The notes under the pieces are model-generated. The model was not told the DNA's origin and made no database searches. It was given only the letters and a program-made list of their open reading frames with translations. This document shows, piece by piece, positions 1-64,000 of a stretch of 64,000 nucleotides of DNA. This DNA comes from Embleya hyalina (lineage in GTDB: Bacteria; Actinomycetota; Actinomycetes; Streptomycetales; Streptomycetaceae). The DNA is taken from assembly GCF_003967355.1 (NCBI RefSeq), contig NZ_BIFH01000014.1:186001-250000 (forward strand), given 5' to 3'. Position numbers and translations under genes: made by a program. Each line of letters starts with the position of its first letter. Position 1 is the first letter of the stretch.

Positions 1-1164
1 AGCCGCGCGGGTGGCGGGCCGGGCCGCCGCGTGGTGGATCGGGCCCGTGGCGGTACGCAGGGGGCGGGCCGTGCCGCCGGTGCGGGTGGCCACCACCTCG
101 GCGAAGATGGACAGCGCCGTCTCCTCGGGGGTGCGGGCGCCGAGGTCCAGGCCGATGGGGGAGTGCAGCGCGGCCGACTCCGCTTCGGTGAGCCCGATTT
201 CGCGCAGCCGGGTCAGGCGCGCCTCGTGGGTGCGGCGGGAGCCCATGGCGCCGACGTAGGACAGGTCGAGGCGCAGCGCCAGATCCAGGAGGGGGACGTC
301 GAACTTCGGGTCATGGGTCAGGACGGTGATCACCGTGCGGGCGTCGAGGGTGTCGGCGATCGAGGCCAGGTGGCGGTGCGGCCAGTCCACGACCACCTCG
401 TCCGCGTCGGGGAAACGGCGCCGCGTGGCGAACACCTCCCTCGCGTCGCACACCGTCACCCGGTAGCCGAGCAGGTTGCCCATCCGGGTCACCGCCGCCG
501 CGAAGTCGATCGCGCCGTAGACGAGCAGGCGCGGGGGCGGGGTGCGGGTCTCCACGAAGACGGTGACGTCGTCGGGGGCCGATTCCGGACCCGCGCGGCC
601 GTCCGGGCGCAGCGTCGACAGGCCGGTGCGGCCCAGGTCGAGCATGGCCCGGGCCGCCGCGACCACGGACGCGTCCAGCGCGGGATCGGCGCCGAACGTA
701 CCGGTCGCAACCGACTCCGCGGGGTGCGCGCCGCGCGCCGCGCCCACGACCGTGATCGCCCGCCCCACCAGCGCGGCCGGACCCGCCACGACACGGGCGG
801 CGGCCACGGGGATGTCCCGCTCGGCCGCGGCCAGGGCCGCCTCCACCGTCGCGTCGCCGGCGCGTTGTACGAAGATGTCGAGTATTCCGCCGCAGGTCAG
901 ACCCACGGCGAAGGCGTCCTCGTCGCTGTAGCCGAAGCGCTGGAGCACCGGGGTGCCGCTCTCCAGCGCCTCGCGGCACAACTCGTACACCGCACCCTCC
1001 ACACACCCGCCGGACACGCTGCCGACGACCGTGCCGTCGGCGCCCACCGCGAGCGCCGCGCCCGGGGGGCGAGGCGCGCTCCCGCCGACGCGGACGACGG
1101 TGGCCAGGGCGTATGGCGTTCCCGCACGGCGCCATGCCGCGAGTTCGGTCCCGAGGTCGAGCAT
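1..1164 (-). CDS. XdhC/CoxI family molybdenum cofactor maturation protein (3' end beyond window)
   Basis: The reading frame starts at an ATG at 1164, preceded by AGGAG seven bases upstream, and stays open to base 1, so the C-terminus is cut by the window edge after about 388 residues. The N-terminal part (LGTELAAWRRAGTPYALATV, then VGGSAPRPPGA and SVSGGCVEGAV) is the XdhC/CoxI domain. The later part (LLVYGAIDFAAAV, then THDPKFDVPLL and YVGAMGSRRTH) is the Rossmann-like XdhC_C domain. Family members handle the sulfurated molybdenum cofactor and insert it into xanthine dehydrogenase-type enzymes in the cytoplasm. It lies downstream of the permease and the three Xdh subunits on the same strand, which supports a role in maturing that enzyme. 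Confidence 0.88.
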   Translation of the reverse strand, partial: MLDLGTELAAWRRAGTPYALATVVRVGGSAPRPPGAALAVGADGTVVGSVSGGCVEGAVYELCREALESGTPVLQRFGYSDEDAFAVGLTCGGILDIFVQRAGDATVEAALAAAERDIPVAAARVVAGPAALVGRAITVVGAARGAHPAESVATGTFGADPALDASVVAAARAMLDLGRTGLSTLRPDGRAGPESAPDDVTVFVETRTPPPRLLVYGAIDFAAAVTRMGNLLGYRVTVCDAREVFATRRRFPDADEVVVDWPHRHLASIADTLDARTVITVLTHDPKFDVPLLDLALRLDLSYVGAMGSRRTHEARLTRLREIGLTEAESAALHSPIGLDLGARTPEETALSIFAEVVATRTGGTARPLRTATGPIHHAAARPATRAA

Positions 1165-1203
1165 CGACGTCTCCTGGGATGTGGGCGGCGCGGTGTACGG
1201 GCG

Positions 1204-2709
1204 TCAGCCGACGCCCAACCACTCCTTGATCGGATGCAGGGCGAAGAACACGAGGAAGGCCAGGGTGAGGATCCACATCAGCGGGCCGATGTCGCGGAAT
1301 CTGCCCTGGGCGGCCTTGATCAGCGTGTGGACGATCACGCCGGCGGCGACGCCCGCGGTGATCGAGTACGTGAACGGCATCAGCACGATGGTGAGGAAGG
1401 CGGGGATCGCCGCGGCCTTGTCGTCCCAGTCGATGTGCTTGACCTGGGTGATCATCATCGAGCCGATCACCACGAGCGCGGCGGCGGCGACCTGGTCGGG
1501 CACCACGCCGGCGATCGGGGTGAAGAACACCATCAGGCCGAAGACCGCGCCGGTGACCACGCTGGACAGCCCGGTGCGGGCGCCGTCGCCGACGCCGGTC
1601 GCCGATTCGATGAAGACGGTCTGACCGGACGAGCCGGTCACCCCACCGACGACGCCCCCCGCGCCGTCGATGGCCAGGGCCTTGGACAGTCCGGGCATCC
1701 GACCCTTGTCGTCCACGAGTTCGGCCTCGTTGCCGATGCCGATGATGGTCGCCATCGCGTCGAAGAAGCCCGCGAAGACGAGGGTGAACACCAGGACGGA
1801 GGCGGTGATGCCGCCGGCCTCGGAGAAGCCGCCGAACACGCTCACCTCGCCGAACAGTCCGAAGTCCGGCGTGTCGACCACCTTGTCCGGCAGGTTCGGT
1901 ACGCCGCCGCCCCAGGTCTTGTCGGATATGTCCACGACGGCGTTGACCACCATCGCCAGCACGGTGCCGAAGACCAGGCCGATCAGGATCGCGCCGCGGA
2001 TGTCGCGGGCCATCAGCACGAAGATGGTGAGCACCGTGACCGCGAAGATCAGCACCGGCCAGCCGGCCAACTCACCGGCCGGGCCGAGCGTCACCGGCGG
2101 TCCGCCCGGCGCGGCGTTCTCGGTCACCACGCCCGCCTTGTTCAGCCCGATCATCGCGATGAACAGGCCGATCCCGATGGTGATCGCGTGCTTGAGCGCC
2201 ATCGGGATGGCGTTCATGATCCGCTCGCGCAGCCCGGAGACGACCATCAGCATGATGATCAGGCCGTAGATCACGCACAGGCCCATCGCCTGCGGCCAGG
2301 TCATCTCGGCCGCGACCTGGTTGCCCACGACGCCGGCCACGGACAGACCCGCGGCCAGCGCCAGCGGCACGTTGCCGATCAGACCCATCGCCACCGTGGT
2401 GACGAACGCGGCCAGCGCGGTCATCGTGGTGATCTGCGCGGGGTCGAGCCGATGCCCCTCGACGTCCTCGCCGCCGAGCAGGATCGGATTGAGCAGCAGG
2501 ATGTACGCCATCGCCATGAACGTGGTGAGGCCGCCGCGCAGTTCGCGGCCCACCGAGCTGCCGCGCGCGCTGATCCGGAAGTACGTGTCCAACGCGCCCG
2601 AACCGGACGAGCCGGCCGGCGGCGGATCGCCGGCCCGGGCCGCCCCGGGTCCGCGAGGCGGATTCGGGGGGTTCTCGCCGGGTTCCGCCGGAACCGATGT
2701 CTGAGCCAC
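1204..2709 (-). CDS. NCS2 family purine permease (guanine/hypoxanthine/adenine type)
   Basis: 501 residues from a GTG at 2709, with GGGAG just upstream. After a Pro/Gly-rich N-terminal tail, the sequence LDTYFRISARGSSVGRELRG followed by FMAMAYILLLNPILL is typical of the AzgA/PbuG branch of NCS2 transporters. About 12 hydrophobic segments follow. Members import adenine, guanine or hypoxanthine with protons across the cytoplasmic membrane. The gene is between the Xdh subunits and the XdhC gene on the same strand, so it probably feeds purine bases to xanthine dehydrogenase. Which base it carries cannot be told from the sequence. Confidence 0.9.
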   Translation of the reverse strand: MAQTSVPAEPGENPPNPPRGPGAARAGDPPPAGSSGSGALDTYFRISARGSSVGRELRGGLTTFMAMAYILLLNPILLGGEDVEGHRLDPAQITTMTALAAFVTTVAMGLIGNVPLALAAGLSVAGVVGNQVAAEMTWPQAMGLCVIYGLIIMLMVVSGLRERIMNAIPMALKHAITIGIGLFIAMIGLNKAGVVTENAAPGGPPVTLGPAGELAGWPVLIFAVTVLTIFVLMARDIRGAILIGLVFGTVLAMVVNAVVDISDKTWGGGVPNLPDKVVDTPDFGLFGEVSVFGGFSEAGGITASVLVFTLVFAGFFDAMATIIGIGNEAELVDDKGRMPGLSKALAIDGAGGVVGGVTGSSGQTVFIESATGVGDGARTGLSSVVTGAVFGLMVFFTPIAGVVPDQVAAAALVVIGSMMITQVKHIDWDDKAAAIPAFLTIVLMPFTYSITAGVAAGVIVHTLIKAAQGRFRDIGPLMWILTLAFLVFFALHPIKEWLGVG

Positions 2710-2941
2710 TTTCCCACTCCCAAGTGTCCTAGGTGTTGTTGGGGTGGAGCCGGTCGCGGCGGCGCGGCCGCCCGGAACCCGTTCCGGGCAGGCGGGCGCG
2801 ACGACCTTCCTGCGTGGGGGCGCGTCCGCTCGACGGCACGGCGATCGGCCGTGCGGGGTCGGGCCGGTCCGGCCCCGGGGGAGGCGTCTGCGCCGCCGCC
2901 GGGACCGTACTACGGTGACGAAAACGGGAACTGACGGTGTC

Positions 2942-5308
2942 TCAGATCCCGGTGAGGTGTTCCGGCCGGACCGGTACCCGGTTCAGGGCCAGGCCGGTCG
3001 CCGCGCGAATCGCCGCGACGATCGCGGGCGTCGCGGACAGAGTGGGTGCCTCGCCGGCCCCGCGCAGCCCGTACGGGGCGTGCGGGTCGGCCAGTTCGAG
3101 TACGTCCACCGGCATCGGCGGGGTGTCGAGGATGGTGGGGATCAGGTAGTCCGTGAAGGACGGATTGCGCACCCGCCCCTCGGCGACCACGATCTCCTCC
3201 ATCACCGCCAGGCCCAGCCCCTGGGTGCTGCCGCCGTGGATCTGGCCGAGCACCGCGAGCGGGTTCATCGCCTTGCCGACGTCCTGCGCGGCGGCCAGTT
3301 CGACCACCTTGACCAGGCCCAGCTCCACATCCACGTCCACCACCGCGCGGTGTGCGCAGAAGGTGTACTGGACGTGCCCGAAGCCCTGTCCGGTGAGCCG
3401 GTCGAACGCCTGGGTGGGGCGGTGCCGGAACTCGACGGTCTCGTCCACGGGTTCGTCGCCGAGCAGGTCGACCAGGTCGGCGACCACCGCGTCGGCGCGG
3501 TCGACCACCTTGCCGTCGACCAGGCGCAGGCCCGCCACGAGATCGGGCGTCCAGCCGTGGCGCCGCCGGCCGCGCGCGAGCACCGTGCCGCGTACCGCCT
3601 CGGCGGCCGACTTGACCGCACCGCCCGTCATGTACGTCTGCCGCGACGCGGAGGTGGACCCGGCCGAACCCACCCGGGTATCGGCCGGCGCGATGGTCAC
3701 CAGGTCCACGCCCAACTCGGTGCGCACGATCTGCGCGTGCACCGTGACACCGCCCTGGCCCACCTCGGCCATCGCGGTGTGCACCAGCGCGACCGGCGCG
3801 CCGTTGATCACCTCGAGCCGGACCCGCGCGGTGGAGTAGTCGTCGAAACCCTCGGAGAAGCCGACGTTCTTGATCCCGACCCCGTAGCCGATCCCGCGCA
3901 CGACACCCTCGCCGTGCGTGCTGTTGGACACCCCGCCCGGCAACTCGCGGAGGTCCACACCGTCGCCGGTGCGCCGGTACGCCGCCGCCGGCAGCGGCAT
4001 CGCCTCGACCCGGCGCAGCAGTTCGGCCACCGGCGCGGGGGCGTCCACGACCTGCCCGGTGGGCAGCACCGAGCCCTGCTCCATCGCGTTCAGCCGCCGC
4101 AACTTCACCGGATCCATGCCGAGTTCGGCGGCCAGCCGGTCCATCTGGCTCTCGTAGCCGAAGCACATCTGGACCGCGCCGAAGCCGCGCATCGCGCCGC
4201 ACGGCGGGTTGTTCGTGTACACCGCGGTCGCGTCGATCGAGGCGTTCGGGATCACGTACGGACCGATCCCGAGCGAGGCCGCGTTGCCGACCACGGCGGG
4301 GGAGGAGGACGCGTACGCGCCGCCGTCGAGCACGATCTCCGCCCGGACGAACACCAACCGGCCGTCCCGAGTGGCGCCGTGCTCGAAGACCATCGTCGCC
4401 GGGTGGCGGTGCACGTGGCCGAAGAACGACTCCTCGCGGTTGTAGACGATCTTCACCGGCTTGCCCGTGTACTGCGCGAGCAGACACGCGTGCACCTGCA
4501 TCGAGATGTCCTCGCGCCCGCCGAACGCGCCGCCGACACCGGCCAGGGTCAGCCGTACCTTCTCCGGCGGCAGAGCGAGCACCGGGCACATCTGCTGCCG
4601 GTCCACGTGCAACCACTGGGTGGCGATGTACAGATCGATCCCGCCGTCCTCGGCGGGCACCGCGAGCCCCGACTCCGGACCCAGGAACGCCTGGTCCTGC
4701 ATGCCGACCTCGTACTCGCCGCGCACGATCACGTCGGCCCGCGCGCGAACCTCGGCCGAGTCCCCGTCGCCGTGGTGGACGTGCTGGCTGTGCACGATGT
4801 TGCCGGACGCGTGCGCCTTGTAGTCCGCCGGCGCGTGCACGTGGCCGTAGCGCTCCGGATCCAGCGCCTCGACCGGTCCGATCGCCGGCGACACGTCGTA
4901 GTCCACCACGATCCGGGCCACCGCGCGGCGCGCGGTCTCGGGGTGGTCGGCGGCCACGATCGCGATCGGCTCGCCGTGGAAGCGCACCTCGTCGATCGCC
5001 AGCACCGGCTGATCCGCGATCTCCAGGCCGTAGAACTTGCTGCCGGGGATGTCCTCGTGGGTGAGCACCGCGTACACCCCCGGCAGGGCCAGCGCCGCGG
5101 ACACGTCCACGGACCGGATCCGGGCCCGGGCGTGCGGGCTGCGCAGCGTCGTGCCCCACAACATGTCCTCGTGCCACAGGTCCGAGGCGTAGGCGAAGTC
5201 GCCCTTGACCTTGAGGATCCCGTCGGGACGCGGGGGCGACGCGCCGATGCCGTCCCGACCGGGCGCGGAGACGGCCGACAGGTTCCTCGGCGTGGTCGGA
5301 CCGGCCAT
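2942..5308 (-). CDS. Xanthine dehydrogenase, molybdopterin-binding subunit
   Basis: 788 residues. It has the Ald_Xan_dh_C a/b-hammerhead (about 30-145) and then the molybdopterin-binding domains. The cofactor-contact motif GGAFGGRE is at 259-266. RGFGAVQ lies further on, and RGAGEAPTL near the C-terminus places the catalytic Glu at about 753. Length and motifs fit the separate large subunit of bacterial three-subunit xanthine dehydrogenases (PucD/XdhA type), which oxidise hypoxanthine and xanthine to urate. It follows the 2Fe-2S subunit gene by 4 nt in the order FAD, FeS, Mo. The substrate is inferred from the PucR regulator and the purine permease nearby. Confidence 0.93.
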   Translation of the reverse strand: MAGPTTPRNLSAVSAPGRDGIGASPPRPDGILKVKGDFAYASDLWHEDMLWGTTLRSPHARARIRSVDVSAALALPGVYAVLTHEDIPGSKFYGLEIADQPVLAIDEVRFHGEPIAIVAADHPETARRAVARIVVDYDVSPAIGPVEALDPERYGHVHAPADYKAHASGNIVHSQHVHHGDGDSAEVRARADVIVRGEYEVGMQDQAFLGPESGLAVPAEDGGIDLYIATQWLHVDRQQMCPVLALPPEKVRLTLAGVGGAFGGREDISMQVHACLLAQYTGKPVKIVYNREESFFGHVHRHPATMVFEHGATRDGRLVFVRAEIVLDGGAYASSSPAVVGNAASLGIGPYVIPNASIDATAVYTNNPPCGAMRGFGAVQMCFGYESQMDRLAAELGMDPVKLRRLNAMEQGSVLPTGQVVDAPAPVAELLRRVEAMPLPAAAYRRTGDGVDLRELPGGVSNSTHGEGVVRGIGYGVGIKNVGFSEGFDDYSTARVRLEVINGAPVALVHTAMAEVGQGGVTVHAQIVRTELGVDLVTIAPADTRVGSAGSTSASRQTYMTGGAVKSAAEAVRGTVLARGRRRHGWTPDLVAGLRLVDGKVVDRADAVVADLVDLLGDEPVDETVEFRHRPTQAFDRLTGQGFGHVQYTFCAHRAVVDVDVELGLVKVVELAAAQDVGKAMNPLAVLGQIHGGSTQGLGLAVMEEIVVAEGRVRNPSFTDYLIPTILDTPPMPVDVLELADPHAPYGLRGAGEAPTLSATPAIVAAIRAATGLALNRVPVRPEHLTGI

Positions 5309-5312
5309 GGCG

Positions 5313-5813
5313 TCAGCCCTCCGAACCGGCCGGGGCCGTACCGCGGGCGTCGGCCTTGCGCGCGGCCGCCAGCCGGACCGCGTCCATGATCTTCTCGTAG
5401 CCCGTACAACGACACAGGTTGCCGGACAGCGCCTCGCGGATCTCCGCGTCGGAGGGGTGGTGCGCCCGGTTCAGCAGGTCGTGCGTCTGGACCAGCAGGC
5501 CCGGCGTACAGAACCCGCACTGCACCGCGCCCGCGTCCACGAACGCCTGCTGCACCGGATCCAGCGTGTCCCCGTCCGCCAGCCCCTCGACCGTGCCGAC
5601 CGCGCGGTCCTGCACCTGTCCGGCGGCGACCAGACACGCGCACACCGGGGCGCCGTCGAGATAGACCGTGCACGAGCCGCACTCGCCCTGCTCGCACGCG
5701 TTCTTCGAGCCGGGCAGCCCGACCCGCTCGCGCAGGACGTAGAGCAGGCTCTCGCCCTCCCACACGTCGTCCGCCTCGGTCGGGCGGCCGTTCACGGTGA
5801 ATGTGACCCTCAT
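5313..5813 (-). CDS. Xanthine dehydrogenase, 2Fe-2S subunit
   Basis: 166 residues from ATG 5813, which overlaps the stop of the FAD subunit in an ATGA. The first cluster is bound by a plant-ferredoxin fold with Cys40, Cys45, Cys48 and Cys60 (KNACEQGECGSCTVYLDG). The second is held by Cys99 and Cys102 (QCGFCTPG) and Cys134 and Cys136 (NLCRCTGY). All eight ligands are present, so the electron path from molybdenum to FAD should be intact. The position between the other two subunits and the translational coupling indicate a co-made heterotrimer. Confidence 0.95.
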   Translation of the reverse strand: MRVTFTVNGRPTEADDVWEGESLLYVLRERVGLPGSKNACEQGECGSCTVYLDGAPVCACLVAAGQVQDRAVGTVEGLADGDTLDPVQQAFVDAGAVQCGFCTPGLLVQTHDLLNRAHHPSDAEIREALSGNLCRCTGYEKIMDAVRLAAARKADARGTAPAGSEG

Positions 5814-6694
5814 GCGGCGGCCCTCCCGGTGGCGCGGTGGTCGTTCCAGGTCCAGAGCAGGGTGCGGCGCGCCAGCACGGCCAGCGCGTGGCGCCGGTAC
5901 GCGGCCGACCCGCGCACGTCGTCGATCGGCGCGGCGGCTCCCGCCACCAGTTCGCCGAAGCGCCGCGCGGCGGCCCGCGGCAGCTCGCCGCCGGAGGTCC
6001 ACAGACCGCTCTCGTCGAGTTCGGCCCGGATGAACTCCTCCGCCTCGCGCGCCCGCCGCGGGGTGGGCGCGGCGGAACCGATCCCGGTGCGCACGTCCCG
6101 GGTGTGCGGGTGCAGCGCGACCGCGAACGAGCAGACCGCGATCACCATCGCGTTGCGCGTGCCGATCTTGGCGAACTGCTGCGGCCCGGTCGCCGACGGG
6201 ATGTGGACCGCCCGGATCAGCTCGTCCGGCTCCAGCGCGTTGCGCTTGACCCCGAGATAGAAGTCGTCGATCGGGATCAGCCGGGTGCCGCGCACCGACG
6301 CCGCCTCCACCGTCGCGCCCGAGGCGAGCAGCGGCGGGTGCGCGTCGCCCGCCGGCGAGGCACCGCCGAGGTTGCCGCCGACCGAACCCCGATTGCGGAT
6401 CTGCGGCGAGCCGACCGTGCGCGCGCCGAGGGACAACCCCGGCAGCCGGTCGTGCAGCGCCTCGATGATCCGCGCGTATGGTACCGAGGCGCCCAGGCGC
6501 ACCGTGTCGTCGTCCTCGATCCGCCATTCGTGCAACTCGCGGATACGGTTGAGATCCACCAGGGCATCGGGGCGACGCCGGTCGAAGTTCAGCTCGACCA
6601 TCACGTCGGTGCCACCGGCGATCGGGACCGCGGACGGGTGCTGCGCCTTGACGGCGAGCGCCTCCTCCCACGTCGCGGGCCGCAGGAATTCCAT
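5810..6694 (-). CDS. Xanthine dehydrogenase, FAD-binding subunit
   Basis: 294 residues from ATG 6694, chosen because AAGGAG lies nine bases upstream and the protein then begins MEFLRPATWEEAL as its family does; a longer in-frame extension to 6853 lacks such a site. PIAGGTDVMVEL and GSVGGNLGGASPAGDAHP are the two FAD-contact motifs of the CoxM/XdhB family, followed by the CO_deh_flav_C domain. It passes electrons from the iron-sulfur subunit to NAD+ or another acceptor. It is the first gene of the leftward purine operon, and its promoter must lie in 6695-6981. Confidence 0.93.
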   Translation of the reverse strand: MEFLRPATWEEALAVKAQHPSAVPIAGGTDVMVELNFDRRRPDALVDLNRIRELHEWRIEDDDTVRLGASVPYARIIEALHDRLPGLSLGARTVGSPQIRNRGSVGGNLGGASPAGDAHPPLLASGATVEAASVRGTRLIPIDDFYLGVKRNALEPDELIRAVHIPSATGPQQFAKIGTRNAMVIAVCSFAVALHPHTRDVRTGIGSAAPTPRRAREAEEFIRAELDESGLWTSGGELPRAAARRFGELVAGAAAPIDDVRGSAAYRRHALAVLARRTLLWTWNDHRATGRAAA

Positions 6695-6981
6695 GTCGGC
6701 TTTCTCCTTCTTCCTCGCGTATGGCCCTACCGTCCTTGTACCCGTCGCGGGGGGCGCGTCGCTCGGGGTGTCGTGACCGGTCGTTTTCGTGGATCGGAGG
6801 GTGCGCACCAGTACACCGAGACGGAGGTCACTGTGAGTACCCACCAAAGACATGACCCAGGCGTGTCACACGGGGGGTGTTCCCGTACTTTTCTCCAAGT
6901 GTTCGTCCGGTCGTCGAACCGGTATGACGGATCCGCCGCGCGGCCGACGCCGCGGCCGGCTCGATCGAGAGGGGGCCGTCG
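6695..6981. promoter_or_regulatory. Divergent promoter region between the xdh operon and the PucR gene
   Basis: This 287-nt gap holds the control signals for both directions. On the + strand, CCGGT-N6-ACCGG (6907-6922) touches a -10-like TATGAC (6923-6928), giving a short leader to the GTG-less ATG at 6982. The palindrome is a candidate operator for PucR, but no published consensus was matched. No coding sequence is convincing here. Confidence 0.4.
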
Positions 6982-8601
6982 ATGCGATTGCGCGCGCTTC
7001 TCGGCGATGGCACGACCGGCGTCGGCATGGCCGGCATCCGTCTGCTGGTGGGCGAGGGGGAGTTGGATCGCACCGTGCGGGCGGTGATGACCACCGACCT
7101 GCACGACCCCAGCCGCTACCTGACCGCCGGGGCCCTGGTGCTGACCGGGATGGGCTGGCGCTCCGGTCCGGCCGACTCGGACCGGTTCGTTCGTGTACTG
7201 ACCCGGGGCGGAGCCACCGCGCTGGCCGCGGGGGAGGCGGAGATCGGCGCCATCCCGGCCGATCTGGTGGACGCGTGCGAGCGGCACCACCTGCCGCTGT
7301 TCGCGGTCGCGGAGGAGTTGTCCTTCGCCCACCTGACCGAGTTCGTGGTCCGGCGGATCTCCGCCGAGCGGGCCGACGACCTCACCGCCGTGGTCGACCG
7401 GCATCGGCGCCTGGTCCAGGCGGCGGCCGGCGGGGCCGGGCTCGACGGGGTGCTCGGGCTGGTCGCCGCGGACATCGACATCCACTGCTGGGTGCTCTCG
7501 CTGACCGGGCGGCAGGCCGCCGCCGGCGGGCCGGACCTGGCGTCGGGATTGCGGGTCAAGCTGGCCCGCGCGCACTTCGCCGCCCGCGAGCGCCGGGCCA
7601 GGGTGCCGTTCCGGCACCGGGCCGACGGGCGCTCGTTCTCGCTGCTTCCGGTGCCCGAGGCGGGCGGCGCGGGCGACCCGGACGCCTGGGGCGACTGGTT
7701 CCTGGCGGTCGAGGACGACGTGACCGACTGGCCGGACCGGCACCAGGCGCTGCTCGGTGAACTGGTCCGGCTGGTCTCGGTGGGCCGGGAGCGGGTCGAG
7801 GACGGGCGCCGGCACACCCGACGCCTGGCCGAGGACGTGCTGAACCTGCTCGTGTCCGGCGCCGACGCGTTGGAGGTGGCGACGCGCCTGCGGGCGGCCG
7901 AGCCGGACGAGGGCGACACGTGGTGCCGGCAGTTCGTCACCCTCGCGCTGCCCGACGTGCCCGTGCGGGACGCGCCCCGACTGGCCCGGGTGCTCCTGGA
8001 GGAGGCGTTGGCGGACCGACCGACGCCCGCCCTGGTGTCGGCGGCCGGGACCGGTGCGGTGGCGCTGATCTCGTGCGAGAGCCGGGAAGACCGGGACGGC
8101 GCCGAGCCGGATCCCACCACGGGCCTGCTGCGCGAGCGGCTGGCCGCGCTGGACGGACCCGCGACGGACGACCTGCGGGCGCACATCGGGGTGAGCGCCC
8201 GGGTGGCCCGCGCCGACGCGCTGCGCGGCGCCCTGGAGGAGGCCTGGCACGCGGGTCGGATCGCCGGCACCAGGCCGGGCCGGGTCGAGGTGGTCGGGCA
8301 CGCCGAACTCGCCTCGCACGTCGCGCTGTTGGCCGCGGTGCCCGAGGACGTGCGCCGGGCCTTCCGGGGTCGGCTGCTGGAACCGCTGCGTGCGTACGAC
8401 GCGAGCCATCAGGCGGACCTGATCGGCACGTTGGAGGTGTTCCTGGACTGCGACGGGTCGTGGACCAGGTGCGCCGCGCGGTTGCACGTTCACGTGAACA
8501 CACTGCGCTACCGGATCGGCCGAATAGAGGAGCTGACCGGGCGTCAGCTGGCCCGCCTGGAGGACAAGGTGGACTTCTTCCTGGCCCTGCGGCTGCGCTG
8601 A
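6982..8601 (+). CDS. PucR family transcriptional regulator of purine catabolism
   Basis: 539 residues. Residues 1-125 form the PucR N-terminal ligand domain (RYLTAGALVLTGM, then IPADLVDACERHHLPLFAV). A GGDEF-like middle region follows. The C-terminal 60 residues hold the PucR helix-turn-helix (HVNTLRYRIGRIEELTG, about 504-520). Members sense purine-pathway metabolites and control purine degradation genes. It is divergent from the xanthine dehydrogenase operon, the usual arrangement for a pathway-specific regulator. Whether it activates or represses cannot be told from the sequence. Confidence 0.9.
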   Translation: MRLRALLGDGTTGVGMAGIRLLVGEGELDRTVRAVMTTDLHDPSRYLTAGALVLTGMGWRSGPADSDRFVRVLTRGGATALAAGEAEIGAIPADLVDACERHHLPLFAVAEELSFAHLTEFVVRRISAERADDLTAVVDRHRRLVQAAAGGAGLDGVLGLVAADIDIHCWVLSLTGRQAAAGGPDLASGLRVKLARAHFAARERRARVPFRHRADGRSFSLLPVPEAGGAGDPDAWGDWFLAVEDDVTDWPDRHQALLGELVRLVSVGRERVEDGRRHTRRLAEDVLNLLVSGADALEVATRLRAAEPDEGDTWCRQFVTLALPDVPVRDAPRLARVLLEEALADRPTPALVSAAGTGAVALISCESREDRDGAEPDPTTGLLRERLAALDGPATDDLRAHIGVSARVARADALRGALEEAWHAGRIAGTRPGRVEVVGHAELASHVALLAAVPEDVRRAFRGRLLEPLRAYDASHQADLIGTLEVFLDCDGSWTRCAARLHVHVNTLRYRIGRIEELTGRQLARLEDKVDFFLALRLR

Positions 8602-8631
8602 GCGGGCCCGAACGGCCGGGTGGACTCCGGG

Positions 8632-9417
8632 TCAGCCGATGGAGACCCCCGACGTGACCGGGACGACCGTGCCGGTGATCGCCCGGGCCCGATCGCAGGC
8701 CAGGAAGGCGACCGCGTCGGCGACGTCCTCGGGTCGGGTGATCCGGCGCAGCGCCGAGGACCTGGTCAGCTCGGCCCGCACCTCGCTCTCCGGCACGTTT
8801 CGGCGCGCGGCGATGTCGGCGATGTACCCGGCGAGTTTGGCGTTCTCGGTGTAGCCCGCGACGACCACGTTGACCCGGATACCGTCCGGCCCGACCTCCT
8901 TGGCCAGCACCCCGGAGGCCACCTCCATCGCGGCCTTGGTCGCCGCGTACGCGCCCAGCCCGACCAGCTTCGCGCGCGGCGCCTCGGAACCGATCTGCAC
9001 GATCGATCCGCCGCCGACCGCCCGCATATACGGCAACGCGGCCCGGGAGACGGCCAGTACGCCGAGCACGTTGACCTCGAACGCGCGCCGGAACTCGTCG
9101 GGGTCCAACTCCTCCAGGCGTCCGGAGGGGTTGTACGTCGCCACGTTCACCACCACGTCCACCCGGCCCGACTCCCGGGCCGCGATGTCCACCAGCGCGC
9201 GACAGGCGCCCTGGTCGGCCAGGTCGGTCGGCACCGCGAGGACCCGACGGCCCGTCAGTGCCCGGATCTCGTCCGCGAGTTCGCCCAGCGGTTCGGGGCG
9301 GCGGGCGGCCAGCACCAGATCCGCGCCGTCGCGGGCCAGCGCCAGTGCCGACGCGCGCCCGATGCCCGCTCCGGCTCCGGCGACGATTGCGACCCGTGCG
9401 TCCGGTTCCTCCGCCAT
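8632..9417 (-). CDS. SDR family oxidoreductase
   Basis: 261 residues from ATG 9417, preceded by AAAGGGG; an in-frame ATG 15 nt further up (9432) is possible but overlaps that ribosome site. It is a classical short-chain dehydrogenase: cofactor loop GAGAGIGRA, NVATYNP at the NNAG position, catalytic Ser in QIGSEAP and YAATK with catalytic Tyr and Lys. The substrate is unknown. It ends 30 nt beyond the PucR stop, tail to tail, and is divergent from the Tm-1-like pair, so it may share a promoter region with that pair rather than belong to the purine genes. Confidence 0.85.
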   Translation of the reverse strand: MAEEPDARVAIVAGAGAGIGRASALALARDGADLVLAARRPEPLGELADEIRALTGRRVLAVPTDLADQGACRALVDIAARESGRVDVVVNVATYNPSGRLEELDPDEFRRAFEVNVLGVLAVSRAALPYMRAVGGGSIVQIGSEAPRAKLVGLGAYAATKAAMEVASGVLAKEVGPDGIRVNVVVAGYTENAKLAGYIADIAARRNVPESEVRAELTRSSALRRITRPEDVADAVAFLACDRARAITGTVVPVTSGVSIG

Positions 9418-9574
9418 CGACACCCCTTTCACATGCGCGAAATCCGCGACTCGCCACCCGTCCTATCGCACGGTGCTTTGCATTGCCATGATCATCCGGT
9501 TGGGTTACTGTGCGCGGCCGTTCGCCGCCGAAGCGTCAACCCGGCAAGCCGTACCGACACCACCGGAGGCACCG

Positions 9575-10819
9575 ATGCCCACCGTCGTACTGATCGGAAC
9601 GCTGGACACCAAGGGGTCCGAATACGCGTGGCTGGCCTACCGGCTGCGGGCCAGAGGCGTCGAGGTCGTGCTGATGAACGTCGGCGTCCTGGGCGACTCG
9701 CTGGCCCAGGCCGACGTGCAGGCGGGCGAGGTCGCGGCCGCGGCGGGCACCGATCTGGAGGACCTGCGCACCCGCGCCGACCGGGGCGCGGCCACCACCG
9801 CGATGGCCGAGGGCGCGGCCTCGATCCTGCGCGAACTCTTCGAGCAGGGACGGGTGGACGGGGTGCTCGCGATGGGCGGCTCGGGCGGCTCGGCGATCGC
9901 GTCCCACGCGATGCGCGCGCTGCCGGTGGGCGTGCCCAAACTGCTGGTGTCCACGATGGCGGCGGGCGACGTGTCGCCGTACGTGGGCGCGGTGGACGTG
10001 ACGATGATGTACAGCGTCGTGGACATCGCCGGAATCAACCGGCTCTCCGAGCGCATCCTGGGCAACGCGGCGGACGCGATCGCGGGCATGGCCGGCGGCT
10101 ACGCCGAGGACCGCGCGGCGGTCGCCGGGGTCACCGGCGAGGGCCGACCACTGGTGGCCGCGACCCAGTTCGGGGTGACCACCCCGGCGGTGGACGCGGC
10201 GCGCGAGCGGCTCAACGAACTGGGCTACGAGGTGCTGGTGTTCCACGCCACCGGGGCCGGCGGCCGGGCCATGGAGAACCTGGCCGAGGGCGGCTTCCTG
10301 GCCGGGGTCCTCGACCTGACCACCACGGAGTTGGCCGACGACCTGGTCGGCGGGGTGCTCAGCGCGGGCCCTCGACGGCTGACCGCGGCCGGGCGGACGG
10401 GATTGCCGCAGGTGGTCAGCGTGGGCGCTCTGGACATGGTCAACTTCGGCCCCCGCGACACCGTTCCGCCGCGTTTCGAGGACCGGGTGTTGTACGTGCA
10501 CAACCCGACCGTGACGCTGATGCGCACCACACCGGCCGAAAACGCCGAACTGGGACGGCGGATCGCCGCCAAACTGATCGACGCGACCGGGCCCACCGCG
10601 CTGTACCTGCCGCTGCGCGGGGTCTCGGCGATCGACGTCGAGGGCGGACCCTTCTACGATTCCGACGCCGATACGGCGTTGTTCGACGCGCTGCGCGCCG
10701 GCCTCGACGGGACTGCCGTCGAGCTGCACGAGGCCGCGACGGACATCAACGATCCGGCGTTCGCCAAGGCGGCGGCGGATCGACTGCACGAATTGATCAC
10801 GAAGGGACACGTGGACTGA
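9575..10819 (+). CDS. Tm-1-like ATP-binding domain protein (UPF0261)
   Basis: 414 residues from ATG 9575 with GGAGG at -11. The N-terminus [20 protein letters not shown] and the segment [15 protein letters not shown] are hallmarks of UPF0261, the family of the N-terminal domain of tomato Tm-1. In Tm-1 that domain binds ATP and blocks tobamovirus RNA replication; the bacterial role is unknown. The stop is followed one base later by the ATG of a TIM-barrel protein resembling the other half of Tm-1, so the two are co-translated and probably interact. Confidence 0.9.
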
Positions 10820-10820
10820 G

Positions 10821-11684
10821 ATGAACGGACGCGAGGCGCGGGGCCGACTGCGCACGACGGTCGAGCAGGGCGGCGTCGTGATCGGCGCGGGCGCGGGCAC
10901 CGGATTGTCCGCCAAGTGCGCCGAGGCCGGGGGCGTGGACCTGATCATCATCTACAACTCGGGCCGCTATCGCATGGCCGGCCGGGGTTCGTTGGCGGGA
11001 CTGCTGCCGTACGGCGACGCCAACGCGATCGTGGTGGAGATGGCGGGCGAGGTGCTGCCGGTGGTGCGCAGTACCCCGGTCCTCGCGGGGGTGTGCGGCA
11101 CCGATCCGTTCCGGATCATGCCGCACTTCCTGGACCGACTCGCGGCCATGGGCTTCGCGGGAGTGCAGAACTTCCCGACGGTCGGCCTGTTCGACGGTGT
11201 CTTCCGGCAGAACCTGGAGGAGACCGGGATGGGCTACGACCTGGAGGTGGAGATGATCCGGCTGGCGGCGGAGCGCGGTCTGCTCACCGCGCCGTACGTC
11301 TTCGACCCCGAGCAGGCCCGCGCGATGGCCGCGGCCGGCGCCGACGTGCTGGTCCCGCACCTGGGCCTGACCACCAAGGGCAGCATCGGCGCGACCACCG
11401 CGGTCACCCTCGACCAGGCGGTGGAGCGGGTGCAGGAGATGCGCGACGCGGCGGCGGAGGTGAACCCCGACGTGCTGGTGCTCTGCCACGGCGGGCCGAT
11501 CGCCGAACCCGAGGACGCGGCGTACGTCCTGGCCCACACCACCGGCGTGGTCGGCTTCTTCGGCGCCTCCAGCATGGAGCGCCTGCCGACCGAGGTGGCC
11601 ATCACCGAGCAGGCCCGGGCGTTCAAGAGCATCACCACGAGTGGGGGCGTCGCCACGAAGGGCGACACCCCGGCGCATCCGTAG
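10821..11684 (+). CDS. Phosphoenolpyruvate hydrolase family protein (TIM barrel, Tm-1 C-terminal-like)
   Basis: 287 residues. [40 protein letters not shown] and [11 protein letters not shown] are typical of the PEP_hydrolase family (pfam09370, COG5564), a TIM barrel. Its start is one base after the UPF0261 stop, so the genes are translationally coupled. The same two domains are fused in plant and fungal Tm-1-type proteins. The named PEP hydrolase activity is only a family label, and the real reaction here is unknown. Confidence 0.87.
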
Positions 11685-11754
11685 CGGGCGCGCCCCGGCG
11701 GACGCGTGGCGCGCACGCACGTCCCTCCGACCACCACGAACGTGAGGACTCGGC

Positions 11755-12090
11755 ATGTACAAGTTGACCGTGCTCTACGGCCACCCCGAAGACCCGGCGG
11801 CGTTCGACTCCTACTACTGGGAGAAGCACGTCCCGCTGGCCCGCACCATGCCGGGACTCACCGGCTGGACCATCGGCAGGTGCGAGCCGGATCCGTCCGG
11901 CGACAAGCCCCCCTATCACCTGGTGGTCGCGCTGTACGCGCCATCGCGCGCGGAACTCGAGGCGGTGCTGGATTCGCCCGAGGGGCGGGCCACGGTGGCC
12001 GACGTGCCCAATTTCGCGACCGGCGGCGCGACGTTCCTCTGGGACGAGGAGCGGGTAGTGGTCCCGGTAGAGCTGCCCGCGACGGAATAG
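11755..12090 (+). CDS. EthD family protein
   Basis: 111 residues in the EthD fold, a dimeric ferredoxin-like alpha-beta barrel. The motif YWEKHVPLARTMPGL carries the conserved His of the family, and the C-terminal FATGGATFLWDEERVV is typical. EthD was named from ETBE degradation; many homologues are decarboxylases, cyclases or of unknown role. It lies 70 nt after the PEP-hydrolase-like gene with its own site GAGGACTCGGC before ATG, so it may be the last gene of that operon. Confidence 0.85.
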   Translation: MYKLTVLYGHPEDPAAFDSYYWEKHVPLARTMPGLTGWTIGRCEPDPSGDKPPYHLVVALYAPSRAELEAVLDSPEGRATVADVPNFATGGATFLWDEERVVVPVELPATE

Positions 12091-12225
12091 CCCGTCGCTG
12101 ACGCACGCGTGACCACGCGGCCGCGCACCGTGTACGCCGGAGCCGTGACCTGCAAGGACGGCGACAAATCGGGCAAATAGGTGTTATTCCCCCTTATGGG
12201 GGACGTCACAAACCACCCGAAATGT

Positions 12226-12255
12226 TTGCCAACCCGGCGAATCGGTGCGTAGCTT
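12226..12255 (+). promoter_or_regulatory. Candidate promoter of the rpf gene
   Basis: TTGCCA (12226-12231) and TAGCTT (12250-12255) are separated by 18 nt, a housekeeping-type promoter. Transcription would begin near 12262, about 20 nt before the riboswitch aptamer, and give a leader of roughly 210 nt ahead of the rpf ATG. Confidence 0.5.
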
Positions 12256-12281
12256 CGTGGTTGTTCGCACAAGCGGACTCC

Positions 12282-12456
12282 CCGGGCGGTACGCCGAATC
12301 CTGCCGCCGCCCGAGGGAAGCAGTCGATATCGACTGGCGGCAGGAGCGGGGGAACCAAGTGAGCCGACATCGGCACTGCCGATGCCTGGGGTGAAGCCAT
12401 GCCTGTGAGAGGCGAGGCCGGGCCATTCGTCCGAACCCGACAGCTAACTTCGTAGG
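12282..12456 (+). ncRNA. ydaO-yuaA riboswitch (cyclic di-AMP sensor)
   Basis: The leader contains the conserved elements of the ydaO aptamer in order: GCGGGGGAACCAA (12347-12359), GGGGTGAAGCC (12389-12399) and CCGAACCCGACAGCTAACTT (12431-12450), followed by CGTAGGC. In actinobacteria this class often precedes cell-wall hydrolase genes such as rpf, and c-di-AMP binding switches expression off. The aptamer ends about 20 nt before the rpf start, next to its GAGG ribosome site, so control could be by termination or by occlusion of that site. The outer limits are approximate. Confidence 0.88.
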
Positions 12457-12474
12457 CGCCCGACGAGGTAATCA

Positions 12475-13215
12475 ATGACCTTCCGTGCCATCACCGCTCC
12501 GGTTCGTTCGCTCTCTCGTGGCCGTCGCGCCGGCATCGCCGTCGCCGCCGGTGCGGGTCTCGTCCTTCCCCTCGTGGGCATGGCGGGCAGCGCGAACGCC
12601 GCGACTTCGTCCACCTGGGACGCGGTCGCCCAGTGCGAGAGCACCGGAAACTGGAGCATCAACACGGGCAACGGCTTCTCCGGCGGTCTGCAGTTCACCC
12701 CGAGCACCTGGAACGCGTTCGGCGGCGGCCAGTACGCGGCCAGCGCCGAGCAGGCCTCCAAGGCGCAGCAGATCGCCGTCGCCGAGCGGGTCCTGGCGAG
12801 CCAGGGTCCCGGTGCCTGGCCGGTCTGCTCCGTGAAGGCCGGTCTGGGCAAGGGCGGCGACGCCAACGCCACGGCCGACTCCTCGACCACCGGCAAGACC
12901 AAGTCCGCGGTCGAGCCGAAGGCCGCGCCCAAGTCCGAGGCCAAGCCCGCGACCGGCAACGCGCCGAAGCTCGACGTGCAGCCGAAGCAGGACGTCGCCA
13001 AGCAGGACGTCGCCAAGCAGGCCGCGCCGAAGTCGGCCGCGACCGAGCGGGCGTCGGGCTCCGGCACCTACACCGTCAAGTCCGGTGACACGCTGTCCGC
13101 GATCGCGGCCAAGCTCGGTGTCAAGGGCGGCTACAAGGCCCTGCACACCGCCAACGCCGGCGTCATCGGCGACAACCCGAACGTGATCGGCGTGGGCACC
13201 AAGCTCGCCGTCTGA
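12475..13215 (+). CDS. Resuscitation-promoting factor with LysM domain (Rpf)
   Basis: 246 residues. Residues 1-42 are a signal peptide cut after GSANA. Residues 45-120 are the lysozyme-like transglycosylase domain: catalytic Glu55 in QCESTGNW, FSGGLQFTPSTW, and Cys54/Cys118 placed for the usual disulfide. A Lys/Ala/Pro-rich linker follows, with the repeat DVAKQ, and then a C-terminal LysM (YTVKSGDTLSAIAAKLGV) that binds peptidoglycan. Rpf enzymes cut cell-wall glycan and trigger growth of dormant cells or spores. The preceding c-di-AMP riboswitch fits wall hydrolase control during germination and growth. Confidence 0.95.
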   Translation: MTFRAITAPVRSLSRGRRAGIAVAAGAGLVLPLVGMAGSANAATSSTWDAVAQCESTGNWSINTGNGFSGGLQFTPSTWNAFGGGQYAASAEQASKAQQIAVAERVLASQGPGAWPVCSVKAGLGKGGDANATADSSTTGKTKSAVEPKAAPKSEAKPATGNAPKLDVQPKQDVAKQDVAKQAAPKSAATERASGSGTYTVKSGDTLSAIAAKLGVKGGYKALHTANAGVIGDNPNVIGVGTKLAV

Positions 13216-13226
13216 TCCACCCTCAC

Positions 13227-13265
13227 CACGTGGGCCCCGCCGAACACCTCGGCGGGGCCCACGTG
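13227..13265 (+). terminator. Strong hairpin terminator after rpf
   Basis: A perfect 17-bp stem (13227-13243 with 13249-13265) closes a 5-nt loop 12 nt after the rpf stop. There is no T-tract, which is common for actinobacterial terminators. Confidence 0.8.
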
Positions 13266-13361
13266 CGTTCGGTGCGGCCCGGGCGGGGAACGAGGTGATC
13301 GCATTCTCAACTTATTCGGGCAAAACACACGGGAGGCGATAAGATTGCGTTTGAATCGGCC

Positions 13362-13391
13362 TTGCCACGTGAAAATCTTTTGACATAGGTT
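13362..13391 (+). promoter_or_regulatory. Candidate promoter of the DUF6421 operon
   Basis: TTGCCA (13362-13367), 18 nt, TAGGTT (13386-13391) lie about 40 nt before the ATG at 13431, in an AT-richer patch. A second reading with TTGACA (13380-13385) as the -35 box lacks a good -10. Confidence 0.45.
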
Positions 13392-13430
13392 CGCCTGACC
13401 GTGGTTCCTGCGTTTCCCTGAGGGGGTTCC

Positions 13431-14816
13431 ATGTCCGACATGACCCGCGTAGCCGTCCGTACCGCCGTCGACCACCCGCAGTGGCCGGTGCTCAAGGAAG
13501 CCGTTGCCGACCTGCGGCCGCTTCAGGCCAAGGACGGCTCGATCGAGCCGTCCGGGCATGCTTCCGCCCGTCTCCTGGTCGCCGACATCACCGCCGCGAT
13601 AGCGGCCCTCGCCCCGCTGTTCCCGTACGACGAGACCTACCTCGAAGCCGTCGTGGCCGATTTCCACCGCTGGGCCGAGGCCGACTTCGGGCGCCCCGAC
13701 TTCCTGGACTCGTTGGTCGCCTTCCGTCCCGAGCGGAACCGGCGGGACGGCCTGGAGCACCTCGTGGTCTTCCCGATGACCACCCAGAACGGCAATCCGA
13801 ACCGCAACGTCGAGGCGGTCCTGCTGCGTGTGGTGTGGCCGCAGTGGCTGGCCGACCTGGAGGCCACGCGCTACGACAACGCGATGTTCGTGCCGCTCGC
13901 GTTCGTCGACTTCACCGACGGATACGACACCGACTCGGCGGTGCTCTTCCCCGAGACCGTGGCCGTCCGCGAAGTGCCCAGGTTCACCTGGGGCGGCATC
14001 TTCTGCGACCGCGAGGCGGCCCGCTTCCGTCGGGTCGGAGCCGCCGCGGCGGACACCCTCGGGCTGGAGCTGCCGCCGGAGGCACAGGCGTTGGTCGAGA
14101 GCCAGCAGCTCGCCCAGAACGCGTTCGTGTTGTGGGACCTGATCCACGACCGCAGCCACATGCGCGGGCACATGCCGTTCGACCCGTTCATGATCAAGCA
14201 GCGCATGCCGTTCTGGATGTACGCCCTGGAGGAACTGCGCTGCGACCTGACCGCGTTCCGCGAGGCGGTCGCGCTGTCCGCGGAGGGCGAGCCGACCGCG
14301 CCGCTGGTGCGCTACGCGGTGATCTTCGACCGGCTGTTCCGCTTCCCGGTCACCGGCGGGCGGGTGCGCAACTACGACGGCCTGGGTGGGCAACTGTTGT
14401 TCGCCTACCTGCACCGCGCGGGTGTGCTCGACTGGTCGGACAACCGGCTCACCATCGACTGGGACCGGATCACCGACGCGGTGCTCGGCCTGTTCGACGA
14501 GGTGGACCGGCTCTACCGCGAGGGTGTCGACCGTCCGAAGGTCGGCCACTGGCTGGCCGGCTACCGACTGGTCGCCAAGTATGTGCCGTCGCACCCGGGT
14601 TCGGTGTGGGCCAAGGGGACCGCGGCGCTGCCGATGGACGGCCCGCCGAAGGCGCTCGTGGACGCGGTGCTGCCCGACGAGTTCCCGCTGAGCATGTTCT
14701 ACGAGGCGCTGAACCGGCGGCTGCGCGACGTGATCGCGTCCACCCGCGGGATCACCGCCGACGCCCCGCCGGTGGGCCCGGGCGAGGCGCGCGAGCGGGA
14801 GGCCGCGGCGTCGTGA
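13431..14816 (+). CDS. DUF6421 family protein
   Basis: 461 residues from ATG 13431 with GAGGGGG upstream. It resembles the conserved actinobacterial DUF6421 family, of unknown function. It has no signal peptide and no membrane span. A His-rich stretch HDRSHMRGHMPFDPF (about residues 240-254) holds an HxxxH and could bind metal; this is inference. It is followed by an SDR and a threonine-aldolase-like gene, an order I recall as recurring in streptomycetes, so the three may act on one substrate. Confidence 0.8.
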   Translation: MSDMTRVAVRTAVDHPQWPVLKEAVADLRPLQAKDGSIEPSGHASARLLVADITAAIAALAPLFPYDETYLEAVVADFHRWAEADFGRPDFLDSLVAFRPERNRRDGLEHLVVFPMTTQNGNPNRNVEAVLLRVVWPQWLADLEATRYDNAMFVPLAFVDFTDGYDTDSAVLFPETVAVREVPRFTWGGIFCDREAARFRRVGAAAADTLGLELPPEAQALVESQQLAQNAFVLWDLIHDRSHMRGHMPFDPFMIKQRMPFWMYALEELRCDLTAFREAVALSAEGEPTAPLVRYAVIFDRLFRFPVTGGRVRNYDGLGGQLLFAYLHRAGVLDWSDNRLTIDWDRITDAVLGLFDEVDRLYREGVDRPKVGHWLAGYRLVAKYVPSHPGSVWAKGTAALPMDGPPKALVDAVLPDEFPLSMFYEALNRRLRDVIASTRGITADAPPVGPGEAREREAAAS

Positions 14817-14915
14817 CCGTGCGCACGCGACGGATACGACGGACGCGATGGGTGCGACGGGTGCCCGCCGGGGTACGGGGCAGGACGAACGGCACGTGAA
14901 CGAGGAGTCGCAGTG

Positions 14916-15617
14916 ATGAACGGTCTCGAAGGCGCGGTGATCGCGGTCGCGGGCGCGGGTGGGCCCACCGGGCGAGCGGTGCTCGAACGGCTGACCGGCG
15001 CCGGCGCGCAGGTGTACGGCGCGGACGCGAACGCCGAACGATTGCGGGCGAGCGTGGACGCCGCGCCCGGAGCGCGCGGCGCGGTGGTGGACCTGCTCGA
15101 CCCGGACGCCACCCGCCGCTGGGCGGAGGAGGTCGAGCGCGAGCACGGCCGGGTGGACGGGCTGGTGCACCTGGTCGGCGGCTGGCGCGGCGGCAAGAAG
15201 TTCGGCGACAACTCGCTCGACGACTGGGCCCTGCTGCACAACCTGCTCGTGCGTACCCTCCAGCACACCACGCTGGCCTTCCACGAAGCGCTCGCGCGCA
15301 GCCCGCGCGGCCGGTTCGTGCTGATCTCCGCCGCGGCGGCCGGACAGCCGACCCAGGGCAACGCGGGCTACGCCGCCGCCAAGGCCGCGGCGGAGACCTG
15401 GACCCTGGCGCTGGCCGACGCGTTCACCGACACCGAGGCGGCGGCCACGATCCTGGTGGTCAAGGCGCTCGTCAACGACGAGATGCGCGAGGCTCGACCC
15501 AACGCAAAGTTCGCCGGATTCACCGACGTCGCCGATCTCGCCGCCGAGATCGCGGGTCTGTGGAACACGCCGGCCATCGACCTGAACGGGAAACGACTGT
15601 GCCTGAACGTCCCCTGA
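14916..15617 (+). CDS. SDR family NAD(P)-dependent oxidoreductase
   Basis: 233 residues from ATG 14916 with GAGGAG eight bases upstream; the GTG directly before it is the only close alternative. Features are the cofactor loop AGAGGPTG, HLVGGWRGGKKF after the fourth strand, the Ser region LISAAAAG and the catalytic YAAAK. It is shorter than most SDRs and ends soon after NGKRLCLNVP. It is the middle gene of a trio and overlaps the threonine-aldolase gene by 19 nt, so the two are coupled. The substrate is unknown. Confidence 0.87.
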   Translation: MNGLEGAVIAVAGAGGPTGRAVLERLTGAGAQVYGADANAERLRASVDAAPGARGAVVDLLDPDATRRWAEEVEREHGRVDGLVHLVGGWRGGKKFGDNSLDDWALLHNLLVRTLQHTTLAFHEALARSPRGRFVLISAAAAGQPTQGNAGYAAAKAAAETWTLALADAFTDTEAAATILVVKALVNDEMREARPNAKFAGFTDVADLAAEIAGLWNTPAIDLNGKRLCLNVP

Positions 15618-16666
15618 CCCCGCGTCACGACCCCGACGCGCGCGGTTTCGCCAGCGACAACTACGCGGGCATACATCCCGAGGTGTTGGCCGCGATCGGC
15701 ACGGCCAACGGCGGACACCAGATCTCCTACGGCGAAGACGTCTACACCGAGCACCTGACCGAGGTCTTCCGCGCCCACTTCGGCGAGCGCGCCGAGGTGT
15801 TCCCGGTGTTCAACGGCACCGGGGCCAACGTGGTCGGCCTGCAGTCGATGACCGACCGCTGGGACTCGGTGATCTGCGCGGCCACCGCGCACATCAACGT
15901 GGACGAGTGCGGGGCGCCGGAGAAGGTGGCCGGCCTGAAGCTGCTCACCGTGGCGACCCCCGACGGCAAGCTCACCCCCGAACTCGTGGACACGCACGCG
16001 TGGGGCTGGGGCGACGAGCACCGGGCCCAGCCGAGGGTGGTCTCGTTCGCGGAGAGCACCGAACTGGGCACGGTCTACACGGTGGACGAGATCGCCGCGT
16101 TGGTCGCGCACGCGCACGACCACGGCATGCTCGCCCACCTGGACGGCTCGCGACTGGCCAACGCCGCCGCCGCGCTGGACGTTCCGCTGCGGGCGCTGAG
16201 TACGGACGTGGGCGTGGACGTGCTGTCCTTCGGCGGCACCAAGAGCGGCCTGATGTTCGGCGAGGCCGTGGTCGTGCTCAACCCGGACGCGGCCCGCGGC
16301 ATCAAGTATCTGCGCAAGGCGGCGATGCAACTCGCGTCCAAGATGCGGTTCGTGTCGGTGCAGTTCGAGGCGCTGCTCGCCGGCGACCTGTGGCTGCGCA
16401 ACGCGCGGCACGCGAACGCGATGGCGGCGCTGCTCGCCGAGAAGGTCGCCGACCTGGACGGGGTGACGCTGTCCCGGATGCCGCAGGCCAACGCGGTGTT
16501 CGCGGTGCTGCCGACGGATGTGACCGAGCGGATGCAGAAGCGGTTCCGGTTCTACACCTGGGACGAGTCGATCGGCGAGGTGCGCTGGATGACGGCGTTC
16601 GATACCACCGAGGCGGACATCGACGCCTTCGCGACCGCGCTGGCCGAGGAGTTGGGCGCGCGGTAG
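15599..16666 (+). CDS. Threonine aldolase family PLP enzyme
   Basis: 355 residues from GTG 15599, inside the end of the SDR gene; a longer frame to 15560 would overlap the SDR further. It is a fold-type I PLP enzyme of the beta-eliminating lyase group: FASDNYAGIHPEVL at the start, HINVDECGAPEKV, LDGSRLANAAAAL, and the PLP-binding Lys in SFGGTKSGLMFG. Family members cleave L-threonine or related beta-hydroxy amino acids to glycine and an aldehyde. With the SDR next door it could cleave or form a beta-hydroxy amino acid whose carbonyl partner the SDR reduces or oxidises (inference). Confidence 0.88.
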   Translation: MPERPLTPRHDPDARGFASDNYAGIHPEVLAAIGTANGGHQISYGEDVYTEHLTEVFRAHFGERAEVFPVFNGTGANVVGLQSMTDRWDSVICAATAHINVDECGAPEKVAGLKLLTVATPDGKLTPELVDTHAWGWGDEHRAQPRVVSFAESTELGTVYTVDEIAALVAHAHDHGMLAHLDGSRLANAAAALDVPLRALSTDVGVDVLSFGGTKSGLMFGEAVVVLNPDAARGIKYLRKAAMQLASKMRFVSVQFEALLAGDLWLRNARHANAMAALLAEKVADLDGVTLSRMPQANAVFAVLPTDVTERMQKRFRFYTWDESIGEVRWMTAFDTTEADIDAFATALAEELGAR

Positions 16667-16686
16667 CCGACCGGGCGGGCGGCGTG

Positions 16687-16716
16687 GGCGGGTCGGGGCG
16701 AGTGCCCCGGCCCGCC
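16687..16716 (+). terminator. Terminator after the threonine-aldolase operon
   Basis: A 13-bp GC stem (16687-16699 with 16704-16716, one G-U pair) with a 4-nt loop lies 20 nt after the stop. Confidence 0.7.
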
Positions 16717-16837
16717 TTCGCGTATCGCGGGATCCTTGTCGGGACGGATGGGTCGGCGGGGGTGCGTTCGCATCGGGTGCCCGATCGGCGGCGGCAGGTG
16801 CTACAGTCACCGACCCAGGTGATCGGAGCGCGCCGTC

Positions 16838-18202
16838 GTGGACCTGCGAAAGCCCTATCTCGCCGAGCACTTCGCCCCCGTCGCCGACGAGATCGACCGG
16901 CGCGACCTGAAGGTTCGGGGCATGCTTCCGCCGGAGCTGAACGGTCGCTACATCCGCAACGGCCACAACCCGCGGCCCGGTGACGTGCCGTCGCACTGGT
17001 TCCGGGGCAGCGGCATGCTGCACGGCATCCGGCTGCGGGCCGGCCGGGCCGAGTGGTACCGCAACCGGTGGGTGCGCACCCCCGCGTGGAACGGCGCGCC
17101 GTACGTGCGCGCGGACGGCGGCGTGGACCTGACCGCGAGCATCGCCGGCACGCACATCGTCGAACACGCCGGTCGGCTGCTCGCGCTCCAGGAGGGCAAC
17201 CTCCCGTTCGAGGTGACCCGCGAGTTGGACACGGTCGGCCCGTACGACTTCGACGGCGGGCTGACCACCGCGATGACGGCGCACCCCAGGACCGATCCGG
17301 GTACCGGCGAACTGCACTTCTTCGGCTCCTCGCCGGTCCCGCCGTATCTCACGTACCACGTCGCGTCGCCCCGGGGGCGGATCATCCGCAGCGAGGTGAT
17401 CTGCGGCGCGGGGCCCTCGCTGATGCACGACTTCGGGCTGACGCGGCGTCACGTGGTCTGGCTCGACCTGCCCGTGGTGTTCAACCCGGCGGAGTCCTCC
17501 GGCGTGCCCTACCGCTGGAGCGAGTCCTACGCGCCCCGGATCGGCGTGATGCCGCGCACCGGCCCGGCCGTGCCGACCTGGTTCGAGGTGTCGCCGGGGA
17601 TGGTGCTGCACGTGGCCAACGCGTACGAGGACGCGCGCGGGCGGATCGTGCTGGAGGCGCCGAGGTTCGATCGGGCCGCGTGGGAGACGAGTTGGCGGTG
17701 GTGGGTGGGCGCGCCCGGCTATCCCGAGTCACCCGTGGTCGGCGCGATCTCGCACCGGTGGATCCTGGACCCGGCGTCGGGCGTCGCGGGGGAGCAGGAA
17801 TTGGACTCGCTGGTCGTCGAGTTCCCCACGATCGACGCCCGTGCGGTGGGCCGGCCGCACCGCTTCGGCTACGCGTCGGCCTTTCCCGGGGCGGGGCTGC
17901 GCGAGTACGCGATCGTCAAGTACGACCGGGTGAGCGGGCAACGGTGGATCGCCGGGCAGGGGCGCGACCGCATGCCCGGCGAGGCGGTGTTCGTGCCGGC
18001 CGAGGGCGGCACCGCCGAGGACGACGGCTACCTGCTCACCGTGGTCGGCGATCTGGCCCGGAACGCGTCGGAGTTGCTGGTGCTGGACGCGCGCAGGATC
18101 ACCGCGCCGCCGATCGCGGTGGTCGAACTGCCGCGCCGGGTACCGGCCGGCATCCACGGCTCGTGGATCCCCGACCCCGACGGATCGGTTGCCGACGGCT
18201 GA
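16838..18202 (+). CDS. Carotenoid cleavage oxygenase family protein
   Basis: 454 residues from GTG 16838 with GGAG at -13. It is a seven-bladed propeller oxygenase. The four iron-binding His are recognisable in MTAHPRTD, LMHDFGLT, VLHVANAYE and the C-terminal GIHGSW. FVRNG-like RYIRNGHNPRP near the start and GSGMLHG also fit. Members split carotenoids, apocarotenoids or stilbenes at a double bond with O2 and Fe(II). No carotenoid biosynthetic gene is nearby, so the substrate is open. A -10-like TACAGT (16802-16807) lies 30 nt before the start. Confidence 0.9.
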   Translation: MDLRKPYLAEHFAPVADEIDRRDLKVRGMLPPELNGRYIRNGHNPRPGDVPSHWFRGSGMLHGIRLRAGRAEWYRNRWVRTPAWNGAPYVRADGGVDLTASIAGTHIVEHAGRLLALQEGNLPFEVTRELDTVGPYDFDGGLTTAMTAHPRTDPGTGELHFFGSSPVPPYLTYHVASPRGRIIRSEVICGAGPSLMHDFGLTRRHVVWLDLPVVFNPAESSGVPYRWSESYAPRIGVMPRTGPAVPTWFEVSPGMVLHVANAYEDARGRIVLEAPRFDRAAWETSWRWWVGAPGYPESPVVGAISHRWILDPASGVAGEQELDSLVVEFPTIDARAVGRPHRFGYASAFPGAGLREYAIVKYDRVSGQRWIAGQGRDRMPGEAVFVPAEGGTAEDDGYLLTVVGDLARNASELLVLDARRITAPPIAVVELPRRVPAGIHGSWIPDPDGSVADG

Positions 18203-18289
18203 ACCCGATCACGGTGATCTCCGTGCCCTACAGTCCGAGCAGTGTGCTCGGGTGGGCCGAGCACCGGGTGGGGTGGGAGTGGGATTCGG

Positions 18290-19039
18290 GTGGGTGCGGC
18301 CAGGTTGCTGGGAGTTCTGCTGTTCGTCGGCACGACGGCGTTGGGCATCGTGCTGTATTTCGTCGAGGACACGTCGTTGTCGGATCTGCTCTCGCTCGGG
18401 GCGGGGGCGCTGTGCCTGTTCTGGCTGATCATGGTGCTGACCGCGCCGTGGAACCTGTACTTCCGGGCCCAGCGGGTGATCACGGAGATCGCGATCAGCC
18501 GGGAGCGGGGCCTGGCCGTGCCGGAGGGGCGCGACGTCGAGGCTCGGCGGATCGCCCGCCGACTGCTCTGCGGCGCGATCGGCGCACACGTGGTCTCCGC
18601 CGCGGTGATCGCGTTGATCACCTGGATCTCCGGCGGCGTGGTGGGCTACTGGTTCGCCGGGTTCTACCTGCTCAGCACCCTGTTCCGACCCGGGCAGGCG
18701 TATGCGGAGCACCTGTCCCAGCGGTTGCGCGCCATGCTGCGCGAGGTGACCCACCCCCGCGACGACGTGCTCGCGGTCGGTCAGGAGATCACGGCGCTGA
18801 AGGCCAGGGTCGAGGCACTGGAGACCCGCACCGAGGAACTGCGGGCGAGTGTCGCGCGACTCGAGGAGACGGCGGTCTCCGAGGCCGCCCACACCACCGC
18901 CCGCTTCCACGAAGCGGACCGCAGGGTGGAAGCCCTCGGCCGCCGCTTCGAGGACACCATCAGCCAGTTGACGGACAACCAGGAGGTCATCTCCGGCATC
19001 AAGGCGTTCCTGCGTCTTTTGCGCACCGAGCAGAGCTGA
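18290..19039 (+). CDS. Uncharacterised membrane protein with C-terminal coiled coil
   Basis: 249 residues if started at GTG 18290 (GGGAG at -15). A frame from GTG 18242, seven bases after a -10-like TACAGT (18229-18234), is the alternative and adds 16 residues. Three to four membrane segments (LLGVLLFVGTTALGIVLYF, ALCLFWLIMVLTAPW, VVSAAVIALITWISGG, YWFAGFYLLSTL) are followed by a charged helical region with heptads (EITALKARVEALETRTEEL). I recognise no family. The coiled coil should face the cytoplasm and may drive oligomerisation. Confidence 0.75.
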   Translation: MGAARLLGVLLFVGTTALGIVLYFVEDTSLSDLLSLGAGALCLFWLIMVLTAPWNLYFRAQRVITEIAISRERGLAVPEGRDVEARRIARRLLCGAIGAHVVSAAVIALITWISGGVVGYWFAGFYLLSTLFRPGQAYAEHLSQRLRAMLREVTHPRDDVLAVGQEITALKARVEALETRTEELRASVARLEETAVSEAAHTTARFHEADRRVEALGRRFEDTISQLTDNQEVISGIKAFLRLLRTEQS

Positions 19040-19085
19040 CCGATATCGCGTCGTTCGGGGCGCCCCCACCTGGGAGGATGGGCGC

Positions 19086-19748
19086 GTGTACGGGTCGGGT
19101 GGGGTCGAGGGCGCGGGGTTTCCCGGTGCGGTGGTCGGGCTGTTCGAGACGCACGTCACCGTGGGGACCCCGGACGTGGACGGGTTGGTTCGGTGGGCCG
19201 CCGGGGCCGGCGTCGGGGTGACGCACATCGTGTTGGCGCGGGGACGGACGGTGTCGCAGCCGATGGTCACCGAGCGGTCCACCACGACCCTGCGGGCGGC
19301 CCGGGAGCGGGCCGCGGAGTTGGCCGAGGTGTTGCGGCGGGGCGGGCATCGGGTGACGCGGACCAAGATCGAGGTGGCGCCGTCGCATCCGGGGGTGCCT
19401 CGGACGGACGCGCGGGCGCGGGAACTCGGGACCGGGATGTACTTCGAGCATCACGTGAAGCTGGTGCTGGCCGAGGGCGCCGCCGAGTCGGGCGGGTTGG
19501 TGGCCGAGGTGGAGCGGCACGGGGCGCACCTGTCGTACAACGCGCGGCGGGTGCGGGCGGACGGGCGGGCCGAGCGGTTTGTCACGCAGCGCTGCCACGG
19601 GGTCGGCGACGTGGCGGCCACCCGGGCCGCGAAGGACCTGGTGGCCGCCTTGGCCGCATACGAAATCGCCTCGGTGGAGCGGGAGTTCGTGGTGTTCGAC
19701 GACAACGGGTCGTTGGATGACGGCTGGTTGGGTGCGCGGTCAGGGTAG
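19086..19748 (+). CDS. Conserved hypothetical protein
   Basis: 220 residues from GTG 19086 with GGGAGG nine bases upstream. No signal or membrane segment is present. It begins with an ordered stretch FETHVTVGTPDVDGLVRWA, and the later MYFEHHVKLVL resembles it in having a hydrophobic strand after FE-H, suggesting two related halves. I do not recognise the family. Its last 9 bases overlap the 3' end of the convergent cholesterol oxidase gene. Confidence 0.72.
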   Translation: MYGSGGVEGAGFPGAVVGLFETHVTVGTPDVDGLVRWAAGAGVGVTHIVLARGRTVSQPMVTERSTTTLRAARERAAELAEVLRRGGHRVTRTKIEVAPSHPGVPRTDARARELGTGMYFEHHVKLVLAEGAAESGGLVAEVERHGAHLSYNARRVRADGRAERFVTQRCHGVGDVAATRAAKDLVAALAAYEIASVEREFVVFDDNGSLDDGWLGARSG

Positions 19749-21518
19749 GAGCACGTCCAGGAACGGGTTGGCGAAGACGCGGCCCGGGTCGTACTTGTTC
19801 AAGGTGGCGCGGGCCGTGTCGAAATCGGCCGTGGTGGGCAGGCCGGTGCGGAACGCGTCGGGGATGCGGCCGGTGACGGCCGCCGTGTCGGTCCAGGCAC
19901 CGCCGAGGCCGTACGCCCAGCCCTTGGACCACTCCGGGCGGACACAGGCGTAGGCGCCGGTGTAGTTGGCCCAGATCCAGGAGTCCATCTCCCGGTAGAA
20001 GTCGTGGTTGGCGGGGGTGCCGGGCAGGGTGGCGACGTCGAGCCAGACCACGGTGTCCCATTCGGGGTGATCGGGGCGCGGGCGGGCGGCGGACAGGGTC
20101 GGCTCGACCGCGTTCGGGACCACGACCTCGCTCGCCCGGTCCACGCCGGTCACCCGCAACTCGATCGGACTGTTGCACGGATATCGGCCGTTGGCCTTGT
20201 ACGCGCTCAACAGGCCCGTGTAGCGCACGAAGAACTCGTTGAGCACCCGCTGTACGTTCGCCCGCGCGGTCAACACCGCCCAGCCGCCCTCGTGGATGCG
20301 CAGCGTGGTCGGTTCGACGAAGAGTTGGGTGTTCTTCGACCACCCCCAGATGTCCCAGGTCCAGGTCACGATCAGGCCCGAACCGACCACCGCCATCTCG
20401 GCGTTGGTGAACACCTCGGTGCCGCCGACGTTACCGGTGGCGATGTCGGCGAGGAATTTCGCCTGGTCCTCGGTGACGAAGTTGGCGAACGTGTAGGGAT
20501 AGGGCGCGTCGATCCGGGTGGACGTCCACGGTTTGCTCGGTGCCACGCTCCACACCTTGAGCCACGGCACCGTGGTGAACGGGAACCAGATCACCTCGAC
20601 CCGGCCCGAGTCGCGCAGGTAGTCGGCGAGCTTCTTGCCGGAGCCGCCGGGCGGGCCCAGCAGGGTGCCGATCTGGTCGTGGTAGAAGTTCTGGCAGCGC
20701 AGCCGTTGGTTCGCGTTGGTCTGGAGGGTGACCTCGGTGACGAACGCCCGGCCCAGGTGCACCAGGAAGGGGCCGATCTCGGGGTTGTCGCGCCGGAAGG
20801 TCTTCAGGACGTACGCGCCGGCCGCCGGGTCCCACACCACCGCGGTCAGTGCCGTCACCAGGTTGCTCAGCGTGCCGTAAGTGCCGCCCTGGGGCAGGGT
20901 TTCGCCGGGCGTCGGGATGCCGCTGCCGTGTGCGCCGATGGCCAGCACCCCACCCACGCTCAGCTTGCCCGGCGCGGTGGTGGCGATCATCCCGCGACCG
21001 GCCTCCTCCAGTTTGGTGAGCAGGCGCTCGACGCTGCACCCGGTCTCGACGGTCACCGTGGTCGGCGAGCCCGGATTGATCACCAGCGAGGTCAGGTTCT
21101 GTGTGGTGTCCACCATCAGGGTGCGCGAGGTGTCCGCGCCGGGTGGGATCAGGATCGGCGACCAGTTGTGGCTCATGCCGCGCGGGCGGAGCCGGTAGCC
21201 CTTCGCGCGCGCCCAGTTCGCCAGCGTCACCACGTCGGAGGGGTGCGCGGGTACCGCCGTCCAGACGTCGTCGGCGCGCATTTCGCCGGACCAGTTCCGG
21301 TATTGCCGCACGCCCAGCGTGATGCCGGCCGGGAAGTCGGGCGGGGTCGGCGGCGCGGCGGCCCCGGCGGCGGGGATCAGACCGACGGGGGTCCACTGGG
21401 CCGCGACGAGTGCGGCGCCGGCGAGGCCGCCGAGCACCGCGCGGCGGGACGGACCCGGGTCGGGGTTGGGACCCGGGTCGGAGTCGGGGTTCGGGTTCGG
21501 GTGGTTCGGTCGGGGCAT
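19740..21518 (-). CDS. Type II cholesterol oxidase (FAD-linked, Tat-exported)
   Basis: 592 residues from ATG 21518 with AAAGG upstream. A Pro/Asn/Asp-rich start leads to a twin-arginine signal SRRAVLGGLAG. The mature part follows the Brevibacterium BCO2 type II enzyme closely, as recalled: RGMSHNWSP, whose His117 matches the His that carries FAD covalently; GGVLAIGAHGSGIP of the FAD domain; then the substrate domain with DIWGWSKNTQLFVEPTTLR, IELRVTG holding the active-site Glu and Arg, and RPEWSKGWAYGLGGAW. It oxidises cholesterol or related sterols to the 4-en-3-one with O2. Plant-type sterol or other alcohol substrates cannot be excluded. Confidence 0.88.
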   Translation of the reverse strand: MPRPNHPNPNPDSDPGPNPDPGPSRRAVLGGLAGAALVAAQWTPVGLIPAAGAAAPPTPPDFPAGITLGVRQYRNWSGEMRADDVWTAVPAHPSDVVTLANWARAKGYRLRPRGMSHNWSPILIPPGADTSRTLMVDTTQNLTSLVINPGSPTTVTVETGCSVERLLTKLEEAGRGMIATTAPGKLSVGGVLAIGAHGSGIPTPGETLPQGGTYGTLSNLVTALTAVVWDPAAGAYVLKTFRRDNPEIGPFLVHLGRAFVTEVTLQTNANQRLRCQNFYHDQIGTLLGPPGGSGKKLADYLRDSGRVEVIWFPFTTVPWLKVWSVAPSKPWTSTRIDAPYPYTFANFVTEDQAKFLADIATGNVGGTEVFTNAEMAVVGSGLIVTWTWDIWGWSKNTQLFVEPTTLRIHEGGWAVLTARANVQRVLNEFFVRYTGLLSAYKANGRYPCNSPIELRVTGVDRASEVVVPNAVEPTLSAARPRPDHPEWDTVVWLDVATLPGTPANHDFYREMDSWIWANYTGAYACVRPEWSKGWAYGLGGAWTDTAAVTGRIPDAFRTGLPTTADFDTARATLNKYDPGRVFANPFLDVLLP

Positions 21519-21868
21519 CAGGATGCCTTTCGGGGCGTCCCGAGGGCCTGCAGCCCGGGGGAGTTCGACATACGGAAGCGGTGGCTCCGGTTCCGGAAGA
21601 TCGATCCGCTGCGTGCCGAGGTGCGGGTGGAGCGGTGATGTCGAGGCCACGGCGCGGGGGTGGGTGAACGGTTCCGGGCGCCGTGCGATGCCGTGCCGGG
21701 CGTGCCGAGGCGGTGGGTTCGGGGCGGTGCCGGAACCCGGGACCGGTCGGCCGAACGGTGCGACGCGGCTGGCCCGAGGGTCCATCCGGAGGCTGCGCAA
21801 GTCAACACCGAAAGGTGGGTGACACGTGTCGAGGATGGAGAAGTCGGAGCGGTCGGATCCGCCGGGTA
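21519..21868. other. Intergenic stretch upstream of the cholesterol oxidase gene
   Basis: 350 nt between the cholesterol oxidase start and the histidine kinase stop, both leftward. On the minus strand TTGACT (21800-21805) could be a -35 box, but no good -10 follows at the right distance. No convincing gene or hairpin was seen. Confidence 0.35.
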
Positions 21869-23320
21869 TCAGCCGGTTTCGGGGCGTGATCCCGTCAGTA
21901 CTCCCGGTGTCGAAGTCGGGGTCGGGTCCGAGCGATCGTGGTGATCCGAGCGGCCCGAACGCTCCGCGTGCTCCGGGGTGGGGTGGCCCGCCTTCGACCG
22001 GTCCCGGCCCGACCGCTCCCGGGCCGGGCGCACCGGACGCGCGCGCAACACCCCCACGACCGCGCTCGGCGGTTCGCCGGGCGCGGCCTCGGTCGAAGTC
22101 GCGGACCGCGACGGCTCGTTCGGATCACCCGGCGCGCCGGAGACCACGGACGCCGTCCCCGCCCCCACCGACAACCGCGCGTCCAACTCGAAGCCGCCAT
22201 CCGACCGCGGCCCGGCCCGGAACGTGCCCCCCGTCAGCTCGATCCGCCGATGCAGCCCGACCAATCCCGTGCCACCCGCGCCCAGTTCGATCTCCGGCGG
22301 CCGGGTGGGCGCGGTGTTCGTCACGGTGATCCGCAACTCGCCGTCGGTGTGCCGCACCAGGACCCGGACGAAGGCGCCGGGCGCGTGCTTGTGCACATTC
22401 GTCAGCGACTCCTGGACCACCCGATAGGCGGTGCGCACCACGACCGGCGAGGCCGGCCGGGCCGTACCCTCCACCTCCAGGCGCACATCCACGCCCGCCG
22501 CCGCCGACTCCTCCACCAGCGCGGACGCGTCCAGCACCGCCGGCTCCACCGGGGCACGCGCGTCACGCTCCTGCGCGGTGCGCAACACCGAGACCAGGTC
22601 CCGCAGTTCGGCCAGCGCCTGACACCCGGTCGAACGCAGGTCCTCCGCCGCCCGCCGGGTCGCGTCGTCGACCGCCCGCGAACGCATCGCGCCCGCCTGG
22701 AGGACCATCAGGCTCACCCGGTGCGTGACGATGTCGTGCATGTCCCCGGCCAGCCGGTCGCGCTCCTCCTCTCGAGCCTGCTCGGCGCGCAACTCCTGTT
22801 CACGCTCGGCCCGTTCGGCACGCTCCCCGAGGGCCGCGATGAGCCGGCGGCGGGAGGCGATGTAGAGCCCATAGCACGCCGGGGTGAGAGTTCCGAAGGT
22901 GTTCCCGGTGTTGGTGCCGAGATCCCGCCAATCCCAGGGCTGCCATGTGGCCAGGCACAGGACGCCGATCAACAGCCACATCCGCCGGCGGTCGCTCACG
23001 TAGGCCGCGACCGCGTAGGCCGCGAGCAGGGCGCCGAAGGATTGGTCCTGCAGCAGCGTCGGCGCGACGATCGCGACGCACACCTCGGGATGCCGGCGTC
23101 GGACGATCAGGACCAGCCCGGCGATCACCTGCGCCGCGTACGTCAGCCACGCGTCCGCGACGTCCACACCCGACTCCCGCAGATGCAACGCCAAGGCGAT
23201 CGCGGGAACCAGCGGCCCGACCACGATCGCCAGCGTGACGTCGAAGGCGAACGAGCGTCGGGCCTGCGGCCAGGAGGGGAAGGGGCGGCGGATCGACTCG
23301 GCGGCGGAGCGAAAAGTCAC
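21869..23320 (-). CDS. Sensor histidine kinase (HisKA_3/NarL type), no adjacent regulator
   Basis: 483 residues from GTG 23320; the start is uncertain because no clear ribosome site precedes it, and the frame is open to 23449. Five to six membrane segments come first, then the phospho-acceptor box DMHDIVTHRVSLMVLQAG, an N-box RVVQESLTNVHKHAPGA and a G-box GAGGTGLVGLHRRIELTGG. After the ATPase domain comes an unusual tail of about 85 residues rich in Pro, Arg, Ser and Asp. No response regulator adjoins it. It is divergent from the hydrolase/acyltransferase/kinase/regulator genes that follow and might signal to the regulator at 27206. Confidence 0.85.
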   Translation of the reverse strand: MTFRSAAESIRRPFPSWPQARRSFAFDVTLAIVVGPLVPAIALALHLRESGVDVADAWLTYAAQVIAGLVLIVRRRHPEVCVAIVAPTLLQDQSFGALLAAYAVAAYVSDRRRMWLLIGVLCLATWQPWDWRDLGTNTGNTFGTLTPACYGLYIASRRRLIAALGERAERAEREQELRAEQAREEERDRLAGDMHDIVTHRVSLMVLQAGAMRSRAVDDATRRAAEDLRSTGCQALAELRDLVSVLRTAQERDARAPVEPAVLDASALVEESAAAGVDVRLEVEGTARPASPVVVRTAYRVVQESLTNVHKHAPGAFVRVLVRHTDGELRITVTNTAPTRPPEIELGAGGTGLVGLHRRIELTGGTFRAGPRSDGGFELDARLSVGAGTASVVSGAPGDPNEPSRSATSTEAAPGEPPSAVVGVLRARPVRPARERSGRDRSKAGHPTPEHAERSGRSDHHDRSDPTPTSTPGVLTGSRPETG

Positions 23321-23566
23321 GGATGCAACGGTAGCCGGCCGCACCCGACGCGCCGTCAGCCCAGCGGAGGAGAGCACGCGTGGTACCTGAGGCGCGATCC
23401 ACCCGCGGCGCGGGCCGTCCCGGAACGGTCCCCGCCGGCTCTCGACCACGCGTGTGACCCGTGTAGTCCCCGAGAGCTACCCGCAGGGTCCACTCCCTGG
23501 CGCGACGCGGGCTACGGACGCCGATTCCTAGCTTCGTGTCCGGAACGTCGAGGACGGGAGCGGGAG

Positions 23567-24538
23567 ATGCGTGGTCGGCTGCGAATGGGCCTGGTCTCGG
23601 TGCTGGTGGCGGCCGGGCTGGCCGGGCCGGGCGTGGGCGCGGCGGAGGCCGCCGCCGCGGCCCCGCCGACGCTGCCGGCGATGTCCGCGACCACCCTGGG
23701 CGAGCGCTACACCGCCAACCAGCGGGCCATCGCCGACGCGGCCGGGCTGGCCCGGGACACCGGACACACCGGCCGGGCGGACAAGCTGGCGCGGATGGCC
23801 GACCCGGGCCGGACCTTCCTGTCCTTCGACGGCCGCGCGGGCCGGGTCCGAGCGGTCGAGGTGGTCGGCGACCTGGCCGCCGCGGACCGGATCGCCGTCC
23901 TGGTGCCGGGCGCCGACACCGATCTGGACCACTTCGACACGCGCGGCGACAAGCCGTACTCGGCCCCCGGCGGCGGCGCGCGCGCCCTGTACGCGCAGAT
24001 CCACACCCAGGACCCGACCGCGCGCGTCGCGGTGATCGCCTGGCTCGGCTACTCGCCGCCGCACACGATCAGCCTCGACGTGCTGACCACCGGCCGGGCC
24101 GACGACGGCGCGCGCGAGCTGCGCCGCTTCGTGGCCGGGCTGCACGCGGTCGCGCCCGCCGCGCAGGTCTCCCTGCTGTGCCACTCCTACGGCTCGGTGG
24201 TGTGCGGGCGGGCGGTCTCCACGATCGACGTGGCCGACCTCGCCGTGTTCGGCAGCCCCGGCCTGGGCGTCGACGACCGGGACGACCTGGGCACCGGTGC
24301 CCGCGTGTGGGCCGGTCGCGGCGGCTCGGACTGGATCGACGTGGTGCCGCACGTGAGCATCCCGTTCTTCGACACCACCGTCGGCTTCGGCGCGGACCCG
24401 ACCTCGCGCGGCTTCGGCGCCCGCGACTTCGCCGCCGGCGGCGGGGGCCACTCGGACTACCTGCGGCCCGGCGGGCGGGCCCTGTACAACCTCGCGCTGA
24501 TCGCGCGGGGCCGCGCGACGGAGGTGACCCATGGCTGA
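23567..24538 (+). CDS. Secreted alpha/beta hydrolase (DUF1023 family)
   Basis: 323 residues from ATG 23567 with GGGAG close upstream. An N-terminal signal peptide ends near EAAAAAPP. The DUF1023 core has IAVLVPGADTDLDHF, then AVIAWLGYSPP and the nucleophile elbow CHSYGSVVCGRA with Ser, then FGSPGLGVDD and the late His in GGGGHSDYL. Members are thought to be lipase- or esterase-like enzymes outside the membrane. The stop overlaps the acyltransferase ATG by 8 nt, so an ester or acyl group handled by both proteins is likely (inference). Confidence 0.85.
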   Translation: MRGRLRMGLVSVLVAAGLAGPGVGAAEAAAAAPPTLPAMSATTLGERYTANQRAIADAAGLARDTGHTGRADKLARMADPGRTFLSFDGRAGRVRAVEVVGDLAAADRIAVLVPGADTDLDHFDTRGDKPYSAPGGGARALYAQIHTQDPTARVAVIAWLGYSPPHTISLDVLTTGRADDGARELRRFVAGLHAVAPAAQVSLLCHSYGSVVCGRAVSTIDVADLAVFGSPGLGVDDRDDLGTGARVWAGRGGSDWIDVVPHVSIPFFDTTVGFGADPTSRGFGARDFAAGGGGHSDYLRPGGRALYNLALIARGRATEVTHG

Positions 24539-25679
24539 ACCGGGCGTGCTGGTACGCCGGATCGAGCGATCGACGCCCGCCGACCGCGAGCGGGAGGTGG
24601 ACGGTCTGCGGGCGTTCGCCATCCTCGGCGTGGTCCTCGGTCACTGGATCGTCACGGGCGTGTCCGCCGGCGCCGACCACTGGCGGACCGACAGCCCGCT
24701 GAGCCGGCTGCCGGACTTCGCCCCGGTCACCTGGCTGCTCCAGCCGCTGGCGGTGTTCTTCCTGGTCGGCGGGTACGTGGGGGCACGCTCGTACGCCCAC
24801 GCGACGAGCTACCGCTCGTGGGCCCGGCGGCGGCTGATCCGGCTCGGCCGGCCGATCGCCGCGCTGCTCGCGGTGTGGACCGTGCTCATGGCGCTGCTCG
24901 CCGACTTCGTGCCCGGCGACACCCTCTACACGCTCGGCAGGCTCGTGCTCTCCCCGCTGTGGTTCGTGCTCGTCTACGCGGGCCTGACCCTGCTCACCCC
25001 GCAGGTGGTCCGCCTCGGCCGGGCCGGACCACCGCTCGCGCTCGCCGTGGTCGCCGCGGTGGACCCGACCAGGTTCGCCGCCGACGGGCCGGCCGCGCTC
25101 GGCTGGGTGAACGTGCCGGCCGGCTGGCTGGTCCCGTACAGCCTCGGGGTGCTCTGGGCGGGTCCGCATCGGGCCCGGATCGAGCGGTTGGGCGGTCCGC
25201 TCCTGGTGGTGGGCGCGCTCGGCTGCGCCGCGCTGATCCGCTGGTGCGGCTATCCGGTCAGCATGGTCGGCGTCCCGGGCCGGGCGATCTCCAACCTCAA
25301 CCCGCCCACGCTCGCGGCGGTCGCCTTCGGTCTCGCCCAGTGCGGCCTCGCGCTGCTGGTCCGGGCCCCGCTGCGCCGGGTGCTGCGCCGGCGGCCGCGG
25401 ACCTGGGCGGCGGTGGCGCTGGTCAATCTGTCCGCGATGACGGTGTTCCTGTGGCACCAGAGCGCGATGCTCGCGACCACCTCGGTCGGCATCGGCCTCG
25501 GCGGGCTGCCCGGCCTGGGCACCGCGCCGGACGGACTGCCGTGGGTGGCCGCGCGGATCGGCTGGATGCCGGTGTTCGCGGCCGTGCTGCTCGTGTTGTG
25601 GGCGGTGTTCCGTCGGTGGGAGGCCGCCGGTGGGCGAGCGCGTGGCTCCTCGGACGCCGGGCGTAGCTCCCGAGAGTGA
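24531..25679 (+). CDS. Acyltransferase 3 family membrane protein
   Basis: 382 residues with about ten membrane spans. The N-terminal REREVDGLRAFAILGVVLGH holds the family's conserved Arg and His, and later AMTVFLWHQSAM is typical of the last helices. Family members (OafB/NolX-type) O-acylate sugars, glycans or lipids at the membrane. It overlaps the DUF1023 hydrolase gene and precedes the histidine kinase by 60 nt. Confidence 0.85.
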   Translation: MAEPGVLVRRIERSTPADREREVDGLRAFAILGVVLGHWIVTGVSAGADHWRTDSPLSRLPDFAPVTWLLQPLAVFFLVGGYVGARSYAHATSYRSWARRRLIRLGRPIAALLAVWTVLMALLADFVPGDTLYTLGRLVLSPLWFVLVYAGLTLLTPQVVRLGRAGPPLALAVVAAVDPTRFAADGPAALGWVNVPAGWLVPYSLGVLWAGPHRARIERLGGPLLVVGALGCAALIRWCGYPVSMVGVPGRAISNLNPPTLAAVAFGLAQCGLALLVRAPLRRVLRRRPRTWAAVALVNLSAMTVFLWHQSAMLATTSVGIGLGGLPGLGTAPDGLPWVAARIGWMPVFAAVLLVLWAVFRRWEAAGGRARGSSDAGRSSRE

Positions 25680-25726
25680 CATCCCGGATCACCCGGGCCG
25701 GGGACGCCGTGCCCCGGCCGGGGCCC

Positions 25727-25739
25727 TAGCCTGCTGTGG
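25727..25739 (+). promoter_or_regulatory. Possible leaderless promoter of the histidine kinase gene
   Basis: TAGCCT (25727-25732) lies 7 nt before the ATG at 25740 and no ribosome site is present, so transcription could start at the A of the ATG. No good -35 box is visible. Confidence 0.35.
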
Positions 25740-27122
25740 ATGAGCACCAGGGCAGGCGGATCGGGCGGGCGGGACGTCGACGCCGCGCATGCGGCGGGCC
25801 GCGCCGAAATCTCGACCGCCGGCCGGGCCGGTGCGGTCGGCCGGGTGCGGCGGGGGCTGACCACACTGCGCGGCGACCTGTTCGACGCCCGGGTCCGGAC
25901 GCAGCGTCCGCCCGCCCCGTTCAGCAGCCGCGCGGTCGCGGTGGCCCTGCACTACCTCACCGTGGTGCTCGTCGTGGGCATCCAGGGGTCGGTGTTCGCC
26001 GGCTATCCCGGGGTGTCCGGCGGACTGGCCTTCGCCCTGGGCCTGGCCACCGGTGTACCGATCCTGCTCGCACCGCAACGACCGATCGTGGCCTGGTGGA
26101 TGTCGCTCGGCGCCGCCCTGCTGTGCGCGTTGGTCGCCACGCCGGACGACTTCGCCCCGTCGGGGTCCGGCGGCATGCTGTGGCCGTGGAGCGCGGTCGG
26201 CCTGGTCGCCCAGGTGGTGGTGATGGCCTACGTCGCCTTCCACACCCGGGTGCGGATCGTGCTGGAGACGTGGGTGTGCACCGCGCTGCTGGGCGTGCTG
26301 CTGGTGCGCAACGCGCAGGACCACCCCTCGCGCTGGGGCACGATGCCCACCCTGGCGATGCTGACCGCGACCGTGATGATCGTCGTGGTCGCCTTCCGGG
26401 GCCGCAGCGACGCGCGCCGCGAACTCGCCGTACAGTCCGACCTGACCGCCACCGAACGGGAGCGCAGCGCACTCCTGGAGGAACGCGCGCGGATCGCCCG
26501 CGAGTTGCACGACGTGGTCGCGCACCACATGTCGGTGATCGCGATCCAGGCCGAGGCGGCCCGCTACCGGGTCGCCGACCCGCCACCGGAGTTGGTGCGC
26601 AGCTTCGTCACGATCCGGGCCAACGCGGTCGACGCGCTGGCCGAACTCCGGCGCGTTCTCGGTTTGTTGCGCACCGATGACGAAGGCGAGGGAGTCGCGG
26701 CGGTGGACCGGGACGGCCGACCCGCCCCGCTGCCGACGCTGGAGCGACTGCCCGAACTGATCGACAACGTGCGCGCGGCCGGGATGACGGTGGACCGCGT
26801 CACCGTCGGCGCCGCGCGCCCGCTGCCCCAGGGCGTCGACCTGTCCGCCTACCGGATCGCCCAGGAGGCACTGAGCAACGCGCTGCGCCACGCGCCCGGC
26901 GCGCGGGTACGGGTCGAGGTCGCGTACGTGCCGACCGGACTCGGGCTGCGCGTGCACAACGAACCGCCGCCGCACCCGACGCCGCCCGCGCGCGACGGCT
27001 CCGGACACGGCGTGATGGGCATGCGCGAGCGGGCCGCGATGATCGGCGGCACCCTCGAGGCCGGGCATACTCCCGAGGGCGGCTACCACGTCGAGGTCTT
27101 CCTGCCGACGGACGGGCAATGA
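25740..27122 (+). CDS. Sensor histidine kinase (HisKA_3/NarL type)
   Basis: 460 residues. A polar N-terminus of about 60 residues leads to five to six membrane spans. The dimerisation box LHDVVAHHMSVIAIQAEAAR carries the phospho-acceptor His, then RIAQEALSNALRHAPGA (N-box) and GSGHGVMGMRERAAMIGGTL (G-box). It is intact and of normal length. Its stop overlaps an in-frame start for the response regulator in ATGA, so the pair is co-made. The signal is not known; the adjoining hydrolase and acyltransferase suggest an envelope state. Confidence 0.9.
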   Translation: MSTRAGGSGGRDVDAAHAAGRAEISTAGRAGAVGRVRRGLTTLRGDLFDARVRTQRPPAPFSSRAVAVALHYLTVVLVVGIQGSVFAGYPGVSGGLAFALGLATGVPILLAPQRPIVAWWMSLGAALLCALVATPDDFAPSGSGGMLWPWSAVGLVAQVVVMAYVAFHTRVRIVLETWVCTALLGVLLVRNAQDHPSRWGTMPTLAMLTATVMIVVVAFRGRSDARRELAVQSDLTATERERSALLEERARIARELHDVVAHHMSVIAIQAEAARYRVADPPPELVRSFVTIRANAVDALAELRRVLGLLRTDDEGEGVAAVDRDGRPAPLPTLERLPELIDNVRAAGMTVDRVTVGAARPLPQGVDLSAYRIAQEALSNALRHAPGARVRVEVAYVPTGLGLRVHNEPPPHPTPPARDGSGHGVMGMRERAAMIGGTLEAGHTPEGGYHVEVFLPTDGQ

Positions 27123-27205
27123 CACTCTCCGGCGGGTGGGGAGCCGGGACGCCACCCGCCGACCGCGACCGAACCGACCGAACCGACCGAGCAGTAGGGA
27201 CCTCC

Positions 27206-27874
27206 ATGGCCATCCGCGTGCTGATCGCCGACGACCAGATGATGGTGCGCGAGGGCTTCTCGGTCCTGCTCGGCGCCCAGCCCGGGATCGAGGTCGCGGG
27301 CGAGGCGGTGGACGGGCGCGACGCGGTCGAACAGGTCGCGGCGCTGCGCCCGGACGTGGTGCTGATGGATGTGCGGATGCCGGTCCTGGACGGCCTCGCC
27401 GCCACCCGCGAGATCACCGCCGACCCCGGCTGCGCGACCCGGGTCCTGGTGTTGACCACGTTCGACCTGGACGAGTACGTCTACGAGGCGCTGCGCGCGG
27501 GGGCGAGCGGGTTTTTGCTCAAGGACGCCTCGGCGCTGCAACTGGCGGACGCGGTTCGGGTGGTGGCGGCCGGCGAAGCGCTGCTCGCGCCGACCGTGAC
27601 CCGGCGGCTGATCGCCGAGTTCGCCCGGCTCGGCGGTCCGAGCGCCGGCCCGCGGCCCCGGGTCGAACAGCTCACCGAGCGGGAGACCGAGGTGTTGTCG
27701 CTGATCGCCCACGGGTTGTCCAACGCGGAGATCGCCGCGCGGTTGGTGCTCAGCGAGCAGACGGTGAAGACGCACGTCAGCCGTCTCCTGACCAAGCTGA
27801 ACCTGCGCGACCGCACGCAGGCGGCGGTGTTCGCGTACGAGAACGGCGTGGTCCGGGCGGGCGAGCGCCGCTGA
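27206..27874 (+). CDS. Response regulator, NarL/LuxR family
   Basis: 222 residues from ATG 27206 with AGGGA upstream; a start at 27119, overlapping the kinase stop, would add a 29-residue tail encoded by GACCGAAC repeats and looks less likely. The receiver has acidic pocket DD near residue 10, the phospho-site in VVLMDVRMPVLDG, Thr in VLTTFD and Lys in FLLKDAS. The C-terminal HTH is LTERETEVLSLIAHGLSNAE with SEQTVKTHVSRLLTKL. It is the cognate partner of the upstream kinase. Confidence 0.92.
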   Translation: MAIRVLIADDQMMVREGFSVLLGAQPGIEVAGEAVDGRDAVEQVAALRPDVVLMDVRMPVLDGLAATREITADPGCATRVLVLTTFDLDEYVYEALRAGASGFLLKDASALQLADAVRVVAAGEALLAPTVTRRLIAEFARLGGPSAGPRPRVEQLTERETEVLSLIAHGLSNAEIAARLVLSEQTVKTHVSRLLTKLNLRDRTQAAVFAYENGVVRAGERR

Positions 27875-27883
27875 CGCGCGGGA

Positions 27884-28528
27884 TCAGCCCGCGTCGGCGG
27901 TGCGCGGGTAGGTGTCGATCAGCCGGGTCAGGTGGGTGCCGGCGAGCAGCAGCGGTTCCTCGCTGCGGGTCACCTGGGCGGCCAGTTCGGCGCCCTCCAG
28001 CGTGCTGATCACGGTGTGCGCGAGTTCGCGCGCGTCGGTCTCGGCCAGCCCCGCCTCGATCAGCTTGGCGAGGACCGCCTCCCGCCAGTGCGCGAACGCC
28101 TCGGCCGCGGCGGCCTGGATGTCCGGCAGGCCGGCGGCGGTGCCGAGCGCGGTCGCGGTGACCGGGCAGCCGTCGATCCAGTCGGAGGCGCGCAGCCCCT
28201 CGGCCAGACTCCGGGTGAGCGCGCGGATCGCCGCGCCCGGGTCCGGCTCGGCGGCCAGTACGGCGCCCAGGATGTCGACGAACTCCGCGTCCCCGTGTCG
28301 GATCGCGGCGACCGCCAACTCCTGCTTGCCGCCCGGGAAGAAGTGGTACATCGAGCCGAGCGTGGCACCGGCCTCCGTGGAGATCTGCTTGATCCCGGTG
28401 CCGTCGTAGCCCTGCCGCTGCATCAGTCGCGACGCCGTGCGCACGATGCGCTCGCGCGTGCCGAGCGGGGTCGCCGGGGCGGCGGGCTCGGACTGATCGG
28501 GTCGGCTCCGCTGCGTCTTCGTCTGCAC
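27884..28528 (-). CDS. TetR/AcrR family transcriptional repressor
   Basis: 214 residues from GTG 28528. The N-terminal HTH reads TRERIVRTASRLMQRQGYDG, then GIKQISTEAGATLGSMYHFF, with a TetR_C ligand domain after it. TAGACT on the minus strand (28535-28540) lies six bases before the GTG without a ribosome site, so the mRNA may be leaderless. Two 20-bp repeats in the gap to the divergent imine-reductase-like gene are probable operators, one of them just upstream of its own -10. It likely represses itself and that enzyme until a ligand binds. Confidence 0.9.
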   Translation of the reverse strand: MQTKTQRSRPDQSEPAAPATPLGTRERIVRTASRLMQRQGYDGTGIKQISTEAGATLGSMYHFFPGGKQELAVAAIRHGDAEFVDILGAVLAAEPDPGAAIRALTRSLAEGLRASDWIDGCPVTATALGTAAGLPDIQAAAAEAFAHWREAVLAKLIEAGLAETDARELAHTVISTLEGAELAAQVTRSEEPLLLAGTHLTRLIDTYPRTADAG

Positions 28529-28542
28529 GGGCCGAGTCTATC

Positions 28543-28562
28543 GAATAGAGCGTTCGTTCCAG
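28543..28562. promoter_or_regulatory. Putative TetR operator, copy 1
   Basis: A 20-bp site with core ATAGAGCGTTC then TTC, matched by a second copy at 28584. It sits directly upstream of the -10 box of the tetR gene, so binding would block its transcription. Confidence 0.6.
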
Positions 28563-28583
28563 GCGTGCTACGTTTCTCTCGCT

Positions 28584-28603
28584 GGATAGAGCGTTCATTC
28601 TAG
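28584..28603. promoter_or_regulatory. Putative TetR operator, copy 2
   Basis: Direct copy of the 28543 site (16 to 17 of 20 bases the same), 41 bp away, about four helix turns. The TAGA and TTCTA ends make it weakly palindromic. It lies 42 nt before the start of the oxidoreductase gene. Confidence 0.6.
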
Positions 28604-28644
28604 TCCGGGCGCACCTTTACTCATGCCTCGAAACGGGAGTACTC

Positions 28645-29520
28645 ATGGGCGACAAGCAGGCGGTCACGGTCATCGGTCTCGGTCCGATGGGGCAGGCGAT
28701 GACCCGCGCGTTCCTGGCCGCCGGCCACCCGGTGACGGTGTGGAACAGGACCGCGAGCAGGGCCGACGAAGTGGTGGCCGAGGGGGCGGTACGGGCCGAC
28801 TCGATCGAGGCGGCGCTGGCCGCGAACGAGCTGGTGGTGCTGAGCCTGACCGACTACGCGGCGATGTACGCGCTGCTCGAACCGGTCGCCGCGGCGCTGG
28901 CCGGGCGCGTGGTGGTCAACCTCGGCTCGGACACCCCGGAGCAGGCCCGCAAGGCGGCCGAGTGGGTGGGGCGGCACGGCGGCCGGCAGCTGACCGGCGG
29001 GGTGCAGTCGCCGCCCTCGGGCATCGGGTCGCCGGAGATGTCGACCTTCTACAGCGGCCCGGCCGACGTCTTCGAGGCGCATCGGGACACGCTGGCCGTA
29101 CTCACCGGCACCGACTATCGGGGCGCCGACCCGGGTCTGGCCGCGCTGCTCTACCAGCTCCAGATGGACATCTTCTGGACCTCGATGCTCAGTGCGGTGC
29201 ACGCCCTGACGGTGGCCCGGGCGAACGGCATCTCGGCCGAGGAGTTCCTGCCGTACGCGTCCTCGACGGCCGCGTCGGTGCCGGATTTTCTCGCCTTCTG
29301 CGCGCCGCGCCTGGACGCGGACGACCACACCGGGGACATGGACAACCTGGCGATGGGCGTGGCGAGCGTCGAGCACGTGCTGCACACCACGCGCGACTCG
29401 GGCGTGGACGCGGCACTGCCGGCGGCGGTCCTGGAGATCTTCCGGCGGGGGATCGCGGCCGGGCACGGCAAGGACAGCTTCACCAGCCTGACCGAGGTCT
29501 TCCGGTCGGGCCGGGGGTGA
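28645..29520 (+). CDS. Imine-reductase-like NAD(P)-dependent oxidoreductase
   Basis: 291 residues from ATG 28645. The Rossmann domain starts VTVIGLGPMGQAMTRAF, with WNRTASRAD giving NADP-type Asn-Arg-Thr. GGVQSPPSGIGSPEMSTFYS and YQLQMDIFWTS are typical of imine reductases of the beta-hydroxyacid dehydrogenase superfamily. Asp175 in QMDIFW lies where these enzymes carry Asp or Tyr that sets stereochemistry. Members reduce cyclic imines; physiological substrates are mostly unknown. Regulation by the divergent TetR is suggested by the shared operators. Confidence 0.85.
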   Translation: MGDKQAVTVIGLGPMGQAMTRAFLAAGHPVTVWNRTASRADEVVAEGAVRADSIEAALAANELVVLSLTDYAAMYALLEPVAAALAGRVVVNLGSDTPEQARKAAEWVGRHGGRQLTGGVQSPPSGIGSPEMSTFYSGPADVFEAHRDTLAVLTGTDYRGADPGLAALLYQLQMDIFWTSMLSAVHALTVARANGISAEEFLPYASSTAASVPDFLAFCAPRLDADDHTGDMDNLAMGVASVEHVLHTTRDSGVDAALPAAVLEIFRRGIAAGHGKDSFTSLTEVFRSGRG

Positions 29521-30535
29521 TTCGGGACGCGGGCAGGCCCCGGCGCAGCGGCAGGACGCAGCGCGGATCCGGGACGCGCAGCGCCACGCCGAGGGGGTGC
29601 AGCGCGCCGGTGCCCGGGGTCCAGCCGAACGCGGTGACCGCGTGGGCGTCGGGCACGGCCGCGTACAGGACCCGGCCGACGAAGGCCAGGTCCTGCGGGG
29701 CGGCGCCGCCGACGGGGAGGTCGGACATCGGGTGCGGGGCGCCGGCGGCCAGGGTCGTGATGGTGCCCGGGCCGCGGTTGGCCGCGTACACGTGGGCCCC
29801 GTCGGGCGCGGTGACGATCGCGGACGGCAGGCCGGGTGCGGCCAGCGGGTGGCGGGTGAGGTCGGGCAACGCCAGGATCGCCGGGTCGAGTTCGCCCAGC
29901 AGCCAGCGACCGGACAGGTGCCGGGGGCCGGTTCCGGGTGGAACGGGACGGGTGGCGAGCAACCGCGGCCGGCCCTCGACCAGTCGGTAGGTCAGCAGCG
30001 CGTCGCCGCCGAGGTCGACCACGGTGAACGTATCGGTGTCCGCGAACACGATCTGGTGCGGATGCGCGGCGGATTGCCGCTCCGGGACGGCTCCGGAGCC
30101 CGACCCCGGCAGCGGGACGGAGGCGGTCGTACCCGCGAGCGCGCCGTCCGGGGCGAGCCGGTGCACGACCAGGTCGCCGCTGCCGTAGTTGGCGGTGATC
30201 AGCCGCCCGCCGTCGGGGGAGACCGCGAGATGGCAGGGGATCGCGCCGTGCGACGGGGCCTGTTGCCGGATCCGGGCGCCGTCGGTCGGGTCGATCACGG
30301 TGATCGTGCCGACCGGCGCCTCGTCCACGCCGTAGACCAGGCCGAGGCGCGGATGGGCGGCGGCGTACGCGGTGCGGACCGGAGCCGGCGGGCCGACCGG
30401 GGTCAGTACGCCCGTGTCCGGGTCGGCGGCGCAGACCACCGTGCGGGCACCGCCGACCAGGACCGGCACCCGACTCGGCGGCACGGGGTGATTCCTCGCC
30501 GAGTCGGGTGGTATCGCGGCGTCCTGACGGCTCAT
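29480..30535 (-). CDS. Lactonase family beta-propeller protein
   Basis: 351 residues from ATG 30535, in a TGATG overlap with the acetyltransferase stop. The repeated blades (HPRLGLVYGVDE, HLAVSPDGGRLITANYGSGD, HPHQIVFADTDTF, GPRHLSGRWLLGEL, VTAPDGAHVYAANRG) place it in the 6-phosphogluconolactonase (YbhE/Lactonase) family, cytoplasmic enzymes that open sugar lactones. Its 3' end overlaps the oxidoreductase gene by 41 bp. As third gene after the beta-helix protein it could serve the sugar-acid pathway to the right. Confidence 0.82.
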   Translation of the reverse strand: MSRQDAAIPPDSARNHPVPPSRVPVLVGGARTVVCAADPDTGVLTPVGPPAPVRTAYAAAHPRLGLVYGVDEAPVGTITVIDPTDGARIRQQAPSHGAIPCHLAVSPDGGRLITANYGSGDLVVHRLAPDGALAGTTASVPLPGSGSGAVPERQSAAHPHQIVFADTDTFTVVDLGGDALLTYRLVEGRPRLLATRPVPPGTGPRHLSGRWLLGELDPAILALPDLTRHPLAAPGLPSAIVTAPDGAHVYAANRGPGTITTLAAGAPHPMSDLPVGGAAPQDLAFVGRVLYAAVPDAHAVTAFGWTPGTGALHPLGVALRVPDPRCVLPLRRGLPASRITPGPTGRPRSGW

Positions 30536-31443
30536 CAGAACGCGTCCGCCGGCCAGTGGATCGCGCCGGGGGCGGTGATCGTCGCGCGTACCCGGGCCCG
30601 GTCGCTTTGGATCGGCCGGGCCAGCCCGAACGTGGTGTGCCCGGTGCTCAGGTCGGCGAGCACCGCGCCGACCGCCCGGGTCAGCGCCGCGTCGATCGGC
30701 ACGTGCAGCGTCACCACCGTGCCGGGGCCGCCGAGTTCGCGCGTCGCCGCCCGCAACAGCGCGGGCAGCGCGTACGGGCGGCCCGGGCCGAGCGCGAGTT
30801 CGAGCACCTCGCCCGTGTCCGGCCGAACCACCGCGTAGTCGCCCTCCTCGGTGACCAGCACCCGGGTCGGCGGCGCGTACCAGTGCGGGAAGCGGTGCGC
30901 CCAGTCGTCGGCGGAACGCACCGTGGCCAGCGGCCGGTTCGCGTTCCAGGCGGCGTGCGTGGCGACCATCCGGGGCAGGTCGGCGGGGGCGGCCGGGCGG
31001 ACCCGACGATCCCCCCACGCCGCCTCGGGACCGGCCACGCCGCGCAGGTACGGGGTCGCGAAGGTCTCCCAGCCGGATCCCGTGTACACCCCCGGCGTAC
31101 CGCTGAACATCAACGACCACGCGCAACCGTGGCTCGTCATGTCGTCGACGGCCAGGGAGAGCAGCCGCCGGATCAGCCCCCGGCCGCGGGCCCGGGGCGC
31201 ACTGGCCACGCTGCCCACGCACCCGACCGTGTCCACCCCGCCCGCCGGGGCGCGGATCGGGCGGGGCTGCCAGTGCACGACGGCGTCGATCGTGCCGTCG
31301 TCGTCGGTGGCCACCAGGGTGCGCGGATGCCGGCCCGCGTCGCGCGCGTGCAGCGCGGGCAGGGTGGGCGCGTCCGGGAAGGCCACCGCCCACAGGGCGC
31401 GCAGCGCGGGTTCGTCGGCCGTGGTGGTCGGGCGCAACCGCAT
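30535..31443 (-). CDS. GNAT family N-acetyltransferase (tandem)
   Basis: 302 residues. The first half is a GNAT domain with the acetyl-CoA motif ARGRGLIRRLLSLAV and FYTGSGW-like VYTGSGWETF. The second half (from about 150, RVRPAAPADLPRMVATH) looks like another, degenerate GNAT domain. This two-domain order resembles the Eis-type family. It starts one base after the beta-helix protein's stop and is followed directly by the lactonase, so the three are one operon. The substrate is unknown. Confidence 0.78.
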   Translation of the reverse strand: MRLRPTTTADEPALRALWAVAFPDAPTLPALHARDAGRHPRTLVATDDDGTIDAVVHWQPRPIRAPAGGVDTVGCVGSVASAPRARGRGLIRRLLSLAVDDMTSHGCAWSLMFSGTPGVYTGSGWETFATPYLRGVAGPEAAWGDRRVRPAAPADLPRMVATHAAWNANRPLATVRSADDWAHRFPHWYAPPTRVLVTEEGDYAVVRPDTGEVLELALGPGRPYALPALLRAATRELGGPGTVVTLHVPIDAALTRAVGAVLADLSTGHTTFGLARPIQSDRARVRATITAPGAIHWPADAF

Positions 31444-31444
31444 C

Positions 31445-33622
31445 TCAGATCGCCAGGTTCCCGCTCGTGGCCACCCGCGCGCCGTCCGCCGGCATCGCGG
31501 TCCGGGTCACCCCGTCCTCGACGCAACCGGTGTGCAGCGCCGAGGAGGCGCCGCCGAACGCCTCCGGGCGCAGCTCCAACCGGCCGCCGGTGAACCGGGT
31601 CTGGCCGGCCATCCAGTGGTTGACCCCGCCCGCCAGGCGCACGTGCGCACCGTCGGTGGTCGAGGCCGCGCCGGCCAGATGCCAGCGCAGCACACCAGCC
31701 CCGGCGCCCCGGGACAGCAGCGCGCCCGCGCCGTTGGCGCCGCTCAGTCGGGTGCCGGCGCTCACATGCAGGTTCTGGTCGCGGACGGCCGACAGCAGGA
31801 TTCCGGTATCGGTCAGGGTGCTCGCGGTCAGGCGCAGTACGGCCGAGCCGACCTCCAGCGGCGCGGCGGCCGGCCCCGCGCCGACGAGGGTGCAGGAGTC
31901 GAAGTCGACCTCGCCCGAGCCGCGCAGGATCGCGCCGTCGACACCGGTGAACAGGCAGTCCCGGAAGTGCACGGTGTTGCTCACCGGCGTTTGCACCAGC
32001 ACCTGCTTCGCGGGCAGGTCGAACGTACAACCCTCGACGATGTTCGGCCGGGTCGAGCGGTTGGAGCGCTGGCCGATCGCGAACGTGCGGGCCACACAGC
32101 CGCGCATCTGCACGCCGTCGGCGTTGACCTGCAGCGTGCCGCCCGGGTCGAAGGTCGGGCGCGGGATCACCCGGACGTTCTCCAGGGTCAGATCGGTGAT
32201 CTTCGTACCCGCGACGAACCACGAGCAGGTGTGGTCGCGCACCGTGATGCGCTTGGCCGAAGTACCCCACAACACACCGGAGTTGGCGATATCCATCAGT
32301 CCGGAGTTGCCCTCGAAGAGCAGATCGTGCTCGTACTGGCCGTGTGTGGTGAAGGGGTTGCCGCCCTGGTCGTCGCCGTCGCCGTGACAGTTGACGACGT
32401 GGCAGTAGGCGGACGCGGTCAGGTCGTTCAGGTGTCGGGCGTTGCTGGAGACGCAGTCCTCGACCCGGCCGTAGAGGCAGTAGATCTGCTGGGTCAGATA
32501 CCCCGCGCCGCCGTACATCACCGTCGGCGGGTTCTTCAACGACGAGCGGGCGGTGACGAAGTGGGTGCACCAGCGGCGCATGACCACCGGCCAGAACGAG
32601 CCGGTCGCCTCGATCCCGTCGACATCGCAGCGCACCGCGTACTCGTACGCGATCGGGTGCGAGCCGGTGTACTCGTCGTCGTTGGCACCGGCCCCGAAGA
32701 ACACCATGTTTTGGACGTCGGCGCGCCGCACGGGTTCCACCCGGGTCCAGGTGATGCGGCGCCCGGCGGTCAGTTCCCACCCGTTGAGGTAGTCGGCCCG
32801 GATGTGCTTGCCGTCCACGATCTGGGTGATCTCGACGAGCTTCTGCAACTCGCGCTCGTAGGTGCCGCCGCCGGCGATCGGGTCGATCTCGACCGTCCAC
32901 CACTGGCCGACCTCGAACGCGCCGGCGTCGGGAACCGGGAAGACGTCGGTGAGTTCGATGACGGTCTCGGCCAGGGGGTAGGTGACGACGGTGTCGGTGA
33001 CCTTGCCCCGGAAGTACAGGACGGCGCCGAACGGGTTGTCGTGGGTGTTCTTCTCGATGCCGGTGGTGCGTACGGTGTGGCCGCCGAAGTCGAGCACGAT
33101 GCGGGAGCGGCCGAAGGTGTGGCGCTTGACGAAGAGCAGGTCGGTGTGGGCCTCGACGCGGTGGATGTACGGGTCGTTCACCATCGCGTCGAGCGCCGCG
33201 TCGGCGGGGACCTTGTCGTCCAGGATGCCGAACCGACGGAAATCCATCACCCCGTCGTGCACCTGGATCCACCGACCGTCCCGGCGCGGCGACGGATCGG
33301 CCAACACGGTGCCGCCGTTGACCGCGAGCCGCGAGCGCGGGTCCCAGCGCACCACCATGCCGCCGCCGTCGCCCGCCGCGTGGTAGCCGGCCACCAGGAC
33401 CACGGCGTCCGTCGGGAATCGGCGCGGGTCCAGGCGCAGCAGCGCGGCGACGTTCGGCACGCTCGTGGACACCTCGCGCGGGCCGCCGCCGTTGCGGTCG
33501 TCGTCGGGGGCGGCCGAGGCGGTGCCCGCGGCGGCCGTGCCGGCGAGCAACAACCCGCCCAATCCGCCCGCGGCCAGCAGTCGGCGGCGGGACGACGAAG
33601 GGGAAGAACCGAGTGAGGACAT
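31445..33622 (-). CDS. Tat-secreted right-handed beta-helix protein (copy A)
   Basis: 725 residues from ATG 33622; GTG 33637 is an alternative start. A twin-arginine signal SRRRLLAAGGLGGLL precedes an AxA-like site. The body is a long parallel beta-helix-type repeat region (RDHTCSWFVAGTKITDLTLE, VNADGVQMRGCVARTF and so on), as in polysaccharide lyases, epimerases and phage tailspikes. No catalytic set was identified. A paralogue of the same build lies at 39336 in the opposite direction. It sits in a sugar catabolism island, so an exported glycan-acting enzyme or binding protein is plausible. Confidence 0.78.
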   Translation of the reverse strand: MSSLGSSPSSSRRRLLAAGGLGGLLLAGTAAAGTASAAPDDDRNGGGPREVSTSVPNVAALLRLDPRRFPTDAVVLVAGYHAAGDGGGMVVRWDPRSRLAVNGGTVLADPSPRRDGRWIQVHDGVMDFRRFGILDDKVPADAALDAMVNDPYIHRVEAHTDLLFVKRHTFGRSRIVLDFGGHTVRTTGIEKNTHDNPFGAVLYFRGKVTDTVVTYPLAETVIELTDVFPVPDAGAFEVGQWWTVEIDPIAGGGTYERELQKLVEITQIVDGKHIRADYLNGWELTAGRRITWTRVEPVRRADVQNMVFFGAGANDDEYTGSHPIAYEYAVRCDVDGIEATGSFWPVVMRRWCTHFVTARSSLKNPPTVMYGGAGYLTQQIYCLYGRVEDCVSSNARHLNDLTASAYCHVVNCHGDGDDQGGNPFTTHGQYEHDLLFEGNSGLMDIANSGVLWGTSAKRITVRDHTCSWFVAGTKITDLTLENVRVIPRPTFDPGGTLQVNADGVQMRGCVARTFAIGQRSNRSTRPNIVEGCTFDLPAKQVLVQTPVSNTVHFRDCLFTGVDGAILRGSGEVDFDSCTLVGAGPAAAPLEVGSAVLRLTASTLTDTGILLSAVRDQNLHVSAGTRLSGANGAGALLSRGAGAGVLRWHLAGAASTTDGAHVRLAGGVNHWMAGQTRFTGGRLELRPEAFGGASSALHTGCVEDGVTRTAMPADGARVATSGNLAI
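32984..33283 (-). repeat. Inverted 300-bp near-identical tract, copy A
   Basis: Within copy A of the beta-helix gene. It matches 39708-40007 on the other strand with five mismatches counted by eye, while the genes on both sides of the tract differ at many synonymous and amino-acid sites. Confidence 0.8.
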
Positions 33623-33666
33623 GGGGGTCCCGCTCACTTTCTCGATCCGTGCACGAAGTGGGGTCG

Positions 33667-33709
33667 GGTGTACGCCCGTCGGCCCTGTTCGGGCCGACGG
33701 GCGTACACC
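33667..33709 (-). terminator. Terminator of the leftward sugar-acid operon
   Basis: A perfect 19-bp stem (33667-33685 with 33691-33709) with a 5-nt loop starts 5 nt after the SDR stop. It separates that operon from the beta-helix gene. Confidence 0.85.
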
Positions 33710-33714
33710 GGTGA

Positions 33715-34548
33715 TCAGAGCGAGCTGCGGTACGGCGGCATGTGGCGCATGCGCGGCATCTGGTCCGCGAGCACGCCGCCGTCGACGACGACGCGGGTGC
33801 CCGTCACGTAGGACGCGGCGGGCGAGGCCAGGAAGACCACCGCGCCGGCGCACTCGTCGGGGGTGGCGTAGCGGCCGAGCGGGATTCGTTCCCGGTAGGC
33901 GGCCTCGAACGGCTCCCGGTCCAGCGGGAATTCGCCGTCGATGGGCGTCTCGACCATGCCGGGCGCCACGGCGTTGACGGTGATCCCGTGCGGGGCGAGT
34001 TCGACCGCCAGGCTCTGCACGAGCAGGTCCACACCCGCCTTGGACGCGTTGTAGTGGGCCAACCCGGCCTCGGCGACGTGGGCGTTCTTCGAGGTCACCG
34101 CGATGATCCGGCCGGCGACCCGGTCCGCGATCTGGTGCTCGGCGACGCGCTGGGACAGGAAGAACACCGCGTCCAGGTTCACCGCGAGCACCCGTCGCCA
34201 ACTCGCCACGGAGATCTCGTTGAACCGTTCCAGTGCGGCCGTGCCCGCGTTGTTGACCAGGATGTGCAGCGGCCCGGCCGCGGCCCGCACCTCGTCCACG
34301 AAGCCGGCCAGACCGGCGGTGTCGGCCAGATCGAACGGCATCACCCGGGCGGTGCGGCCGGTCGCCTCGACGGCCGCGCGGGTCGGCTCCAGGTCGACGC
34401 CCGGCAGGTCGGTGAGCACGATGTCGGCGCCCGCCCCGGCCAGCGCGACCGCGAACGCCCGGCCCAGGCCGCCGGCCGCGCCGGTGACCAGGGCGGTGCG
34501 GTCGGTCAGCGCGAAATCCACCGTGCGCCCCGCCCCGCCGCCGGTCAC
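33715..34548 (-). CDS. SDR family oxidoreductase (sugar dehydrogenase-like)
   Basis: 277 residues from GTG 34548, which overlaps the upstream stop as GTGA and has TGGGG before it; GTG 34521 is also possible. Motifs: TGAAGGLGRAF cofactor loop, NNAGTAALERF, VTSKNAHVAE with Ser, YNASK with Tyr and Lys, and an acidic DLPG after the second strand that favours NAD+. The operon with a dehydratase and an amidohydrolase suggests it oxidises a sugar or 2-keto-3-deoxy sugar acid. The substrate is not known. Confidence 0.88.
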   Translation of the reverse strand: MTGGGAGRTVDFALTDRTALVTGAAGGLGRAFAVALAGAGADIVLTDLPGVDLEPTRAAVEATGRTARVMPFDLADTAGLAGFVDEVRAAAGPLHILVNNAGTAALERFNEISVASWRRVLAVNLDAVFFLSQRVAEHQIADRVAGRIIAVTSKNAHVAEAGLAHYNASKAGVDLLVQSLAVELAPHGITVNAVAPGMVETPIDGEFPLDREPFEAAYRERIPLGRYATPDECAGAVVFLASPAASYVTGTRVVVDGGVLADQMPRMRHMPPYRSSL

Positions 34549-35411
34549 GACAACCCCAGCAGGGGCAGCGCGTCGCGGAAGATGATCGCCTCCACCGCGT
34601 CCCGGTCCAGCGGCGGCAGACCCGGGATGCCCGGCACGGCGGCCACCTCGCGCAGCCCGGTCACCGACGCGTCCACCGTGGTGAACGGGTAGTCGCTGCC
34701 GAACAGCAGCTTGTGCAGCACGCCGTAGTCCTGGGCCAGCCGCAGGCTGTGCCACAGCTGGAACGGCCGGTAGTGCAGCGCGCTCAGATCGGCGTACAGG
34801 TGCGGGTGCTTGCGGATCACCGCGATGCACTCGCCCTCGAACGGGTGGCCCAGATGCGCGAGCACCATGCGCAGTTCCGGATGCCGGATGGCCACCGGGT
34901 CCAGCAACCTCGGCTGCGCGTAGGCGATCGGCGCCGCCGAGACGAACGTGGTCCCGGTGTGCACCAGGATCGGCAGGCCGTTGTCCTCGGCGTAGGCGAA
35001 CAGCGGGTCGTACTGCGGATCGCCCGGGTCGAAGCCCGCGTACATCGGCATCAGCTTGATCCCACGCAGCCCCAACTCCTGGTGGCCGAACCGTAGTTCG
35101 TCCTGCCAGCCGGGTTGGGTCGGATCGATCGACAGATAGCCGATCAGCCGCTCCGGCTGCGCGCCGACATACTCGGCGACCGCCTTGTCCTCGACCCAGA
35201 GACCGCTGCGCCGGGCCTTGCCGCCGACCACGATGGTGCGGGTGTTCGCCGGGCTGCTCGCCGCGTAGTCGGCCCAGCGCACGGTCAGGTCCACCTCACC
35301 CGCGTGCGCGCGGGCCGACTCGGCCTTGAACGCGTCGTCGAAGTCGCAACACTGCCGGAACAGATGGGAGTGCACGTCGACGATGCCGGGGCTCGCCGGC
35401 GCGGACGTCAT
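34545..35411 (-). CDS. Amidohydrolase family protein (amidohydrolase 2 / sugar lactonase-like)
   Basis: 288 residues from ATG 35411 with AGAGGAA upstream. The metal-dependent TIM barrel shows VDVHSHLF (HxH), GIKLMPMYAGF (Lys), ILVHTGTTF, LAHLGHPF and the late Asp in LLFGSDYPF. This COG2159/COG3618 group includes decarboxylases of aromatic acids and lactonases of L-fucono- or L-rhamnono-lactone. Overlap with the dehydratase upstream and the SDR downstream supports a lactonase or retro-aldol type step in sugar-acid breakdown, but this is inference. Confidence 0.85.
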   Translation of the reverse strand: MTSAPASPGIVDVHSHLFRQCCDFDDAFKAESARAHAGEVDLTVRWADYAASSPANTRTIVVGGKARRSGLWVEDKAVAEYVGAQPERLIGYLSIDPTQPGWQDELRFGHQELGLRGIKLMPMYAGFDPGDPQYDPLFAYAEDNGLPILVHTGTTFVSAAPIAYAQPRLLDPVAIRHPELRMVLAHLGHPFEGECIAVIRKHPHLYADLSALHYRPFQLWHSLRLAQDYGVLHKLLFGSDYPFTTVDASVTGLREVAAVPGIPGLPPLDRDAVEAIIFRDALPLLGLS

Positions 35412-36598
35412 GTGCGATTCCTCTTCTCCCAGCCGGCCGAGAACATGTTCCAGAACCGGTGCGTCGGCGGGTGTTCGGCGAACACGTCGTCGTCGAGTTC
35501 GACGCCGAAGCCGGGCGCGGTGGGGATCTCCACGTGGCCGTCGGCGGTCACCGGCAGCGCGCCGCGCACCGCGTCGAACACGTACGGCTCCAGCAGACCG
35601 TCGAAGGTCTCCAGGATCTTGAAGTTGGTGATCCCGAGCGCGGCGTGCACCGAAACCGTGGTGCACAGCGGGGAGTTGGAGTTGTGCGGGGCGACCATCA
35701 CGCCGTGCGTGTCGGCGATCGCGGCCAGTTTGCGCACCTCGGTGAGACCCCCGGCCATGGACAGGTCCGGCTGGATGATGTCCACCGCGTCGGTCGCGAA
35801 CAGTTGCTTGTACTCGTAGCGGTTGTGGAAGTGTTCGCCGCCGGAGATCGGGAACGGCGCCCGGGCGCGCAGTTCCGCGTAGCGCTCGATGTGCGTCCAG
35901 GGCATCGGCTCCTCCAGCCAGCCGATGTCGAACGGCTCCAACGCCCGCAGCAGCGCCGAGGCGGTGGTCATCGCGAACCGCGCGTGTCCCTCGACGAACA
36001 GGTCCACGTCCGGCCCGATCGCCTCGCGGACCGCGCCGACCAACTCGACCGACTGGCGCAGTTCGGCCCGGGACAACTCGTGCAGCCCGGCCCCGAACGG
36101 GTCGAACTTGAGCGCCGAATACCCCTTGGCCACGGTCTCCTTGGCCTTCGCCGCGAACACCGCCGGGTCGCGCTCGCCGTTGTACCAGCCGTTCGCGTAC
36201 ACCCGGACCCGGTTCCGGCAGGCGCCGCCGGTGAGCCGGTACACCGGCACACCCAGCGCCTTGCCTATCAGGTCGTGCATGGCCTGGTCGAAGCCGGAGA
36301 GCACGATGCCGCCGATGTCGCCGCCGCGCAGGAAGTCGCCCTGGTACAGGCGCAGCCAGATCTCCTCGGTGTCGAACGGGTCGGCGCCGATCAGGTGCCG
36401 CCGCGCCATCGCCTCGGCCAGTGCCGCGGTCTCGGCGACCCGGTAGGGGTGGGTGATCTCGCCGACGCCGGACAGGCCCTGGTCGGTGTGGACGCGGACG
36501 TAGCCGAAGTCGCGCCACGCGGTGCCCAGGAGCAGGGTCTCGACGTGGGTGATCCGGCCGGCGGGTCCGGTGGGTCGGGTGCGGTCGACGACGAGCAT
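35408..36598 (-). CDS. Enolase-superfamily sugar acid dehydratase (mandelate racemase/muconate lactonizing type)
   Basis: 396 residues. The capping domain is followed by the barrel with Lys164 and Asp166 in ALKFDPFG. Metal ligands are Glu203 (FVEGHARF), Glu229/230 (LEEPMPW) and Glu255 (GGEHFHNR). His305 in APHNSNSP is a likely acid-base residue. The layout fits acid-sugar dehydratases, which turn aldonates or uronates into 2-keto-3-deoxy acids; the exact sugar cannot be told. Its ATG overlaps the aminotransferase stop (TGATG), and its stop overlaps the next start (ATGA). Confidence 0.87.
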   Translation of the reverse strand: MLVVDRTRPTGPAGRITHVETLLLGTAWRDFGYVRVHTDQGLSGVGEITHPYRVAETAALAEAMARRHLIGADPFDTEEIWLRLYQGDFLRGGDIGGIVLSGFDQAMHDLIGKALGVPVYRLTGGACRNRVRVYANGWYNGERDPAVFAAKAKETVAKGYSALKFDPFGAGLHELSRAELRQSVELVGAVREAIGPDVDLFVEGHARFAMTTASALLRALEPFDIGWLEEPMPWTHIERYAELRARAPFPISGGEHFHNRYEYKQLFATDAVDIIQPDLSMAGGLTEVRKLAAIADTHGVMVAPHNSNSPLCTTVSVHAALGITNFKILETFDGLLEPYVFDAVRGALPVTADGHVEIPTAPGFGVELDDDVFAEHPPTHRFWNMFSAGWEKRNRT

Positions 36599-37971
36599 CA
36601 GTGGGCCGTCCCCTCGGTCGCGCCGCCCATCGTGGAGGTGCCGGCGAGTTCGTCGATGCCGCCGTCCTTGATCGCGTCCTGCACGGCCAGTTCGGTGGCG
36701 GCGATCAGGTGGTCCACGTCGGCGTCGGTGTGGGCGTACGAGATGTGACTGCGCTTGAGGTTCAACGGCAACTCGAACACGCCGTGTTCGAGCAGTCGGC
36801 GGCGGTAGCCGATGAACAGGTTCGCGTCGTTGGCGAGCAGGTCGTCGTAGCTGCGCGGCTCGCCGCCGGCCATGAAGTAGGTGACGAACACCGAGCCGTA
36901 GCCGGTGACCACGGCCGGGACGCCGAGCCGGGTGTACATCTCGGCCAGGCCGGTGCGCACTCGCTCGCCGAGGCGGAACACGTGCTCGTGGACCGGCTGT
37001 TCGCGCAGCTTGCGCAGCGTCTCCAGGGCGGCGGCGACCACCCACGGGTGGCCGTTGTAGGTGCCGGCGAAGAACGCGGGCGCGCCGGGACGGGTGCTGA
37101 ACTGCTCCATCAGGTCGGCCCGGCCGCCGAGCGCGCCGACCGGGGCGCCGTTGGCGATGGCCTTGCCGAAGGTGGTCAGGTCGGGGGTGATCCCGGCGAT
37201 CTTCTGGTAGCCGCCGAGGTCGTGCCGAAAGCCGGTGATCACCTCGTCGAAGACCAGCACCGAGCCGTGCGCGGTGCACTGTTCGCGCAGCGTGGTCAGG
37301 AACTCGGCGTCGGGCAGCAGGCAACCGACGTTGTGCGGGATCGGCTCCAGGATCACCGCGGCGATGTCCGCGCCGTGTTCGGCGAACGCGGCGCGCACCG
37401 CGGCCGGGTCGTTGAACGGCAGGACCAGGGTGGCGGCCAGCACCTCGGGCAGGATCCCGGTGGAGATCGGGTCGGGCGCGCCGACCGCCTCGGGCGAGGA
37501 GATCACGTTCAGGCTGACCGCGTCGTGCCAACCGTGGTAGCAGCCCTGGAACTTGACGATCAGCCGCCGTCCGGTCACCGCGCGGGCGACCCGCAGCGCG
37601 TGGAACGTGGCTTCGCTGCCGGTGCTGGTCAGCAGCACCTTCTCGACCGAGGGGACCAGGTCGACCAGGGTCTCGGCGAGGGTGACCTCGCCCTCGGTGA
37701 CGGCGACGCCGGTCAGGTCCAGGCGCGTCGCGGCCTCGGCCACCGCGCGCTGTACGTCGGGGTCGTTGTGGCCGAGCAGCGGCGGACCGAACGCGGAGTG
37801 GTAGTCGGTGTAGACGCGCCCCTCGGCGTCGGTGAAGGTCGCCCCGCTCGTGCCGGTGACGATCAGGTCGGTCAGGCCCGGGATCCGGCGCTGACCGCTG
37901 TTCACCCCGCCCGGAATGACCCGAAGGGCTCGGGCGGGAAGGGAGTCGGTGGCGGCTGTGCCGACACTCAT
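36598..37971 (-). CDS. Class III aminotransferase (glutamate-1-semialdehyde aminomutase-like)
   Basis: 457 residues from ATG 37971 with AAGGAG nine bases upstream. It has the fold-type I pattern: PPLLGHNDPDV, TGSEATFHALRVARA, FQGCYHGWHD, ILEPIPHN, VFDEVITGFR, and the PLP Lys in TTFGKAIANGAPVGAL. Housekeeping HemL is usually about 430 residues and next to heme genes; here the gene heads a sugar-acid operon and is divergent from IclR, so it more likely transaminates a sugar-derived keto or amino acid. Confidence 0.85.
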   Translation of the reverse strand: MSVGTAATDSLPARALRVIPGGVNSGQRRIPGLTDLIVTGTSGATFTDAEGRVYTDYHSAFGPPLLGHNDPDVQRAVAEAATRLDLTGVAVTEGEVTLAETLVDLVPSVEKVLLTSTGSEATFHALRVARAVTGRRLIVKFQGCYHGWHDAVSLNVISSPEAVGAPDPISTGILPEVLAATLVLPFNDPAAVRAAFAEHGADIAAVILEPIPHNVGCLLPDAEFLTTLREQCTAHGSVLVFDEVITGFRHDLGGYQKIAGITPDLTTFGKAIANGAPVGALGGRADLMEQFSTRPGAPAFFAGTYNGHPWVVAAALETLRKLREQPVHEHVFRLGERVRTGLAEMYTRLGVPAVVTGYGSVFVTYFMAGGEPRSYDDLLANDANLFIGYRRRLLEHGVFELPLNLKRSHISYAHTDADVDHLIAATELAVQDAIKDGGIDELAGTSTMGGATEGTAH

Positions 37972-38085
37972 CGGTGGGCTCCTTGCGTCGTTCGTGACCG
38001 TTCGGATCCGCGGCCCTGCCAGGCCGTGGACCTCCGGCGCCATCCGCCTTCGGCACGCGTCGCAGGTGGTGCATTTTCGTTTTCT

Positions 38086-38111
38086 GAACACTGTTCGACA
38101 GAGCCGAACAG
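38086..38111. promoter_or_regulatory. IclR operator site 1
   Basis: GAACA-C-TGTTC (38086-38096) overlaps CTGTTC-N9-GAACAG (38091-38111). The second arrangement recurs with the same spacing at 38167. It lies 115 nt upstream of the aminotransferase gene, between it and iclR. Confidence 0.6.
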
Positions 38112-38161
38112 TACGAGACTCTACATTTGGATGTACAAAGCAGTCAAGAGGTCTGGACCGG

Positions 38162-38185
38162 TAAAGTGTTCTGCTATGTCGAACA
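38162..38185 (+). promoter_or_regulatory. Leaderless iclR promoter overlapped by IclR operator site 2
   Basis: TAAAGT (38162-38167) could be the -10 box, 8 nt before the ATG at 38176, which has no ribosome site. TGTTC-N9-GAACA (38167-38185) covers the start of transcription and of translation, the expected place for autorepression. Confidence 0.55.
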
Positions 38186-39009
38186 GCGTTAACGAGAATG
38201 TCGAGGAGTCGAAGTACTGGGTGAAGTCCGTCGCCCGGGCCGCGGACATCCTCGAAGTGCTCTCCGCACGTGGTCCGGGGGACGGCATGAGCGTCACGGA
38301 GGTCGGTCAGGCCTGCGGGATCTCGAAGAGCGCGACCTTCGGACTGCTCCAGACCCTGCGCGGCTACGGCCTCGTATCCGACGAAGGCGAGGGGATGAAT
38401 CGGCGCTACCGGCTCGGGATGGGCCTGGCCCGACTCGGCGACCGGGCCCAGGCCCAGGTGTCGCTGCGCGACGTGGCCCGCCCGGTGCTGGCCGAGCTGA
38501 CCCGGCAGACCGGCATGGCCGCCCGCTTCGCGGTGCCCGAGGGCGGGCTCGCGGTGGTGGTCGACCAGATCGGCATAGAGCAGCGGGTCCGCCTGGACCT
38601 GCGCATGGGGGTGCGGGAACTGCCGCACTGCACGGGCCTGGGCAAGGCGATCCTGTCCGCGTTGCCCGAGGCCGAGGCGCGCGAGGTGATCCAGCGCTCC
38701 GGGCTGCCCCGGCGTACCTCGCACACCATCACCGACACCGAAACCCTGATCGCCCACCTGCGCGACGTGCGGGCGACCGGCTACGCGCTCGACGACGAGG
38801 AGGACGCGGACGGGATCTTCTGCATCGGCAGCCCGGTTCGCGACCACCGCGACCAGTGTGTGGGCGCGATCAGCATCACCGGCCTCAAGCTCGACCTGCC
38901 CGGCTGGCGATTCCAGGAACTGGGCCGCCAGGTGCGGGCCGGCGCGCTGCGGGTCAGCCGCGAACTGGGCAGCACGGAGAGTGGCGAAGGCGACATCGGC
39001 GCCGGCTGA
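38176..39009 (+). CDS. IclR family transcriptional regulator
   Basis: 277 residues from ATG 38176. The N-terminal winged helix (MSVTEVGQACGISKSATFGL) is followed by the IclR effector domain (FAVPEGGLAVVVDQIG, then LPHCTGLGKAILSALPE and CVGAISITG). IclR proteins in such loci sense a pathway sugar acid and repress its breakdown genes. It lies between the two arms of the sugar-acid island, and both operators are in its upstream gap, so it probably controls itself and the leftward operon. Confidence 0.92.
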   Translation: MSNSVNENVEESKYWVKSVARAADILEVLSARGPGDGMSVTEVGQACGISKSATFGLLQTLRGYGLVSDEGEGMNRRYRLGMGLARLGDRAQAQVSLRDVARPVLAELTRQTGMAARFAVPEGGLAVVVDQIGIEQRVRLDLRMGVRELPHCTGLGKAILSALPEAEAREVIQRSGLPRRTSHTITDTETLIAHLRDVRATGYALDDEEDADGIFCIGSPVRDHRDQCVGAISITGLKLDLPGWRFQELGRQVRAGALRVSRELGSTESGEGDIGAG

Positions 39010-39032
39010 AACCGATGGGTGAACAATCGGGT

Positions 39033-39070
39033 GAAGGGGTCGTGATGGAACAATTCGTCGCGACCCCTTC
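39033..39070 (+). terminator. Terminator after iclR
   Basis: A perfect 10-bp stem (39033-39042 with 39061-39070) with an 18-nt loop lies 23 nt after the stop. Confidence 0.6.
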
Positions 39071-39112
39071 GTGTTCCCGCGATTACGGACGATGAAAGTC
39101 GGCCAAGGGGGC

Positions 39113-39142
39113 TTGACCAGGATCGATGTCCGGGCCTACGTT
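39113..39142 (+). promoter_or_regulatory. Promoter of the rightward sugar operon
   Basis: TTGACC (39113-39118), 18 nt, TACGTT (39137-39142). It is one of the best housekeeping-type promoters in the window and would give a leader of about 190 nt before the beta-helix gene. No TGTTC-N9-GAACA site overlaps it. Confidence 0.6.
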
Positions 39143-39335
39143 CCTGGACTCATCAGGGCCCGCACGTTCGCTGCCACGAATCGTGCCCGATCGCCGGCCC
39201 TGGGTTGACGGTCCGTCACCACGGCCACGCAGCCCACCCCATGCCATCCGCCGCGCGTTTCCCTCCCCGGTCGGGAAGCGACGTCATCGGCACGCGCCAC
39301 GGGAAGCATCCTCCGTCGAAGGCCGAGGTTCCCCG

Positions 39336-41546
39336 ATGAGCACGTCCCCCACTCCTTCCACCTCCACCGCCACGCCGTCGGCTCCCGCTCCCGGGTCGTC
39401 GCGCCGGCGGCTGCTCGCCGCCGGCGGTCTCGGCGGGTTGTTGCTCGCCGGCACCGCCGCGGTGGGTTCGGCCTCGGCCGCTCCCGACGACGACCGGCAC
39501 GGCGCCGGCTCGCGCGACGTGTCGATGAGCGTGCCGAACGTGGCCGCGTTGTTGCGGATGAACGTCAAGCCCCTCGAGGCCGACGCGATGGTGCTGGTCG
39601 CCGGCTACCACGCGGCGGGCGACGGCGGCGGCATGGTGGTGCGCTGGGACCCCCGGTCGAAGCTGGCGGTCAACGGCGGCACCGTGCTCGCCGATCCCGC
39701 CGTCCGTCGGGACGGTCGGTGGATCCAGGTGCACGACGGGGTGATGGATTTCCGTCGGTTCGGCATCCTGGACGACAAGGTCCCCGCCGACGCGGCGCTC
39801 GACGCGATGGTGAACGACCCGTACATCCACCGCGTCGAGGCCCACTCCGACCTGCTCTTCGTCAAGCGCCACACCTTCGGCCGCTCCCGCATCGTGCTCG
39901 ACTTCGGCGGCCACACCGTGCGCACCACCGGCATCGAGAAGAACACGTACGACAACCCGTTCGGCGCCGTCCTGTACTTCCGGGGCAAGGTCACCGACAC
40001 CGTGGTCAAGGCCAGGCTGTCCCAGCCGATGCCGGACCTCGCGGACGTGTTCGAGGTGCCGGACAGCGCGGCGTTCAAGGTCGGCGACTGGTGGGCGGTC
40101 ACCATCGACCCCGAACCGGGCAAGGGCAAGTACGAGCAGGAGGTGCAGCGCCTGGTCGAGATCACCCAACTCGTCGACGCCACGCACATCCGGGTCGGCT
40201 ACAAGATCGGGTGGGACCTCGCCGCCGGTCGCACCTTCACCTGGACCCGGATCGAACCGGTGGACCGGGCGCACGTGCGCAACATGGTCTTCCAGGGCAT
40301 CGCCGACGGCGACCAGTACACCGGATCGCACCCGATCGCCTACGAGTACACGACCAACTGCGACGTCGAACACGTCGACGCGGTAGGCACGTTCTGGCCG
40401 GTGATCATGCGCCGCTGGTGCACCCACTACCGCACCCGCGCCTGCTCGCTGCGCAACCCGGCGAGCGTCACCTGGGGCGGCGCCGGCTATCTCACCCAGC
40501 AGATCTACTGCCTGTACGGGCACGTCGAGGACTGCCACGTGGCGAACAGCCGGCACCTCAACGACCTGACCGCCTCCGCCTACTGCTACGTGACGAACTG
40601 TCACGGCGACGGCGACGACCAGGGCCCGTTCGTGACGCACGGTCAGTTCGAGCACGATCTCGTCTACACCGGCAACTCCGGCCTGATGACCTTCGCCAAC
40701 TCCGGTGCCGCCTGGGGGTCGGTGGCCAAGCGCATCACCGTCCGCAAGCACGTGTGCTCGTGGTTCGTGGCCCGGGTGAAGATCACCGATCTGACCCTGG
40801 AGGACATGCAGGTGATCGGCAAACCCGCGCTGGCCGGCTCCGGGATGCTCTGGGTCAACGCGGACGGCGTCCAGATCCGCGGCTGTACCGCGTCGGGGCC
40901 GCTGATCGTCTCGCAGGCCTCCAACCGTTCGCAACGCGCCAACGTGATCGCCGACTCGACGTTCACCCTGGCCAAGGACGCCGAGATCACCCAGGCGAAC
41001 GTGACCAACGACCTGCACCTGGAACGGGTCACGCTCAAGGGACTGGACAACGCGGCGCTGCGCAACGCCGGTCGGCTCGTACTCACCGAGTGCACCCTGA
41101 TCGGTGCGCCGAACGCCGCACCGGTCACCGTCACCGGCGCCGCGCTGGCCGTGTCCGGCGGCGAACTGCGGGACACCGGGCTGCGGTTGGCGGGCACCGG
41201 CGAGCAGAGCGTGGCGCTGTCGCGCACCCGGCTCGGCGGCACCAACGCCGCCCGCGCGCTGCTGTCGCGCACCGGCGGCGCCCGCACGGTCCGCTGGCAG
41301 TTGGACGGTTGCGCGTCGACCACCGCCGACGCGGCCACCGCGCACGTATTGATCGGCGAGGGCACCAACCGCTACCGCGCGGCGGGCAACACCTTCGCCG
41401 GCGGCCGACTCGAACTGGCCGGCGCGGCCTTCGGCGGGACCGGCGCACTGCTGCACAGCGGCTGCGTCGAGGACGGCGTCACCCGTACCGCGATGCCCGA
41501 CGAGGGCCCGCGCGTCGCGCACACGGCCGGCAACCAGCTGATCTGA
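39336..41546 (+). CDS. Tat-secreted right-handed beta-helix protein (copy B)
   Basis: 736 residues from ATG 39336 with GAGG upstream. A Ser/Thr/Pro-rich start precedes the twin-arginine signal SRRRLLAAGGLGGLL. The body matches copy A along its length, ending in the shared CVEDGVTRTAMP. The segment from about residue 125 to 224 is almost identical to copy A at DNA level, while the rest is clearly diverged. It is the first gene of the rightward operon, ahead of a Gfo/Idh enzyme and a sugar importer, so it likely works outside the cell on the glycan source. Confidence 0.8.
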   Translation: MSTSPTPSTSTATPSAPAPGSSRRRLLAAGGLGGLLLAGTAAVGSASAAPDDDRHGAGSRDVSMSVPNVAALLRMNVKPLEADAMVLVAGYHAAGDGGGMVVRWDPRSKLAVNGGTVLADPAVRRDGRWIQVHDGVMDFRRFGILDDKVPADAALDAMVNDPYIHRVEAHSDLLFVKRHTFGRSRIVLDFGGHTVRTTGIEKNTYDNPFGAVLYFRGKVTDTVVKARLSQPMPDLADVFEVPDSAAFKVGDWWAVTIDPEPGKGKYEQEVQRLVEITQLVDATHIRVGYKIGWDLAAGRTFTWTRIEPVDRAHVRNMVFQGIADGDQYTGSHPIAYEYTTNCDVEHVDAVGTFWPVIMRRWCTHYRTRACSLRNPASVTWGGAGYLTQQIYCLYGHVEDCHVANSRHLNDLTASAYCYVTNCHGDGDDQGPFVTHGQFEHDLVYTGNSGLMTFANSGAAWGSVAKRITVRKHVCSWFVARVKITDLTLEDMQVIGKPALAGSGMLWVNADGVQIRGCTASGPLIVSQASNRSQRANVIADSTFTLAKDAEITQANVTNDLHLERVTLKGLDNAALRNAGRLVLTECTLIGAPNAAPVTVTGAALAVSGGELRDTGLRLAGTGEQSVALSRTRLGGTNAARALLSRTGGARTVRWQLDGCASTTADAATAHVLIGEGTNRYRAAGNTFAGGRLELAGAAFGGTGALLHSGCVEDGVTRTAMPDEGPRVAHTAGNQLI
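39708..40007 (+). repeat. Inverted 300-bp near-identical tract, copy B
   Basis: Partner of 32984-33283. Mismatches were seen at 39846, 39920, 39947, 39948 and 40003; on either side the similarity drops sharply. Confidence 0.8.
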
Positions 41547-41610
41547 CCCGCCCGCACCAGGGCCCGCAGCACCCTCGTATCCGCACCGCCCTCGCACCAC
41601 GGGAAGCACC

Positions 41611-42921
41611 ATGACCGCCACCGGTTCGACCACGAACACCGCCACGCCGGCCCGCACCGACCGACCGGCCATCACCGACCGACCCGTACGGTTCGCGCTG
41701 GTCGGCGCGGGCAACCGGGGTCTGACCTACACCGATTGGATCCGCCGGCACCCCGACCGCGCCGAACTGGTCGCGGTGGCCGACCCGCGCGCCTCGGCCC
41801 GGACCGCGTCCGGGGCGAGCACGCAGTTCGAGGACTGGCGACCACTGCTCGACGAGCGCATCGCGGACGCGGTGATCGTGGCCACCCAGGACCGCGAACA
41901 CGTCGAGCCGATCCTGGCGTTGGCCGCGGCCGGCTACGCGATCCTCACCGAGAAGCCGATGGCCGCCACCGAGGCGGACTGCCGGCGCATCCTGGACGGC
42001 GTGACCTCGGCCGGTGTGCCGTTCGCGGTGTGCCACGTGCTCCGGTACACCCCCTACACCGACCTGGTGAAGGGGGTCCTGGACTCCGGCGTACTCGGCT
42101 CGATCGTCAGCCTGGACCTGCTGGAGCCGGTCGGCTGGTGGCACTACGCGCACAGCTACGTACGCGGCCCGTGGAGTCGCGAGGCCGATTCGTCGCCGAT
42201 GATCCTGGCCAAGTCCTCGCACGACCTGGACTGGATCGGGTACGTCACCGGCGCCCGGATCGAGACGGTGGCGAGCTTCGGCGGCCTCGCCCACTTCAAG
42301 CCGGAGAACGCGCCGGCGGGCTCGGCCCGCAACTGCCTGGACTGCGCGGTCGAGCCCGACTGCCCCTACTCGGGACCGAAGTTGTACTTCCCGGCGCTGC
42401 GCGAGACCGGCGACGCCTGGCCGATCAACCACGTCACCGACGCCGCGCACGGGCCGGACGATCAGGCCGAGTTGGTCCGGGCGCTGCGCGAAGGCCCGTA
42501 CGGGCGCTGCGTCTACCACTGCGACAACGACGTGGTGGACCACCAGGTGGTGGCCATGCAGTTGTCCGGCGGGATCACCGCGACCTTCACGATGACCGCG
42601 TTCACCGAGCAGACGCACCGTCAGGTACGGATCTTCGGCAGCCACGGCTGGCTGCGCGGCGACGGCGAGAAGGTCACCGTGCACACCTTCGCCGACGACC
42701 GGGTGGTCACGCACGACGCGGGCGCGTCCGGGTCGAACGCGGCGGACGGACACGGCGGTGGGGACACCGCGCTGATCGACGCGTTCGTCACGGCGCTCGC
42801 CACCGGCGATCCCGCGCACATCCGCTCCAACGGCACCGACTCGCTCGGCAGCCACCTCGCCGCCTTCGCCGTCGAACGCTCCCGACTCGGCGGCAACACC
42901 GAGACCGTGCCGCGAAGTTGA
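41611..42921 (+). CDS. Gfo/Idh/MocA family sugar oxidoreductase
   Basis: 436 residues. After a Thr/Ala/Pro-rich start comes the NAD(P) fold VRFALVGAGNRG, then the family's catalytic EKPMAATEADC. A Cys-rich insertion CLDCAVEPDCPYSG (about 243-257) may bind a metal; it occurs in one sub-branch of the family. Members oxidise or reduce sugars, inositols or amino sugars. It is 64 nt after the beta-helix gene and 101 nt before the sugar-binding lipoprotein gene, in one operon. Confidence 0.9.
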   Translation: MTATGSTTNTATPARTDRPAITDRPVRFALVGAGNRGLTYTDWIRRHPDRAELVAVADPRASARTASGASTQFEDWRPLLDERIADAVIVATQDREHVEPILALAAAGYAILTEKPMAATEADCRRILDGVTSAGVPFAVCHVLRYTPYTDLVKGVLDSGVLGSIVSLDLLEPVGWWHYAHSYVRGPWSREADSSPMILAKSSHDLDWIGYVTGARIETVASFGGLAHFKPENAPAGSARNCLDCAVEPDCPYSGPKLYFPALRETGDAWPINHVTDAAHGPDDQAELVRALREGPYGRCVYHCDNDVVDHQVVAMQLSGGITATFTMTAFTEQTHRQVRIFGSHGWLRGDGEKVTVHTFADDRVVTHDAGASGSNAADGHGGGDTALIDAFVTALATGDPAHIRSNGTDSLGSHLAAFAVERSRLGGNTETVPRS

Positions 42922-43022
42922 GCGCCCGGTCGGGGCGACCGACCCCGCCGCCTCGGCCCCGCGGCCTCGGCTCCCCAGAACTGACACCCCGTCAAATCTC
43001 GCTGTCAGGAGACGCGATCCCC

Positions 43023-44282
43023 ATGAGAAGAACCATCCGCCCGCGCACCGCCCGCCTGATCGCCCTCCCGGTGCTCGCCACCGCCCTCACCGTGAGCCTG
43101 GCCGCCTGCGGCGGCTCGTCCGGCCCGGGCTCGGGCGGCAAGACCGTCACCACCTGGATGTACCCGGTGATCGCCGACGAGGCGAAGAACAAGGAGTACT
43201 GGGCGGGTCTGAGCGACGCGTTCAGCAAGGCCAACCCGGGCTACAAGGTCAAGGTCGAGACCTACCCGTGGGCCAACCGGGACACCGCGCTCGCCACCGC
43301 CATCGCGGCCAACAAGGGCCCCGACGTGGTCTATCTGGTGCCGGACCAGCTGCCCAAGTACGCGCGCAGCCTGGTGCCCGCCGACGACTACATGCCGGCC
43401 GCCGACAAGGCCGACTTCCGCAAGGCCGCGCTCGACTCGGTGAGCGTGGACGGCAAGCCGATGGCCACCCCGCTGCTGATGAGCGCCAACCCGCTGATCT
43501 GCGACAAGCGGGTGTTCGCCGCGATCGGCGAGACGAACTACCCGAGCACGTGGGACGACCTGCTCAACCTGGCGCCGAAGCTGAAGGAGAAGGGCTACCA
43601 GGCGACCAGCTACAGCGGCGACACCCAGCAGACGCTGAACCTGACCTGGTACCCGATGCTCTGGCAGGCGGGCGGGGACGTGTTCGCCGCCGACGGCAAG
43701 TCGGTCGCGTTCAACTCCGAGGCCGGGGTCAAGGCGCTGACCTACCTCAAGACCCTGGTGGAGAAGGGCTACACGGACAAGGACCAGGTCACCACCACGC
43801 CCAAGCTGGAGCAGACCCCGGTGGCCAAGGGCAAGGTCGCCTGCACCTGGCAGAACACCCCGGCCGACGTGGAGAAGTTCTGGGGCAAGGACAACATCGT
43901 GGTCAAGCCCCCGCTCAAGGACGCCAAGTCGGCGGGCTACGGCACGGTCGGCTCGTTCGCGATGCTCAAGGGCGCCAACAAGGACGCCGCGGGCAAGTGG
44001 ATCTCGTTCGTGTCCAAGCCGGAGAACAGCCTGGCCCTGGTCAAGTCCAACGGCTACTTCCCGGCCCGCACCTCGGCCGCCGACCCGTACCCGGGCGACG
44101 CGCTCCAGGCGGACGTGGCCAAGACGCTCGACGTGATGAGCTCCGGCCCGCTCAAGGAGAAGTCGCGCGACGTGATGGGCGTGCTCGCGCCGGAGATCCA
44201 GGCCGCGCTGATCGGCAACAAGAGCCCCAAGGACGCGCTGAACGACGCGGCCAAGGCGGCGAACGCGCTGCTCGCGCGCTGA
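43023..44282 (+). CDS. Sugar ABC transporter, substrate-binding lipoprotein
   Basis: 419 residues from ATG 43023 with AGGAG upstream. The lipobox LAAC at about residue 29 anchors it to the outer face of the membrane. The rest is a family 1 (CUT1) solute-binding protein: TTWMYPVIADEAKN, GPDVVYLVPDQLPKY, STWDDLLNLAPKLKEKG, MLWQAGGDVF. It delivers a sugar, probably an oligosaccharide or sugar acid, to the two permeases that follow. No ATPase gene is nearby, so a shared one such as MsiK is likely used, as is usual in streptomycetes. Confidence 0.93.
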   Translation: MRRTIRPRTARLIALPVLATALTVSLAACGGSSGPGSGGKTVTTWMYPVIADEAKNKEYWAGLSDAFSKANPGYKVKVETYPWANRDTALATAIAANKGPDVVYLVPDQLPKYARSLVPADDYMPAADKADFRKAALDSVSVDGKPMATPLLMSANPLICDKRVFAAIGETNYPSTWDDLLNLAPKLKEKGYQATSYSGDTQQTLNLTWYPMLWQAGGDVFAADGKSVAFNSEAGVKALTYLKTLVEKGYTDKDQVTTTPKLEQTPVAKGKVACTWQNTPADVEKFWGKDNIVVKPPLKDAKSAGYGTVGSFAMLKGANKDAAGKWISFVSKPENSLALVKSNGYFPARTSAADPYPGDALQADVAKTLDVMSSGPLKEKSRDVMGVLAPEIQAALIGNKSPKDALNDAAKAANALLAR

Positions 44283-44290
44283 CCCCGACC

Positions 44291-44319
44291 GGGCGGCCCG
44301 ACTCCCGTGCGGGCCGCCC
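44291..44319 (+). terminator. Intra-operon hairpin between binding protein and permeases
   Basis: A perfect 10-bp GC stem (44291-44300 with 44310-44319) with a 9-nt loop lies 8 nt after the binding-protein stop. It probably stabilises or attenuates the mRNA so the binding protein is made in excess. Confidence 0.6.
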
Positions 44320-44363
44320 ACCCTTCGTTGTTCCATCCGCCTTCCCAGCCCCAGGAGGTCCCC

Positions 44364-45269
44364 GTGGCCGCAGTCGCGGAACAACCCCGCAGGCTCCGCC
44401 GACGCGGGCCGCACGCCCGCCGCGAGGCCCGGATCGGGCTGCTGTTCGTCCTGCCCGCCTTCGTGCTGTTCGTGCTGTTCCGCTTCGGACCCAGCATCGC
44501 CGGCGTGCTGCTCGGTTTCACCGACTACTCGCTGATGGACTCGCCGACGTTCACCGGCCTCGACAACTTCACCCGGCTGTGGGACGACCCGGTCTTCTGG
44601 TCCTCGCTCAAGGTCACCGTGCTCTACACGGTGATCACCGTGCCCGGCACGATCGTCGCCGCGATGGGTCTGGCCCTGCTGACCCGGCGCGCGTTCCGCG
44701 GATCCAAGCTGTTCCGCTCGATCTTCTTCCTGCCGGTGGTCACCAGCCTGGTGCTCGCCTCCACGGTGTTCATCTGGATCTTCTCCACCGACGGCCCGTG
44801 GTCGACGGTGATGGGCTGGGTCGGCGGACACACCGGATCCTGGCTGGCCGACGACGTGTTCGTGGTGCCGGCGCTGGCCATCGTGGGCATCTGGTCGCGG
44901 TTCGGCTACGGCATGCTGATCCTGCTGGCCAGCCTGCAGAACGTGCCGCGCGAGTTGGAGGAGGCCGCGCTCACCGACGGCGCGGGCCCCTGGCAGCGCT
45001 TCCGGTACATCATCCTGCCGAGCCTGAAGCCCGCGCTGTTCTTCCTGGCCGTGATCGAGACCACGGCCAGCTTCCAGGTGTTCGACGCGGTCTACGTGAT
45101 GACCGGCGGCGGTCCGGCGAACGCCAGTTACACGCTGGTCTTCCAGCTCTACGACGCCGGCTTCAAGTACTTCGATCTCGGCTACGCCAGTGCGATCGGC
45201 CTGGCCCTGTTCGTGCTGACGCTCATCGTCGCGGTCATCCAGCGCCTGGTGATCGGGAAGGAGAAGTGA
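44364..45269 (+). CDS. Sugar ABC transporter permease (MalF type)
   Basis: 301 residues from GTG 44364 with AGGAGG six bases upstream; longer frames to 44307 lack a site. It has six membrane spans. LLFVLPAFVLFVLFRFGPS starts the first. The EAA loop reads EEAALTDGAGPWQRFRYIIL. FYVMTGGGP-like DAVYVMTGGGPANAS is typical of CUT1 permeases. It forms the channel with the next gene, which starts 3 nt after its stop. Confidence 0.93.
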   Translation: MAAVAEQPRRLRRRGPHARREARIGLLFVLPAFVLFVLFRFGPSIAGVLLGFTDYSLMDSPTFTGLDNFTRLWDDPVFWSSLKVTVLYTVITVPGTIVAAMGLALLTRRAFRGSKLFRSIFFLPVVTSLVLASTVFIWIFSTDGPWSTVMGWVGGHTGSWLADDVFVVPALAIVGIWSRFGYGMLILLASLQNVPRELEEAALTDGAGPWQRFRYIILPSLKPALFFLAVIETTASFQVFDAVYVMTGGGPANASYTLVFQLYDAGFKYFDLGYASAIGLALFVLTLIVAVIQRLVIGKEK

Positions 45270-45271
45270 CC

Positions 45272-46261
45272 ATGTCCCTGGATACACACGGCACGCACGA
45301 GGCCCGCGAGGCCCGCGAGGTGACCGTGACCGAGTCGCCGTCGGTGGTGGCGGTGAAGGGCCGGCCTCCGCGCTCTCGGCTCCGGTCGCGTGGGCGCGAC
45401 CGCTTCGGCGCGGGACGCGAACAGGACACCGTGCCGTACGCGCTGCGCGGCACCCGACGCGGCAAGGTGCTGCGCGGCGTGCTGCTCGGCGTGGTGGCGC
45501 TGGCCACGATCTTCCCGTTCTACGCGATGGTCGTGTTGTCGCTGAAGCCGTCCGGCGCGGTCGAGTTCCCGGGCAGCCTGCTGCCGTGGAACCTGACCAC
45601 GAGCGCGTACAGCGACGTGCTCGGCTCGCAGGACGTGCCCCAGTGGTTGATCAACACGCTCATCTACTCGATCGTCGGCGTGCTCGGCACGCTGCTGCTC
45701 TCCGCGCTGGCCGGCTACGCGTTCGCCAAGAAGCGTTTCCCCGGCCGCGAGGCGATGTTCTGGTCGTTCCTGTCGATGGTCATGGTCCCGTACCACGTGA
45801 CGATGATCCCGACATTCGTCCTGATCGCGAAGATGAACGGCGTCGACACCTACTGGGGTCTGATCCTGCCGTCCCTGGCCAACGCGCAGGCGGTGTTCCT
45901 GATGCGGCAGTTCATCCAGGGCCTGCCGGACGAGCTGTTCGAGGCGGCGAAGATCGACGGCGCCTCCGAGTTCCAGATCTTCGTCCGGATCGTGCTGCCG
46001 CTGATCAAGCCGATCATGGCCACGCTCGGCACGTTCGTCTTCCTGTGGCACTGGAACGACTTCCTGTGGCCGCTGATCGTCGGGCAGAGCACGGACATGC
46101 GCACGCTGACCGTCGGCATCGCCTCGCTGCAACAGCAGAACGTGCCGCTCAACGTGGTCCTCGCGGGCTCGGTGGTCGCGTTCGTCCCCATCTTCATGGC
46201 CTACCTGGTGGGCCAGCGCTACGTCACCGAGGGCGTGGCGGCAACCGGAATCAAGGGCTGA
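45272..46261 (+). CDS. Sugar ABC transporter permease (MalG type)
   Basis: 329 residues from ATG 45272. A polar N-terminus of about 70 residues, unusually long for the family, precedes six spans (LLGVVALATIFPFYAMVVLS first). The EAA loop is FEAAKIDGASEFQIFVRIVL, and HWNDFLWPL is the usual late motif. Pairs with the MalF-type protein before it. Confidence 0.93.
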   Translation: MSLDTHGTHEAREAREVTVTESPSVVAVKGRPPRSRLRSRGRDRFGAGREQDTVPYALRGTRRGKVLRGVLLGVVALATIFPFYAMVVLSLKPSGAVEFPGSLLPWNLTTSAYSDVLGSQDVPQWLINTLIYSIVGVLGTLLLSALAGYAFAKKRFPGREAMFWSFLSMVMVPYHVTMIPTFVLIAKMNGVDTYWGLILPSLANAQAVFLMRQFIQGLPDELFEAAKIDGASEFQIFVRIVLPLIKPIMATLGTFVFLWHWNDFLWPLIVGQSTDMRTLTVGIASLQQQNVPLNVVLAGSVVAFVPIFMAYLVGQRYVTEGVAATGIKG

Positions 46262-46277
46262 GAGCTGATCACGCGTC

Positions 46278-47351
46278 ATGAATGTTGCAGGGGTAGCGGA
46301 ATCGGCGCCGGTCGGACCGACCGGATCGGTGTTCCCGGACGGTGAGGCCGAGTTGGAGGAACTGCTCGCGACGCCGTCGGCCGGGCTGATCGCGGACCTG
46401 GCCGGGATCGAGGGCGACCTGGTCGTGCTCGGCGCCGGCGGCAAGATGGGTCCGAGCCTGTGCCGACTGGCCCGGCGGGCGCTGGACGCGGGCGGTCGCG
46501 GCGACGTGAGCGTGTACGCGGTCTCGCGCTGGTCGGACCCGGCGGCGGCCCGGTCGTTGGCGGCGGACGGGGTACGCACCGTCGCGTTCGACCTGATGGA
46601 CGGCGACCCGGCCGAACTCCCGGACGCGGGCAACGTGGTGTTCATGGTCGGTGCCAAGTTCGGCTCGGCCGGCGCGCCGGAGCACGCGTGGGCGGTGAAC
46701 GCGGCGCTGCCGGACCGGATCGCGCGCCGCTACCCGGCCGCGCGGATCGCCGCGTTCTCGACCGGCAATGTGTATCCGCTGGTCGCGGTCGGCTCCGGAG
46801 GCAGTGTGGAGACCGATCCGGTGGGGCCGGTCGGCGAGTACGCGATGTCGTGCCTGGGTCGGGAACGGGTGTTCGCACACGCGGCGAGTACGCGGGGCAC
46901 CCGGGTGGCGCTGATCCGGCTGAACTACGCGGTGGATCTGCGGTACGGGGTGCTCGCCGACATCGCGGCGGCGGTGTACGCGGGCGAGCCGGTGGATGTC
47001 ACGACGGGTCAGGCCAACGTGGTGTGGCAGGGATACGCGAACGAGGTGGCGCTGCGCTCCCTCGGGCACGCGGCGGCGGTACCGTTCACGATCAACCTCA
47101 CCGGTCCGGAGACCGCGTCGGTGCGACGCCTCGCGGCCCTGTTCGGTGGGGAGTTCGGGCGGGAAGCGGTGATGGTGGGCGTCGAGTCGGGCAGTGCGCT
47201 GCTGTCCGACGCGAGCCGCTGCCACGAGCTGTTCGGCTATCCCGACGTTCCCCTGCGCACGCTCGTGGCCTGGCAGGCGGAATGGATCCGGCGCGGTCAC
47301 CCGCTGTCCGGGAAGGCCACCAAGTTCCAGGTCCGCGACGGAAAGTTCTGA
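46278..47351 (+). CDS. NAD-dependent epimerase/dehydratase family protein
   Basis: 357 residues. An extended-SDR fold is suggested: LVVLGAGGKMGPSLCRLA for cofactor binding, FMVGAKFG, FSTGNVYPLV in the Ser region, and MSCLGRER where Tyr-x3-Lys is normal (VGEYAMSCLGRE has Tyr but Cys/Leu/Gly and no Lys at +4). The Lys loss may alter activity. It begins 16 nt after the permease and belongs to the same operon. The substrate is unknown. Confidence 0.82.
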   Translation: MNVAGVAESAPVGPTGSVFPDGEAELEELLATPSAGLIADLAGIEGDLVVLGAGGKMGPSLCRLARRALDAGGRGDVSVYAVSRWSDPAAARSLAADGVRTVAFDLMDGDPAELPDAGNVVFMVGAKFGSAGAPEHAWAVNAALPDRIARRYPAARIAAFSTGNVYPLVAVGSGGSVETDPVGPVGEYAMSCLGRERVFAHAASTRGTRVALIRLNYAVDLRYGVLADIAAAVYAGEPVDVTTGQANVVWQGYANEVALRSLGHAAAVPFTINLTGPETASVRRLAALFGGEFGREAVMVGVESGSALLSDASRCHELFGYPDVPLRTLVAWQAEWIRRGHPLSGKATKFQVRDGKF

Positions 47352-47359
47352 GGCACAAC

Positions 47360-48520
47360 GTGATCAACTCCGATACGGGTTCGGTGGGTTCGGTGGGTTC
47401 GGGTGGTGCGGCGGGGGCCGCGGGGTCGATCGGGTCGGTGGGCCTGGTGGATCCCGTGGATCCGGCCGACCCGGCCGCGTCGGATGCTCCCGACTCGCCG
47501 ATCGACCTGCTGCTCTCGGGCACGGTGATTCCCGCGCATCCGCTCGCCTTGGACGCCGAGCGGCGGTTCGACGAGCGGCGGCAGCGGGCGCTGACCCGCT
47601 ACTACCTCGCGTCCGGCGCGGGCGGCATCGCGGTCGGCGTGCACACCACGCAGTTCGAGATCCGCAAACCCGAGGTCGGCCTGCTGCGGCCGGTGCTCGA
47701 ACTGGCCGCCGAGACCGTCGCGCGCGAGGCGGGGCGGCCGGTGGTGCGGGTGGCCGGCGCGTGCGGCTATACCGCGCAGGCGGTGGCCGAGGCCGAACTC
47801 GCCGCGTCGCTCGGCTATGACGCGGTGCTGCTGAGCCCGGCGGTGCCGGGCGCCGACGAGCAGGGGCTGCTGGATCGGGCCCGTGCGGTCGGCGAGGTGT
47901 TGCCGGTGATCGGCTTCTACCTCCAGGACGCGGTGGGCGGGCGGTTCCTGACCCCGGAGTTCTGGCGCGCGTTCGCCGACATCCCGTCGGTGGCGGCGAT
48001 CAAGATAGCGCCGTTCGACCGCTACCGGACCGCGGACGTGCTCGGCGCGATCGCCTCGGCGGACCGGGCGGGCGAGGTCGCGCTGTACACCGGCAACGAC
48101 GACGCCATCATCACCGACCTGCTGACCCCGTATCGGGCCGGCGACCGGCCCCGCTGGTTCGCGGGCGGACTGCTCGGCCAGTGGGCGGTGTGGACGTCGA
48201 CGGCGGTCACCCTGCTCGAACGGGTCCGCCGGGCACGGGCGGGCGATTACTCGACCATGGTCGAACTGCTCCGGCAGGCTCCGGAGTTGACCGACGCGAA
48301 CTCGGCCGTCTTCGACGTGCGGGGCGGGTTCCGGGGCTGCATCGCCGGTGTGCACGAAGTGCTCCGGCGACAGGGGTTGTTGGCGGGGACCTGGTGCCTG
48401 GACCCGGCCGAGACGATGTCACCGGGGCAGGCCGAGGAGATCGACCGGGTGGCCTCGGCGTATCCGTGGCTGACCGACGACACGTTCGTCCGGGAGCACC
48501 TCGATGCCTGGCTCGGGTGA
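47360..48520 (+). CDS. Dihydrodipicolinate synthase (DapA) family aldolase/lyase
   Basis: 386 residues if started at GTG 47360. The first 55 residues are an odd Gly/Ser/Val/Asp/Pro tract made from GGTTCGGTG-like repeats, so the true start may lie further in. The core begins LLSGTVIPAHPLALD with TIM-barrel features: GGIAVGVHTTQFEI, AGACGYTAQAVAEAE, LPVIGFYLQ at the Tyr region and AIKIAPFD holding the Schiff-base Lys. The family splits or condenses 2-keto-3-deoxy sugar acids with pyruvate. It follows the epimerase closely and fits the end of a sugar-acid route. Confidence 0.85.
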   Translation: MINSDTGSVGSVGSGGAAGAAGSIGSVGLVDPVDPADPAASDAPDSPIDLLLSGTVIPAHPLALDAERRFDERRQRALTRYYLASGAGGIAVGVHTTQFEIRKPEVGLLRPVLELAAETVAREAGRPVVRVAGACGYTAQAVAEAELAASLGYDAVLLSPAVPGADEQGLLDRARAVGEVLPVIGFYLQDAVGGRFLTPEFWRAFADIPSVAAIKIAPFDRYRTADVLGAIASADRAGEVALYTGNDDAIITDLLTPYRAGDRPRWFAGGLLGQWAVWTSTAVTLLERVRRARAGDYSTMVELLRQAPELTDANSAVFDVRGGFRGCIAGVHEVLRRQGLLAGTWCLDPAETMSPGQAEEIDRVASAYPWLTDDTFVREHLDAWLG

Positions 48521-49586
48521 GGCGCGATTCGACCCGCCCGAGGCGGACGGGCGCCCGGCCGTGGTGGCGGTCGCCGTGCCGCCGGGACTGCGGGCGGAGT
48601 TCTTCGGCGAGCCGGCGGGCGCGGGCGCGGACGGGCCCGATGTCGGCGCGCTGAGCGAGCGGCTGCGAGGTGTCGGGCGGATCGTGGTCGTGGACGATCC
48701 TCGGGATCTCCCGGCCCTGCGGGCGGCGTTCGCGCGGGCGGACGTGGTGGTGTCCTCCTGGGGCATGCCGCGACTGACCGGCGAACTGCTCGCGGCGGCG
48801 CCCCGGGTGGGACTGCTCGCGCACACCGGGGCCGCGATCGCCCCGTACGTCGGCGCGGACGCCTTCGCGCGCGGCGTGCGGGTCACCCAGGCCGGCCAGG
48901 GGATGGCGCGATCGGTGGCCGAGGTCGCGCTGGCCTTCACGCTCGCGCTGCTGCACCGGACCCATCGCTACGACCACGCGCTGCGCGGCGGACACGAATG
49001 GGCCGCGGCCTCGGTGGCACCGCCGCGACACGAGGTGTTCGGCGCCCGGATCGGTGTGGTCGGCGCGTCCCGCACCGGTCGGGCGTACATCGAGGTGGTG
49101 CGCGCCCTCGGTGCTCGGGTGCAGGTCGCCGACCCCACCCTGAGCGCGCCGGAAGCGGCCCGCATGGGGGTCGAACTCGTCTCGCTGGACCAATTGTTGG
49201 CCACGAGCCGCATCGTCGCGCTGCACGCGCCGTCGCTGCCGGAGACGCGGCGTCTGATCGGCGCCCGGGAGTTGGCGCTGATGGCGGACGGCGCCGGCCT
49301 GGTGAACACGGCACGTTCGTGGCTGGTCGACGAGGACGCGTTGCTGGCCGCGTTGCGCACCGGGCGGATCGATGCCGCGCTGGATGTGTACGACGCCGAG
49401 CCGTTGCCCGTCGGGCATGGGTTTCGGGCCTTGCCCAACGTGCTGCTGACTCCGCATCAGGCCGCCGGTACGGTCGAGTGTCGCCGACGACAGGGCGACA
49501 TCGTCGTCGACGAGGTGGAGCGCTATCTGACGGGTCGTTCACTCAACCACGAGGTCGGCCCGGAGGCGCTGATCCGCGTCGGCTGA
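48504..49586 (+). CDS. D-isomer-specific 2-hydroxyacid dehydrogenase
   Basis: 360 residues from ATG 48504, overlapping the DapA-like gene by 17 nt. The NAD-binding loop is IGVVGASRTGRAYIE (an Arg-Thr form of GxGxxG), followed by ALHAPSLPETR, LVNTARSWLVDEDAL with Arg, DVYDAEPLP with Glu, and TPHQAAGT with the catalytic His. It reduces a 2-keto acid or oxidises a 2-hydroxy acid with NAD(H), probably a product or intermediate of this pathway. Confidence 0.9.
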   Translation: MPGSGEARFDPPEADGRPAVVAVAVPPGLRAEFFGEPAGAGADGPDVGALSERLRGVGRIVVVDDPRDLPALRAAFARADVVVSSWGMPRLTGELLAAAPRVGLLAHTGAAIAPYVGADAFARGVRVTQAGQGMARSVAEVALAFTLALLHRTHRYDHALRGGHEWAAASVAPPRHEVFGARIGVVGASRTGRAYIEVVRALGARVQVADPTLSAPEAARMGVELVSLDQLLATSRIVALHAPSLPETRRLIGARELALMADGAGLVNTARSWLVDEDALLAALRTGRIDAALDVYDAEPLPVGHGFRALPNVLLTPHQAAGTVECRRRQGDIVVDEVERYLTGRSLNHEVGPEALIRVG

Positions 49587-49692
49587 AGCAGACCGTTCGT
49601 TGCCGGGCGCCATCCGCCGTGTGCGGGGTGCGGTCTGCTTCCGGTCATCATCCCCATACCCCCTGTACCCATACGTATCTGGAGAGTTCACT

Positions 49693-50544
49693 GTGCGCCT
49701 GATGCGCGTAGGCGAGCCCGGCAACGAACGCCCCGTGTTGTTCGCCGCCGACGGCCGCCACTTCGACCTGAGCCGGCTCACCGCCGACATCGACGGCGCG
49801 TTCCTCGCCTCCGACGGCGTCGAGCGGGTCCGCGAGGCCGCGACGGCGGGCACGCTGCCGGAGCTGGACGTCGCGGGCCTGCGCGTCGGCGCCCCGGTGG
49901 CCCGACCCGGCGCGGTCCTGTGCATCGGCCAGAACTACGCGGCGCACGCGGCCGAATCCGGCGCCGAACCGCCGACCACGCCGATCCTGTTCTACAAGAC
50001 GCCGCACACCGTGGTCGGCCCGTACGACGACGTGTCGATCCCGCGCGGCGCGGTCAAGACCGACTGGGAAGTCGAACTCGCCGTCGTCATCGGCCGCCGG
50101 GCCCGCTACCTCGCCTCGCCGAAGGAGGCCCTGGCACACGTCGCGGGGTACACGATCAGCAACGACGTATCCGAGCGCGCCTTCCAGCTGGAGCAGTCGG
50201 GCGGACAGTGGTCCAAGGGCAAGAACTGCGAGACGTTCAACCCGCTCGGCCCGTGGCTGGTGACCGCCGACGAGATCCCCGATCCGCAGACGCTCGGGCT
50301 GCGTTCGTGGGTCGGCGGGGATGCCCGACAGGACTCGAACACGGCCGACATGATCTTCGGCGTGGCGTACCTGATCCACCACCTGTCGCAGTATCTGGTG
50401 CTGGAGCCGGGTGACATCGTCAACACCGGCACGCCGCAGGGTGTCGCGCTGTCCGGCCGGTTCCCGTATCTGGCCGAGGGCGACGTGATGGAACTGGAGA
50501 TCGACCGACTGGGTCGGCAGCGGTCTCATCTGGTCCAGGCCTGA
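49693..50544 (+). CDS. Fumarylacetoacetate hydrolase family protein
   Basis: 283 residues from GTG 49693 with GGAGAG six bases upstream. The C-terminal FAH domain starts LCIGQNYAAHAAESG. Metal ligands lie in DWEVELAVVIGRRAR, and GYTISNDVSERAFQ and NTGTPQGVALS complete it. Relatives cleave C-C bonds of 2,4-diketo acids, such as 2,4-diketo-3-deoxy-L-fuconate or -rhamnonate. That reaction would fit a pathway with SDR, dehydratase and lactonase upstream. It is the last gene of the rightward operon. Confidence 0.9.
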   Translation: MRLMRVGEPGNERPVLFAADGRHFDLSRLTADIDGAFLASDGVERVREAATAGTLPELDVAGLRVGAPVARPGAVLCIGQNYAAHAAESGAEPPTTPILFYKTPHTVVGPYDDVSIPRGAVKTDWEVELAVVIGRRARYLASPKEALAHVAGYTISNDVSERAFQLEQSGGQWSKGKNCETFNPLGPWLVTADEIPDPQTLGLRSWVGGDARQDSNTADMIFGVAYLIHHLSQYLVLEPGDIVNTGTPQGVALSGRFPYLAEGDVMELEIDRLGRQRSHLVQA

Positions 50545-50564
50545 CGAACGTCGCACGCCGCGTG

Positions 50565-50596
50565 GGCGCCGGTCGGGGGAGGCCCCGACCGGCGCC
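50565..50596. terminator. Terminator after the rightward sugar operon
   Basis: A perfect 14-bp stem (50565-50578 with 50583-50596) with a 4-nt loop. It is between converging genes and could serve both strands. Confidence 0.75.
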
Positions 50597-50640
50597 TCGT
50601 GCGTGGACGGGGTGGTCGCGGGGGCGGCCCGCGCCGCCCC

Positions 50641-51252
50641 TCAGGGGCGGACGGATCCCGCCCCGGCCTGGGCGGCGAGCGCCGCGCCGAGGGCGCCGGC
50701 GGCCTCGTCCGACAGGGGGCGGTGGGCCAGCAGGAAGCGGTACCAGAACAGTCCGTACAGCTGATCCACGATCAGGTCGAGGTCGGCATCGGGCGCGAGT
50801 TCGTCGGGATGCCCGGCCAACAGCGCGCGCAGCGCGTCCCGGCGGGACTCGGTGAAGGTGCGGACCAGGTCGGCGGCATGCGGATCGCGTGCCGCCTCGC
50901 GGACCAGCGAGCGCAGTACGGCGGCCGTCGACTCGGCCCGGGCGCCGCGGAACGTGGCGGTGACGAAGGACGTCAGATCGGCGCGCAGCGTCTCGCCCCG
51001 GGGTGGTGACACGACGTCACCCGCCAGGCCGGTCAGCGCCTCCAACAGGACCGCGCCCTTGGAGGGCCACCAGCGGTAGATGGTCTGCTTCCCGACGCCG
51101 GCCGCGCGCGCGATGGTGTCGATCGTGACGGGCGCGCCGCCCGACTCGGCGAGCAGGACGAGTACGGCGTCCAGGATCGCGCGGCGGGCGTCCTCGTTGC
51201 GGCGCCGACCGGTGTGCGCGCGGCGAGGGGTGTCGTCGTCGGGGTTCGTCAT
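50641..51252 (-). CDS. TetR/AcrR family transcriptional repressor
   Basis: 203 residues from ATG 51252. The HTH reads RRAILDAVLVLLAESGG, then TIDTIARAAGVGKQTIYRWW, with a TetR_C_11-like ligand region after it. TATGCT on the minus strand (51259-51264) lies six bases before the ATG and no ribosome site exists, so the mRNA is probably leaderless. The gap to the divergent SDR holds two GAGAC/GTCTC palindromes, presumably its operators. Confidence 0.9.
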   Translation of the reverse strand: MTNPDDDTPRRAHTGRRRNEDARRAILDAVLVLLAESGGAPVTIDTIARAAGVGKQTIYRWWPSKGAVLLEALTGLAGDVVSPPRGETLRADLTSFVTATFRGARAESTAAVLRSLVREAARDPHAADLVRTFTESRRDALRALLAGHPDELAPDADLDLIVDQLYGLFWYRFLLAHRPLSDEAAGALGAALAAQAGAGSVRP

Positions 51253-51269
51253 GGGATCAGCATAGCCGC

Positions 51270-51327
51270 TTGACGAGACCGTCGGTCTCGGTAATGCTTT
51301 GTCGAGACGGAAGGTCTCGGTAAAGCG
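51270..51327 (+). promoter_or_regulatory. Tandemly duplicated 29-bp promoter-operator unit
   Basis: Copy 1 (51270-51298) has TTGACG-N16-TAATGC with the palindrome GAGACC-GTC-GGTCTC (51275-51289) in its spacer. Copy 2 (51299-51327) has TTGTCG-N16-TAAAGC with GAGAC-N5-GTCTC (51304-51318) in the same place. A repressor at either site would cover both the -35 and -10 boxes of the SDR promoter. Confidence 0.65.
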
Positions 51328-51377
51328 GGGGCTCTCCCGTCACCTGCATCGGGTCGTACGAAAGGCAAGGCACCGTC

Positions 51378-52121
51378 ATGGCTCTGTCCCGTTCCCTGCA
51401 TGGCCGGCGCGTCGTCGTCATGGGCGGTACCTCCGGAATCGGCGAGGCCACCGCCGCCCTGCTGGCCGCCGACGGCGCGGAGGTCGTGGTCACCGGCCGC
51501 GACCGGGCGCGGCTCGACGCCGCCGTCGAGCGCATCGGCGAAAAGACCACCGGATACCGGCTCGACGGCGCGAATCAGGCCGAAGTGGCCGAGTTCTTCG
51601 CGGCGTCGGCCGAGCCGATCGACCACCTGGTCCTGGCGCTGAGCGGCGCCGCCGGCAGCGGCCCGATCGCCGGCCTGGACCTGGAACGGTTGGCGGCCGG
51701 CTTCGCGGGCAAGTTCTGGCCGTTCGTCCGGATCGTGCAGGCGGCGCTGCCCAGGCTCGCCGCGCACGCCTCGGTGACGTTCGTGACCGCGGCCTCCGCG
51801 CGGGCGGCCTTCCCCGGTACCGCCGGACTCGCCGCGATCAACGGCGCGTTGGAGGCGATGGTGCCGCCGCTGGCGGTCGAACTCGCGCCGATCCGGGTCA
51901 ACGCGGTCTCACCGGGCGTGATCGACACGCCGTGGTGGGACGCGATCCCGAGCGAGGCCCGCACCGAACTCTTCACCGGGATCAGCGCCGCGACCCCGGT
52001 CGGCCGGGTCGGCCGCGCCGACGAAGTGGCCGATGTGATCCGCATGTTCGTGGGCAACGGCTTCGTGACGGGGACGGTGATCGACTGCACCGGGGGCGCG
52101 AACCTGGCCACCGGCCGGTGA
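51378..52121 (+). CDS. Atypical SDR family protein lacking the catalytic Tyr and Lys
   Basis: 247 residues. The cofactor loop MGGTSGIGEATA and the later RVNAVSPGVIDTPWW are standard SDR features. However, the YxxxK motif is replaced: after the usual Ser (TAAS, residue 140), LAAIN has Leu151 and Asn155 where Tyr and Lys belong. The NAD(P) site looks whole, so it may bind a cofactor without normal redox chemistry or use other residues. It is probably repressed by the divergent TetR. Confidence 0.85.
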   Translation: MALSRSLHGRRVVVMGGTSGIGEATAALLAADGAEVVVTGRDRARLDAAVERIGEKTTGYRLDGANQAEVAEFFAASAEPIDHLVLALSGAAGSGPIAGLDLERLAAGFAGKFWPFVRIVQAALPRLAAHASVTFVTAASARAAFPGTAGLAAINGALEAMVPPLAVELAPIRVNAVSPGVIDTPWWDAIPSEARTELFTGISAATPVGRVGRADEVADVIRMFVGNGFVTGTVIDCTGGANLATGR

Positions 52122-52227
52122 GCAACCGGCATGCGGTGACCGGTCGCCGCACCGTCACCGCGGCCCACCGCCCGGGCCCACCGCCCGCCCCCGGCGCCGA
52201 CCGGGCGGCGTGTCTACGATCACGACC

Positions 52228-52716
52228 GTGACTACCGCGCTGATTCTCATCGATCTCATGCCCCGCATCGTCGCGTTGCCGGTGGCGCCGCACTCCGGCG
52301 AGGACGTACTCGCCCGCTGTCGCCGGTTGGCCGACGTCTTCCGGGCCGACGGAAACCCGGTGGTCCTGGTGCGGGTGGACCGTCCCGGCGTCGCGGAGCA
52401 GCCACCCGGAAGCGACTTCGCGGAGGGGCTGGTCCGGCCCGGCGACGTGACGATCGTGAAGCACACCGTCGGCGCGTTCCACGGGACCGATCTGGACGCG
52501 CGGTTGCGGGCGCGGGGCGTGGAACGGCTGGTGCTGGCGGGCCTGGTCACCACCATGGGTGTGGAGTCCACGGCCCGGGCGGCCGACGACCACGGCTACG
52601 AGGTCGAGTTCGTCGCCGACGCGATGTCCGGATTCGCGGCGGACGAGCACGACTTCACCGTCGAGCGCATCTTTCCGCGCTTCGGAACGGTGCGAACCGC
52701 CGCCTCCTATGGCTGA
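52228..52716 (+). CDS. Isochorismatase/cysteine hydrolase-fold protein
   Basis: 162 residues from GTG 52228; GTG 52210 is the alternative. TACGAT (52215-52220) seven bases before suggests a leaderless mRNA. ALILIDLMPRIVALP carries the first Asp. IVKHTVGAFHGTDLD has the Lys region. GLVTTMGVESTARAADDHGY has Gly where cysteine hydrolases have their nucleophile, as in isochorismatase-type members. It could be a hydrolase using water directly or a YcaC-like protein. Confidence 0.82.
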   Translation: MTTALILIDLMPRIVALPVAPHSGEDVLARCRRLADVFRADGNPVVLVRVDRPGVAEQPPGSDFAEGLVRPGDVTIVKHTVGAFHGTDLDARLRARGVERLVLAGLVTTMGVESTARAADDHGYEVEFVADAMSGFAADEHDFTVERIFPRFGTVRTAASYG

Positions 52717-52810
52717 TTTCGAATGCTTCCGCGCGGCGCGATTCAGGAAATGAATCGTGCTGTCGACAAATAGGGATCGCATTCGAGGCGGTGCGGAAAA
52801 GGAGTTCGTA

Positions 52811-52857
52811 CGACGACGAAGGCCCCGCCGGTACACCCGGCGGGGCCTTCGTCGTCG
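52811..52857. terminator. Very strong bidirectional terminator
   Basis: A perfect 21-bp stem (52811-52831 with 52837-52857) with loop tacac. It lies between the converging hydrolase and surface-protein genes. Confidence 0.85.
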
Positions 52858-52927
52858 GAACGGGTCACTTCCTGGCGGGACCCGGTTCAACCGCCTTGCG
52901 TGGTGGTGCGATCACGTCGGTGGACGG

Positions 52928-54646
52928 TCACGCCTCGTGCCGGCCGCGGCGGCGGTTCAGGTAGATCGCGCCGCCACCGGCGAGCAGCAGGCCGGCGGCC
53001 ACGCCGGTGATCAGGACGACGTTGGAGTCGTCACCACCGGTGTTGGCCAGGTCCTTGCGGCTGCCCGCCGGGGCGACCGGGAGCCAGGGCACCTCGATCG
53101 GCGGGTTGTCCGTGCCGGGCTCCACGATCGGCTTGGTGGGCGCCTGGCTGCCGCTCGGGCTCGCGCTGCCCGCCGGGGCGGAGGAGGAGGTCGCGGGCGC
53201 GCCCGTGGTGGCCGGCGCGCCCGTGGTGGCCGGTGCCGACGTGCTCGGCGGGATGGTCGGCGTGACCGGGGGAGCCGAAGTGGTCGCCGGGGCGGAAGTG
53301 GTCGCCGGAGCCGAGGTGTTCGACGTCGGCGGGGCCGTCGTGGTGGGCGGCTTCGAGGTGGCGGGCGGCGTGGTCACCACCGGCGGCGGCGTGCTCGCGG
53401 GAGCCGTCGGCGGCGTGGTGGTCGGCGGGACCGTCGGGGTCTCGACGCAGTCGAGCCAGCCCGTGTAGGTCTGCGAGTAGCCGCCCGGACCGGTCACGGT
53501 GATGGTGTAGTTCGTGTCCTCGGCGACCTTGACGAACTGCGTCCTGGTCGAGTTGGGCGGGACGGTCACCTTCTCGCCGTTGAGCTTGAAGTCGGCGGGG
53601 CCGTCGCCGGTGTTCTTCAGCGTGACGGTGACCCCGCCCTGGACGCAGTCCTCCTTGTACGCCGACGAGGGGACCGGAACCGGCTGGTGGCTCCACTTGA
53701 CCTGGGCGGCGGCGCTGACCGAGAACGGCTGCGAACCGGCCGCGATCAGGGTCTGCGAGTGCTTGCGGTCCTTGGCCAGGAAGACCCGGCCGATGTTGAC
53801 GCCGGCCTTGGTCGAGGCCGAGATCCGGGCCTCGCCCGGGTTCTGGCTCTTCGGCACCTTGACGTAGAGCTCGGTGCCGTTGGCGGCGGTGCCCAGCGGG
53901 TTGCCGTCCTTGCCGACCAGCGAGACGCCGGTCGGGACGGTGCCGTCGAGCTTGACCGCGACCGGCTCGGTCGAGGTGGTCTTGACGGTGACCGGACCCA
54001 CGCCGGGCGTGTCGCCGTCCTTGCCGCTGGTCGTGGTCGGCGCGAGTTCGAGGGAGGCCCCGGGCTCGGCCGCCTCGCCCTTGTTGGCCTCGCCCGTCAG
54101 GTACTTGTACAGCGTCACGACGTCTTGGCCGTTGCCCGAATCGGACAGGTTCACGCCGTTGCTGTAGTGCCAGATCGCGGCCTGGGTCGCCTCGACGGCT
54201 TCCTGCGCGTCGAGCTTGCGGCCCTTCTTGTCCGGCAGGCCGGCGGTCTTGGCGAGCGCGTCGAGGTCGTTGATCTTGGGGTACGAGTGGTTCAGCACCC
54301 AGTTGATCTTCGCGACCTTGGCGGTGTCCTTGAGCCAGGAGTCGGCCCACGCCCCCTCGCGGTAGTCGACACCCTCTCGGACGGTCGTCTCCAGGTCGAT
54401 GCAGTACACGAGGACCTGAGGAGCGTTGCGCCCCTCGGCGCTCAGCACCATCAACTCGGTCTGCTGCTTCCACCAGAAGCCGGACAGGGCGACCTCGCCC
54501 TCCGTGCGGTCGACGTGCCCACGGAATTGCAGCGCGGCCGTGTCCGCCCGCGCGACGGGCGCGAACCCGACGAGCGCGACGGCGGCCAGACCGGCAGCGG
54601 CACACGCCGACGCCGCGCGGGATATACCCCGCTGTGCCAGGAACAT
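52928..54646 (-). CDS. Thioester-domain (TQXA) surface protein with LAxTG sortase signal
   Basis: 572 residues from ATG 54646 with GGGAG upstream. Residues 1-34 are a signal peptide ending APVARA. Residues 35-200 form a thioester domain: Cys82 in VYCIDLE and Gln155 in ATQAAIW can make an internal Cys-Gln thioester that reacts covalently with host or environmental amines. Two Ig-like stretches follow. A Thr/Pro/Ala-rich stalk (about 410-510) spans the wall. LANTG (533-537), a hydrophobic segment and NRRRGR are a sorting signal of the class E sortase type. It should be a wall-attached adhesin. Confidence 0.92.
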   Translation of the reverse strand: MFLAQRGISRAASACAAAGLAAVALVGFAPVARADTAALQFRGHVDRTEGEVALSGFWWKQQTELMVLSAEGRNAPQVLVYCIDLETTVREGVDYREGAWADSWLKDTAKVAKINWVLNHSYPKINDLDALAKTAGLPDKKGRKLDAQEAVEATQAAIWHYSNGVNLSDSGNGQDVVTLYKYLTGEANKGEAAEPGASLELAPTTTSGKDGDTPGVGPVTVKTTSTEPVAVKLDGTVPTGVSLVGKDGNPLGTAANGTELYVKVPKSQNPGEARISASTKAGVNIGRVFLAKDRKHSQTLIAAGSQPFSVSAAAQVKWSHQPVPVPSSAYKEDCVQGGVTVTLKNTGDGPADFKLNGEKVTVPPNSTRTQFVKVAEDTNYTITVTGPGGYSQTYTGWLDCVETPTVPPTTTPPTAPASTPPPVVTTPPATSKPPTTTAPPTSNTSAPATTSAPATTSAPPVTPTIPPSTSAPATTGAPATTGAPATSSSAPAGSASPSGSQAPTKPIVEPGTDNPPIEVPWLPVAPAGSRKDLANTGGDDSNVVLITGVAAGLLLAGGGAIYLNRRRGRHEA

Positions 54647-55090
54647 GAAAAGACGACTCCCTCACGAAAAAGCGGCCCCGCAGCCCGGGCCTGTTCACCG
54701 GGCTCCCCACCCCTGGGCCACCGCACGCAAGAATCGTGGCGACGGCATGTTTAGTCAATTCGGGAAGGGGGAAATTCGGCGCCGAATTACGGCCGGTTCG
54801 ACGGGCGAACGAGACCGCACCGGCACGGTGTTGGGCTTTTTCCGGATATTTGCCCGAGTGGGTGTGCGGAGGGTGATCGTGGCGTCGCTCGAGTGCTTCG
54901 CGGAAGTCGCGAGGAGTGCGCATACCGACCGTGTGCGGTCCGTATACCATCCGTGAACCATCCGGATCGGACCGACCGTCGATCGATCCGGACCGGATGG
55001 CCGGTCGGTCCCGATCGAGGTCGGGGCCGGTCCACCCCAACACCCGGACGTCGGCTCGGAGTCGCGGTCCGGACTTTCTATGCTTGCCGC
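54647..55090. other. Intergenic region with inverted repeats
   Basis: 444 nt between the divergent surface-protein and XRE-regulator genes. Base composition from 54740 to 54900 is less GC-rich than its surroundings. CCATCCG (54958-54964) pairs with CGGATGG (54995-55001), with CGATCGAT between. TATGCT (55079-55084) is six bases before the XRE gene's GTG, with no ribosome site. No coding frame is convincing. Confidence 0.45.
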
Positions 55091-55792
55091 GTGACCGACC
55101 CCAATGACCTCGATGTCCCACCGGCTTTCTCGCCGTCCGCAGCCGCCTCCGCCCGGGGGGTGATGGCGCTAACCTGCGAGCGTGTGGCCGCGACATTGGC
55201 TTCGTACGAGCTGCGGGTGATGCCGTCGACCGTGGCCCAGTGGGAAGCCGGTACGGAACGCCCGAGCGAAGCCGAACTACTCGCCCTCGCCAAGTCCTTG
55301 GTCGTACCCGTGAGCCGACTGATGGGCGGCCGGCCGACCAACCTCCAGGACCACCGGATCGCGGCCGGCCTCACCCGAGCCGAACTCGCCAAACGGGTAC
55401 GGATGCGGGAGGTGGGCTACACCCGGCTCGAACGGGCGAACAAGTGGCGGGCCGACGAGGAGCGCACCGGATTCCTCGTCCGCACGCTCGGCCTGTCCAT
55501 GCAGGACCTGGCCGAAGTATCGGGCGTGGGCCCGGAGTTGGAGAACCTGCTGGCCGAGGCCGTGGTCGGCCGGTGGAAGACGCAACTGCCCGACATCACC
55601 CGGCTGACCGGGATGCGCCGCAAGCGCATCGGCGAGGTGCTCGAGGTGCTGAGTTCGGTGTTCCCCGAGGGCATGGACGTGGCCGACGTGCCGCGGGCCG
55701 CCGTGGTCGAGCGATTCTGGGGCCTGCTCGGCGACCCGGTCGCCGACCCGGGCGCGCCCGGGGTCTGGCTGCTCCAGGGCCGCTTCGCCTAG
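55091..55792 (+). CDS. XRE family helix-turn-helix regulator (double HTH)
   Basis: 233 residues from GTG 55091; a longer frame to 54893 has non-coding character and lacks a ribosome site. The first HTH spans about 30-75 (TVAQWEAGTERPSEAELLAL). A second follows (NLQDHRIAAGLTRAELAKRV, then YTRLERANKWRADEE). The C-terminal 120 residues (LPDITRLTGMRRKRIGEVL) may be a third DNA-binding or a sensor region. It is unpaired with any known target and ends before a shared terminator. Confidence 0.85.
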   Translation: MTDPNDLDVPPAFSPSAAASARGVMALTCERVAATLASYELRVMPSTVAQWEAGTERPSEAELLALAKSLVVPVSRLMGGRPTNLQDHRIAAGLTRAELAKRVRMREVGYTRLERANKWRADEERTGFLVRTLGLSMQDLAEVSGVGPELENLLAEAVVGRWKTQLPDITRLTGMRRKRIGEVLEVLSSVFPEGMDVADVPRAAVVERFWGLLGDPVADPGAPGVWLLQGRFA

Positions 55793-55804
55793 AACCCGTC
55801 CGGT

Positions 55805-55844
55805 GTGCCGGCGCTTCGGGACGTGTGTCCCGAGGCGCCGGCAC
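55805..55844. terminator. Bidirectional terminator between XRE and anti-sigma genes
   Basis: An 18-bp stem (55805-55822 with 55827-55844, one G-U pair) with loop gtgt, between converging stops. Confidence 0.8.
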
Positions 55845-55859
55845 CGGTACCGCTCGCCG

Positions 55860-56711
55860 CTATGCCGGCACGCTGACCAGCGTGCCCCCGTCCGACGTGC
55901 GTACATCGAAGCGGGCCAGATCGTCCTTCGCGGTCCAGGTGCCGGTCTGCAGCACCAGCGGGGCCTCCGAGCCCGGGACGCCGTAGCCCTTCGGCGGCAC
56001 CATCCAGGAGGAGATCTGCTGCTCCTTCCCCGCCTTGTCGACCGCGACCAGCGAACACTTCAGCGGGCCGCGGACGTTGCGCAGTTCGAGCGCCAGGTTG
56101 GTGCCCCACGCCTTGCTCTCCAGGGCGATCCGCGCGGCGGCGCCGCCGTTGGGCCCGGTCGCGCCCACCACCCGCCCGTTCGCGGCGATCACCGCCATCG
56201 GGTCGCCCGGCACCGCCCGGGTCGACGTGGACGAGTCGTCCTCGAACCAGGTCCGCCCGGTCAGTACGCCGGCGCCCAGGCCGATCACCAGCGCCGCGCA
56301 CGCGGCCACCAGCAACGAGCGCCGCGGCGCGCGGCGGGCCGCCCGGCGCGCCGCGAGTTCGTCCACGGGAGCCGAGGGAGCCGAGGGAGCCGAGGGAGCC
56401 GCCGGAGCCGAGCCGGTCGAGGGGGCCGGCGGAGTCGGCGGAGCGACCCGCAGCGCCGGCGGTTCCGGAGCCGCCGCCTGCGGGGGTACGGCCCGCCCGG
56501 CCGGCTCGGGTTCACCCCTCGCCTCCGGCAGCTCGTACACCCCCTCGTCGCGAAGCTCGGTCAGCAGCGTGGCCATGCCGGAGAAGTCCGCCAGCTCGTC
56601 CAGGCAGCGGTCACACGTGGTCAGGTGCTCCTCGAACGCCTCCCGGTCGGCGGGTTCCAGCAGTCCGAGGGCATACGCGCCGACATCCGCGTGTTCGGGT
56701 TGGACGCTCAT
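55860..56711 (-). CDS. Zinc-binding anti-sigma factor (membrane)
   Basis: 283 residues from ATG 56711, overlapping the sigma stop as ATGA. The N-terminal ZAS domain has His29, Cys33 and Cys36 (EEHLTTCDRCLDEL) for zinc. A Pro/Ala-rich linker with APS repeats, encoded by 9-nt tandem repeats near 56355-56400, leads to one membrane span (132-152, LLVAACAALVIGLGAGVL). The outside part (from 160) matches anti-sigma-K-type RskA C-terminal domains. It should hold the neighbouring sigma factor at the membrane until an envelope signal triggers proteolysis. Confidence 0.92.
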   Translation of the reverse strand: MSVQPEHADVGAYALGLLEPADREAFEEHLTTCDRCLDELADFSGMATLLTELRDEGVYELPEARGEPEPAGRAVPPQAAAPEPPALRVAPPTPPAPSTGSAPAAPSAPSAPSAPVDELAARRAARRAPRRSLLVAACAALVIGLGAGVLTGRTWFEDDSSTSTRAVPGDPMAVIAANGRVVGATGPNGGAAARIALESKAWGTNLALELRNVRGPLKCSLVAVDKAGKEQQISSWMVPPKGYGVPGSEAPLVLQTGTWTAKDDLARFDVRTSDGGTLVSVPA

Positions 56712-57271
56712 GACGACACCCCCCTCTCCTCCAGGACGACCCGCAGGGCGCGCAGCGCGTAGTACACGCGCGACTTCGCCGTACCGGCGGGGATGCCGAG
56801 TACGTCGGCCGCCTGATTGACAGTACGGTCGCGGAAGAAGGTTTCGATCAAAATTTCCCGGTGCGATGTGGAAAGCGCGTCCAGCGCGTCGCCGACCACG
56901 ACCGAACGCAGCAGGCGGTCGACCTCGTCGCCGGTGGGCAGCGTGGCCAGCGGCTCGTCGCCGACCTCCGGAGGGCGGGCCGATCGGGCCCGCTGTTCGT
57001 CGATGACCAGGCGGCGGGCGACGGTGACCAGCCACGGCAGCAGCGGGGCGGCGGGATCCAGCTTCTCCCGGTTGCGCCAGGCGCGGACGAGCACCTCCTG
57101 CACACTGTCCTCGGCCCGCTGGCGGTCGCCGCCGTTCAACCGCGAGACGACCGCCAGCAGCGGCCGGGAATACTCGCGGTAGAGCATCGCGACGAACCTG
57201 GTCTCCTCGTCGCCACCCGGCGGGTCGTCGGCACCCGGCGGGCCCGACCCCGGTGTGTCCACATCGGACAT
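56708..57271 (-). CDS. ECF RNA polymerase sigma factor (SigL/SigK-like)
   Basis: 187 residues from ATG 57271, GAGGAGG upstream. Region 2 includes MLYREYSRPLLAVVSRLNG, then AEDSVQEVLVRAWRN and WLVTVARRLVIDEQRAR. Region 4 is LSTSHREILIETFFRDRTVN, then AADVLGIPAGTAKSRVYYAL. It resembles the group with SigL and SigK of mycobacteria, which work with a membrane zinc anti-sigma factor. The gene order and ATGA overlap confirm this pairing. Its own promoter would be in 57272-57528. Confidence 0.93.
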   Translation of the reverse strand: MSDVDTPGSGPPGADDPPGGDEETRFVAMLYREYSRPLLAVVSRLNGGDRQRAEDSVQEVLVRAWRNREKLDPAAPLLPWLVTVARRLVIDEQRARSARPPEVGDEPLATLPTGDEVDRLLRSVVVGDALDALSTSHREILIETFFRDRTVNQAADVLGIPAGTAKSRVYYALRALRVVLEERGVSS

Positions 57272-57528
57272 CCGCGACGGCCTCCTCACCCCGTAGTCGG
57301 GATCCGAGTCCCCGGAACCGCACACACCGTCCCCGGAACTGGCAATACCCTAGGGGAACCGGACCCGCGCCTCGGCCGGATCGGCCCGACGCCATCGATG
57401 GCGCCGGGGTGGCGCCGCGGTGTCGATGGCGGCTGCGACGGTGCCGGCGCGTGGCCGGAAGGCCGTCCCGTCGACGGGATCCGGGCATTTCGGGCGGCCC
57501 GGCCGGCACCGTTTCGACAACCGGTCGG

Positions 57529-58374
57529 TCAGCGACGCAGTTCCAGCGTGCAGCACTTGGTGTTGCCGCCGGCCTTCAGCAGTTCGGTCAGGTCGATTCC
57601 CTGGGGGATGTAGCCGCGCTCGCGCAACTGCGGGCCGAGAAGCGGGACGGCGCGTTCCGGGAGCAGTACGTGCCGACCGTCGGAGAGCGCGTTGAGCCCG
57701 AACATGGCGGCGGCGGCCTCGTCGGCCAGGATCGCGTCCGGGAAGCGCTCGGCCAGGACGCGGCGGCCGGCTTCGTCGAACGCCTCCGGGTAGTACATGA
57801 TCTCGTCGGGGCCGAGCACGGACAGCGCGGTGTCCAGGTGGTAGAACCTCGGGTCGACCAGGGTCAGGCCGAGCACGGGCAGGCCGAAGAACTCGCGGGC
57901 CTCGTCGTGCGCCCGCGGATCGCTGCGGAAGCCGCTGCCGGCCAGCAGTTGCCCGCCGACGAGGAGGAAGTCGCCCTCGCCCTCGTTGATGTACTCGGCC
58001 TGGTGCACCTCGGCCCAGCCGTCGGCGCGGAACCAGTCGAGGTAGGCCGCGGACTCGTCGACGCGCTGTCGGTGACGGAAACGGGCCACCAGCACCCGGC
58101 CGTCCACGACGGTGGCGCCGTTCGCCGAGAACACCATGTCGGGCAGTCCGGGCACCGGTTCGATCAGCGCCACGTCGTGCCCGAGCGCGATATAGGCGTC
58201 GTGCAGGCGTTTCCACTGGGCCAGACCGGTGTCCGCCGACGTGGGCACACTCGGGTCCATCCACGGATTGATCGAATAGGTGACGTCGAAGTAGGTCGGC
58301 CGGCACATCAGATAGCGGCGCGGTCGAACCGTTCGGTTGTCGGGCGTGGTTCGTTCGGTATCTGTCTGGGGCAC
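57529..58374 (-). CDS. ddaH: Dimethylargininase (N,N-dimethylarginine dimethylaminohydrolase)
   Basis: 281 residues from GTG 58374, AAGGGAA six bases upstream. The pentein fold starts YLMCRPTYFDVTYSINPWM. Substrate and catalytic residues sit in MVFSANGATV, INEGEGDFLLVG, the His of RFYHLDTALSVL and the nucleophilic Cys of GGNTKCCTLELR. It turns dimethylarginine into citrulline and dimethylamine, or related guanidino substrates. It is alone on its strand, upstream of the sigma gene by 257 nt. Membership in the neighbouring piperazate-type cluster is possible, not shown. Confidence 0.92.
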   Translation of the reverse strand: MPQTDTERTTPDNRTVRPRRYLMCRPTYFDVTYSINPWMDPSVPTSADTGLAQWKRLHDAYIALGHDVALIEPVPGLPDMVFSANGATVVDGRVLVARFRHRQRVDESAAYLDWFRADGWAEVHQAEYINEGEGDFLLVGGQLLAGSGFRSDPRAHDEAREFFGLPVLGLTLVDPRFYHLDTALSVLGPDEIMYYPEAFDEAGRRVLAERFPDAILADEAAAAMFGLNALSDGRHVLLPERAVPLLGPQLRERGYIPQGIDLTELLKAGGNTKCCTLELRR

Positions 58375-59908
58375 GTTGATTCCCTTGTTCTCCGTGATTG
58401 TGTCCGGGGGATGAAATCAATGCCGAATTCGGCGGTGTGCGACACCGGAGGAAAACACGGTGTGCGCCCGATGATGCGGGCATACCGGAAAAGAGCGGGA
58501 TTGCCGCCGATCGAAACTAGCACGAGGTTCGACCGGATATCCGTCCCGTTGACAGGACAGTCGTCGATTCGGTCGACGCGGCGCCGTGAAAGCGCTCCGC
58601 GACGGGTCGCGCCGGAGATCGATAATCGCGCTTTCCGGCGGACCCGCGGCCGCATTTCCCACCGACGCGAGCGTCGCCGCCCAGAGGCGGCGGGGGCGGG
58701 GTCTCCGGGTCGGCGGGGCGCGCGCGGGGACGCACCCGGAGCGGAGGGGGCGCGGGCGGATCGGATCGCCCCGCCCGATCCCACCGCCGGTACCCGGGGT
58801 CGAGTCGACCCTCCCGGCCACGTCGGAACGCCCCCGGGACGACCGAGCCGAACGCCCGCGCGACCGAGCCGGCACTCACGCCCGTACTCACCCCCGCACC
58901 CAGGTCCGCACCCACATCGACACCCACATCGGCACCACCTTCGGCACCCGGATCCGCGCTCCCGACGACCCCCGACCACCCCCGCGCCAGCTCCCGCGTG
59001 CGACACGCGGTCCGCCGCGGCGACTCCCGGAGGCCGTTCCGGCACTTCTTCCCGTCTCGTCGCACCCCGCCGTGACCCCGACACGCCGCGTGTTCGCCGG
59101 CCGGATCGTGCCGCCGACGCGACGCCGATCGGAACTTCGAGCTGATGTTCGAAACAACCATCCGGATGGTGATCGGATGTCTCCCGCGAGCCTCGCCGTG
59201 AATATCCGAGGGCGGTGCGTTAGGAAGGCGTCAATACGCATGAGTAGCCGAGTGGGGGGCGGTTCAATTCGTCTATAGTGACCGCCCCGCGAGAGTGGTC
59301 GAAGTGATCGATCGAGTGCGCCGGGTCCGGACCTGCGGCCAACCGATTGCCTTTCCTGCGGGTTGGGCTGCGGGACGATCCGGTTGGTCGATTCATTTCC
59401 GCCGTCGGCGAAATGTCGATGAACACCAACCAAACAGTTGCGTAGGCAATCGGTCGCGAACTGTTAGTGGTTGGTTCCTTGATTTCCGGGACTTGCTGAG
59501 ATCTACTCGGGTAGGCCCGATGAGCACCACTCTGAATGTGGATCTTCGGGAGTCGGCGGGGGTGTGCCGCCGACAGCCGCAACGCCAACGGGGATCTGTA
59601 AAGAGGCGAACGGGGCAAACCCTTGATGCACGCATTCGTACACATGTCGACCATGTCCGGCCCTGACGCCGCGCCCTGTGCGTGGTGTAGCCGCATGCTT
59701 CCGGAAGCCGTGTCGCCGATCACCCGGGTGGGGGTGATCCGTCGGCGACAGGTGACACCGGGGTCTGCGGCCGGGCCGGGGGTCCACTGAATGCAGATCG
59801 GATATCGGGCACACCCCGTGGCAGAACTCCCTGGGGCAACGCACTGCGCAAACAGCGGTTATGGCCTGCGCACTATTTGCTTGTTCGAGCATGCACGCAC
59901 ATGGAGGC
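58375..59908. other. 1.5-kb stretch without a convincing gene
   Basis: From 58375 to about 59150 the sequence is very GC-rich, with open frames on both strands but no codon bias, and holds imperfect repeats of ACCCACATCG near 58910-58945. From 59150 to 59900 GC content falls and no frame has a recognisable product. This end probably contains the leader and promoters of the LmbU-like gene and might be a remnant of lost genes. Confidence 0.55.
59711..59750. other. Hairpin upstream of the LmbU-like gene
   Basis: Arms 59711-59725 and 59732-59750 pair along 15 bp, with a 4-nt bulge at 59740-59743. It is about 160 nt upstream of the LmbU-like start and could end transcription from the left or shape the leader. 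Confidence 0.45.
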
Positions 59909-60634
59909 ATGGTGGCGAACCAGACGAGAGTTCACGAACGCGAGAGAGAGGCACAGTTGCACTCGGGGCCGGGAGTGGTCGCCCGTCCGCGAAGAGCTGT
60001 CAGGGAACATCCGCATTGCGGACGATTGCTCACCACAAAGGTGGGTCTGCAAATCCCAGCCGACATGACCTTCGAGGATTGGGAGCAAGCCGGGCGTAAG
60101 CTCTCGGGAATCTTGGATTCCTCGTCGTGGTGGCTCGGCGACTGGTTGGTATACGGAAAAGATCACTATACCGACCTGTATCAGCGAGGGATACGCGCAG
60201 CGGGGTTAAGCTACCAGACGCTCCGGAATTATGCGTGGGTCTCCAGGAGGTTCGACTTCGATCGTCGGCGGTCCGCGCTCAGTTTCCAGCATCATGCCGA
60301 GCTGGCCTCGTTGCCGATCGGTGAACAGGAACTGTGGCTGGACCGCGCGGAACAGATGAAATGGACCACCAAGCAGCTGCGCAACGCCATTCGCGACGCG
60401 CGAGCGGACGAGGGGCGCGACGGCCGGCAGATCGAGGCGACCCGTCGTCTCGCGGTGCCCGGTGATCGTATCCAGTGGTGGCACAAGGCCGCCGAACATT
60501 CCGGAATCGACTTCGAGCAATGGGTGCTCGCGACGCTCGACAACGCCGCCGAGCGGGTGCTCGAGGACGCGATCGAGGTCGCGTTGGAGGACGTCCAGGA
60601 GGGCGTGCCGCAGGAGGCCGGCGTCGGCGTCTGA
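59909..60634 (+). CDS. LmbU family transcriptional regulator of secondary metabolism
   Basis: 241 residues from ATG 59909. The start is uncertain: GGAGG is only one base before it, GTG 59912 is next, and TTG 59957 follows GAGAGAGG at good distance. The core is LmbU/NovE-like: KVGLQIPADMTFEDWEQAG, SSSWWLGDWLVYGKDHYTD, then SYQTLRNYAWVSRRFDF and LSFQHHAELASLP. LmbU-family members activate antibiotic clusters such as lincomycin. The N-terminal part uses codons unlike its neighbours (AGA, CGA, GCA), and a TTA codon is at 60206, so bldA control is likely. It is next to the piperazate-type genes. Confidence 0.85.
   Translation: MVANQTRVHEREREAQLHSGPGVVARPRRAVREHPHCGRLLTTKVGLQIPADMTFEDWEQAGRKLSGILDSSSWWLGDWLVYGKDHYTDLYQRGIRAAGLSYQTLRNYAWVSRRFDFDRRRSALSFQHHAELASLPIGEQELWLDRAEQMKWTTKQLRNAIRDARADEGRDGRQIEATRRLAVPGDRIQWWHKAAEHSGIDFEQWVLATLDNAAERVLEDAIEVALEDVQEGVPQEAGVGV
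60206..60208 (+). promoter_or_regulatory. TTA codon in the LmbU-like gene (bldA dependence)
   Basis: In frame between GGG and AGC (residues Gly-Leu-Ser). TTA is the rarest codon in streptomycetes and is read by the developmental tRNA from bldA, which ties expression to morphological development. Confidence 0.8.
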
Positions 60635-60664
60635 CCGATCCGGTCGCAGGTCGGCACGTGGGGA

Positions 60665-60702
60665 CGGGCGGGGGCGGTCCGGAAATCCGGTACCCCCGCC
60701 CG
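60665..60702. terminator. Terminator between LmbU-like and KtzT-like genes
   Basis: A 10-bp perfect stem (60665-60674 with 60693-60702) and an inner CCGG/CCGG pair. It is between converging genes. Confidence 0.65.
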
Positions 60703-60775
60703 ACTCCCGTATCGGTGAACCGAGGGGCCCGTGCTCCGGGTCGGGCATGGGCCCCGTCGGCATGTCGGGCCGCGG

Positions 60776-61420
60776 TCAGGGCAGGCGGCTCATCAGCTCG
60801 GCCGTGGCGCGATGCCGCGTGCACCCACGCTCGCCGAACGAGCGCTGCACCCGGTCCCGCACCTCGCCGGGTTGTTCCTGGCTCAGCTTGAACATGCCGT
60901 CGGCCCGGGTCACCCGGATCCGGAAGGCGCCCACGCCGCCCACGATGCTGCGGAAGTACTCGACCGATTCGGTCATGTCCCAACCGGTGCCGACTTCGCT
61001 CTCGAAGGCCCGGACGGTGGACTTCACCACGCCCAGCGTCTCGTCCAGCGAATCGATCTTCTCCACCGTGCCTCGCAGGTGCACCGACGTGAAGTTCCAG
61101 GTCGGTGCGGCCGGCGTGATCTCGTACACGGTCGGCGAGACGTACGCGTGCGGTCCGGTGAAGGTGAGCAGCACGGTGCAGCCGTCGGTCAGCGCCCGCC
61201 AATGCGGGTTCGCCCGGTTCATGTGTCCGAGCAACGTGACACCGATCAGGTCGTCGCTCCATTCGGTGTGCCGCTCGGGGTCGAGGATCACCGGCAGGTG
61301 TGTGGCGAAAGGCCCGTCCTCGGGGCTGCCGTTCAGTGCCACGAGCGCCAACGGATTACTGCGGATCAGCTCGACCATCCACGAACCGTCCGGTTCGCGA
61401 TACTGCCGGGGAACGAACAT
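60776..61420 (-). CDS. PaiB-fold protein, probable piperazate synthase (KtzT-like)
   Basis: 214 residues from ATG 61420 with GTGAG upstream; 61465 is a poorer start. It begins MFVPRQYREPDGSWMVELI like PaiB-type FMN-binding proteins, with FATHLPVILD, GHMNRANPHWRAL, AYVSPTVYE, PTWNFTSVHLRG and the C-terminal MFKLSQEQP. KtzT, the heme enzyme that forms the N-N bond of piperazate from N5-hydroxyornithine, belongs to this fold and was annotated as PaiB. The divergent gene encodes an ornithine N5-hydroxylase, the step before, so piperazate synthase is the best reading; a plain PaiB-type protein remains possible. Confidence 0.8.
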   Translation of the reverse strand: MFVPRQYREPDGSWMVELIRSNPLALVALNGSPEDGPFATHLPVILDPERHTEWSDDLIGVTLLGHMNRANPHWRALTDGCTVLLTFTGPHAYVSPTVYEITPAAPTWNFTSVHLRGTVEKIDSLDETLGVVKSTVRAFESEVGTGWDMTESVEYFRSIVGGVGAFRIRVTRADGMFKLSQEQPGEVRDRVQRSFGERGCTRHRATAELMSRLP

Positions 61421-61804
61421 CCGGAACTCACCCTTTCGGTGACCTGGTGCAGGGCGCGGCTCCACGACGACGGAGCCGGAGTCCTTGGTATGGATACGAG
61501 CGGGGTGCCGCCGTGGCGGGGGTGTTGTCCCGTCGGCAGGACGGCGTACTCCGCTGCATTGCGACCGAGCCCTTGAAAGGTGTGCTCGGCCCCTCTAAGT
61601 TGAAGCTGCGGTGCTTCCCGGCGCAATACCGAATGCGTTTCTCCCGGATCTCCGGTCGAGAGATGCGGGAACAGCCGACAACGCTCGACGATGTTTTCCG
61701 CTGAATTCCAGGACGCCCGACCAGGGTCCCTTCCCGGTTTCCGTGACCGACCCGTCGAAGATACGGAAGTCCCTGTCGCCGCCACGCTAGCGAGAGAGTA
61801 TTCT
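61421..61804. other. Divergent control region between the two piperazate-type genes
   Basis: 384 nt with lower GC than the genes. TTGAAG at 61600-61605 is a possible -35 box on the + strand. No convincing gene; the frame of the + strand gene stays open to 61691 but the ribosome site and family start favour 61805. Confidence 0.4.
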
Positions 61805-63121
61805 ATGGGTACTTTTGCACATGAAATCTACGACGTGGCGGGCATTGGATTCGGGCCCTCCAATCTGTCCCTGGCCATCGCCCTGGAGGAGTACGGGGGC
61901 GCCGGTCGAAACGGATCCCCGGACCGACCCGGGGCGATATTCTTCGAGCGGCAGCGTGCGTTCGGCTGGCATCGCAATATGTTGCTGCCGACCGCCACCA
62001 TGCAGATCTCGTTCATGAAGGACCTGGCCACGTTCCGGAATCCGGTGTCGCGGTTCAGCTTCGTGTCGTATCTGCACGAGGCGGGCCGGCTCGCGCAGTT
62101 CGTCAACAACCAGGACTTCTTCCCGACCCGCCAGGAGTTCCACCAGTACCTGGAGTGGGCGCAGGCGAGCTTCACCGACCGGGTGCACTACGGCTCGGAG
62201 GTCGCCGCGATCCGGCTGCCCGCGGGCGTCGACCCGGCCTCGGCCGAACATCTGCGCCTGGAGATCCGCGACGGCTCCGGGACCCGTACGGTCGACGCGC
62301 GCAACGTGGCCATCTCCACCGGCCTGGTGCCGCGCCTGCCCGACGGCATCCAGGCCGACGAACGGGTGTGGCACAGCTCGGAGTTCCTGGACAAGTACAG
62401 CCGGACCGACCCGACCGGACTGCGCACCGTGGCGGTGGTCGGCGCGGGCCAGAGCGCGGCCGAGATCACCCGGTTCCTCTACGACGAACTCCCGCACGCC
62501 CGGGTGTACTCGATCATCCCGTCGTACGGCTACTGCGTGGCCGACGACACCCCGTTCGCGAACCAGGTGTTCGACCCGAGCGCGGTCGACGCGTACTACT
62601 TCGGGACCGACCGCACCCGCGAGGCGTTCTGGCAGTACCACCGGAACACCAACTATTCGGTGGTCGACGACGAGGTGATCCGCGACCTGTACCGGCGCTC
62701 GTACGACGAAGAGGTGCGCGGGGTCGAGCGGTTGCACTTCCTCAACCTGACCCGGGTCGACGAGGTCAAGCGGGCGGGCGACGAGACCCGCGTGTCACTG
62801 CTGTCGCTGCTCGACGACGAATCGCCCGAACTGGACGTGGACGCGATCGTGTTCGCCACCGGCTACGAGGCGATGGAACCGAGCCGCCTGCTGGGCGAGT
62901 TGGACCGGTACTGCCTGCGCGACGAGGCCGGCCGGCACCGGGTGGGCCGCGACTACCGACTCGTCACCTCGCCCGAACTGCGCTGCGGCATCTATCTCCA
63001 GGGCGGTACGGAGCACACCCACGGGCTGACCTCCTCGCTCCTGTCCAATCTCGCCATCCGCAGCGGCGAGATCGCCGAGTCGATCCTCGGCCGCCGTCCG
63101 GCGGAGGCGCTACACGGCTGA
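61805..63121 (+). CDS. L-ornithine N5-monooxygenase (KtzI/CchB/PvdA-like)
   Basis: 438 residues from ATG 61805, with GAGAG upstream. The FAD motif is VAGIGFGPSNLSLA (11-24). FGWHRNMLLPTATMQISFMK is the substrate-region signature of the family. The NADPH motif is VAVVGAGQSAAEI at about 205. DAIVFATGYEAMEP is the conserved D-x3-FATGY-x4-P motif. It makes N5-hydroxyornithine, used in hydroxamate siderophores or, with a KtzT enzyme, piperazic acid. No siderophore synthetase is near, while a KtzT-like gene is divergent from it, so the piperazate route is preferred. Confidence 0.92.
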   Translation: MGTFAHEIYDVAGIGFGPSNLSLAIALEEYGGAGRNGSPDRPGAIFFERQRAFGWHRNMLLPTATMQISFMKDLATFRNPVSRFSFVSYLHEAGRLAQFVNNQDFFPTRQEFHQYLEWAQASFTDRVHYGSEVAAIRLPAGVDPASAEHLRLEIRDGSGTRTVDARNVAISTGLVPRLPDGIQADERVWHSSEFLDKYSRTDPTGLRTVAVVGAGQSAAEITRFLYDELPHARVYSIIPSYGYCVADDTPFANQVFDPSAVDAYYFGTDRTREAFWQYHRNTNYSVVDDEVIRDLYRRSYDEEVRGVERLHFLNLTRVDEVKRAGDETRVSLLSLLDDESPELDVDAIVFATGYEAMEPSRLLGELDRYCLRDEAGRHRVGRDYRLVTSPELRCGIYLQGGTEHTHGLTSSLLSNLAIRSGEIAESILGRRPAEALHG

Positions 63122-63139
63122 CGTCACCGACGCGAGCCG

Positions 63140-63862
63140 CTACTTCCCCGCGGGCAGGCGATCCACGACCTGGCCCGCGGGGGGTGCGACGGGCACGCAC
63201 GAGCGTTCGCTGCGGGTGATCCTCGCGTTCTGCGGACGGGTGCCCTCGGAGCGGACGACGACGGGATACGGCTTGCCGTACGCCCGCACGTAGACCGTGC
63301 GCGACCGCCGCCGGCCCTGCGCGTCCCCCTCCCCGTCGACCCGGGTGAGGGGGATCAGCGTACGGCCGTCGATGGTGACCGGTTCGCCCTTGGTGTAGCC
63401 GTCGCCGCCGGGTCCGAAGACCACGCCGGCCGTGTCCAGGGGATCGCTCGGGTCGTACGCGAGCATCGCGTAACGATCGGCGTACGTGCGCCTGTTCGCG
63501 GCGGTGTCGGGCAGGCTCGTGCCGGCCCACTCCCAGAACGCGGCGCCGGCCTTGAGGTAGGACTTCCCACCGACCACGATCGCCTCGCCCGCGCGCCCGT
63601 CCATCTCGAACGTGCCCCGGTAGTCCCGGCCCTGGCGTACGCACAGGTCGAAGTCGACGCGTCTGCCCGCGGTGAGCACCTGGTCGCCGACGATGCGGAT
63701 GTCGTCGGCGCCGCGCAGCAGGCTCGCCGACTCGCGGACCAGGTCCCGCGCGTCCCGGTCGACGTTGGACTCCAGCGCGTCACCGACACCTGCGCAGCCG
63801 GCGAGCGCGGCGCAGCAGAGGACCACCGCCGTGGCGGTCACGGCCATACGGGATGTGTACAC
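63140..63862 (-). CDS. Secreted lipoprotein of unknown function
   Basis: 240 residues from GTG 63862, AAGGAA five bases upstream; ATG 63847 is an alternative. The lipobox LAGC ends the signal peptide at about residue 22. The mature protein (LRGADDIRIVGDQVL, then FDLCVRQGRDYRGTFEMDG and AIVVGGKSYLKAGAAFWE) resembles lipoproteins of the LppX/LprG-like kind, with a strand-rich fold for hydrophobic ligands. It is 18 nt from the N-hydroxylase stop, tail to tail. A link with the cluster is not shown. Confidence 0.8.
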   Translation of the reverse strand: MYTSRMAVTATAVVLCCAALAGCAGVGDALESNVDRDARDLVRESASLLRGADDIRIVGDQVLTAGRRVDFDLCVRQGRDYRGTFEMDGRAGEAIVVGGKSYLKAGAAFWEWAGTSLPDTAANRRTYADRYAMLAYDPSDPLDTAGVVFGPGGDGYTKGEPVTIDGRTLIPLTRVDGEGDAQGRRRSRTVYVRAYGKPYPVVVRSEGTRPQNARITRSERSCVPVAPPAGQVVDRLPAGK

Positions 63863-63926
63863 GACGTTCCTTGCCTGCGAAGTTCCGTGCCTGCGAACCC
63901 GGAATCCGACGGGTGGGTATCTCGGG

Positions 63927-64000
63927 TCAGGGTTTGATGCCGACGGCGCCGTAGCCCCAGACGTTCTCGACCTCGTCCAGCGGGTGTCCGGGTTCGCCGT
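63927..64000 (-). CDS. C-terminal fragment of an unidentified protein (cut by right edge)
   Basis: 23 codons ending at TGA 63927, reading GEPGHPLDEVENVWGYGAVG then IKP. The frame has normal actinobacterial codon use. Too little is visible to name the family. Confidence 0.45.
   Translation of the reverse strand, partial: GEPGHPLDEVENVWGYGAVGIKP

What the first reader, a model, noticed from the sequence alone, without database searches (positions are those of the whole stretch)
60776..63121. Two-gene piperazic acid module next to an LmbU regulator: probable edge of an undescribed peptide cluster
Seen: a PaiB-fold protein and an ornithine N5-hydroxylase are divergent neighbours, with an LmbU-family activator on one side. 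Known: KtzI hydroxylates ornithine and KtzT, which looks like PaiB, closes the N-N bond to piperazate. LmbU-type regulators occur in antibiotic clusters. Inference: the window holds the left border of a cluster for a piperazate-containing non-ribosomal or hybrid peptide, with the assembly line beyond 64000.
Basis: partly seen in the sequence, partly recalled or inferred. Interest (0 to 1): 0.78.

Follow-up and report, generated by a model that had tools for sequence, protein, structure and literature searches.

The report
Detached supply-and-control hub for piperazic acid
The two genes look like genuine makers of an unusual amino acid, but they are not the edge of a peptide cluster: they sit with a regulator gene about 300 kilobases from the assembly line they appear to feed, and a shared DNA signal seems to tie the two together.

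Summary
In detail: window 60776-61420(-) matches true piperazate (Piz) synthases, 68% identical to PipS with the haem-site residues kept; 61691-63121(+) is a KtzI-type ornithine hydroxylase; 59861-60634(+) is LmbU-family. "Edge of a cluster" is refuted: the nearest condensation domain is 144 kb past the window end, the nearest ketosynthase 324 kb. Instead the genome (an Embleya) has one Piz synthase, one LmbU-family gene and three Piz-coded adenylation domains in two distant loci: an azinothricin-like NRPS-PKS 300 kb away on the same contig and an NRPS on another contig. A second species has the same layout (308 kb) in an 8-contig assembly. An 18-bp palindrome, TGTCCYGYCGRCRGGACA, seen in the Piz promoter of 46 of 48 loci, has four sites with at most one mismatch in this 12-Mb genome: one in the hub, three in the distant cluster. 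A DDAH/arginine-dihydrolase-like gene also belongs to the hub. Best reading: a detached hub supplying Piz in trans, with LmbU the likely, untested reader of the palindrome. Precedent: the aurantimycin and polyoxypeptin clusters reportedly lack these two genes (PMC10888640).

The parts
60776..61420 (-). Piperazate synthase (KtzT/PipS type), 214 aa (longest ORF starts at 61465)
   Evidence: 68% identical to PipS; Thr38, His61, Asn63, Asn66, Thr102, Tyr150, Lys173 (SbPZS numbering) kept, position 178 Gln as in PipS and KtzT; only PF04299 protein found in the genome
61691..63121 (+). KtzI-type L-ornithine N5-hydroxylase; likely start 61805 (MGTFAHEIYD..., inferred from the G020 orthologue)
   Evidence: KtzI best PDB hit E 2.6e-171; G020 orthologue ORF starts at the matching Met
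59861..60634 (+). LmbU-family regulator, the only one found in this genome
   Evidence: NF038070 over cut-off
57529..58374 (-). DDAH/arginine-dihydrolase-like enzyme, proposed to feed ornithine from arginine
   Evidence: NF045659 413 bits, cut-off 300; nearest solved structures ArgZ (Sll1336) and Alr4995; DDAH-like gene within about 10 kb of PZS in 21 of 80 named loci; ArgZ-type residues kept
61526..61543 (.). 18-bp palindrome in the divergent PZS-NMO promoter (1 mismatch to TGTCCYGYCGRCRGGACA)
58542..58559 (.). Palindrome 168 bp upstream of the DDAH-like gene (2 mismatches)

Best explanation
A detached hub (DDAH-like enzyme, LmbU-family regulator, piperazate synthase, ornithine N5-hydroxylase) makes free L-piperazic acid for assembly lines elsewhere in the chromosome. 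Proposed flow: arginine to ornithine (DDAH-like; inferred), ornithine to N5-hydroxyornithine (KtzI-type), then haem-catalysed N-N closure to Piz (KtzT-type). Free Piz is loaded by two A-domains of an azinothricin-like NRPS-PKS 300 kb away and by one of an NRPS on another contig. The genome's only LmbU-family protein, encoded in the hub, probably binds an 18-bp palindrome at the hub's promoters and at the distant cluster, so supply and use are switched together although unlinked. Shown here: gene identities by sequence, single copies, Piz codes, distances, conservation in a second species, and the palindrome's positions. Inferred: enzyme activities, LmbU binding, co-expression, arginine-to-ornithine conversion.
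For: One PZS and one LmbU-family gene found in 12.05 Mb. Piz codes at C14:547005 (DVFSVASY), C14:559463 and C13:781019 (DVFSVAAY); published Piz codes DVFSVASY and DVFTVAAY (PMC10888640 passage). The 30 loci returned for the Piz A-domain query in 29 other genomes all carry DVF[SC]-type codes. G004: flanks collinear at about 91-96% nucleotide identity, no A or C domain in the 100 kb held around the hub, Piz A-domains 308 and 320 kb away on a 7.0-Mb contig. 4 of 4 Embleya genomes have one PZS and Piz-coded A-domains. Palindrome: 46 of 48 PZS-NMO intergenic regions with at most 5 mismatches, against 13 of 960 shuffles. In G000 the only four sites with at most 1 mismatch are C14:247526 (hub) and 542147, 571233, 592411 (Piz cluster); at up to 2 mismatches 23 sites against 3 for the backwards control. 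G004 has the matching four plus C4:377817, 180 bp upstream of the first C domain of its second Piz NRPS. The 592411 site has at its centre CGCCGGCG, the published LmbU site (PMC6510168, PMC10763038 passages).
Against: No expression, binding or product data. Among 80 named loci a site with at most 1 mismatch occurs in 60 of 66 with an LmbU relative (55% or more identical) and in 11 of 14 without one in the stretch held, so at that range LmbU and palindrome are not tightly coupled. Nineteen further sites with 2 mismatches lie in G000, mostly away from Piz loci; the excess over the control is smaller in G020 (18 against 6), G004 (17 against 6) and G031 (11 against 6). In G000 the second Piz NRPS (C13) has only a degenerate site, CGTCC-N8-GGACA at 779482. 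No site with at most 2 mismatches lies directly upstream of LmbU in G000. Of 21 DDAH-like genes near PZS, 5 have a site with at most 2 mismatches upstream. The genome has at least three other full-length PF13434 proteins, so the NMO need not be the sole source of hydroxyornithine. Piz specificity rests on codes.
Confidence: 0.75

Rival explanations
1. Left border of a Piz peptide cluster continuing past 64000.
For: In 10 of 10 other family genomes with PZS and a code-read Piz A-domain on one contig the distance is 1-52 kb.
Against: Nearest C domain 144 kb and nearest KS 324 kb past the window end; the eight proteins scanned to the right are a methyltransferase, MarR, MFS, two dehydrogenases, GNAT, a decarboxylase and LigD; no A or C domain in the 100 kb held in G004.
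Confidence: 0.03
2. A relic: the genes remain from a lost local cluster, are no longer used, and Piz comes from elsewhere or the distant A-domains load something else.
For: Detached position; at the matching locus of E. scabrispora the PZS is reduced to a decayed 5' stretch.
Against: In G000 and G004 all four genes are open and 96-99% identical between the species, with no other PZS found; the loss in E. scabrispora goes with another PZS elsewhere.
Confidence: 0.12
3. Hub and distant cluster are linked, but by a regulator other than LmbU.
For: Sites with at most 1 mismatch occur in 11 of 14 loci without an LmbU relative in the stretch held.
Against: LmbU is adjacent in most loci, is the genome's only family member, and its published site matches the dyad centre of one operator; LmbU may lie beyond 10 kb in the 14 loci.
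Confidence: 0.2
4. The product is a non-NRPS metabolite made from free Piz by unknown neighbours.
For: No NRPS nearby.
Against: The neighbours scanned are ordinary and the shared palindrome points to the NRPS-PKS cluster.
Confidence: 0.05

Closest known systems
KtzI/KtzT, HmtM/HmtC, PipS piperazate pairs
   Same: Same two enzymes and same catalytic residues; LmbU beside PZS also in S. himastatinicus (L146) and in lunaemycin (Lun16-17-18: NMO, PZS, LmbU; PMC9866976 passage)
   Different: Those belong to their NRPS cluster; here 300 kb away
Azinothricin-family clusters: diperamycin (dpn), aurantimycin (art), polyoxypeptin
   Same: Two Piz codes, a DILQ-type and a DMTQ-type last code in like order; stand-alone A and carrier; PKS genes; art and polyoxypeptin clusters reported to lack the two Piz genes; dpnA proposed to make ornithine from arginine (PMC10888640 passages)
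   Different: dpn carries its pair inside; where the art and polyoxypeptin Piz genes lie, and a shared palindrome, are not stated in the passages read
LmbU of lincomycin
   Same: Family, and a palindromic GC-rich target CGCCGGCG
   Different: 18-bp palindrome with TGTCC/GGACA ends; putative targets include an unlinked cluster 300 kb away
Rv2323c / ArgZ / AgrE
   Same: DDAH-like member; ArgZ-type residues; Rv2323c lies in the roc gene cluster and is needed for growth on arginine (PMC4569260 passages)
   Different: Lies in a Piz hub; own activity untested

Membership tests
Piperazate synthase (KtzT/PipS) | Haem-ligand His and active-site Asn/Thr/Tyr/Lys | tested here: met
   Seven of eight compared positions as in SbPZS; position 178 is Gln as in PipS and KtzT. 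These residues are also kept in NohD, so they do not separate the two
Piperazate synthase (KtzT/PipS) | KLSQ with flanking Met and Glu; sequence nearer PZS than PaiB | tested here: met
   MFKLSQE present; PipS 339 bits, KtzT 261, NohD 171, PaiB 96; motif from PMC10888640 passage. No tree of PZS and PaiB was built
Piperazate synthase (KtzT/PipS) | Makes Piz from N5-hydroxyornithine | not testable with these tools
   no assay
KtzI-type ornithine N5-hydroxylase | PF13434 and KtzI as best characterised relative | tested here: met
LmbU-family regulator | NF038070 above curated cut-off | tested here: met
   227 against 125 bits
LmbU-family regulator | Binds a palindromic promoter site | not testable with these tools
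   conserved palindrome found; binding unknown
Piz peptide biosynthetic cluster (edge) | Assembly-line genes adjoining the Piz pair | tested here: not met
   nearest C domain 144 kb past the window end
Azinothricin-family cluster (C14:528-596 kb) | Six NRPS codes with two Piz positions, stand-alone A and carrier, PKS modules | tested here: met
   order DAFWLGGTF, DVFSVASY, DVPDEALVE, DILQLGVIW, DVFSVAAY, DMTQIGWTW, plus DLRHIGQDV A domain and carrier; KS genes. DVPDEALVE differs from the Ser code of diperamycin; product unknown
Arginine dihydrolase (ArgZ/AgrE) | Arg to Orn chemistry | tested here: inconclusive
   N22, N71, H168, C264 kept (numbers recalled), but it passes the dimethylargininase model NF045659 and is below the Arg_dihydro cut-off (193 against 450 bits)

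The most novel reading that the evidence does not exclude
A genome-wide piperazate regulon: the single LmbU-family protein, encoded in a detached precursor hub, reads an 18-bp operator at the hub and at every Piz-using cluster, so one precursor source and one switch serve several unlinked assembly lines. In E. scabrispora, where the only LmbU-family gene found is at the detached locus, palindromes stand at the PZS-NMO pair on another contig and, more degenerate, upstream of an NRPS gene in each of three Piz loci.
Probability: 0.5. Interest if true: 0.72.

Novelty: new variant of a known kind. Interest (0 to 1): 0.58.

Why it matters
Cluster mining expects precursor genes beside the assembly line and would call this an orphan pair. 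If the reading is right, Piz peptides can be missed or misjudged by proximity; a sequence signal (TGTCC-N8-GGACA palindrome) can reconnect precursor hubs with their users; and the reported absence of Piz genes from the aurantimycin and polyoxypeptin clusters gets a testable answer. It also offers a concrete candidate operator for the LmbU family in Piz pathways.

Tried and rejected
Rejected: cluster edge. Rejected: ordinary PaiB. Rejected: assembly artefact of contig C14, because G004 has the same layout. The 8-mer CGCCGGCG alone was uninformative: 29 copies in the window, none at 57-64 kb.

Literature: ten searches. Embleya with piperazic, and piperazic acid with dimethylarginine, gave no paper; LmbU with piperazic gave only the lunaemycin paper. 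Papers were seen as passages, except PMC13274692 (outline, section 4, part 1 of section 5) and PMC12154649 (outline only). Hu 2019, Wei 2022 and Shin 2023 on Piz were seen only as references and not read, so 'not in print' is not claimed. The ArgZ and AgrE papers were not held. The ArgZ residue numbers and the mapping of A-domain code positions by motif are recalled; the mapping was checked only by its recovering published codes.

Distance sample (hand-derived): of 29 PZS-bearing genomes other than Embleya, 13 had no A-domain hit at E 1e-125 and were dropped; of the 16 with hits, 10 have a code-read Piz A-domain on the PZS contig (1-52 kb); G175 has a hit coded DVFHMAAY at 17 kb and clear Piz codes on two other contigs; G202, G223, G245, G002 and G233 have their Piz A-domains on other contigs, distance unknown. 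G233's same-contig hit was first counted as Piz; reading its code (DAYWWGGVF) corrected that. In one search only 48 of up to about 140 candidates per genome were scored in all but one genome. G158 has NRPS modules 3 kb from its PZS, the three codes read there not Piz-like. In one search the rows printed as 'others' include LnzB. In one search, L257 was left out for low score, and two pairs of the 26 hub-type rows are identical. The detached state in the S. aurantiacus group could not be measured beyond 10 kb.

Full report
OBSERVATION. The window is G000:C14:186001-250000 of a 12.05-Mb, 78-contig genome. Its genus is Embleya by inference: the same-genus genome G020 holds its PZS on a 108133-base contig that matches the named record of Embleya scabrispora DSM 41855. 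The 214-aa protein at 60776-61420(-) is 68% identical to PipS, 58% to KtzT, 52% to LnzB, 48% to SbPZS and 53% to NohD over the aligned stretches; PaiB scores far lower. Haem ligand His61 and six other residues compared with SbPZS (section read) are kept. The divergent protein at 61691-63121 is nearest KtzI. LmbU at 59861-60634 passes NF038070.

NOT A CLUSTER EDGE. PF00668 finds 43 stretches in the genome; on C14 the first is at 393.7 kb, and PF00109 first at 573.9 kb. The pair lies at 246.8-249.1 kb. A search with one A domain found none on C14 between 186 and 392 kb. The eight proteins scanned to the right are a methyltransferase, MarR, MFS, two dehydrogenases, GNAT, a decarboxylase and LigD.

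WHO USES THE PIZ. The genome has one PF04299 match. Codes read from 46 A-domain stretches of its NRPS loci (five too partial for a code) include DVFSVASY (C14:547005), DVFSVAAY (C14:559463) and DVFSVAAY (C13:781019); the diperamycin paper gives DVFSVASY and DVFTVAAY for Piz. A search with the first domain returned exactly these three at 53% identity or more in G000. The 30 loci returned from other genomes all carry DVF[SC]-type codes; a weaker hit at 48% identity in G233 does not (DAYWWGGVF), so identity alone below about 50% does not mark a Piz domain. The C14 cluster has a module order like diperamycin with two Piz positions, a stand-alone A domain and carrier, an E1 dehydrogenase, a KAS III and PKS genes.

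CONSERVED DETACHMENT. G004, with flanks at about 91-96% nucleotide identity, has the same four hub genes, no A or C domain in the 100 kb held around them, and its Piz A-domains at 308 and 320 kb on the same 7.0-Mb contig plus one on C4. All 4 of 4 Embleya genomes have one PZS. In 10 other family genomes where PZS and a code-read Piz A-domain share a contig the distance is 1-52 kb, so 300 kb is unusual in this sample; five more have them on different contigs and cannot be judged. In G020 the matching locus (C122) keeps LmbU, NMO and the DDAH-like gene, but the PZS is reduced to a decayed 5' stretch, while a PZS-NMO pair lies beside Piz-coded modules on C119. In G031 PZS, DDAH-like, LmbU and NMO lie together beside an NRPS gene on C900.

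THE PALINDROME. Counting words in 48 PZS-NMO intergenic regions (47 named loci and the window) showed a perfect dyad, TGTCCTGTCGACAGGACA. 46 of 48 have it with at most 5 mismatches, against 13 of 960 shuffles; the two without are L092 and L114. Within 500 bp upstream of PZS, 63 of 80 named loci have a site with at most 2 mismatches to TGTCCYGYCGRCRGGACA. Sites with at most 1 mismatch: 123 in 1.49 Mb of PZS loci, 0 in the reversed sequences, 0 in 190 kb of own genome without the hub. Genome-wide in G000 four sites have at most 1 mismatch: one in the hub and three in the Piz NRPS-PKS; 19 more have 2 mismatches, the backwards control 3 in all. The motif was defined without that cluster, so its three sites are an independent prediction; the cluster is about 0.6% of the genome. 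Two of the three (542147, 592411) lie between called genes just upstream of an A-domain gene and a C-A module; the third, 571233, lies inside a rough ORF call in G000 but between genes in G004. The extra G004 site C4:377817 falls inside a rough ORF call but 180 bp upstream of the first C domain found there. G000, G004 and G020 each have a single LmbU-family gene; G031 has two above cut-off. In G020, whose LmbU is on C122, sites with 2 or 3 mismatches stand upstream of an NRPS gene in each of three Piz loci, C119, C106 and C147.

LINK TO LMBU. The case rests on adjacency, on its being the only family member found in the genome and on the published site CGCCGGCG lying at the centre of the 592411 site. 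Against it, a site with at most 1 mismatch is present in 60 of 66 loci with an LmbU relative and in 11 of 14 without one in the stretch held.

THE FOURTH GENE. A DDAH-like gene lies within about 10 kb of PZS in 21 of 80 named loci, at varied places and strands; 5 of the 21 have a site with at most 2 mismatches upstream. With the Embleya hub copies they are 56% or more identical among themselves and at most 48% to a second Embleya copy that sits beside an ornithine-aminotransferase-like gene (judged by eye in G000 and G004) and has other residues at the N71 and C264 columns in 4 of 4 rows and at H168 in 3 of 4. The tree puts the two groups on either side of one branch (100/100), with ArgZ outside the groups. 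In M. tuberculosis the relative Rv2323c is needed for growth on arginine, and dpnA beside dpnZ was proposed to make ornithine from arginine. Whether dpnA is this gene was not tested.

VERDICT. The Piz module is real; the cluster edge is not. The best account is a detached supply-and-control hub. That Piz genes can be missing from their cluster is already noted for aurantimycin and polyoxypeptin, and LmbU beside PZS is seen in himastatin and lunaemycin. New here, as far as the searches listed go, are the mapped and conserved 300-kb detachment and the palindrome that joins hub and user. The recount changed the distance sample from 12 to 10 genomes; it did not call for other odds.

Noticed in passing
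G020:C122:73037-73642 (L230): At the matching hub locus of E. scabrispora the PZS gene is reduced to a decayed 5' stretch while LmbU, NMO and the palindrome remain.
   Followed up: partly
G000:C17:412873-413655 (L253) and L254-L256: A second DDAH-like gene, beside an ornithine-aminotransferase-like gene in G000 and G004, has lost most ArgZ-type catalytic residues in Embleya.
   Followed up: partly
L116 (S. aurantiacus JA 4570), 7884-11831: The strain of the aurantimycin (art) cluster has NMO, PZS and LmbU together with an MbtH-like gene (by eye) and no A or C domain in the 20.6 kb held; possibly its missing Piz genes.
   Followed up: partly
G175: PZS C8:31842, Piz-coded A-domains on C2 and C26 (L205, L215): Outside Embleya too, Piz codes lie on contigs other than that of the PZS, so trans supply may be wider.
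   Followed up: no
window 52928-54646: Surface-type protein with a thioester domain (PF08341) and a LANTG-type C-terminus (by eye).
   Followed up: no
window 55860-57325: Sigma-factor and probable anti-sigma pair next to the hub, kept in G004 and G020.
   Followed up: no
window about 61560-61620: Stretch between palindrome and NMO is unusually conserved with G020, perhaps the NMO promoter.
   Followed up: no
L043, L044, L048, L121, L133, L140: A-domains with the unusual code DVQFN(A/G)HM recur near PZS-type genes; substrate unknown.
   Followed up: no
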